Positions 1 through 33,457 of a stretch of 33,457 nucleotides of DNA are shown piece by piece; the first letter of the stretch is position 1, and the number at the start of each line of letters is the position of its first letter. A program made the position numbers and the translations under genes. The stretch covers positions 1 through 33,457 of the forward strand of contig JADQBV010000119.1 of the NCBI GenBank assembly GCA_016278415.1. The letters are read 5' to 3'. The notes under the pieces were generated by a model, which was not told the origin of the DNA, did no database searches, and saw nothing but the letters and a program-made list of their open reading frames with translations. This stretch comes from Halanaerobiales bacterium (lineage in GTDB: Bacteria; Bacillota_F; Halanaerobiia; Halanaerobiales; DTU029).

Positions 1-172
1 TTCCGTTTCAGCCAATTATGTTTCTTACGCTTGTCGTTCACTACGACGTCCTGTCTCCGTTCACTGTCAGGAAATTATCCTCCGTCGTCCTGACTCCGGA
101 TAATTTCTAGAGTCGCTACAGAAACATAATTGCCTTACACTGAGTTGAATAAAGTTCCGGAACGTAGTGTAG
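1..172. repeat. Nested inverted-repeat block, GC-richer than surroundings
   Basis: This block has no plausible gene and is clearly richer in G and C than the AT-rich DNA after it. It contains an outer perfect 13-bp inverted repeat (13-25 CAATTATGTTTCT against 120-132), an inner perfect 10-bp inverted repeat (71-80 GAAATTATCC against 98-107), a 5-bp pair GTCAG/CTGAC (66-70, 90-94), direct repeats of CGTTCACT (35-42, 58-65) and GTCCTG (48-53, 87-92), and an 8-bp palindrome TTCCGGAA (155-162). The nesting suggests a cruciform or strongly folded RNA, or a member of a dispersed intergenic repeat family. Its left boundary may lie outside the window. The function is unknown. Confidence 0.55.
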
Positions 173-205
173 GATTAATTTAAAATAATATTGATAATTG
201 CGTTC

Positions 206-234
206 TTTACAATTTGTTTTATTATGAAAATATT
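206..234 (+). promoter_or_regulatory. Candidate promoter for the sulfur-carrier/E1 fusion gene
   Basis: TTTACA at 206-211 and AATATT at 229-234 are separated by 17 bases, about 60 bases before the ATG at 295. Both boxes are imperfect and the DNA is AT-rich, so chance matches are likely. A GGAAG ribosome binding site lies at 281-285, nine bases before the ATG. Confidence 0.35.
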
Positions 235-294
235 AGCATTTAGCTATGAAACACTTAAAGAAGAAAACTATATTAAAAAAGGAAGTGTACTATA

Positions 295-1308
295 ATGTCT
301 GAGATTAATGTTAAGGTAAACGGTAAAGATGAAATTCTTGAAGAAGGCAGTAGCCTATTGACTTTATTGGAGATAAAGGAGATTAATCCTGAAATAGCTG
401 TAGTTAAATTAAATGATGATATAATTGGAAAGAATAAATTAGGCGAGAAAGAACTGCTAGCTGATGACCAAATAGAGATAATTTTCTTTATGGGCGGAGG
501 TTCTTTTGATTTTAGCGAAGAAGAGATTGAGCGCTACAGTCGTCATATTATCTTGCAGGATATTGGTGGAACAGGCCAACAGAAGATTAAGGAAGCCTCT
601 GTTTTGGTTATTGGTGCAGGTGGGTTAGGCTCACCTGTTTCCTTATATCTAGCAGCTGCAGGGGTTGGCAAACTTGGTATTGTTGATAGTGATGTAGTTG
701 ATATGAGTAATTTACAGAGACAGATAATCCATACTACTGCTGATGTGGATCGTCCTAAAGTAAAATCAGCTGTCGAAAAATTAAATAGCATTAATCCCAA
801 TGTTGAAGTGATTACCTATAATACCTATCTAAATAAGGATAATATAGAAGAAATTATAAAAGACTATGACATTATTGTAGATGGTGTAGATAACTTTCCT
901 ACTCGTTATCTCTTAAATGATGCCTGTATAATGAATAATAAAATCTTAGTAGAGGCAGGTATACTTAGATTTGAAGGACAGGTAATGACTATAGATCCAG
1001 GGGAAGGTCCTTGCTACCGTTGTGTCTTTACCAGTCCACCGGAAGAGGGAACTATACCCTCCTGTCAGGAAGCTGGTGTCTTAGGCGCTATAGCTGGAAC
1101 CATTGGTACTATTCAGGCTACTGAGGTCTTAAAGTTAATTACTGGTGTAGGTAGTCCATTAAAGGGTAAAATATTAATCTATGATGCTAAGGAAATGGAC
1201 TTTCGTAAGGTTGAAGTAAAGAAGAATCCTGATTGTCCTGTTTGTGGTGAAAATCCAACTATTACAGAACTGTTAGAATATGAGATTAGCTGTAATCTCC
1301 ATAACTAA
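295..1308 (+). CDS. ThiS-like sulfur carrier fused to E1/ThiF/MoeB-type adenylyltransferase
   Basis: The 337-residue protein has two domains. Residues 1-69 are a ubiquitin-fold sulfur carrier of the ThiS type; they end IIFFMGGG, the usual ThiS C-terminus, but the chain continues with Ser70. Residues about 71-337 are an E1-like enzyme of the ThiF/MoeB/HesA family. It shows the ATP-binding loop GAGGLGSP (107-114), the DSDVVDMSNLQRQ segment (131-143), a candidate catalytic Cys257 in PSCQEAGVLG, and two zinc Cys pairs (C240/C243 and C314/C317). Such enzymes adenylate the C-terminal glycine of the carrier, which is then converted to a thiocarboxylate. Here that glycine is internal, so release by proteolysis is needed for normal chemistry. 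No thiG, thiH, moaE or moeA lies nearby; the neighbours are a JAMM protease and sulfate-activation genes. A role in cysteine or homocysteine sulfur transfer is therefore likelier than thiamine, but this is inference. Confidence 0.9.
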   Translation: MSEINVKVNGKDEILEEGSSLLTLLEIKEINPEIAVVKLNDDIIGKNKLGEKELLADDQIEIIFFMGGGSFDFSEEEIERYSRHIILQDIGGTGQQKIKEASVLVIGAGGLGSPVSLYLAAAGVGKLGIVDSDVVDMSNLQRQIIHTTADVDRPKVKSAVEKLNSINPNVEVITYNTYLNKDNIEEIIKDYDIIVDGVDNFPTRYLLNDACIMNNKILVEAGILRFEGQVMTIDPGEGPCYRCVFTSPPEEGTIPSCQEAGVLGAIAGTIGTIQATEVLKLITGVGSPLKGKILIYDAKEMDFRKVEVKKNPDCPVCGENPTITELLEYEISCNLHN

Positions 1309-1423
1309 ATCTAATGATATATGCTTAATACTTATTTTAAACATTTACAAATATCTTGAAGAAGAGATTATAAGATGAGGATTTCATATAAAAAACACAT
1401 GATTCAAAGAAAGGAAGCAGATT

Positions 1424-1843
1424 ATGAAAGATTTAGTAATAAAAAGAAATGATTATCAAAGATTAATTGACCACTGTTTAGCCGAAAAGCCACTGGAAGC
1501 CTGCGGGATTTTAGCTGGAGTAATAAAGAATGAAAGATATCAGGTTAAAAAGGTTTATATTATGGAAAATACAAGTGCTAGTTCTGAGGAGTATTTAATG
1601 GAACCTGAAGAACAATTTGAGGTATTTAAGGATATTAGGGAAAGTGGTCTGGAACTTATTTCAATTTTCCATTCACACCCACATAGTCCATCACGCCCAT
1701 CTAGTAACGATATTGATATGGCCTACTATCCAGATGCTGTTTATATAATTATCTCCCTTATGAATACAGAAGATATTGATTTTCGAGGATTTATAATTAG
1801 TAATAAATCATATGAAGAGATTGAAATTGTTGTTGAAGATTAA
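1424..1843 (+). CDS. JAMM/Mov34 (M67 family) zinc metalloprotease
   Basis: This 139-residue single-domain protein carries a complete JAMM signature: Glu25 in PLEACG, then HSH (His83, His85), seven residues, Ser93, two residues, Asp96. His83, His85 and Asp96 bind zinc and Glu25 is the general base. Bacterial stand-alone members such as Mycobacterium Mec, QbsD and Wolinella HcyD act on ThiS/MoaD-like sulfur carriers, either trimming residues beyond the terminal Gly-Gly or releasing the amino acid formed on the carrier. The gene starts 115 bases after the carrier-E1 fusion and reads the same way, so the fusion is the obvious substrate (inference). No signal peptide is seen, so it should act in the cytoplasm. 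A ribosome binding site AAAGGAAG precedes the ATG. Confidence 0.9.
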   Translation: MKDLVIKRNDYQRLIDHCLAEKPLEACGILAGVIKNERYQVKKVYIMENTSASSEEYLMEPEEQFEVFKDIRESGLELISIFHSHPHSPSRPSSNDIDMAYYPDAVYIIISLMNTEDIDFRGFIISNKSYEEIEIVVED

Positions 1844-1915
1844 TTTACAGACTCAATAATAGATATCAGTATAGATTTGGGTAGTACCTATGTGAGTTGT
1901 AGTTGTTAAAACAGT

Positions 1916-1955
1916 AAAAAATTGTAGCTTTTTTAAAAAAAATCACAATTTTTTT
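1916..1955 (+). terminator. AT-rich stem-loop, probable terminator after the JAMM gene
   Basis: AAAAAATTGT (1916-1925) pairs perfectly with ACAATTTTTT (1945-1954), and the loop contains a second small palindrome of six T and six A. The 3' arm ends in a T run. The stem is weak in GC, so this is a modest call. It would separate the carrier/protease pair from cysDNC transcription. Confidence 0.4.
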
Positions 1956-1983
1956 GAGACGCAAAACCTAGTAAATGTATCGG

Positions 1984-2012
1984 TTTACTTATTTATTTAA
2001 TTATTATATTTA
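1984..2012 (+). promoter_or_regulatory. Candidate cysD promoter
   Basis: TTTACT (1984-1989) and TATTTA (2007-2012) are spaced by 17 bases, 41 bases before the cysD ATG. The upstream segment 1965-1988 contains an imperfect inverted repeat (GTAAAT, then GTTTAC) that could hold an operator. The surrounding DNA is so AT-rich that the call is weak. Confidence 0.3.
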
Positions 2013-2052
2013 TAAGATTAGATAAAGAATAAAGTAGGGAGGATTTTAATTA

Positions 2053-2934
2053 ATGGACCATTTACAGAAATTAGAGAATAAGAGTATTCATATTCTAAGA
2101 GAAGCCTATAGCGAGTTTAAAAATTTATGTATGTTATGGTCAATAGGTAAGGACAGTACAGTGTTACTTTGGTTAGCACGAAAGGCATTTTTCGGTCATG
2201 TGCCGATACCAATGGTACATATAGATACCAACTATAAAATCCCAGAAATGATAGAACACAGAGATAGATTAGCAATAGAGTGGGAATTAGATATGGTCTA
2301 TGGACAGAATCAAAAGGCCTTAGAAGGTAAGCAGACATTTCCTGATGGAAATATATCTAGACTACAGTGTTGTAAATCACTTAAAAGTGAAGCCTTAAAA
2401 CATACTTTAAATGGAGAATGGCCGCGTTACCGTATGAACCATAATACCGGCAAATATGAGAGAGATAAAAATCAAGAGCCTTATACAGGTGTTATTGTTG
2501 GTGTGAGGGCTGATGAAGAAGGAACACGCTCCAAAGAGAGGTATTTTTCACCACGTGATGGTAATAATGACTGGGATATAGGGGATCAACCACCTGAGTT
2601 CTGGGACCAATATAAGACAGACTTTGCTCCGAAAACTCATGTTAGGATTCATCCATTATTGGACTGGACTGAGCTGGATATCTGGGAATATATCGGGCGG
2701 GAGAATATACCTATGGTTTCACTATATTTTGATCAGGGTAATGGAACAAGATACCGTTCTCTTGGCTGTGCACCATGTACAGATCCGGTAAAATCTACGG
2801 CAAAAAATGTTGCCGAGGTAATAGCAGAATTAAAAACAGGAAAATTTGTTAATGTTGCAGAACGTTCAGGACGTGCTCAAGATAAAGAAGATGGTGGTGG
2901 ATTGGAAGAACTTCGTAAAGATGGCTATATGTAG
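2053..2934 (+). CDS. cysD: Sulfate adenylyltransferase small subunit CysD
   Basis: With CysN it forms ATP sulfurylase, which makes adenosine 5'-phosphosulfate (APS) from sulfate and ATP in the cytoplasm. The 293-residue protein has the PP-loop nucleotide-binding motif SIGKDS near residue 31, the [21 protein letters not shown] region typical of the PAPS-reductase/CysD fold in its middle, the [10 protein letters not shown] segment, and the CysD-type tail with ERSGRAQD and ending RKDGYM. Length is normal for CysD (about 300). The gene is preceded by GTAGGGAGG as ribosome binding site and is followed 46 bases later by cysN on the same strand, so the two are almost surely co-transcribed. Confidence 0.96.
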
Positions 2935-2980
2935 TTTAGAAGTTGGAGGTTGAATTTTATTAGAGAGGAGCAAGTATAAT

Positions 2981-4843
2981 ATGATTAATGAGTTACCGAA
3001 TAGCGATGTTAATTCGAAAAATGATATACTAGATAAAAATAAAGTAGATAAAGATAATAATCTTAAAATAGTTATAGTTGGTCATGTTGATCATGGTAAA
3101 AGTACGATAATCGGTCGTTTGCTTGCAGATACAGATTCTTTACCAGAGGGGAAATTGGATCAGGTTAAAGAGACCTGCCGCAAGAATTCCAAGCCCTTTG
3201 AATATGCCTTTCTTTTGGATGCCTTAAAGGATGAGCAGGCTCAGGGAATAACTATTGATTCAGCACGTGTCTTTTTTAATACATTTATACGTAAATATAT
3301 TATCTTAGATGCACCAGGTCATATTGAATTTCTTAAAAACATGGTAACTGGGGCAGCCAGGGCAGAAGCGGCTTTGCTAGTAATAGATGCAGCGGAGGGT
3401 GTACAGGAGAATTCGCGCCGCCACGGATATATGCTTTCCATGCTTGGTATTAAACAGGTAGCAGTTTTGGTTAATAAAATGGATCTAGTTGATTATAGTC
3501 AGGATCAGTTTAAAGAAATTGAGAAGGAGTACAGGGACTTTTTGCAGAAGATAGATATAGAGCCATTGACTTTTATTCCAGTTAGTGGGATGAAGGGTGA
3601 TAATATAGCATCACTTTCGGAAAATACTGATTGGTATCAAGGACAAACAGTTCTGAAGTTATTGGATAGTTTAGAAAATGAAAAGCCACCTTCAGACAAA
3701 CCATTTAGAATGCCAGTACAGGATGTATATAAATTTACCCGTGGTGGTGATAATCGACGTATTATTGCAGGGAATATCCTCTCGGGAAAAATAAAAGTAG
3801 GAGATGAAGTAATTTTTTATCCTTCAGGAAAGAGAAGTACTATAAAAAGTATTGAGGGTTTTAATGAGCCATTACAGGATAAAGTTGGTGTTGGTAAAGC
3901 AACTGGTTTTACTCTGACAGAACAGATATATATAACTCGTGGTGAAATTGCAGCAAAAATAGGCGAAGAAATACCCAACTCTACTTCACGAATTAAAACA
4001 AATATTTTCTGGTTGGGTAAGAATCCAATGGTGAAAGATAAGGTATATCAATTGAAAGTAGGGACATCTCGCAGTAAAGTAAAGTTAGAAGCCATAAATC
4101 GTATAATTGATGCATCCAACCTCAATCAAGAAGAAAATAAGACTGAGATAGGTCGTCATGATGTGGCAGAGTGTATCCTAAAAGTGGATAAGGCAATATC
4201 TTTTGATTTGGCTAGTCAATTGGACCAAACTAGCCGTTTTGTTATTATAGATGATTATGAAATAGCTGGTGGAGGGATTATACAGGAGAACTTAGATGAT
4301 GACCAGAAATGGATAAGGGAAAAGGTTATACGTCGTAACTACAAGTGGGAACAGAGCAGAATTTCAAAAGAAAACCGTGCAGAAAAATATAATCAGAAAC
4401 CTAGTTTAATTCTAATTACAGGCGAAGAAGATGTTGGTAAAAAACCCACTGCTAAAGCCTTAGAAAAAAGGCTTTTTGATGATGGAAAGATTGTGTACTT
4501 CTTGGGAATCGGTAATCTATTATATGGTGTTGATGCTGATATAAAAAATGGAAATACCAATCACCGAGAAGAACATTTAAGGAGAATGGCAGAAGTGTCC
4601 AATCTAATGCTGGATGCTGGTGCAATACTTATTGTAACTGCTGTGGAATTAACTCAGAATGATCTTGATTTAATTAAAACAACAGTAAACCCTCAGGATA
4701 TCGAAATAGTCTGGTTAGGGAAAAGTGTTACTACAGATATCGATTATGATCTTCACATACCTGAATACATATCTGACCAAGACTCTGCAGGAAAGGTTAA
4801 AGAATTGATTCAGGATAGGGGGATTATCTTTAAACCATGGTAG
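2981..4843 (+). CDS. cysN: Sulfate adenylyltransferase GTPase subunit CysN with degenerate APS-kinase-like C-terminal domain
   Basis: Residues 1 to about 440 form the GTPase that drives ATP sulfurylase: P-loop GHVDHGKST (34-42), DAPGH (110-114) and NKMD (165-168), followed by the elongation-factor-like beta-barrel domains. Residues about 472-620 resemble APS kinase (CysC), as in CysNC fusions, but the active-site motifs have decayed. The Walker A segment reads GEEDVGKK (481-488) instead of the GLSGSGKS form; the DGDNIRHGL signature is replaced by IGNLLYGVD; and the FISPY loop is replaced by TAVELT. The [17 protein letters not shown] stretch still shows the ancestry. A complete cysC follows, so the tail is probably structural or regulatory rather than catalytic. 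The last seven bases overlap the cysC start. The ribosome binding site is AGAGAGGAG. Confidence 0.94.
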
Positions 4844-5580
4844 ATAGCAGAAGAAATGATAAACTGGTAGGAGAGGATGTATCTCTTAATAGAGATAATC
4901 ATGAAAAGAAAATTAAGACAAATATAGGCTTGAAGGTCAAAAATAGAAGAAATAATAAAGGTCAAAGTTGCTCTGATAATAATATAATATGGCATCGCGG
5001 TAAGGTTAGTTTTAAAGACCGTTGCCAGAACTTAGACCAGATAGGACAGGTACTCTGGTTTACCGGATTATCAGGGTCAGGTAAATCTACAATTGCTGTC
5101 GAAGTAGAACGGGCCTTATTGAGTGAAGGAAAAGCTGTCTACCGATTGGATGGTGATAATATCCGGCATGGCTTAAACAGTGATCTGGGATTTTCTACTG
5201 AAGGTAGAAAAGAAAATATTCGCAGGATTGCCGAAGTTGCAGCTCTTTTTAAAGATGCAGGCTTAATAGTCCTTGTCTCTTTTATATCCCCCTATAAAGA
5301 ATCGAGGGAATTTGCTCGTACTAAAGTTGGTAAAGAGTTTTTCAAAGAAATCTTTGTTAAGGTAGATCTAGAAATCTGTATTGAGCGGGACCCTAAAGGC
5401 TTATATAAGAAGGCATTAGCCGGTGAAATAAAAGGGTTTACTGGTGTTTCAGCTCCATACCAGATTCCAGAAAAACCTGACCTGATACTGAATACCGGGG
5501 AAATGTCAGTAGAAGAAAGTGTTAATAAGGTCTTATCTCTGATCAAATCCGAGGACGGTGGTGAGGAGTATGGAGACTGA
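4837..5580 (+). CDS. cysC: Adenylylsulfate kinase CysC
   Basis: This enzyme phosphorylates APS to PAPS. The core has an intact Walker [15 protein letters not shown] near residues 73-86, the [17 protein letters not shown] signature, [16 protein letters not shown], and [12 protein letters not shown], all typical of active APS kinases. The protein is 247 residues because about 50 basic, asparagine- and lysine-rich residues precede the conserved [10 protein letters not shown] start of the fold; most relatives are about 200 residues. The annotated ATG overlaps the cysN stop by seven bases, which suits translational coupling, but its ribosome binding site (AGGATAGGGGG) is rather far, so a later start is possible. 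Its 3' end overlaps the next gene. Confidence 0.95.
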
Positions 5581-6322
5581 AATCTTTTTATTAGTTATTC
5601 TATTATCTTTTATATTTCAATATGTAGATGCAACTATAGGTATGGGTTTTGGCACAACCTTGACTCCCGTTCTTTTAATGCTGGGTTTTCTACCTTTAGA
5701 GGTAGTTCCGGCAGTATTGTTTGGTCAGATAGCAGGTGGAGGAATAGGAGCTTTATTTCATTATCGTCTAGGGAATGTTAACTTATCAGCAGACTCTGTT
5801 GATAAAAAGGTGATTATGGTTTTTTCTATTTTTGGTATCTTTGCTACAATATTTGCTATATATTTTGCGCTAAATATTTCTGAGGAATTATTAAAAACAT
5901 TTATAGGAACAATAATTCTAGTAGTTGGTATAGTAATTTTAATAAAACGAAATCGGACTATATCCTTTTCCTGGAAAGGCTTAATCATAGTAGCTATAAT
6001 TAGTGCCTTTAATAAGGGGCTAAGTGGTGGAGGTTATGGACCATTAGTAACAGGTGGGCAGTTAATAAACGGGCGCAATAGCAGAAATTCAGTAGCAAGT
6101 ACTACAATTGCTGAGGTGTTAGTGAGTATAGTTGGTTTCCTGGGGTATTTTCTTTATTCAGGCACTATCTTCTGGGGTCTTGCCATTGCGATAAGTATAG
6201 GATCAATTATGGCAGGTCCCCTTGCGGCATATACATTAAATAAGATGAACGAAGTAAATCTTAAAACCCTGATAGGTGTTGTTGTGTGTCTTCTGGGATT
6301 ATTAACCCTTGCTAAACTATAA
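5558..6322 (+). CDS. TauE/SafE (TSUP) family membrane transporter, probably sulfate/sulfite-related
   Basis: The 254-residue hydrophobic protein has about eight membrane segments. It shows the TSUP-type start region with GMGFGTTLTPVLL and the second-half repeat NKGLSGGGYGPLVTGGQ. Family members move sulfite, sulfate, taurine-derived sulfonates or other organosulfur anions; the overlap with cysC makes sulfate uptake or sulfite handling the best guess (inference). The start is ambiguous: GTG at 5558, GTG at 5561 or ATG at 5570 are in frame. The GAGGA at 5551-5555 suits 5561, while AGGAG lies too close to 5570. In every case the gene begins inside cysC, indicating one operon. Confidence 0.88.
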   Translation: MVRSMETEIFLLVILLSFIFQYVDATIGMGFGTTLTPVLLMLGFLPLEVVPAVLFGQIAGGGIGALFHYRLGNVNLSADSVDKKVIMVFSIFGIFATIFAIYFALNISEELLKTFIGTIILVVGIVILIKRNRTISFSWKGLIIVAIISAFNKGLSGGGYGPLVTGGQLINGRNSRNSVASTTIAEVLVSIVGFLGYFLYSGTIFWGLAIAISIGSIMAGPLAAYTLNKMNEVNLKTLIGVVVCLLGLLTLAKL

Positions 6323-6354
6323 TTTCTGATTTAAAATTAGGGTCTTTATTAGGA

Positions 6355-6966
6355 GTGATTTCTATCTATTATCCGTTATTTCTTCAAATCGAAAATAAGC
6401 CCTGCTTAATTGTAGGTGGGGGTAATATTGCTTATCATAAAGCTAAGAAATTATTAGAATATGGTGCCGATTTACAGATAGTCAGCCCTGATATTGATAA
6501 AAGATTATATAATCTGTTAACTGAGGAAAAACTAATTTCAAATCAATATCATCAAGAACACTGTCAAGGGAAGTTAATAGTTATAGCTGCCACAGATGAT
6601 GATCAATTAAATAAAAAAGTTGCTAAAGATGCAGTTGAAGCTGGTGCTCTGTTTAATGCTGTAGATCAAATTGAGCTTTGTCAGTTTATAGTCCCTGCAG
6701 TTGTTAAAAGAGGGGATCTTCAGATAGCTGTTAGTACAGCTGGTAAAAGCCCTGCTCTTTCTGGTATAATAAGAAAAGGTCTTGAGAATAGGTTTGGAGA
6801 TGAATATGGAGATTATCTAGAAGAGTTAGGGATTTTAAGGGAAATGATAAAAAGTTCGGTTTCTGATAGGGAACTTAGAAGAGAGATATTAATTAAAATG
6901 GCTAAACTTATTTATGAAGGAGGCAAAATAGATGTTACAACGTCCCAGGAGATTGAGAAAGAATAG
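6355..6966 (+). CDS. sirC: Precorrin-2 dehydrogenase / sirohydrochlorin ferrochelatase-type protein
   Basis: It oxidises precorrin-2 to sirohydrochlorin with NAD and may also insert iron, giving siroheme. The 203-residue protein matches the N-terminal half of CysG/Met8p: YYPLFL start, the NAD loop [15 protein letters not shown], the IAATDD strand, [18 protein letters not shown], and the [12 protein letters not shown] helix. No methyltransferase half is attached; that activity is in the cobA-hemD fusion downstream. No ATG lies at the start. GTG at 6355 overlaps its own AGGAG ribosome binding site (6351-6355), so an ATT (6358) or ATC (6364) start is possible; the latter would give the usual family N-terminus. 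The gene follows the transporter by 32 bases and overlaps hemB by 35. Confidence 0.9.
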
Positions 6967-7939
6967 TGGAATGCGATCAATGGTTAGAGAAACCAGTTTG
7001 AATGTTGATGATCTTATTTACCCCATGTTTGTTGTTAGCGGAAAAGAGATTAAAGAAGAAATCAAAACATTACCTGATTGCTATCATATGTCTATAGATA
7101 TTCTTTTAGATGATATAAGAGAAATAGTTAGATTAGGAATCAAGGCAATATTACTTTTTGGTATTCCTAAAGAAAAAGATGAATTTGCTAGTAGTTCATG
7201 GAATGATAATGGCATAGTACAGCAGGCTGTCAGAGAGATCAAAGGTAGCTACCCAGAGTTATTAGTAATAACAGATATTTGCCTTTGTGCTTATACCAGT
7301 CACGGTCATTGCGGGATTATAAAAGAAGATGGAGGCAAAGGGTCTGCCATAGAAAACGAAAATCATGATATCAAAACAATTGATAACGATAAAACACTAG
7401 AAATCTTGGCTAAAATAGCATTATCACATGCTAAAGCAGGTGCAGATATAGTTGCTCCTTCAGATATGATGGATGGTAGGGTTTTTAAAATTAGAGAGGC
7501 CCTAGATAGTGGAGGCTATCATGATACCGCAATAATGAGTTATAGTGCAAAATATGCATCTGCATTTTATGGTCCTTTTCGTGATGCGGCTGATTCTGCT
7601 CCACAATTTGGTGACCGTTCAACATATCAAATGGATTATAGTAATAGCAAAGAGGCATTAAAAGAGGTTAAGCTTGACATTGCAGAAGGTGCAGATATAG
7701 TAATGATTAAACCAGCGTTATCATATCTTGATATTATAAAACAGACCACAGACATTGTAGATATACCAGTAGCAGCATATAGTGTTAGTGGTGAGTATGC
7801 TATGGTTAAACATGCTGCACAAGTTGGGTTATGTAAGGAACAGGAAATGATGACGGAAATTTTAACATCGATTAAGAGGGCCGGTGCAGATATTATTATT
7901 ACCTACTATGCGAAAGAATTAGCCCAGCAATTATCTTAA
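6932..7939 (+). CDS. hemB: Delta-aminolevulinic acid dehydratase (porphobilinogen synthase) HemB
   Basis: It condenses two 5-aminolevulinate molecules to porphobilinogen. The 335-residue protein keeps both active-site lysines, Lys207 in [13 protein letters not shown] and Lys260 in [11 protein letters not shown], and the zinc cysteines C117, C119 and C127 in [12 protein letters not shown], so it is a zinc-type enzyme. The start at 6932 is supported by AAGGAGG at 6917-6923, eight bases away, within the end of the preceding gene. The overlap implies co-translation with precorrin-2 dehydrogenase. Confidence 0.97.
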
Positions 7940-8108
7940 AAAATTTATGATAGTCCTAATTTTTTATGTGAATCATGTCTTTATAATGAAATAATACAAT
8001 TATCTTGATTAATTAAGGAATTACTAATACTTACTAAGTACTTGAAAATTTTATTTATTATATAAAGAAATAGTCTATGATGAGTCATTTAATAGGGAGA
8101 TTAATAAT

Positions 8109-9515
8109 ATGAATTTGGGTATGATTAGTTTTAACTTTATGAATACACCTCTTGAATTTCGTGAAAAAATCAAATTTTATTCTAAGGACTATCATACAGC
8201 TTATGAAATGCTGAATAATAGTTCTTTTTTACAGGGTGCAGTAATTTTATCTACCTGTAATAGGACTGAAATATATTGTAATATTAGAATTAATTCTTCA
8301 AATGACACCAATATGATTGACAATCGGAGTATAAGTAATATTAATCAGGAAATAGTTAATATATTAAGTAATATTTTTTTAATAGATATGAGTGTCTTGA
8401 GCAAATATGCTATATATAAAAGAGGAATATCTGCTATAGAACATATTTTTCATGTATCTTCAGGGCTTTTTTCACAAGTTATTGGAGAAGAGCAGATACT
8501 TGCTCAAGTGAAGGATGCCTTGCGAATATCGCTGGAGCATCAGGCTTCAGATAGAAACCTAAACAGACTATTTCAACAAGCCATTTCTACTTCAAAAAGT
8601 GTTAGGAGTAAAACTGGTATTTCTGAAAAAAACCTCTCTATTAGTTCTGTTTGTGTGAATTATATTGAAAATATATTTCCCAACTTAGTTAATAAAAAAA
8701 TTCTGGTTATTGGTGTTGGTGAGATGAGTAAGATTGTGCTGCAATTGTTACAGGAGAAAGGTATCAGTAAGATATATGCAACTAACAGGACTCATGGTAA
8801 GATAGTAAATATTGCTGATTACTTTGATAACTTAACAGTTATTAGTTATGATCAAATTGCTGAAATTGCTGTTGAGGTTGATATAATTATTAGTTCAACT
8901 GCTGCCCCCCATTATGTAATTAAAGCAGATGATTTTAAAAATAATTATAATAAGAAGTATAGAACGGCTATTAGCCATTGTTCACAGGCGCAGAAAAGAG
9001 ATTCTAATTATAATCATATTGTAAAAGGGGGAGAAGGGGAGAATATTCAAGATCAAGACAAAGATGATACTAAGGTAGATATATGTATGTTTGACCTAGC
9101 AGTGCCGAGGGATATTGACCCTGAAATAGAAGATTTACCTGGTATAAGACTTTATAATATAGACATCTTGACTGAAGAAATTAATAAAAATCAGAAATAT
9201 CGTTTACAGGAATCAGAAAAAGCAAAAATCATTATCAAGAATGATATCAAGAAAATTGAAGAGTGGTTTAGTTGGCAGGAAATCGTTCCTGTTATAAAAG
9301 AGATAAAAAGAACTAATACAGGAATTATTAAAGAAGAGATTAAAACTCTGATGAATAGGATTGATATAGATGATGAAACAAATAAGGAGATTGTAAATTT
9401 TGCTGAATATCTGGAGAGCAAGTTATTTAATAGAATTATATTGAATATGAAAACTATGGTAAATAAAACTGATGACGAAGAAATTATTAAGAAGTTTTAT
9501 GACCTTTTGACCTAA
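8109..9515 (+). CDS. hemA: Glutamyl-tRNA reductase HemA, with an internal insertion
   Basis: It reduces glutamyl-tRNA(Glu) to glutamate-1-semialdehyde, the entry step of C5 tetrapyrrole synthesis. Catalytic Cys50 sits in STCNRTEIY; GEEQILAQVKDAL and the NADPH loop VIGVGEMSK (near 200-208) are typical; the C-terminal dimerisation helices are present. At 468 residues it is longer than the usual 410-450. Much of the excess is a polar, low-complexity stretch at about residues 283-323, just before the conserved FDLAVPRDIDP, where relatives have a short loop. A ribosome binding site AATAGGGAG precedes the ATG. It is separated from hemB by 169 bases of AT-rich DNA, so it may have its own promoter. 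Confidence 0.95.
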   Translation: MNLGMISFNFMNTPLEFREKIKFYSKDYHTAYEMLNNSSFLQGAVILSTCNRTEIYCNIRINSSNDTNMIDNRSISNINQEIVNILSNIFLIDMSVLSKYAIYKRGISAIEHIFHVSSGLFSQVIGEEQILAQVKDALRISLEHQASDRNLNRLFQQAISTSKSVRSKTGISEKNLSISSVCVNYIENIFPNLVNKKILVIGVGEMSKIVLQLLQEKGISKIYATNRTHGKIVNIADYFDNLTVISYDQIAEIAVEVDIIISSTAAPHYVIKADDFKNNYNKKYRTAISHCSQAQKRDSNYNHIVKGGEGENIQDQDKDDTKVDICMFDLAVPRDIDPEIEDLPGIRLYNIDILTEEINKNQKYRLQESEKAKIIIKNDIKKIEEWFSWQEIVPVIKEIKRTNTGIIKEEIKTLMNRIDIDDETNKEIVNFAEYLESKLFNRIILNMKTMVNKTDDEEIIKKFYDLLT

Positions 9516-9704
9516 TTATACTAGTAATTTTTGTCTGGGCTATTTTCCAAATTTGTTTAGTGGTAAATAACTACCCTTATTATCAATGTGGAGAGTATGT
9601 ATTTTTGTAATGATAAGACATAAAAGATCTAATGTTATAGAATATCCATTGCTATATAATATAATCTTTACTTAAGGAAATCGATTTATTAATTTGGAGG
9701 TGAA

Positions 9705-10667
9705 GTGGTGAATAAGATAGTTGTTGGAACAAGGGGAAGTAATTTGGCTATTACTCAAAGTAATTTATTCATCAAGCAAATAAAAGAGATTGCTCCTAAG
9801 CTAAAAATAGAGATGAAAGTTATAAAAACAAAAGGAGATAAAATTCTAGATAAACCTTTGAGTGAAATAGGTGGAAAAAACATATTCATTGCTGAGATTG
9901 AACAGGCTTTACTTAATGGAGATATAGATATTGCAATTCATAGTCTTAAGGATATGCCTGCAGAGCTTGATAACAGATTAATGTTGGCCTGTTATCCAGA
10001 ACGGGAGGATGCCAGGGATGTTCTTATCTCCAGATTAGGACTTGACTTCTCGGAGTTGCCAGAAGGTTCTGTTTTGGGTAGTGGAAGCTTACGGCGACAG
10101 ATACAGGTGAAACATAATTGGCCTAAGGTAAGTTTTGAAAATATAAGGGGTAATGTTGATACTAGAATAGAAAAGATGAAGAAAAGAGAACTGGCAGGGG
10201 TAATTCTTGCAGCGGCCGGTATACATCGTTTGGGACTTAATCACTTAATAACTAGGTATATTACACCTGAAATCTGTGTACCACCTGCTGGTCAAGGAAC
10301 CCTTGGCATAGAAGTTAATAAAGAAAACCAGGAATTAATTGAACTATTACAGGCAATAGATCATATAGAAACAAGGATTGTAAGTTTTGCAGAAAGGTCA
10401 GCTTTAGCTGATCTAGGTGGTGATTGCCATCTCCCAGTTGGCATATATGGGACAATTAAAGATGAGAAACTATTATTACTAGGCTTTTTGGCCAGAGACT
10501 GTGGCGAGCCTTATATAGAGGAAAGAATTAGTACCGATATCGGAATTGCTGCTTATAGAAATGGCTTAATTTCAAGGGGAGAACTTGAACTTGAATCTGT
10601 AGAAGCTGGTAGAAAACTAGCTAAAATAATATTAGCAAATGGTGGAAGTCAGATACTGGGAATATAG
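9705..10667 (+). CDS. hemC: Porphobilinogen deaminase (hydroxymethylbilane synthase) HemC
   Basis: It polymerises four porphobilinogens into hydroxymethylbilane on a dipyrromethane cofactor. The 320-residue protein begins with KIVVGTRGSNLAITQS, contains the IAIHSLKDMPAEL region, GSGSLRRQIQVKH, IRGNVDTRIEKM, and the cofactor-binding cysteine C241 in GGDCHLPVG. Two GTG codons in tandem (9705, 9708) can start it. The GGAGG at 9696-9700 fits 9708 better (seven-base spacing), which would remove one residue. It lies 189 bases after hemA, and a 70-base gap leads to the next gene of the pathway. Confidence 0.96.
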   Translation: MVNKIVVGTRGSNLAITQSNLFIKQIKEIAPKLKIEMKVIKTKGDKILDKPLSEIGGKNIFIAEIEQALLNGDIDIAIHSLKDMPAELDNRLMLACYPEREDARDVLISRLGLDFSELPEGSVLGSGSLRRQIQVKHNWPKVSFENIRGNVDTRIEKMKKRELAGVILAAAGIHRLGLNHLITRYITPEICVPPAGQGTLGIEVNKENQELIELLQAIDHIETRIVSFAERSALADLGGDCHLPVGIYGTIKDEKLLLLGFLARDCGEPYIEERISTDIGIAAYRNGLISRGELELESVEAGRKLAKIILANGGSQILGI

Positions 10668-10737
10668 ACTTATATTATAGATCATCTCCATAAACGTGGG
10701 TATTGCACCTAGATATTTTGCTATTTAAATTGAAAGA

Positions 10738-12270
10738 GTGATATATATGATAAAAAATGAAAAAAAAGGTACTGTATATTTAGTCGGTGCTGGTCCAGGT
10801 GATGATAGACTAATTACTGATTGGGGTTTAGATATACTTAAAAAGGCAGATTTAGTTTTTTATGATCGTTTAGTAAATCCCTCATTATTATCTTTTACAA
10901 AAGAAGATGCAGAAATAGTATATGTGGGCAAGGCTCCAAATAATCACTTTTATACACAGGAAGAAATAAATAGCAGATTAGTTAATTCTGTTAAAGAAGG
11001 AAAAATTGTTATAAGATTAAAAGGTGGTGATCCCTATGTTTTTGGTCGTGGTGGCGAAGAGGCACTAGAGTTACTGGAGGCAGGTATAGACTTTAAAGTT
11101 ATTCCTGGAATTACATCAGTAATGGCTGCTGCATCATATGCTGGAATCCCACTTACTCACAGGGGGTTAAGCTCTTCTTTTCATGTTTTTTCTGGTCATG
11201 ATATGGAAAAGCTAGATTTCGAAAACATCGCTTCTCTTACAGGAACATTAGTATTTGTAATGGGACTTAGAAATCTTAATACTATTGCTACAAAGTTAAT
11301 GGAATATGGGGTTTCAGCATCAAAACCAACAGCAGTAATTCATTATGGTACAACTGCTAGTCAGAATGTTAATATTGGGAGTTTAAAGACGATATATAGT
11401 GAAGTAAAAAAGCAAGGAATTCAATCACCTGTATTAATTATTATTGGAGATGTTGTAAAACTTTCAGATAGGCTTAATTGGTTTAATGAAGGGGTCTTAG
11501 CGGGAAGTAGGATAATGGTAACTAGAACAAAGGAACAACAATTTGAGCTGGGTAATAAAATAGCTGAACTTGGAGGGGAACCTTTTTATCTTCCAACAAT
11601 AAAAATTGAGGGTCCGATATTAAATGAGAGCAATAAAGGGAAGTTTTTAAGTCTGAAAGAGTATGACTGGATTTTCCTAACTAGTGTTAATGCAGTAAAA
11701 CACTTTTTTGAGTTGTTAAGAATATTACAGATAGATATACGTTTACTTGTTAATATAAAATTTGCTATTGTAGGTCCTGCTACAGAAGAAGCTCTAAATG
11801 AAAGAGGAATTTATGCTGATCTTGTACCCGATATTAATACTATAGAATATCTAATGGCAGCATTTAATGAAAAGGTTATGAAATCATCTAAGGTTTTTAT
11901 CCCTTGTTCAAAAGAAGCGAATAACAATTCAGATATTATCTTAAGAGAGGCTGGTCACAAAGTGGATAGAGCTACAATATATGCACCATCATTACCAGAG
12001 TTGAGAGATATAAACCTTCGACATTTTTTTAATAGTCGAAGAGTTGATTTGCTTACATTTACTAGTCCATCTACAGTCAAAAACTTCATTACTATCTGTG
12101 ATAGAAATATTAACTCAATACAGAAGCAAATTCCAGTTGTCTGCATTGGACCTGTTACAGCAGAATCAGCAAAGGAATATGGCTTTAATGTTATAGCTGT
12201 TGCAGATGAGTATAATATAAATGGATTAATTGCTAAAATCATTGAAAATTATACTAAGAAAACTGAATAA
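10738..12270 (+). CDS. cobA-hemD: Bifunctional uroporphyrinogen-III C-methyltransferase / uroporphyrinogen-III synthase
   Basis: The first half (to about residue 245) is an S-adenosylmethionine-dependent uroporphyrinogen-III methyltransferase with VYLVGAGPGD, IRLKGGDPYVFGRGGEEA and PGITSVMAAASYAGIPLTHR. The second half (about 252 onward) is a HemD domain beginning GSRIMVTRTKEQQ and containing TFTSPSTVKNF. Together they close hydroxymethylbilane to uroporphyrinogen III and methylate it to precorrin-2, the branch point to siroheme and cobalamin. This fusion is common in Clostridia and relatives. GTG at 10738 is the longest start, but ATG at 10747 is better placed behind AAAGAG and gives the family N-terminus, so 507 residues is the likely length. 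It closes the tetrapyrrole block. Confidence 0.95.
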   Translation: MIYMIKNEKKGTVYLVGAGPGDDRLITDWGLDILKKADLVFYDRLVNPSLLSFTKEDAEIVYVGKAPNNHFYTQEEINSRLVNSVKEGKIVIRLKGGDPYVFGRGGEEALELLEAGIDFKVIPGITSVMAAASYAGIPLTHRGLSSSFHVFSGHDMEKLDFENIASLTGTLVFVMGLRNLNTIATKLMEYGVSASKPTAVIHYGTTASQNVNIGSLKTIYSEVKKQGIQSPVLIIIGDVVKLSDRLNWFNEGVLAGSRIMVTRTKEQQFELGNKIAELGGEPFYLPTIKIEGPILNESNKGKFLSLKEYDWIFLTSVNAVKHFFELLRILQIDIRLLVNIKFAIVGPATEEALNERGIYADLVPDINTIEYLMAAFNEKVMKSSKVFIPCSKEANNNSDIILREAGHKVDRATIYAPSLPELRDINLRHFFNSRRVDLLTFTSPSTVKNFITICDRNINSIQKQIPVVCIGPVTAESAKEYGFNVIAVADEYNINGLIAKIIENYTKKTE

Positions 12271-12459
12271 AAGAAATTGTGATGAAAATAATTGTAATAA
12301 AATAATCATATCAACTCACCTCTTTGTGGGTAAGTAAAACTGCATAAAGATAATTTTTTCTGTATATCTTAATTATAAAAAAGAAGGAATATCAGTAGTA
12401 ATAAAGTAATTATAATATAGAGGATTTAATTTATATTTTTATCAGGGAGTGAAAAATAA

Positions 12460-13605
12460 ATGAAACGTTGGTTTATTCTGATAGCTTCAATAATCTTACA
12501 AATAATATTAGGCGGGATATATGCCTGGAGTGTTTTTGTACCATCATTAAATAAATACTATAATATTAGTGTTAGTCAAAGCAGTCTTGTTTTTGGGATT
12601 AGCATACTTGTTTTTACAATCACTATGATATTTGCTGGTAAAGTGTTAGCCAGGAAGGGCCCTCGTTTTACTGCTTTTATAGGTGCAACTTTATATACGT
12701 TAGGTTATTTACTTGCTTCATTTTCCAGTGGGAATTATTATATTATTTTAATTGGTATTGGGGTAATTACAGGTGCAGGAATAGGATTTGGTTATGTTTG
12801 TCCTTTGACTACCTGTATAAAATGGTTTCCCAAAAAGAAGGGTTTAATAACAGGGTTAGCCGTTGCCGGTTTTGGTGGGGGAGCCATTGTCTTAACACAA
12901 ATTGTATCATTTCTTCAGAATAATGGTTTAGAAACCATATTGATATTTAGGTATATCGCTATTTTTACAGGAATACCGGCTCTTGCAGCAACTTTAGTTT
13001 TGGCTAATCCACCTGAATTTAAATCTAAAAAAGTTGATGATAATAAAGCAACCCATTTTCTAAAAAATAAAGTAATTATAGCTATGATAATCGGAATGTT
13101 TAGTGGTACATTTGGTGGCTTAATGGTAGTTAGTAATATAAAGCAAATTGGATTAGCAAATCAGCTTAATGAATATTATGCTGTTTTAGCTATTAGTTTA
13201 TTTGCTGTTGGTAATGCCCTTGGTCGCGTCTTATGGGGTACTATATTCGATAAAGCTGGTAAAAAAGCGATTCCAATCTCTTTAATAGTTTTAGGTTTAT
13301 CTGCTGTATTGATGTTATCAGGCTCACCATTTATATTTAATTTAGGTTCAATAATGACTGGTATTGCCTTTGGTGGCTGTTTTGTTTTATATTTCTTAAG
13401 GATTGCGGAACGATTCGGGGATTTAGCCGGTCAATTATATCCTTATGTATTTTTAGCCTATGGAATATCTGCCATATTAGGACCAGCATCAGGTGGTTGG
13501 ATTTATGATCAGACAGGTACATATAGGTTGGCTATCTACAGTTTATTATTTATTAGTTTATTAGGTGCAGGATTATTATATAGTATTGAAAGAAATAGTA
13601 AATAG
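12460..13605 (+). CDS. MFS transporter, oxalate/formate antiporter (OxlT)-like
   Basis: The 381-residue protein has about twelve membrane segments. Its start ILQIILGGIYAWSVFVPSL and the segment GAGIGFGYVCPLTTCIKWFP are typical of the OxlT-like monocarboxylate branch of the major facilitator superfamily. The substrate cannot be told; members carry oxalate, formate, pyruvate or other monocarboxylates. It has its own ribosome binding site (CAGGGAG) and lies 189 bases after the tetrapyrrole block, and its end is marked by a strong bidirectional terminator, so it is probably a single-gene unit. Confidence 0.85.
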   Translation: MKRWFILIASIILQIILGGIYAWSVFVPSLNKYYNISVSQSSLVFGISILVFTITMIFAGKVLARKGPRFTAFIGATLYTLGYLLASFSSGNYYIILIGIGVITGAGIGFGYVCPLTTCIKWFPKKKGLITGLAVAGFGGGAIVLTQIVSFLQNNGLETILIFRYIAIFTGIPALAATLVLANPPEFKSKKVDDNKATHFLKNKVIIAMIIGMFSGTFGGLMVVSNIKQIGLANQLNEYYAVLAISLFAVGNALGRVLWGTIFDKAGKKAIPISLIVLGLSAVLMLSGSPFIFNLGSIMTGIAFGGCFVLYFLRIAERFGDLAGQLYPYVFLAYGISAILGPASGGWIYDQTGTYRLAIYSLLFISLLGAGLLYSIERNSK

Positions 13606-13664
13606 TTGAATTTGAGTTTTGAAGAGCTTGAAAAATTCTAAATCTATATGAACATGTAACTTTA

Positions 13665-13692
13665 AAAATAGAGCCATTAATGGCTCTATTTT
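13665..13692. terminator. Bidirectional intrinsic terminator between convergent transporters
   Basis: A perfect 28-base palindrome with GC-containing core AGAGCCATTAATGGCTCT is flanked by four A on the left and four T on the right. It lies between the ends of the plus-strand MFS gene and the minus-strand ZIP gene, so it can terminate both transcripts. Confidence 0.85.
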
Positions 13693-13728
13693 AATATATG
13701 GGGTAATTTAATAGGGAGTTTAATTTAT

Positions 13729-14520
13729 CTATCCAAGTACATTATCTAAGAACATCATAATAACAAAACCTATGAGCAGGGCATGTGTTGATAGTTTTCC
13801 ACTAAGTTTATCTTTTTGGCTTTCAGGGATAATTTCATTACTAATTACAAACAACATGGCCCCTGCTGCAAAAGCCAGGCAGAAGGGTAGAATTGGTCTA
13901 AAAATATTGACAAGTCCGACACCAAGTATACCTCCCATAGGTTCAACTAGACCAGTAGCAAGTGCTATCAAGAAAGCCTTCCATTTATTAATACCTTCTT
14001 TTACAAAAGGTAAGGCAACTGCTAAACCCTCCGGAATGTTTTGTAGTCCAATAGCTGTAGCTATACTTAATCCATTCACTATATCTCCATTCCCAAATCC
14101 AACTCCAACCGCCATACCTTCAGGGAAATTATGGAGTGTTATTGCCAGGGCAAATAGCCAGACTTTATGTAAATTAGAGTTTTTCTCAGTAGAATTTGCT
14201 AACAAATTAGTGTTAGGAAAAAATTTATCAATAAAGTCTAAAAATATACCACCTATAAGTATCCCGATAAATGCAATTGTTGCACCTTTTACTCCACCAC
14301 CCCCATATTGTATCGCAGGTACTATAAGACTAAATGAGGTAGCTGCTAACATAATACCTGCAGCAAAACCAAGCAGGACATTCAAGAGTTTTCTACTAAT
14401 GTTTTGAGTGAATAATATAGGTATTGCTCCGACGCCTGTTGCTAGCCCAGCCACCAAACTTGCTATAAGTCCGACCCATAAAAGATCAAATTGTTGTAAG
14501 AATACAAGCATAAATTTCAC
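13729..14520 (-). CDS. ZIP family metal (zinc/iron) transporter
   Basis: The 263-residue membrane protein belongs to the ZupT/GufA-like branch of the ZIP family, which imports divalent metals such as zinc, iron and manganese. The two metal-site motifs are intact: HNFPEG (H130, E134) in membrane segment 4 and QNIPEG (N161, E164) in segment 5. About eight hydrophobic segments are seen, with a short polar loop (about 103-118). The GTG start is preceded by AAAGGATGG; an in-frame ATG lies three codons later. It is convergent with the MFS gene and divergent from copZ. Confidence 0.92.
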   Translation of the reverse strand: MKFMLVFLQQFDLLWVGLIASLVAGLATGVGAIPILFTQNISRKLLNVLLGFAAGIMLAATSFSLIVPAIQYGGGGVKGATIAFIGILIGGIFLDFIDKFFPNTNLLANSTEKNSNLHKVWLFALAITLHNFPEGMAVGVGFGNGDIVNGLSIATAIGLQNIPEGLAVALPFVKEGINKWKAFLIALATGLVEPMGGILGVGLVNIFRPILPFCLAFAAGAMLFVISNEIIPESQKDKLSGKLSTHALLIGFVIMMFLDNVLG

Positions 14521-14653
14521 ACCATCCTTTCATTATTTACCTAATATACTATTCATTATTAGTTTTTTTTGTGTTAATTTTAGCTAAGAATATTTCACTA
14601 GTAAAAGAATTTAATAAGATATAGGTACGATAGATATGAATAAGTAGGATTAT

Positions 14654-14682
14654 TTGACAAACAAAAAGAGCTATGTTATATT
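14654..14682 (+). promoter_or_regulatory. copZ promoter
   Basis: TTGACA (14654-14659, perfect) and TATATT (14677-14682) are separated by exactly 17 bases, about 100 bases before the copZ ATG. This is the best sigma-A-type promoter in the window. It is followed directly by the operator-like palindrome at 14690-14704. Confidence 0.75.
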
Positions 14683-14689
14683 ATTAATG

Positions 14690-14704
14690 TACCCTTAGGG
14701 GGTA
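14690..14704. promoter_or_regulatory. CsoR-type copper-repressor operator
   Basis: TACCCTTAGGGGGTA is a G-tract inverted repeat (TACCC against GGGTA) at the expected transcription start, eight bases after the -10 box. It closely resembles the known operator of Bacillus subtilis CsoR in front of copZA. A CsoR-family repressor bound here would block the promoter until copper(I) releases it. No csoR gene is in the window. The related persulfide sensor CstR uses similar sites, but copZ downstream favours copper. Confidence 0.62.
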
Positions 14705-14781
14705 AAGGTATTATATATTGTTGGATTTAAGGTATAATATAAATGTAATCATACATTAAAAAATACAGGAGGTAAATAAAA

Positions 14782-14994
14782 ATGAAAAAAACAATTGAGG
14801 TTCATGGTATGTCCTGTGGACATTGTGAAGGTCATGTAAAGAAAGAATTAGAGGCAATATCTGGTGTAGAATCAGCTGATGCAAGTGCAGCAGACAAGAA
14901 GGCTGTTGTGAATTTATCAAAAGATGTAGATAATGAAAAATTAAAAGCCGCTGTTGAAGAAGCAGGGTATGAATTTATTAAAGTAAGTGAATAA
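14782..14994 (+). CDS. copZ: Copper chaperone CopZ (heavy-metal-associated domain)
   Basis: This 70-residue protein is a single HMA domain with the metal-binding loop GMSCGHC (Cys12, Cys15) and the C-terminal EAGYEF strand. It would carry copper(I) in the cytoplasm to an export ATPase. No copA is adjacent, unlike many copZ loci. A strong ribosome binding site (CAGGAGGTAAA) precedes the ATG. Promoter and CsoR-like site upstream indicate copper induction. It is followed 26 bases later by a small SHOCT-domain membrane protein, probably in the same transcript. Confidence 0.93.
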   Translation: MKKTIEVHGMSCGHCEGHVKKELEAISGVESADASAADKKAVVNLSKDVDNEKLKAAVEEAGYEFIKVSE

Positions 14995-15020
14995 AATATT
15001 CTTATAAAGGAGTTATAATA

Positions 15021-15278
15021 ATGTTTAGGTTCGGACATATGGGAATGATGGGCTGGGGAGGTGGTGGCTTTATGATGTTCATATGGATAATAATTGCTGC
15101 TGCGTTGATTTATTATATAGTAACAAATAATAATAAAAGTAGGGAAAATAATAATCAGAGAGAACATCACATTAGTCATGAAAAAAACCAAGCTGAAGAG
15201 ATTGCACGGCAGAGATATGCTAAAGGCGAAATAAGTAAAGAAGAATACAATGATATATTGAGAAATTTAAGGAAGTAA
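15021..15278 (+). CDS. Small SHOCT-domain membrane protein with Met/His/Gly-rich N-terminus
   Basis: The 85-residue protein has a short N-terminus rich in Met, Gly and Trp with one His (MFRFGHMGMMGWGGGG), one membrane helix (about residues 18-36), a polar Asn-rich linker, and a C-terminal SHOCT motif (about 56-85, with RQRYAKGEISKEEYNDI). SHOCT segments are found at the ends of many small bacterial proteins and may mediate oligomerisation. The position right after copZ and the Met/His-rich tip suggest a link to copper, but no function is established. The AAAGGAG ribosome binding site fits the ATG at 15021. Confidence 0.82.
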   Translation: MFRFGHMGMMGWGGGGFMMFIWIIIAAALIYYIVTNNNKSRENNNQREHHISHEKNQAEEIARQRYAKGEISKEEYNDILRNLRK

Positions 15279-15339
15279 ATTTATATAAAAAGAAGATAAA
15301 AGAAATTGTATTGAATATATAAAAATAAACAGAATCGAA

Positions 15340-15381
15340 AACAGCTGGTGAGTTTCAATATCATCGGTTGTTTTTTATTTT
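15340..15381 (+). terminator. Intrinsic terminator after the copZ-SHOCT operon
   Basis: A 12-pair RNA stem (15340-15351 AACAGCTGGTGA with 15361-15372 TCATCGGTTGTT, three G-U pairs) closes a nine-base loop and is followed by a T-rich run. The G-U pairs mean it works only on plus-strand transcripts. Confidence 0.75.
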
Positions 15382-15509
15382 CATGCAAATAGACTCATTA
15401 AATATATATATGGATATAAATTAACTCATCTTTATCGACAAAATATAATATATTTATTCAAATATACTGGAATAATTCAATATAAATTGATACAATATAA
15501 ATAGTTTCA

Positions 15510-15539
15510 TTGACAAGTGTTTTATAAATAATATGTAAT
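15510..15539 (+). promoter_or_regulatory. nrdJ promoter
   Basis: A perfect TTGACA at 15510-15515 is followed by TATGTA (15532-15537, 16-base spacing) or TGTAAT (15534-15539, 18-base spacing). It lies 140 bases before the ATG of nrdJ and just ahead of a palindrome. Confidence 0.5.
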
Positions 15540-15540
15540 A

Positions 15541-15557
15541 ATAGTAATTATTACTAT
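15541..15557. promoter_or_regulatory. Fur-superfamily (Zur-like) operator candidate at the nrdJ promoter
   Basis: ATAGTAATTATTACTAT is a perfect inverted repeat with a single central base. The 15-base core TAGTAAT-T-ATTACTA has the 7-1-7 layout of Fur, PerR and Zur boxes and agrees at 12 of 14 informative positions with the Bacillus subtilis Zur box TCGTAATNATTACGA. It sits at the expected transcription start, a position for repression. AT-rich palindromes can arise by chance, so this is a candidate only. Confidence 0.42.
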
Positions 15558-15678
15558 CCGATGTTGTTTGAGGTTCTTATATTTTAAAATGGTATTAATT
15601 AGACTTTCCTATATCTTAAATTAAAAGAAAGTCTTACCAAGTTTGATAATATGTTCAAGGATAACGAGGGGGTTTATT

Positions 15679-18075
15679 ATGACAGACAAGAAGGAAAAGT
15701 TGAAAGTTGTTAAAAGGGATAATAATATAGTAGACTATAGTAGAGAAAAAATAACTGATGCAATATATAAAGCTATGTTAGAATCAGGCCAGAATGGTAG
15801 CGCGGAAGATGCGGTCAAAGCATCAGCTGTAGTTGAAAAGAAGCTAAAGGATAATTACTATAAAGATGATAGAATACCTAGTGTTGAAGAGATACAGGAT
15901 ATTGTAGAGGAAAGTCTGATGAGTGCTGGATATATGTTGGCTGCAAAATCATACATACTATACAGGAGTAAGCGAAACAAAACAAGGACTCAAAGAAGGA
16001 ATGAGATTAAAACAAAGTCTTTGTTAACTAATGATTTTCTCAGTAAATATAAACACAAACCAAATCCATTTCCAACAGAACTTGGTGAGTTTATATATTA
16101 TAGGACTTATTCAAGATGGTTAGAAGAAGAGCAGAGAAGGGAATATTGGTGGGAAACCGTTAGAAGGGCAGTTGAATATAATTGTTCTCTAGCCCCAACT
16201 ACACAAAAAGAAGCGGAAAAGCTTTATGATAATATATATAAGCTCAAAAACTTTGTTGCTGGTAGAACTCTATGGACTGCCTCAACTGAATCAAGTAAAA
16301 AGTATGGTATGTCAAATTATAATTGTAGTTTTACTGTTATAGATAGTTTTAAGGCATATCAAGATATTTTTTATTTGCTGATGATTGGGAGTGGTGTAGG
16401 TTTTCGTGTCCTGCCAAGGGATGTAGAAAAACTGCCTAAAGTAAGGAAAGATATTGAAATAATTCATAAGTACTATGAGCCTGTTATGAGCGAAGACAGA
16501 AGAGAATACACAGACTTTGATTTTGAAAACGATGTAGTAACGTTAAATATAGGTGATAGTAAAGAGGGTTGGGTTCAATCATTAGAATATTATTTTAAAT
16601 TTTTAGTAGAACACTCTTATCGCCCAATAAAACGCATTATCTTTAATTATGACTCTGTTCGTCCTAAAGGTGAAAAACTTAATACATTTGGGGGAACAGC
16701 CTCTGGTCATCAAAGCCTAAAGAGAATGTTTACCAAGATTGATAAATTGCTAAAGGAAAAACCAGAAAGAGAACTAGATAATGTAAAAAGAGTAAAACTT
16801 AAACCTATTGATGCAATGGATATAGCAAATATTATAGCAGAAAACGTAGTATCTGGTGGAGTTAGAAGATCATCTCAAATATGTTTGTTTAGTGTGGATG
16901 ACCAGGAGATTGCTCAGGCGAAAAATTCACTTTATGTGCAAAGAGATGAGAAATGGGTTATAAACCCTGAAATCTCACATCGTCAGATGAGTAATAATAG
17001 TATTTTTTATGAAAGTAAGCCTGATAGGAAACAGCTTAAATGGCATATAAAGCAACTAAGATTTAGTGGTGAACCGGGCTTTATAAATGCTGTAGAAGCA
17101 GGACGTAGAAGAGAAGATTTCAATGGTGTGAATCCCTGTGCAGAGATACTTCTAGATTCCAGAGGTGTTTGTAATTTAACCTCAGTGAATGTTATGGGTT
17201 TTGTTAAAGAAAATAATCAATTAGATATGGAAGCCTTACTTGAAGCTCAGTCTTTATCTGCACGTTCAGGTTATAGGATGGCTTTAATAGAATTCGAATT
17301 ACCTGAATGGGACCAGATTAATAAACGTGATAGATTAATAGGTACTTCTTTAACAGGATGGCAGGATATGAAAAATGCTGTAGGTTTGAGCGCAAAGGAA
17401 GAGGCTGAACTTTTATCCAATTTAAGAGAAACAGCCAGGAGAGCAGCTCATGAGATTGCAGCAGATGTTGGGGATATAGAGCCAAAACTTATTACAACAG
17501 TCAAACCAGAAGGTACACAGTCACAAATGCCAACAGTATCAAGTGGCTTACATTATTCACATAGTCCCCATTTTATTAGAAGAGTAAGGATTTCAGCATC
17601 AGATCCCCTGGCAAGGGTATGTGAGGAGTTAAACTATCCTATGTCACCTGAAGTTGGACAAGACCCTGAAAACCCTGAAACACTGGTTATTGAATTTCCT
17701 GTAAAAGCACCTGAAGGAAAAACAAAAGGTGATGTTTCGGCACTGGAACAATTGGAAATGTATAAAGTATTTATGGAAAACTATGTAGATCATAATGCTT
17801 CCATAACTGTACATGTTCGGGAAAGTGAATGGGATGATGTTGAGGAATGGTTGTGGGAAAATTGGGATTGTGTTGTTGGTATATCTTTTATTTCCTACAA
17901 TGATAGTTTTTATGATTTAATGCCATATGAAGAGATAGATGAAAAAGAATATAATGAGCGACTTAGTAAAATGGAGCGATTTAATCCAGCGCTTGTATCA
18001 AAGTATGAATCAGAATATATGGAAAGAGATGTTGAAGATTCTTCCTGCGAATCAGGGGCATGTCCAATTAGATAA
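15679..18075 (+). CDS. nrdJ: Adenosylcobalamin-dependent (class II) ribonucleoside-triphosphate reductase NrdJ
   Basis: It reduces ribonucleotides to deoxyribonucleotides with a B12-generated thiyl radical. The 798-residue protein starts with an ATP-cone (about 5-95, VVKRDNNIVDYSREKITDAI), absent from the Lactobacillus leichmannii enzyme, followed by a core of that monomeric type with FVAGRTLWT. Radical Cys487 and Glu489 are in NPCAEI, the redox cysteines are C216 and C498, and the C-terminal shuttle pair is C790/C795 (CESGAC). The 11-residue gap between C487 and C498 equals that of C408 and C419 in L. leichmannii. The longer reading frame from TTG 15643 is rejected: GAGGGGG lies seven bases before the ATG at 15679. 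The upstream region has a promoter and a Zur-like palindrome. Confidence 0.95.
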   Translation: MTDKKEKLKVVKRDNNIVDYSREKITDAIYKAMLESGQNGSAEDAVKASAVVEKKLKDNYYKDDRIPSVEEIQDIVEESLMSAGYMLAAKSYILYRSKRNKTRTQRRNEIKTKSLLTNDFLSKYKHKPNPFPTELGEFIYYRTYSRWLEEEQRREYWWETVRRAVEYNCSLAPTTQKEAEKLYDNIYKLKNFVAGRTLWTASTESSKKYGMSNYNCSFTVIDSFKAYQDIFYLLMIGSGVGFRVLPRDVEKLPKVRKDIEIIHKYYEPVMSEDRREYTDFDFENDVVTLNIGDSKEGWVQSLEYYFKFLVEHSYRPIKRIIFNYDSVRPKGEKLNTFGGTASGHQSLKRMFTKIDKLLKEKPERELDNVKRVKLKPIDAMDIANIIAENVVSGGVRRSSQICLFSVDDQEIAQAKNSLYVQRDEKWVINPEISHRQMSNNSIFYESKPDRKQLKWHIKQLRFSGEPGFINAVEAGRRREDFNGVNPCAEILLDSRGVCNLTSVNVMGFVKENNQLDMEALLEAQSLSARSGYRMALIEFELPEWDQINKRDRLIGTSLTGWQDMKNAVGLSAKEEAELLSNLRETARRAAHEIAADVGDIEPKLITTVKPEGTQSQMPTVSSGLHYSHSPHFIRRVRISASDPLARVCEELNYPMSPEVGQDPENPETLVIEFPVKAPEGKTKGDVSALEQLEMYKVFMENYVDHNASITVHVRESEWDDVEEWLWENWDCVVGISFISYNDSFYDLMPYEEIDEKEYNERLSKMERFNPALVSKYESEYMERDVEDSSCESGACPIR

Positions 18076-18223
18076 TCAATATTAATTTTATCTATATCCG
18101 TTGATGATAGCAGAATGATCGACGTTTCCCTCCAAACGGTAATTGAGACGAACCCAAAATATAGAATTATCCTTACCATATGAAGAGAATAAGTAGGGAA
18201 CTATTTTTTGAAATTATTTAATC

Positions 18224-18275
18224 AAACAATGACCCTGTAGATAATTACATTATCTACAGGGTCATTGTTTTTTTT
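18224..18275. terminator. Strong intrinsic terminator after nrdJ
   Basis: A perfect stem of at least 20 bp (18224-18243 with 18251-18270, core GACCCTGTAGATA) closes a seven-base loop and is followed by a run of eight T. It is the strongest terminator in the window and, because A residues flank the left arm, may act on both strands. Confidence 0.93.
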
Positions 18276-18441
18276 ATAGGGGATAGTTTGTCTTATTTCT
18301 AGGTTTTTATAATTTTAGTTGGGGAAGATTATAATAATAAATTGAGATAAACATATTCTAAATTAATATTATACATAATAGGTGCAGATACTAACTGTAA
18401 ATAATAAGAAATTGGATATTATATTAGTAAAACTATTAAAG

Positions 18442-18484
18442 TGTGATTTAAATCATAGTAAATCGCTTGGCTTTATGTCATAAT
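18442..18484 (+). promoter_or_regulatory. CRP/FNR-family site and -10 box of the hemerythrin gene
   Basis: TGTGATTTAAATCATA (18442-18457) matches the TGTGA-N6-TCACA pattern of CRP/FNR-type regulators at nine of ten arm positions. A CATAAT -10 box lies at 18479-18484, implying a start near 18491. The centre of the site is then at about -41.5, the standard place for class II activation, and no good -35 box is present. This geometry was derived by eye. Confidence 0.42.
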
Positions 18485-18524
18485 TAATCATAGTAAATTA
18501 ATACATTATAGGAGGGAAACATAT

Positions 18525-19289
18525 ATGACTGTTAAATCTAAAAAAGAAGAATTGAAGGATATTTTAAAAAGATTAAATTCAGGCGAAGCTACAGATAAGG
18601 TAAAAGAAGAAGCAAAAGAACTACTGGATAATATTGATCCAAAAGAGTTATCAGATGCTGAGCAAGAGCTTATTAATGAGGGTTTACCAGAAACGGAGTT
18701 ACGCCATTTGTGTGCTGCTCATATTGAAGCTATGGCAGAGGAATTGGAAGCACTTAAGACAGAAGTTCCTGTGGGACATCCTTTGCATACCTTGATAGCA
18801 GAACATGATCAGATTTTAAGTATATTGGATAAACTAGAAAGTTTAAATGAAAAAATACAGCAGTTAGATACTTATGATGAGAAGAGTGTTCTATTTGATA
18901 ACTTAAAAGATATTGGAATTGGTCTTTTAGATACTGAGAAGCATCATGAGAGGGAAGAGGATGCTCTTTTCCCAGAAGTAGACCAGACTGGTGTTACTGG
19001 ACCTACCAGGATTATGAGAATGGAGCATGAAGACCTCTGGCCACGAAAAGAAAAAGTTGATTATCTTGCAAAAAACGTTGCTAATATGGATTTTGCTAAG
19101 TTTAAAGAAGAACTTAATGAAAATGCTGAATATATAGTATTAATCTTAAGAGATCATATTTTTAAAGAAAATAATATACTGTACCCAACTGCAAAACAGG
19201 TAATTCCAGCAGAAAAATGGGACGAAATAAAAAAATTAAGTGATAAAATAGGATACTGTAGCTTTACGCCTAAAGAGGAATTGAAATAG
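18525..19289 (+). CDS. DUF438/hemerythrin HHE-domain protein
   Basis: The 254-residue soluble protein has an N-terminal DUF438-like helical region (about 8-70, with LKRLNSGE and AEQELINEGLPETELRHL) and a hemerythrin HHE domain (about 85-235). Likely diiron ligands are H94 (AEHDQ), H140 or H141 with E145 (EKHHEREED), H168 (MEHED), and H211 with E215 (DHIFKEN). Many DUF438 proteins end in a PAS domain; none is present here. Hemerythrin-like proteins bind O2 or NO or serve in repair of nitrosative and oxidative damage; the exact role is not known. The gene has a strong GGAGGG ribosome binding site, stands alone between terminators and appears activated by a CRP/FNR-type factor. Confidence 0.88.
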   Translation: MTVKSKKEELKDILKRLNSGEATDKVKEEAKELLDNIDPKELSDAEQELINEGLPETELRHLCAAHIEAMAEELEALKTEVPVGHPLHTLIAEHDQILSILDKLESLNEKIQQLDTYDEKSVLFDNLKDIGIGLLDTEKHHEREEDALFPEVDQTGVTGPTRIMRMEHEDLWPRKEKVDYLAKNVANMDFAKFKEELNENAEYIVLILRDHIFKENNILYPTAKQVIPAEKWDEIKKLSDKIGYCSFTPKEELK

Positions 19290-19339
19290 AAAGATATTAA
19301 GATTCAAATTAATTTTATATTAGATAAAAACTATTTATT

Positions 19340-19380
19340 AAACTCAGGATTTATCTTTCGGGATAATCTTGAGTTTTTTT
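19340..19380 (+). terminator. Intrinsic terminator after the hemerythrin gene
   Basis: A 12-pair stem, AAACTCAGGATT with AATCTTGAGTTT (one G-U pair), is followed directly by a run of T. It ends the hemerythrin transcript. Confidence 0.82.
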
Positions 19381-19423
19381 GATTGATTTAGGTATTTATC
19401 TTAAGGATTCTTTATCTTAAATG

Positions 19424-19452
19424 TTAAAAAAGCAGATTATTTGTGTTATAAT
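19424..19452 (+). promoter_or_regulatory. Candidate yccF promoter with extended -10
   Basis: A perfect TATAAT at 19447-19452 is preceded by TG one base upstream, giving an extended -10. The -35 position, 17 bases upstream, reads TTAAAA. The leader to the ATG would be about 160 bases. Confidence 0.42.
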
Positions 19453-19621
19453 ATGTATTAGTAGTTTAAATAAAACTTGATTTATGTCTTTTACAAATGA
19501 GTCTTAGAGTATTAATTTAGAAACTTGGTATTACAAAATTTAAAGGATGACTTAAAATTAATTAAATTTAAGGCATATAAGTATTTATTAGTAACTATTG
19601 AAAAAATCGGGAGGTAGTTTT

Positions 19622-19993
19622 ATGAGTTTAATAGGAAATATTATTTGGTTTATTTTTGGTGGTTTTTTTGAATCTCTTGCCTGGCTTATATCAGGAATAC
19701 TTTGGACAATAACAATTATAGGTATTCCATATGGAAAGCAGTGTTTTAAAATGGCAAGGATACAATTAGCTCCTTTTGGCAAGACTGTTGAAGATACAGG
19801 AACCACAACTCTAGGCTTTCTTGCGAATATTATCTGGATAATCTTTTTTGGATGGGAATTAGCGTTGATGAACCTTATATCTGCTTTAATATTTACAATT
19901 ACAATTATAGGAATTCCTTTTGCTAAACAAAATATAAAATTGGCTAAGTTGTCTTTTATGCCTTTTGGTAAACGTATAGTCAAGAAGCGATAG
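19622..19993 (+). CDS. yccF: YccF family inner-membrane protein
   Basis: The protein of 123 residues is built from two similar halves. Each has a hydrophobic stretch (IGNIIWFIFGGFFESL, then LANIIWIIFFGWELAL), a TITIIGIP turn, and an amphipathic end (MARIQLAPFGK, then LAKLSFMPFGK). This duplicated layout is typical of the YccF family of small membrane proteins, whose function is not established. The frame is open upstream from TTG 19598, but GGGAGGT at about 19609-19615 lies inside that extension and points to the ATG at 19622. It stands alone between the hemerythrin gene and the mal locus. Confidence 0.85.
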   Translation: MSLIGNIIWFIFGGFFESLAWLISGILWTITIIGIPYGKQCFKMARIQLAPFGKTVEDTGTTTLGFLANIIWIIFFGWELALMNLISALIFTITIIGIPFAKQNIKLAKLSFMPFGKRIVKKR

Positions 19994-20225
19994 ATCATAG
20001 GCGATCATATTATTTATGAATAAAAAATGTATAAGGAAATAAGCTTATTGATTATCTTAGAACTGATTGGGTATAGTCTCTAGCATAGGAGGCTTTGCCT
20101 TATTAATTAAATATAAAGAAAATTATAAAAAAAATTATAAAAAAGAAGGAATTTTAATTGATGTCTTGAATATAATTATATAGATAGCTTCTTTATTCTA
20201 TTTACTTATTTTTTTTAATAAAGTG

Positions 20226-20241
20226 TGCAAACGTTTTAACA
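20226..20241. promoter_or_regulatory. LacI/CcpA-type operator overlapping the malE -35 box
   Basis: TGCAAACGTTTTAACA is an imperfect palindrome centred on AAACGTTT, with the central CG step typical of LacI-family operators and of catabolite (cre) sites TGAAANCGNTTWCA. Its right end overlaps the -35 box, so binding would block RNA polymerase. The LacI-type regulator encoded at 24127-25149 is the natural candidate; CcpA is an alternative. Confidence 0.55.
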
Positions 20242-20264
20242 GCATATTTTATTATTTTTATAAA
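20236..20264 (+). promoter_or_regulatory. malE promoter
   Basis: TTAACA (20236-20241) and TATAAA (20259-20264) each match consensus at five of six bases with an exact 17-base spacer, about 100 bases upstream of malE. Confidence 0.55.
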
Positions 20265-20367
20265 TGTACAAATCAAAAGGAGTGGTTCTATAGTAAAAGA
20301 AAAGTTATAGAAATATGTTTGTATTTATTAAATAATAAGTACTTGAAAAATCTATGGGGGTGTATCA

Positions 20368-21564
20368 ATGAAAAAGTTTTTTAGTTTTGTGTTAGTATTT
20401 GTAATGCTTTTAAGTTTAACTGGTATAGTAGTTGCTTCTACAGAAGGTAAATTATTAATTTGGGCTGATGATACTCGGTCACCTGTTTTTCAGGATGTCA
20501 AAGCAAGTTTTGAAGATGAGTATGGTATTTCAGTTGAGGTTCAAGAACTTCAGTTAGGAGATATACGTCAAAATTTAGGAGTTGCTGGCCCAGCAGGCGA
20601 AGGTCCAGATATCCTTATAGGACAGCATGATTGGTTAGGGGAATTAGTTGCAAATGGTTTAATCGAGCCAATTGATATTGGTAGTCTGGAAGATTCATTC
20701 TATCCAGTTACAATTGATGCTTTCAGTTGGGGAGATGCGCTTTACGCTATTCCTTATACCTTTGAATCTATTGGACTTATTTACAATAAAGAGTATATAT
20801 CTGAAGCACCAAAGACTTTTGCAGAGTTTAAAGATATAATCCAAAATACTACTGATAGTGAAACAGAAACTTATGGTTTTGTTATGCCTCAACCTGATCC
20901 TTATCACACATTTCCTTTTATGAGTGCTAAAGGTGGATATGTATTCGCTTCAGAAGACGGGGTTCTAAATCCTTTAAATATAGGACTTAATAACCAAGGT
21001 GCAATTGATGGATTAACTTACTTAGATGAAATGTATGATAATGATTTAGTTCCTTTTATAAATTACCAGACTATGCAAAGTATATTTACATCTGGTAAGG
21101 CTGCTATGATGCTATCTGGTCCCTGGATCATCCCAGCAGTAGAAGAAGCAGGAATAGATTATGGTTTTGCAATGTTACCTACAATTGATGGTGGAATACC
21201 TAAACCATTTGTTGGTGTATCTGGCATGATGGTCAGTTCTTTCAGTGAAAACAAAATGCTAGCACAGGCATTTTTAACTGAATATATTGCTACTAAAGAT
21301 ACAATGAGAAAGCTATTTGAACTAGGTAAAAGGCCACCAGCATTCATTCCTGTAGGTGAAGAAGTATCTACAGATCCAGTAGTTGCAGGTGTTTTAAATA
21401 GTGCTGCAAATGGTACTCCAATGCCTAGTATTCCTGAGATGGCTGCTGTATGGCAGTCATGGTCAGATGCTCTAGAAGTTGTATTACAGCAAAAACAGGA
21501 TCCACAACCTGCAATGGATAATGCTGTTGAGCAGATAAAAGCAACTATTGAAGAAGGCAATTAA
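20368..21564 (+). CDS. malE: Maltodextrin ABC transporter substrate-binding protein MalE
   Basis: This 398-residue protein is an extracytoplasmic sugar-binding protein of the maltose/maltodextrin family. It has an N-terminal signal peptide (residues 1 to about 23, KKFF followed by a hydrophobic core, likely cut after VVAS or VVA). The mature part shows LLIWADDT, GPDILIGQHDWLGELVANGL, YAIPYTFESIGLIYNK and FTSGKAAMMLSGPW, all characteristic. There is no lipobox cysteine, so it would be a soluble periplasmic protein rather than a lipoprotein, which suggests an outer membrane. The start is supported by ATGGGGGTG a few bases upstream. It is the first gene of malEFG-lacI and is separated from malF by a stem-loop. 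Confidence 0.93.
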   Translation: MKKFFSFVLVFVMLLSLTGIVVASTEGKLLIWADDTRSPVFQDVKASFEDEYGISVEVQELQLGDIRQNLGVAGPAGEGPDILIGQHDWLGELVANGLIEPIDIGSLEDSFYPVTIDAFSWGDALYAIPYTFESIGLIYNKEYISEAPKTFAEFKDIIQNTTDSETETYGFVMPQPDPYHTFPFMSAKGGYVFASEDGVLNPLNIGLNNQGAIDGLTYLDEMYDNDLVPFINYQTMQSIFTSGKAAMMLSGPWIIPAVEEAGIDYGFAMLPTIDGGIPKPFVGVSGMMVSSFSENKMLAQAFLTEYIATKDTMRKLFELGKRPPAFIPVGEEVSTDPVVAGVLNSAANGTPMPSIPEMAAVWQSWSDALEVVLQQKQDPQPAMDNAVEQIKATIEEGN

Positions 21565-21583
21565 GATTTAATTATAATCCACA

Positions 21584-21618
21584 AACATACTGGTACTTAC
21601 TTAAAGTGCCAGTATGTT
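21584..21618 (+). other. Stem-loop between malE and malF
   Basis: A 15-pair stem (21584-21598 AACATACTGGTACTT with 21604-21618, one G-U pair) closes a five-base loop. No strict T run follows, so it more likely protects the 3' end of malE mRNA or causes partial termination, raising MalE above MalFG as in other binding-protein operons. Confidence 0.6.
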
Positions 21619-21712
21619 ATTATTCATGCAATCATAGAATTCTTTATTTACATATAATCTTCAAAATTTATTATTTAATAATTGAGCATTAAAGAATAGG
21701 AGGAGGGACAAA

Positions 21713-23272
21713 GTGAATAGTGTTACTAAAGATACAGTAAAACATCTTTTTAAAATTTCAAGTTTTGCAGTACTAGATGCTCTGGTTTTGTGGGCTAGTA
21801 TTACCCTCTTTACCCAACATCTTTATAAATTACTGGCATTTCTGATTATAGGGGCTGTTCTTCTTAATATTGTATATTTATCAAAAAAGGCTTACCCACT
21901 TAGATATATCTTACCAGGTACTATATTTATGATATTATTAATTATTTACCCGCTTTTTTATACTTGTTATATATCTTTTACTAATTACGGCACTGGGAAT
22001 ATTCTTAGTAAGGAGCAAGTTATAAATCAATTAAATTCAAAATTTATACTACCAGAAAACCCTACGATATATGATTTCAAAGCTTTTAATGATCCAGAGG
22101 CTGGCTTTGTTATCCTTTTTAGTGATCCTCAGGGTAATTTATTATTAGCTAGAGATGGTGAAGTAGAGCAAATATCTGCAATAGACAATAGATTTAAAGA
22201 TACTGATGGTGATGGTACTATTGATAAATATAAAGGATTTAATGCTGTAGAAAGACAAGAAATTTTTAAAAATCTTGCACAATTACAGCAGTTAGAATAC
22301 AAGTATAATAATCGAATACTTAAAATGAAGGATTTTTCGAGCTTTGCTGAATATATACCTCAATATGAATATGATCCAAAAAATGAAATATTGTATGACA
22401 TAGTGAATAATACTAAATATTATCCAGAGGATGGTTATTTTGTAACTCAGAATGGGGATAGATTACTACCTGGATATCGTACAACTATCGGGTGGCATAA
22501 TTTCCGTCGTTTATTAACTGATCGTCGTATCTCAGGGCCTTTTGTCAGGGTTTTTATATGGACATTTATTTGGGCTACCTTAAGCGTGATAACAACATTT
22601 CTCCTGGGACTGTTGATGGCTATTCTTGTAAATGACCAACATATTAAATTTAGAACTTTGTATCGTATTTTATTAATTCTCCCGTATGCTATACCTACTT
22701 TTATTTCAGCAATGGTCTGGCGGGGTCTCTTTGACACAGAGGTTGGTGTAATAAATCAAATACTTGAGTCTCTCATAGGTTCAGGTATACCATGGTTAAT
22801 TGATCCAATTTGGGCAAAGGTTGCTCTTATAATTGTAAATCTCTGGTTAGGTTTTCCCTATATGATGTTAATAGCTCTAGGTTCATTGCAAAGTATACCT
22901 AATAGTTATTATGAAGCTGCAGCGATTGATGGGGCTTCCTTATGGCAGCAATTTAAGCATATTACTTTTCCATTATTAATGGTTAGTATGGCACCTGTCT
23001 TAATAGCTAGTTTTGCCTTTAATTTTAATAACTTTACAGTAATATATCTATTTAACCGGGGTCGTCCTGCTATACCAAATGCTCAGACACCAGCTGGGGC
23101 TACTGATATTTTGATTTCATATACATATCGACTTTCCTTCGAGAGTGGTCGAGGGGCGGATTTTGGTCTAGCAAGTGCTGTTACTATTCTTATTTTCCTA
23201 ATTACTGCTACTATCACCTGGTTTAACTTTCGTTATACAGGTGCTTTAGAGGATGTGAAAGAAAATGTATAG
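21713..23272 (+). CDS. malF: Maltodextrin ABC transporter permease MalF, with Ca-binding-like loop
   Basis: The 519-residue permease starts at GTG behind GGAGGAGGG. It has N-terminal membrane segments (about 15-85), a large extracytoplasmic domain (about 90-270), and the six-segment permease core with the ATPase-contact EAA loop EAAAIDGASLWQQF (401-414). The extracytoplasmic domain contains DTDGDGTID (163-171), which matches the DxDxDG calcium loop of EF-hand and dockerin modules. It pairs with MalG, overlapping it by eight bases. No ABC ATPase (MalK) gene is in the window, so a shared ATPase encoded elsewhere is implied. Confidence 0.93.
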   Translation: MNSVTKDTVKHLFKISSFAVLDALVLWASITLFTQHLYKLLAFLIIGAVLLNIVYLSKKAYPLRYILPGTIFMILLIIYPLFYTCYISFTNYGTGNILSKEQVINQLNSKFILPENPTIYDFKAFNDPEAGFVILFSDPQGNLLLARDGEVEQISAIDNRFKDTDGDGTIDKYKGFNAVERQEIFKNLAQLQQLEYKYNNRILKMKDFSSFAEYIPQYEYDPKNEILYDIVNNTKYYPEDGYFVTQNGDRLLPGYRTTIGWHNFRRLLTDRRISGPFVRVFIWTFIWATLSVITTFLLGLLMAILVNDQHIKFRTLYRILLILPYAIPTFISAMVWRGLFDTEVGVINQILESLIGSGIPWLIDPIWAKVALIIVNLWLGFPYMMLIALGSLQSIPNSYYEAAAIDGASLWQQFKHITFPLLMVSMAPVLIASFAFNFNNFTVIYLFNRGRPAIPNAQTPAGATDILISYTYRLSFESGRGADFGLASAVTILIFLITATITWFNFRYTGALEDVKENV

Positions 23273-24122
23273 AAAACCAACTTTTTTAAGTAATTTTATT
23301 AGGCATTTAATTATTTGGCTTATTATTATTTTTGTAATGTTTCCCTTAGTTTATATTATCTCATCATCCTTTAATCCAACAAATAGTTTGGTAGGGCAGA
23401 ATATAATTCCTGCCAGGATTTCCTGGCAAAATTATGATAAGTTAATTAATTCTACACAACACCCATTTTTGATCTGGATGTGGAACAGTATTAAAATAGC
23501 ATCTATCACATCTGTTTTAGTAGTTATAATGACCTCGCTGGCTGCATATGCATTTTCACGCTTCAGGTTTACAGGACGTAGGAATGGTTTGTTTGTAATA
23601 TTATTGGTGCAGGTATTTCCACAGATGCTGGCAATGGTTGCTATTTACTTATTCTTCCTTGAGATACAGCAAGTCGTACCGGCTATAGGATTAAATACTC
23701 ATACTGCGGTAATAATAACATATTTAGGAGGTGCAGTTGGAGTTAATACATGGTTAATGAAGGGATATCTTGATACTATTCCTCGTTCATTAGAAGAGGC
23801 AGCTTATATTGATGGTGCTAGTCGTTTTCAGGCCTTTTATAAGATTATACTACCATTAGCTCGGCCTATATTAGCAGTATTATTTGTACTCCAATTTATC
23901 GGTACATATTCTGAATATGTTTTAGCTAGGATTTTATTAACATCAACAGAAAATTTTACCTTAGCAGTAGGTATGTTTAATTTTATATCAGAGAAATATT
24001 CTACTAGATGGGGTGTCTTTTCTGCTGGTGCATTGATGGGTGCAATACCTATTATTATACTATTCTTCTTATCACAACAGCATATGAAATCTGGTTTATC
24101 TAGAGGAGCAGTCAAGGAGTGA
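23265..24122 (+). CDS. malG: Maltodextrin ABC transporter permease MalG
   Basis: This 285-residue permease has six membrane segments and the EAA motif EEAAYIDGASRFQAFYKI near residues 176-193, followed by LPLARPIL. Length and layout are those of MalG. The ATG lies inside the end of malF (eight-base overlap), indicating coupled translation. Its end carries the AAGGAG that serves as ribosome binding site of the following lacI-type gene. Confidence 0.94.
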   Translation: MYRKPTFLSNFIRHLIIWLIIIFVMFPLVYIISSSFNPTNSLVGQNIIPARISWQNYDKLINSTQHPFLIWMWNSIKIASITSVLVVIMTSLAAYAFSRFRFTGRRNGLFVILLVQVFPQMLAMVAIYLFFLEIQQVVPAIGLNTHTAVIITYLGGAVGVNTWLMKGYLDTIPRSLEEAAYIDGASRFQAFYKIILPLARPILAVLFVLQFIGTYSEYVLARILLTSTENFTLAVGMFNFISEKYSTRWGVFSAGALMGAIPIIILFFLSQQHMKSGLSRGAVKE

Positions 24123-24126
24123 TTTT

Positions 24127-25149
24127 ATGAAAAGTGTTACAATTAAAGATGTAGCCAAAGTAGCTGGAGTTTCACCCTCCACAGTGTCAAGAGTAATAAG
24201 TGACAGTAGTAGAATAAGTGAGAATACTAAATTAAATGTACGTAAGGTCATGAAGGAATTAGGATATCACCAAAATGCCATTGCAAGAAGTCTAGTAACA
24301 CAAAGGGCTAATTCAATAGGTCTTGTAATGGCTAGGTCTACTCAAGATGCCTTTGCAAATCCATTTTTCCCAGGTATTATACAGGGTATTGCTTCAAAAG
24401 CTCAGAAAAATCATTTTAGTCTGGTATTATCATCTACCACTGATTATCAAGAAGAAAGAGAAGAGACCTTGAAAATGATTAGGAATCGTAAAGTCGATGG
24501 TGTTATTTTAATGGCTTCGCGAATTAATGATGAACTGATTAATAAATTGATAGAATATAAGTTTCCCTTTGTGTTAATTGGTAGGAGTCCAGAACATAAA
24601 GGTATCCCTATTGTAAATAATGATAATATTAAGGCTTCCCATGATGCAGTAGGATATTTGATTAATAATGGATATGAAAATATAGCAGTTCTGTCAGGTC
24701 CAAAAGAGTATGTAGTTAGTCAGGATAGGGCCTATGGGTATGAAAGGGCCCTTGAAAAATTCCAGTATAGTGGAGATTTGACAATCCTCTATGCAAATGA
24801 TTTTACCTATCAAGAAGGATATAATTCTACTTTAGAATTATTGGATTCTACAGAGAACATTGATGCTATTTTTGCTTTTGATGATATGATTGCTTTAGGG
24901 GCACTGAGGGCTGTTCAGGCCGCTGATATTAGAGTGCCTGAAGATATTGCAATAATGGGTTTTAATGATGATCCAATGGTATCATATCTAAAACCTGCCT
25001 TATCAACAGTAAAAATTCCTATTCTGAAGATGGGTGAGCAGGCAGCAGAGATGTTAATAAAGATGATAGAAGAAGATAATTATTATGGGGAAGAAATTAT
25101 TGTTCCCACAGAGCTGATTATTCGGGAATCAGTATTATCCATTAGCTAG
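24127..25149 (+). CDS. LacI-family transcriptional regulator, probable regulator of the mal locus
   Basis: The 340-residue protein begins with a LacI-type helix-turn-helix (TIKDVAKVAGVSPSTVSRVI, residues 4-23) and hinge helix region (NAIARSLVTQ), then a periplasmic-binding-protein-like sugar sensor domain with GLVMARST, VDGVILMASR, FAFDDMIALGALRA and GFNDDPMVSYLKPALSTV. It follows malG by four bases and shares its transcript. It probably represses malEFG through the operator at 20226-20241 until a maltodextrin ligand binds; this is inferred from position. Confidence 0.93.
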   Translation: MKSVTIKDVAKVAGVSPSTVSRVISDSSRISENTKLNVRKVMKELGYHQNAIARSLVTQRANSIGLVMARSTQDAFANPFFPGIIQGIASKAQKNHFSLVLSSTTDYQEEREETLKMIRNRKVDGVILMASRINDELINKLIEYKFPFVLIGRSPEHKGIPIVNNDNIKASHDAVGYLINNGYENIAVLSGPKEYVVSQDRAYGYERALEKFQYSGDLTILYANDFTYQEGYNSTLELLDSTENIDAIFAFDDMIALGALRAVQAADIRVPEDIAIMGFNDDPMVSYLKPALSTVKIPILKMGEQAAEMLIKMIEEDNYYGEEIIVPTELIIRESVLSIS

Positions 25150-25183
25150 CTGTCGCAGATTCACACTTATACTTAAGTATGAG
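25150..25183 (+). other. Palindromic stem-loop downstream of the lacI-type gene
   Basis: An inner stem CTTATACTTAAGTATGAG (25166-25183, with 12 central bases perfectly palindromic) lies inside an outer pair CTGTCGC (25150-25156) and GCGGCAG (25188-25194). No T run follows, so it is not a standard terminator. It may be a processing site or a leader structure for the next gene. Confidence 0.45.
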
Positions 25184-25309
25184 ATAAGCGGCAGTTAACT
25201 ACTGTATTCTTTTGACTACCGTTGGCTTACTTTTCAGGAATTATGCAATTAGGGTTTAGTTACTTTAAAATTAATTTGATAGCAATTTAAGTTGAGGATG
25301 TGATTTGTA

Positions 25310-27082
25310 ATGAATAAAGCAGCAATATTGCATAAAGCAGGACAAAACTTTGCTTTCCCCATAGACAAAAATACTTTGAAAATAAGGTTAAAAGCCGCTA
25401 AGTCAGACTTGGAGGAAGCCAAGATAATCTATGGAAGTCGGTATCCCTTAGATCATCAAGACCCTTATTTAATAAAATCAATGGAGCATGTGGCATCTGA
25501 TGAACTTTATGATTATTTTGAAGTAAGTATTACTATGGAGGATAGTCGTTTTCGTTATTATTTTTATTTGAGTGATGGGGAAGATTGGATATGGTATTCA
25601 GAAAAGGGATTTACAGATATTAGGCCCCAGGGGGTATGGGGTTTTGGTGAATATTTTCAATATCCAATTATAAATGAAAATGATATTTTTGATGTACCAG
25701 GATGGGTACAGGATGCAGTGTTTTATCAAATATTCCCTGAAAGATTTTATAATGGAAATCTTGGGAATGATCCAACAAATACCGGAAAGTGGGGTGATAA
25801 GCCTCAACGTGATTCTTTTTATGGTGGTGACCTACAGGGAATAATAGATAAACTTGATTATATATCTGAATTAGGTATTAATGCGATTTATCTTACCCCT
25901 ATATTTGCTTCGACAAGTAATCATAAATATAACATCGATGATTATTATAGTATTGATCCAAACTTTGGTGATATTACTACTGCAAGGAAGATGGTTGAAG
26001 AGGCACATCGAAGGGGAATAAAAGTGATTCTTGATGCAGTTTTTAATCACTCTGGATATAATTTTTTTGCTTTCAAGGATCTTAGGGAACATGGGGAAAG
26101 TTCAGAATATAAGGACTGGTATTTTATAGATAAATTTCCTGTTAAGACAAGTTCTCCTGTCAATTATAATACATTTGCAAATGACATTAAAAATATGCCA
26201 AGGCTTAATACTTCAAATCCTGAATTCCAATCATATTTATTGCAGGTTGCTGAATATTGGATAGAAGAAATTGACATAGATGGTTGGCGCCTTGATGTAG
26301 CAGATGAGGTTGATCATCAATTCTGGGTAAAATTCCGTGAGCAAGTGCGTAATTTAAAAGAAGATATATATATTGTTGGTGAGAACTGGCATAATTCTGA
26401 AGATTGGCTACAGGGTGATCAGTTTGACGCAATAATGAATTATCCACTAGGAATGGCAATACTAGATTTCTTTGCTTATAATAAGATTGGACCTGTTGAG
26501 TTCAATAATAGACTTATGAAAAATTGGATGTTATATCAGGATTGCGTTAATTATTCTATGTTAAACCTGCTTGATAGTCATGATACAGCTAGATTAATTA
26601 ATTTTTTCTCTGGTAATAAAGAGTTAATGAAACTAGCAATAATGTTTCAGTTTACTTATCCTGGGGCACCGATGATTTATTATGGAGATGAAGTAGGTAT
26701 GGAAGGTGAGGGGGATCCTGATTGTAGAAGATGTATGATCTGGGATGAAGATAAACAGGATCAGGGCTTATATACATATTATCAAAAACTTATTGATTTA
26801 AGACATAAACGTATATCGTTACGTCATGGTAACTATAAAGCAATATTAATTGATCAGATTAAGAACATCTATGGTTTTAGTAGAGGATATGATGATGAAA
26901 GAACTATAGTAATCTTCAACAATGGTGCCCAAGATTATCAATATAAAATTGATGCCAATCTATTTGAATCTGAGAAGGAGATATATGAACATATCACAGG
27001 TATCAGATATGAGTTAGAAGATAAAGTATATAGTGTTAATATTCCAGGGTATACTGGTATTATCTTGAGTCAAAAAACTTAG
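25310..27082 (+). CDS. Neopullulanase/cyclomaltodextrinase-type alpha-glycosidase (GH13_20)
   Basis: The 590-residue enzyme hydrolyses cyclodextrins, pullulan or maltodextrins in the cytoplasm; no signal peptide is present. An N-terminal CBM34-like domain (about 1-120) is followed by the GH13 barrel. Conserved regions are DAVFNHSG, DGWRLDVADE with nucleophile D329, GENWH with acid/base E358, and LLDSHDTAR with D425. These numbers are within one of those of Thermus maltogenic amylase (D328, E357, D424), so the domain plan is the same. The MPRLN segment also fits subfamily 20. It lies 160 bases after the regulator gene and would degrade sugars brought in by MalEFG. Exact specificity cannot be read from sequence. 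Confidence 0.93.
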   Translation: MNKAAILHKAGQNFAFPIDKNTLKIRLKAAKSDLEEAKIIYGSRYPLDHQDPYLIKSMEHVASDELYDYFEVSITMEDSRFRYYFYLSDGEDWIWYSEKGFTDIRPQGVWGFGEYFQYPIINENDIFDVPGWVQDAVFYQIFPERFYNGNLGNDPTNTGKWGDKPQRDSFYGGDLQGIIDKLDYISELGINAIYLTPIFASTSNHKYNIDDYYSIDPNFGDITTARKMVEEAHRRGIKVILDAVFNHSGYNFFAFKDLREHGESSEYKDWYFIDKFPVKTSSPVNYNTFANDIKNMPRLNTSNPEFQSYLLQVAEYWIEEIDIDGWRLDVADEVDHQFWVKFREQVRNLKEDIYIVGENWHNSEDWLQGDQFDAIMNYPLGMAILDFFAYNKIGPVEFNNRLMKNWMLYQDCVNYSMLNLLDSHDTARLINFFSGNKELMKLAIMFQFTYPGAPMIYYGDEVGMEGEGDPDCRRCMIWDEDKQDQGLYTYYQKLIDLRHKRISLRHGNYKAILIDQIKNIYGFSRGYDDERTIVIFNNGAQDYQYKIDANLFESEKEIYEHITGIRYELEDKVYSVNIPGYTGIILSQKT

Positions 27083-27165
27083 AAATTCATTACATTATTA
27101 TATTTTAATATATGATTCTATTACATGAATTGAAGCTATAGCGTTTTAAAAAAAGCCCCTTGGAG

Positions 27166-28035
27166 TCACTGTACCTTGTGTCGGTATTCACTGGCACTTA
27201 AACCCTGTTTTTGTCTAAAGACTCTGGAGAAGGTTGCATATGAGTTGAAGCCAACTTCTTCAGAGATGTCTATTATCTGTTTATTAGAAGATGTAAGTAG
27301 TCCACAGGCATGTTTAATTCGTATGTCATTAAGGAAACTGTGAATATTTTCGTCAAAGTATTCTTTAAATGTAGTACTTAGATGTGAACTGCTTACACCA
27401 AATTTTCTAGCCAACTTTTCCAATGGTATATCTTCTCTATAGTGATTATGTATATAAAAAATAACTTCCCAAAGATAGCTTTTTCGATTCTGATATTCAT
27501 TATTTTTTGTGGTTTCTTTACTATTATATTGATTATCCGTTAATCTACGTCTTTCTCTGTCAAACAAAACAAATACTTCGATCATTTTTGCCTTAAAAAT
27601 TAGGTTTTTCCACTGTAAGTCTTTTTCATATTCTAGTTTCATACTTTTTAAAATTTCATCCATTCTTTTTGCTTTGTCCTCTTCAAAATTAACATATGAT
27701 GGGAGGTCTTCATTAAATTCAAAAATCATTTCATTCAACTCTTCACTTAGTCTATTGGAACCAAAAAAAGCCTCTAAACCAAGATTACAATTATATAGCT
27801 TAATTGGGCTTTTTGGCTCAGGGTGTATTTCATGAACCTGGTAAGGGAGTAATAAGGTGAAAGTACCTTTGCTTATTTTATGACTTTTCCCATTAATTAT
27901 TTCAGTACCTTTACCACTTATTATATAAGAGAATTCCATGAAGTTATGTCTATGGGCAGGAAAAGGCTTTGCTACTTCGTTAAGTTTTAAGATATAGGCT
28001 TTATCTAATTCGTGATCTAAAGGATATATTTGCAT
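27166..28035 (-). CDS. AraC-family transcriptional regulator
   Basis: The 289-residue protein has an N-terminal cupin-like sensor domain (about 15-100, with PFPAHRHNFMEFSYIISGKG and LLPYQVHEIHP) and a C-terminal AraC double helix-turn-helix (about 188-289, with IPLEKLARKFGVSSSHLS and EVGFNSYATFSRVFRQKQG). Such proteins usually activate sugar genes. It is convergent with the GH13 gene and divergent from the beta-mannosidase gene across a 310-base region, so the mannan genes are its likely target (inference). Confidence 0.93.
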   Translation of the reverse strand: MQIYPLDHELDKAYILKLNEVAKPFPAHRHNFMEFSYIISGKGTEIINGKSHKISKGTFTLLLPYQVHEIHPEPKSPIKLYNCNLGLEAFFGSNRLSEELNEMIFEFNEDLPSYVNFEEDKAKRMDEILKSMKLEYEKDLQWKNLIFKAKMIEVFVLFDRERRRLTDNQYNSKETTKNNEYQNRKSYLWEVIFYIHNHYREDIPLEKLARKFGVSSSHLSTTFKEYFDENIHSFLNDIRIKHACGLLTSSNKQIIDISEEVGFNSYATFSRVFRQKQGLSASEYRHKVQ

Positions 28036-28345
28036 TTTATCAAATCCTCTTTTGGTGTCTTTAGAATAATGGTAATTTGTTTATACAAGTATTCAAGTTC
28101 TGTAGTTAAAGTTTAAGTACCAAATAGGGTTAGTCATGACTCTGAAATAGTATAAATAAGCATTTTTATGTCAAAGATTATGGATATTTTCTAATAATAT
28201 TGTATCATATAGTATAAATAAATGAAATCTCCAAAAAAATATAATGTATGTACAAAAAAATGATATGTAATTTGAGTATAATTATTATATAATGGTTATG
28301 ATTCAATTTATAGTTAAAAATATAAAACTGAAAGGATAGTGTATA
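28036..28345. other. Divergent regulatory region between araC-type gene and beta-mannosidase
   Basis: This 310-base, very AT-rich region must contain promoters for both directions. It holds a 13-base direct repeat ATAGTATAAATAA at 28147-28159 and 28209-28221, 62 bases apart (about six helical turns), which could be AraC-type half-sites. Two TATAAT boxes (28277-28282, 28288-28293) precede the mannosidase gene, but neither has a clear -35, as expected for an activator-dependent promoter. Confidence 0.45.
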
Positions 28346-30832
28346 ATGCAAATAATTTCTTTAGATGGAGATTGGCTACTAAATATGGCAGGAGAAGAAG
28401 AGAAGATTTCTGCAACCGTTCCTGGTTGTGTTCATACAGACTTGCTTTCTGAAGGTAAAATTGATGAACCTTTTTATAGGGATAATGAGAAAGACATTAT
28501 GTGGATAGGAGAGACTGACTGGAATTATAGTCGTGATTTTAGTATCGACAAAGAAATATTTAATTTCGAAAAAGTTATTTTAAGATGTAATGGCTTAGAT
28601 ACACTAGCTACTATAATTATTAATGGTAAAGAATTGGCTAGTACTAACAATATGTATCGAAGCTATGAATTTGATATAAAGTCATTACTTAAAGAGGGCG
28701 ATAATACTATAAAAATTCATTTCGATGCACCGATGCCCTATTTAAGAGAAAAAGAAGAAGAACGCTATTTACCAGCATGGAGTGTTGGTGATCATAGATT
28801 GAATAGTGGTAGTTGGATTAGAAAACAACCCAGTAACTTTGGTTGGGACTGGGGTCCTATGATGGTTACCTGTGGTATCTGGAGAGATATTGAAATTATT
28901 TCATATAATACTGCTCGAATTAGTGATTTTAATATTCTTCAAGATCATAGCCAAGAAGGAATGGTTAGTCTAGATGTAATTACTAATCTGGAATCTATAG
29001 AACAAGAAAATTTAACAGCAAAAGTTCAGGTAGAGCTTAATGGACAAGTTGTTGCTGAAAGTGAAGGTAATATTGTGGATAGCCAGATATCTACCCAATT
29101 GGAGATTAAGAATCCAGAACTATGGTGGCCTAATGGTATGGGCGAACAAACCCTCTATAATGTGAATGTTTATTTATATGATGAGAAAGGCAATGAGCTT
29201 GACCAGGATAGCAAAAGAATTGGTCTAAGAACTCTGAAATTGGTTTTAGAGGACGATGAATGGGGACAATCATTCAAATTTGCTGCAAATGGAGTAGCCT
29301 TCTTTGCAAAAGGGGCTAATTGGATACCAGCAGATACCTTCGTTTCTAGACTGGATGAAGAAGATTACCGTAGTTTATTAGAAGATACAGCAGCTGCTAA
29401 TATGAATATGATTCGTGTTTGGGGTGGAGGAGTTTATGAAGATGATTCTTTTTATGAAATTTGTGATGAATTAGGTATCTGTATCTGGCAGGACTTTATG
29501 TTTGCTTGTGGTACATATCCTACTTTTGATGAAGACTTTATGGAGAATGTCCGTGTTGAGGCAGAGCAGAATGTAAAACGTATTCGTCATCACGCATGTC
29601 TTGCTCTATGGTGTGGTAATAATGAGATTGAGCAGGGTATTGCTGCTGATGAGTGGGATAATGAAAAAGTTAAGATGAGTTGGGAAGATTATAAGCGACT
29701 CTTTGATGATCTACTACCTGGAATAGTGAAAGAACTATCACCACAAGTTGATTATTGGCCTGGTAGCCCTCATAGTCCTAAGGGTGACCGTGAGGATCAT
29801 TATAACCCACATTGGGGAGATGTCCATGTCTGGGATGTCTGGCATGGTAAGAAACCATTTGAATGGTATCGTAATTGTGAACATCGCTTTAATAGTGAAT
29901 TTGGGTTTCAATCATTTCCTGAACCTAAAACAGTTTATAGCTATACTGAGTCTAAAGATAGAAATATCACTAGTTATGTTATGGAGCAACATCAACGCAG
30001 TGGTATAGGTAATACTACGATAATGCAGTATATGCTGGAATGGTTTAGGTTACCAAATAGTTTTGAGGATGTTCTCTGGACTAGTCAGATATTACAGGGC
30101 TTAGGGATTAAATATGCTGTAGAACACTGGCGTCGCGGTATGCCCAGGGGTATGGGTACTCTATATTGGCAGTTGAATGACTGTTGGCCAGTAGCTAGTT
30201 GGTCATCTATTGATTATTATGGTCGCTGGAAAGCACTTCATTATATGGCTAAAAAGTTTTATGCACCACTATTGATTTCTGGTGTTGAAAACAATGATGA
30301 AAAGACTGTTGAAATACACGTTACCAGTGATAAAATCAAGGATATTAAAGGAGAAGTCTTCTGGACATTGACCGATGTTGATGGTAACAAGCTTACTGAA
30401 GGGAAATTAGATGCTGATATTTCAGCTCAAACAAATACCCTTGTAAAGACCCTTGAATTGGCAGATTATGTAGATGAGTACGGTATTCGCAATCTGATGC
30501 TTTGGATAGGCCTTAAAGCTAATGGAGAAATCGTTTCAGATAACTTTGTATCATTTGCTAAACCGAAACATATGGACTTAGCTGAAGCAGATATCGAATA
30601 CAAGATAAAAGAGGTAAATGAAAATGAGTATGCTCTAGTATTTACTGCAGAAAAACCTGCATTATGGACATGGCTGGAACTGGATAATTTTGATGCTGAT
30701 TTTAGTGAGAATTTCTTCCACCTATATCCAGGTAAAGAGGTAACTATTCTGCTAACTCCTGAGGAAGATATGTCAGCAGAAGAATTACAAGAAAAATTAA
30801 TAGTCCGTTCCATTGTAGATACTTATAAATAG
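28346..30832 (+). CDS. Beta-mannosidase (GH2), cytoplasmic
   Basis: The 828-residue protein hydrolyses terminal beta-mannose from manno-oligosaccharides. It has the GH2 beta-mannosidase start (VPGCVHTDLL and FYRDNE), the RKQPSNFGWDWGP segment characteristic of beta-mannosidases, MIRVWGGGVYED, ALWCGNNEIEQG with acid/base E427, and HRFNSEFGFQSFP with nucleophile E518. No signal peptide is present, so it acts inside the cell. It is divergent from an AraC-type regulator and followed by a terminator and then a secreted mannanase. Confidence 0.94.
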   Translation: MQIISLDGDWLLNMAGEEEKISATVPGCVHTDLLSEGKIDEPFYRDNEKDIMWIGETDWNYSRDFSIDKEIFNFEKVILRCNGLDTLATIIINGKELASTNNMYRSYEFDIKSLLKEGDNTIKIHFDAPMPYLREKEEERYLPAWSVGDHRLNSGSWIRKQPSNFGWDWGPMMVTCGIWRDIEIISYNTARISDFNILQDHSQEGMVSLDVITNLESIEQENLTAKVQVELNGQVVAESEGNIVDSQISTQLEIKNPELWWPNGMGEQTLYNVNVYLYDEKGNELDQDSKRIGLRTLKLVLEDDEWGQSFKFAANGVAFFAKGANWIPADTFVSRLDEEDYRSLLEDTAAANMNMIRVWGGGVYEDDSFYEICDELGICIWQDFMFACGTYPTFDEDFMENVRVEAEQNVKRIRHHACLALWCGNNEIEQGIAADEWDNEKVKMSWEDYKRLFDDLLPGIVKELSPQVDYWPGSPHSPKGDREDHYNPHWGDVHVWDVWHGKKPFEWYRNCEHRFNSEFGFQSFPEPKTVYSYTESKDRNITSYVMEQHQRSGIGNTTIMQYMLEWFRLPNSFEDVLWTSQILQGLGIKYAVEHWRRGMPRGMGTLYWQLNDCWPVASWSSIDYYGRWKALHYMAKKFYAPLLISGVENNDEKTVEIHVTSDKIKDIKGEVFWTLTDVDGNKLTEGKLDADISAQTNTLVKTLELADYVDEYGIRNLMLWIGLKANGEIVSDNFVSFAKPKHMDLAEADIEYKIKEVNENEYALVFTAEKPALWTWLELDNFDADFSENFFHLYPGKEVTILLTPEEDMSAEELQEKLIVRSIVDTYK

Positions 30833-30958
30833 AGCCATAAATATTTCTAAACATAATAGTCTAAATAATTTGTATATCTTGCTATTCATATATTTGACTA
30901 AACTAAAAGTTCTAATTTATGCAAAAAGATACAGTTTCTCACTAAAAATTAGTTAAAT

Positions 30959-30994
30959 AAACTTCCCTTCTAACTATGGGAGGGAGGTTTTTCT
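30959..30994 (+). terminator. Intrinsic terminator/attenuator between beta-mannosidase and mannanase
   Basis: AAACTTCCCTTC (30959-30970) pairs with GGAGGGAGGTTT (30979-30990), including two G-U pairs, with an eight-base loop and a run of T after it. It sits 39 bases before the mannanase ATG, so it either ends the upstream transcript or attenuates readthrough into the mannanase. Confidence 0.72.
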
Positions 30995-31032
30995 ATACTA
31001 AGCTAGAATTATTAATAGTGGAGGAGATTATT

Positions 31033-32262
31033 ATGTTTAAAAGAGGAAAGACTATTTTATCGAGTATATTATTAATACTTATACTTTTTGCTACTCAGGT
31101 GGTCGCTGCAAGTGTAAATACTAATGATTTAAATGCTAGTGATACAGATACTAATGGTGATATTAATTTTATTGAGGGTTTTGTCTATCGCCAGGGTGAA
31201 AAATTAATGCTTGATGGAGAGGAATTTCGTTTTTTAGGAACTAATAATTATTATTTTCATTATAAAGACAGAGAAATGATTGATGATGTGATTGAAGATG
31301 CAGTTAAAATGGGTCTTAAAGTTATACGTATTTGGGGTTTTATAGATGGTGTTAATAATATACATGACGGGCATCTTATGCAGGTAGAACCAGGTATATA
31401 TGATGAAAGTGGTTTCAAAAAACTTGATTATGCTATTAAGAAGGCCGGTGACCATGGTATAAAACTTGTTATTGTACTTACTAATAATTGGGATGAATTT
31501 GGTGGAATGAATCAATATGTTAAGTGGGTTGATGGAGCTCGGGAGCATGATGATTTTTATAAAAATGAAGAGATAAAGCAGTTATATAAAGATTATATTA
31601 ATTATCTTATAAATAGGACTAATACATTGACTTCTGTTAAATATAAAGATGACCCTACTATTATGGCCTGGGAATTAGCTAATGAACCAAGGTTTAGCTC
31701 AGACAAAAGTGGAGATAAATTGATTACATGGATAAGTCAAATGAGTAAATATATTAAGAGCATTGATTCTAAACATCTGGTGGCTACAGGTGACGAGGGT
31801 TTCTTAAATAGAAATTCCTCACGCTATGGTTATGGGGGAAATGAAGGTGTTGACTGGGAGAGGATTATTAAAATTCCTACTATTGATTATGGTACATACC
31901 ATCTTTATCCTGAAAAATGGGGTTGGAAGGATGATATTCTTAATTCCGGTATAGAATGGATTAAGACTCATTTGAAGATAGCCAAAGAGGTTGGTAAACC
32001 TGTTATTTTAGAAGAGTATGGAGTTAGTGTAAATGCACCAGTTGATAGAAATTATGTCTATGCTATGTGGAATGATGTTGTTTATGAAAACGGTGGTACC
32101 GGTAGTATGTTTTGGCTTTTAACGGGTATTGATACAGGTAGTGGTGCTGATGAAGATGGCTTATATCCTGATTATGATGGATTTAGGATAGTTGAAGGTA
32201 GTGAAACAGCTAATTTATTATCAGAGTATGCCAAATTGTTTAATACGAGTAATGGCAATTAA
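31033..32262 (+). CDS. Secreted endo-beta-1,4-mannanase-like glycoside hydrolase (GH5)
   Basis: The 409-residue protein has a signal peptide (FKRGKTILSSILLILILFA then QVVAAS, likely cut after residue 26 or so), a short Asn/Asp/Thr-rich linker, and one GH5 barrel of the mannanase type (start GFVYRQGEKLMLDGEEF, then FLGTNNYY, VIRIWGF). The acid/base is E218 in AWELANEPR and the nucleophile E328 in ILEEYGV. No carbohydrate-binding module, dockerin or S-layer domain follows. The frame is open from an ATG at 30976, but that ATG lies inside the terminator; GGAGGAG at about 31020-31026 favours 31033. With the adjacent GH2 enzyme it forms a mannan degradation pair. Confidence 0.93.
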   Translation: MFKRGKTILSSILLILILFATQVVAASVNTNDLNASDTDTNGDINFIEGFVYRQGEKLMLDGEEFRFLGTNNYYFHYKDREMIDDVIEDAVKMGLKVIRIWGFIDGVNNIHDGHLMQVEPGIYDESGFKKLDYAIKKAGDHGIKLVIVLTNNWDEFGGMNQYVKWVDGAREHDDFYKNEEIKQLYKDYINYLINRTNTLTSVKYKDDPTIMAWELANEPRFSSDKSGDKLITWISQMSKYIKSIDSKHLVATGDEGFLNRNSSRYGYGGNEGVDWERIIKIPTIDYGTYHLYPEKWGWKDDILNSGIEWIKTHLKIAKEVGKPVILEEYGVSVNAPVDRNYVYAMWNDVVYENGGTGSMFWLLTGIDTGSGADEDGLYPDYDGFRIVEGSETANLLSEYAKLFNTSNGN

Positions 32263-32463
32263 TACAACTCAAGAATGAAGTGCTAGAGCTAAATTTACTT
32301 TTAAATTACGAAATGATATTAATTTAGAATATTAGGTATCTAAGTGGATGTTTTCTACAAATAATTTGGGGATGAACCCAAAATGATAAAGATTTTACAT
32401 CAACTAATGTAGATATGAAATATTATTAATAAATATAATTAAAAAAATGGAGGAGATATTTAG

Positions 32464-33457
32464 ATGCAGTATACAGAATTTGGAAACACAGGAATTGAAG
32501 TATCAAAATTAGGTTTTGGTGCTATGAGATTACCAATGGTAGACATCGATGGAAAGAAAGATGTTGATTATGACAAAGCAGTGGAGATGATTCATGAGGC
32601 TTTTAAACTAGGTGTTAATTATATAGATACAGCACCCTATTATTGTGAAAAGAAAAGTGAAATTGCCGTTGGTAAGGCTCTTAAAGGTTGGAGAGATAAG
32701 GTTTATCTATCTACTAAAAATCCAATTGAGAATAAGTCAGGAGCAGATTGGAGAAAAAGGCTAGAAAATTCATTAAAGAATTTAGATACTAGTCATATTG
32801 ATTTTTATCATATGTGGGGTATTGGTTGGGAGGCCTATGAAAATAGTATAGATGTTCCTAACGGACCATTGAGTGCTGCTTTTAAGGCTAAAGAGGAAGG
32901 CTTAATAAAACATATGTCATTTTCATTCCACGATGACCCAGAAAATCTCTCTAAGATAATAGATACAGGTCATTTTGAAACTATGTTGGTTCAATATAAT
33001 TTACTTGATAGGAGTAACGAGGAAGCAATTGCACATGCCCAGGAAAAAGGCATGGGTGTTGTAGTTATGGGACCAATTGGTGGAGGTAGATTAGGAGCCC
33101 CATCAACTCATTTAAATAATTTGATGGAGGGTTCCAGAAGTACAGTGGAAACTGCATTGAGATTTGTATTTTCCAACCCTAACATAAATATAGCCCTCTC
33201 TGGAATGGAAAATATAGAGATGGTTAGACAAAATGTTAAAATTGCTTCAAATCCAAATCCTTTAAGTGAAAAAGAGTTAGCAGATGTCAAAGCAATGTTA
33301 GAAGAAAATAAAAAAATGGCAGAGTTATATTGTACTGGTTGTGAATACTGTCTGCCTTGTCCTCAAGGAGTGAAGATTCCTAAGGTCTTTGAATTGATGA
33401 ATTATCATAGGGTTTATGATTTAACTGATTATGCAAAATCAGAGCTTAATAAACTTA
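32464..33457 (+). CDS. Aldo/keto reductase with C-terminal 4Fe-4S cluster motif (partial, cut by window end)
   Basis: The 331 visible residues form an aldo/keto reductase barrel (MQYTEFGNTGIEVSKLGFG start) and a ferredoxin-like tail CTGCEYCLPCPQG, a CxxCxxCxxCP cluster motif. Catalytic Asp55, Tyr60 and Lys85 are in their usual places (DTAPYY, STK), but the usual catalytic His position is Trp118 (YHMWGIG), with His116 two residues earlier. The reading frame is still open at base 33457. The start is supported by TGGAGGAGAT just upstream. Members of this ferredoxin-like AKR branch are often annotated as oxidoreductases of unknown substrate. It follows the mannanase gene by 201 bases without a clear terminator between. 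Confidence 0.92.
   Translation, partial: MQYTEFGNTGIEVSKLGFGAMRLPMVDIDGKKDVDYDKAVEMIHEAFKLGVNYIDTAPYYCEKKSEIAVGKALKGWRDKVYLSTKNPIENKSGADWRKRLENSLKNLDTSHIDFYHMWGIGWEAYENSIDVPNGPLSAAFKAKEEGLIKHMSFSFHDDPENLSKIIDTGHFETMLVQYNLLDRSNEEAIAHAQEKGMGVVVMGPIGGGRLGAPSTHLNNLMEGSRSTVETALRFVFSNPNINIALSGMENIEMVRQNVKIASNPNPLSEKELADVKAMLEENKKMAELYCTGCEYCLPCPQGVKIPKVFELMNYHRVYDLTDYAKSELNKL

What the first reader, a model, noticed from the sequence alone, without database searches (positions are those of the whole stretch)
295..1843. Sulfur carrier locked inside an E1 fusion, with a JAMM protease beside it: a possible processed sulfur-transfer system
Seen: the ThiS-like domain ends in MGGG at residues 66-69 but continues directly into its E1 enzyme at Ser70; the next gene encodes a complete JAMM protease; the following operon activates sulfate. 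Known: ThiS-type carriers need a free C-terminal glycine to be adenylated, and JAMM proteins such as Mec, QbsD and HcyD work on such carriers. Inference: the JAMM enzyme cuts after Gly69, releasing carrier and E1 in a 1:1 ratio, and the thiocarboxylate then feeds cysteine or homocysteine synthesis. Wolinella uses separate HcyS, HcyF and HcyD; here carrier and E1 are one chain, like a ubiquitin precursor.
Basis: partly seen in the sequence, partly recalled or inferred. Interest (0 to 1): 0.72.

Follow-up and report, generated by a model that had tools for sequence, protein, structure and literature searches.

The report
Sulfur carrier fused to its activator
A bacterial sulfur-carrier protein is made as one chain with the enzyme that activates it, and a protease gene beside it probably cuts the two apart so that sulfur from sulfate can be built into amino acids; the parts are all of known kinds, but this joined form paired with its protease looks like a new arrangement.

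Summary
ORF 295-1308 is a ThiS-type carrier ending in MGGG (66-69), joined without a linker to a complete MoeB/ThiF-type E1; a complete JAMM protease gene follows, then CysD-CysN-CysC. It is not a one-off: 30 of 120 listed homologues (window included) are such fusions, in three separate lineages. In 38 Halanaerobiales genomes the 7 with this E1 all have it fused, and a strong JAMM occurs in exactly those 7, always adjacent. Fuller relatives place the pair in a sulfate-assimilation operon (sulfite reductase-TusA, cysteine synthase and/or MetY, APS reductase, fusion, JAMM, CysDNC), type 4e of Iyer et al. 2006. Unfused top-scoring carriers never end at the glycine: 34 of 34 bear 1-15 extra residues, so removal of a C-terminal cap looks ancestral and the fusion makes the E1 the cap. 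PF14453 ThiF fusions, thought not to act as carriers, lack the glycine motif (12 of 12 read); these keep it. Cleavage at Gly69-Ser70 by the JAMM is therefore likely, and has precedent in MoaD-MoaE fusions, but it was not shown; JAMM linkage alone does not prove it, since JAMM also has a release job in unfused systems. New variant of a known kind.

The parts
295..1308 (+). carrier-E1 fusion gene (337 aa)
295..501 (+). ThiS/HcyS-type beta-grasp carrier domain, residues 1-69, ending MGGG
   Evidence: PF02597 and TIGR01683
490..504 (+). MGGG-Ser junction; proposed JAMM cut between Gly69 and Ser70. Residues 66-69 have pLDDT under 50 in the model
   Evidence: the cut is inferred
502..1305 (+). MoeB/ThiF-type E1 domain, residues 70-337
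   Evidence: PF00899 297.5 bits; closest solved structures E. coli ThiF and MoeB
1424..1843 (+). JAMM/M67 metalloprotease, complete E...HSH-x7-S-x2-D motif
   Evidence: PF14464 82.5 bits; PDB 2kks and JAMM1 5ld9/5lda
2053..2934 (+). CysD, sulfate adenylyltransferase small subunit
2981..4843 (+). CysN with a C-terminal APS-kinase-like domain
4837..5580 (+). CysC, APS kinase
5558..6322 (+). TauE/SafE family permease
6355..12270 (+). tetrapyrrole/siroheme genes (CysG N-terminal type, HemB, HemA, HemC, CobA-HemD), the cofactor route for sulfite reductase

Best explanation
The fusion is a precursor. The carrier domain cannot be adenylated while its last glycine is in a peptide bond to the E1. The neighbouring JAMM protease hydrolyses Gly69-Ser70 in the flexible junction, freeing a carrier that ends in GGG and an E1 that starts at Ser70. 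The E1 then adenylates the carrier. Sulfide made from sulfate (CysDN, APS reductase, sulfite reductase with its TusA domain) turns it into the thiocarboxylate. A PLP enzyme (cysteine synthase or MetY) moves the sulfur to an amino-acid acceptor, and the same JAMM releases the amino acid. Shown here: fusion, intact motifs, conserved operon in relatives, three separate fusion lineages, tails on unfused relatives. Inferred: the cut, its place, and all chemistry.
For: GGG is kept in 30 of 30 fusions (MGGG in 29), although the Gly codons vary. 12 of 12 read PF14453 ThiF fusions, thought not to act as carriers, lack the motif. JAMM over 70 bits in exactly the 7 of 38 Halanaerobiales genomes with the fusion, adjacent in 7 of 7, and adjacent in the separate G151 lineage. 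One clade for all fusions is rejected, p-AU 7.9e-7. 34 of 34 unfused top-scoring carriers have 1-15 residues after GGG; JAMM in the genome for 20 of 20 with two or more, 8 of 8 fused, 5 of 14 with one. Junction of low confidence between two confident domains. Precedents: MoaX must be cut at Gly82-Ser83 (PMC4326299, abstract); a JAMM cuts the Deinococcus MoaD-MoaE fusion (PMC8832034, passages); HcyD removes Ala from HcyS-Ala in Wolinella (recalled, paper not held).
Against: No cleavage was or could be tested. JAMM is as frequent beside unfused carriers with tails of two or more, so it may be kept for amino-acid release alone. The tail-length/JAMM link follows lineage: only 2 independent pairs lie on well-supported branches, 1 agreeing and 1 neutral, far from significance. 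9 of 14 one-residue-tail genomes have no JAMM at E 1e-6, so something else trims the residue or it is tolerated. P0031, an unfused E1 on a short contig, nests among the fusions, unexplained. P0032 and P0086 have no known context. The window's own upstream genes are off the contig.
Confidence: 0.75

Rival explanations
1. The fusion is cut, but by another protease; the JAMM serves only to release cysteine or homocysteine from the carrier.
For: In mycobacteria the MoaX protease was not identified (PMC4326299, abstract). 9 of 14 one-residue-tail genomes lack a JAMM match yet must trim or tolerate the tail.
Against: The JAMM is adjacent to the fusion in 8 of 8 genomes, and a JAMM is known to cut a MoaD-MoaE fusion.
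Confidence: 0.13
2. The carrier domain is never released: it is a docking or regulatory domain, and the E1 charges another, free carrier.
For: PF14453-like ThiF fusions occur beside a second solo ThiS (PMC1779556, passages seen). G001-G004 each have at least one further ThiS-family hit.
Against: The glycine motif is kept in 30 of 30 fusions but absent in 12 of 12 read PF14453 fusions. In G005, a MAG, the fused domain is the only ThiS-family hit. The other hit in G003 has an E1-like neighbour of its own (L025).
Confidence: 0.09
3. A separate carrier is made by programmed frameshifting or by self-cleavage at Ser70, without a protease.
For: In the window a -1 shift would meet TGA just after the junction.
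Against: That -1 stop is absent in L002, L004 and L005; the residue after GGG is A in 16, S in 12, V in 1 and E in 1 of 30, so no nucleophile is conserved.
Confidence: 0.02
4. The fusion is an assembly or annotation artefact.
For: Some gene calls start at the internal ATG (P0020, P0026).
Against: The open frame is intact in records of named Halanaerobium strains and in other contigs.
Confidence: 0.01

Closest known systems
HcyS-HcyF-HcyD-MetY thiocarboxylate pathway of Wolinella succinogenes (Krishnamoorthy and Begley 2011; content recalled, paper not held, only its title seen in a reference list)
   Same: Carrier with residue(s) after the glycines, E1, JAMM, MetY and sulfate-reduction genes together.
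   Different: There the carrier and E1 are separate and only one residue is removed (recalled); here the whole E1 is the C-terminal extension.
Gene neighbourhood type 4e of Iyer et al. 2006 (PMC1779556, passages and section 12 read)
   Same: ThiS/MoaD-like protein, JAB, E1 without rhodanese, SirA/TusA, sulfite reductase, O-acetylhomoserine sulfhydrylase, ATP sulfurylase, APS kinase.
   Different: In the passages seen, only a carrier-sulfite reductase fusion is noted for this type, not carrier-E1; TusA is fused to sulfite reductase here.
Ub-like-ThiF fusion of Pelobacter propionicus noted by Iyer et al. 2006 (PMC1779556, passage seen)
   Same: [quoted passage not shown] possibly the same thing as here.
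   Different: The passage counts it with the Campylobacter type (a domain distinct from ThiS) and mentions no JAB gene or release; its sequence was not examined here.
MoaX and Deinococcus MoaD-MoaE fusions (PMC4326299, abstract; PMC8832034, passages)
   Same: Ubiquitin-like carrier joined at its terminal glycine to a partner enzyme, cut to become active; Gly-Ser junction in MoaX; JAMM in Deinococcus.
   Different: Partner is molybdopterin synthase, not the E1; cofactor pathway.
MoaD-MoeB and Ubl-E1 fusions of Thaumarchaeota, Rokubacteria and NC10 (PMC11237513 and PMC2948915, passages)
   Same: Carrier joined to its own E1.
   Different: Other taxa and carrier type; no JAMM pairing or sulfate operon is described in the passages seen.
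PF14453 ThiF fusions (I take these for the Campylobacter type of Iyer 2006)
   Same: Ubiquitin-like domain N-terminal to a ThiF-type enzyme.
   Different: No terminal glycine motif (12 of 12 read here); thiamin context with a second solo ThiS.

Membership tests
ThiS/HcyS-type sulfur carrier | beta-grasp ThiS profile with C-terminal GG | tested here: met
   TIGR01683 above cut-off, PF02597 just above cut-off, MGGG at 66-69
ThiS/HcyS-type sulfur carrier | free C-terminal glycine in the encoded chain | tested here: not met
   continues into the E1; would be met only after cleavage
MoeB/ThiF-type E1 | Rossmann adenylation domain, conserved Arg and Cys, Cys4 zinc site | tested here: met
   PF00899 297.5 bits, invariant residues over 53 rows; the roles of the residues are recalled
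JAMM/MPN+ protease | E...HSH-x7-S-x2-D | tested here: met
   window and 8 of 8 JAMMs beside other fusions
JAMM/MPN+ protease | zinc-dependent cleavage activity on the fusion | not testable with these tools
   needs protein
HcyS-HcyF-HcyD sulfate-assimilation system | carrier, E1, JAMM, PLP sulfhydrylase, sulfite reductase, ATP sulfurylase in one cluster | tested here: met
   met in the relative L071 (labels checked on representatives); the window itself shows only fusion, JAMM and CysDNC
HcyS-HcyF-HcyD sulfate-assimilation system | thiocarboxylate-dependent homocysteine formation | not testable with these tools
   no biochemistry
JAMM-processed carrier fusions (MoaX / Deinococcus MoaD-MoaE kind) | cleavage after the last glycine required for activity | not testable with these tools
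   precedent only
PF14453 ThiF fusion | PF14453 N-terminal domain | tested here: not met
   no PF14453 match listed for the fusion; no match in G002

The most novel reading that the evidence does not exclude
In sulfur-assimilation carriers of this family the terminal glycine is made capped, and uncapping, mostly by a JAMM, is the switch that arms the carrier. Evolution has repeatedly replaced the short cap by a whole enzyme: the E1 in three lineages in these data, and cysteine synthase in Nitrospirota. These are carrier zymogens that release the carrier and its working partner together.
Probability: 0.5. Interest if true: 0.62.

Novelty: new variant of a known kind. Interest (0 to 1): 0.45.

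Why it matters
It gives a simple, testable bacterial parallel of ubiquitin precursors: a ubiquitin-like protein translated in one chain with its own activating enzyme and, if the reading is right, freed by a JAMM of the deubiquitinase family, in primary sulfur metabolism. It also gives a way to tell apart two kinds of ThiF fusion that look alike in databases: one keeps the glycine motif and travels with a JAMM, the other lacks the motif.

Tried and rejected
Programmed frameshift at the junction: the -1 stop is not conserved. Self-cleavage through Ser70: the position is A in 16, S in 12, V in 1, E in 1 of 30. An internal start at Met66 cannot free the carrier, and the ATG has no obvious Shine-Dalgarno (read by eye). 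The window's own genome is not held, so co-occurrence was tested in relatives. Taking kinship into account removed the statistical weight of the tail-length/JAMM link (raw Fisher p 4.5e-6; independent pairs not significant). Paper searches for the Wolinella work and for carrier-E1 fusions with JAMM gave no report of this pairing; one search was nearly useless because ThiS is read as the word this.

Limits of the counts: the two carrier classes were parted at 74 bits after seeing the scores, and the seeds of alignment A2 came from loci around these E1s (tails cut off before building it). 77 loci were read; the longer place list was not read to its end, and the truncated carrier of G319 was not counted. 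One lower-scoring carrier, a second one in G183, has a one-residue tail and is in neither class. L117 and L143 are the same G183 gene. In one search some E1 rows were cut short by locus ends and P0040 dropped out. In one search I put fuller copies in place of four rows and added two; for G226 this took an E1 not next to its carrier, and the G320 E1 also lies on another contig than its carrier. One search repeats the test without these two faults: 40 rows, tail class changes 5 times, JAMM 3 times (2), same two independent pairs. The AU test was run only.

Full report
What is there. The window encodes a 337-residue protein (295-1308) whose first 69 residues are a ThiS-family domain ending in MGGG and whose rest is a MoeB/ThiF-type E1, followed 115 bases later by a 139-residue JAMM protease (1424-1843). 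CysD, CysN with an APS-kinase-like end, CysC, a TauE/SafE permease and tetrapyrrole/siroheme genes follow on the same strand. The window begins 294 bases upstream of the fusion, and its contig is no longer than the window (33457 bases), so earlier operon genes cannot be seen.

Not chance. A search of 5.8 billion proteins scored 8000 candidates and listed 120; 30 of the 120, the window's own included, have GGG just before the E1. Two more, P0020 and P0026, start at the internal ATG of the MGGG; their shown sequence matches the full-length genes P0005 and L001, so I take them for start-call differences. In 27 of the 30, exactly ten residues lie between GGG and RYSRH.

Who has it. A genome scan gave 21 loci, six of them Halanaerobiales with the fusion (L001-L006); all six have the JAMM next. 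In 38 genomes of the order, 7 have a match at E 1e-60, and all 7 are fused. JAMM matches above 70 bits occur in exactly those 7 and are adjacent in 7 of 7. The other 29 places have 20-26 bits, 27 of them in frames of 231-253 aa; I take them for RadC-like relatives (recalled). In a sample of 299 genomes of the phylum one further fusion lineage appeared, in G151, with the JAMM adjacent and a sulfite reductase match next (domains of the fusion). P0032 and P0086 form a third lineage without readable context. A tree of E1 domains needs four changes of the fused label, three of them forced by well-supported branches. One clade for all fusions is rejected (p-AU 7.9e-7). The tree cannot tell gain from loss; three gains and one loss (P0031) is the simplest reading. 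The sister of the G151 fusion, G120, has an unfused carrier with a 15-residue tail.

Operon. L071 (G015) shows sulfite reductase with a C-terminal TusA domain, cysteine synthase, MetY, APS reductase alpha and its ferredoxin, the fusion, JAMM, CysD, CysN, CysC. Pfam and NCBIfam supported the labels on representatives from L001, L003, L004 and L071, except that the 101-aa ferredoxin has only general 4Fe-4S matches, so its name AprB rests on position. L089 and L090 are unfused versions: ThiS, E1, JAMM, a sulfite-reductase-like match, TusA, MetY, AprA, AprB, CysD, CysN. This is neighbourhood type 4e of Iyer et al. 2006 (PMC1779556; passages and section 12 read).

Caps on the carrier. I read the C-termini of carriers at 77 loci (78 rows). 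In the top-scoring class (42 genomes) none ends at GGG: 20 have 2-15 extra residues, 14 have one, and 8 run into the E1. 34 lower-scoring rows, which look like thiamin-type ThiS, end exactly at the glycine motif, and no JAMM was seen in their loci (about 4-10 kb each). JAMM is in the genome for 20 of 20, 5 of 14 and 8 of 8 of the three top groups. Raw Fisher p for 28 of 28 against 5 of 14 is 4.5e-6. With kinship taken into account only two independent pairs remain on supported branches, one agreeing and one neutral, so this is suggestive only. In the 17 rows (16 genes) where an unfused carrier lies just upstream of E1, the genes are in different frames, and in 16 of 17 only 1-28 bases lie between the carrier stop and the RYSRH codons, so they nearly abut or overlap; a small insertion or deletion could fuse them. 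Seven unfused actinobacterial loci also carry tails after MGGG and have a JAMM beside the E1; they are not in the counts above.

Contrast with fusions that do not act as carriers. PF14453 matches occur in 15 of 299 genomes, 14 over the cut-off. The 12 whose loci I read all lack a glycine motif before the E1. Iyer et al. suggested that the fused domain of such proteins plays another role, because a solo ThiS is encoded beside it. In the present fusions the motif is kept in every case while its codons vary. That is what a carrier that is later freed would show. Iyer et al. [quoted passage not shown] it may be a member of the present kind, and I could not examine it.

Structure. An AlphaFold2 model from 53 aligned sequences has mean pLDDT 88.1; residues 66-69 are under 50, between a confident carrier and a confident E1; two other stretches, 255-259 and 332-337, are also under 50. 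The proposed cut site is thus predicted to be flexible. Coordinates were not examined, and whether the uncut carrier could reach an active site was not tested.

Mechanism. Close experimental precedents are MoaX, cut between Gly82 and Ser83 and inactive otherwise (PMC4326299, abstract), and the Deinococcus MoaD-MoaE fusion cut by a JAMM (PMC8832034, passages). The Wolinella HcyS-Ala step is recalled; the paper is not held. What keeps the claim below certainty is that JAMM is also needed, by analogy, to release the amino acid in unfused systems, so its presence would be expected either way.

Novelty. The parts, the operon type and the idea of a cut carrier fusion are all in print; carrier-E1 (MoaD-MoeB, Ubl-E1) fusions are reported in archaea and in two bacterial groups (PMC11237513, PMC2948915; passages), and the Pelobacter case was noted in 2006. 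I found no report of a carrier-E1 fusion paired with a JAMM, or of its processing, in searches, which cover open-licence papers only. I lowered the interest slightly after re-reading the Pelobacter passage.

Noticed in passing
L018:6638-7780, L012:6559-7707 (also L007, L008): Nitrospirota carriers with MGGG are fused at the same point to a cysteine synthase (PF02597 + PF00291 in L012 and L018), with an E1 gene next and a second E1 further on. JAMM genes are in 4 of 4 genomes but were not seen beside the fusion.
   Followed up: partly
L071:2915-5341 and L003:3252-5597: Sulfite reductase carries a C-terminal TusA domain (PF01206), so reductase and sulfur relay are also joined in these operons.
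   Followed up: partly
P0031 (269 aa, 1655-base contig): An unfused E1 nests among the Halanaerobiales fusions: a later split or a start-call effect; the DNA was not read.
   Followed up: no
G088, G126, G161 (carriers in L107, L109, L113): JAMM matches in open frames of 428-429 aa may mean a JAMM joined to another domain; the carriers end MGGGGYAFA.
   Followed up: no
window 2-25 and 120-143: Imperfect inverted repeat (24 nt, 83% complementary) at the contig end, with a 10-nt perfect one inside (71-80/98-107); possibly a mobile or repeated element.
   Followed up: no
window 1916-1954: A/T-rich inverted repeat between the JAMM gene and cysD, perhaps a terminator or attenuator.
   Followed up: no
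Halanaerobium loci L002:1633-2136, L003:10721-11197, L004:11445-12053, L005:11467-11916: A repetitive coiled-coil-like ORF (DQRFDKLD-like repeats, judged by eye) lies between the JAMM gene and cysD in Halanaerobium; no ORF of 80 aa or more lies there in the window.
   Followed up: no
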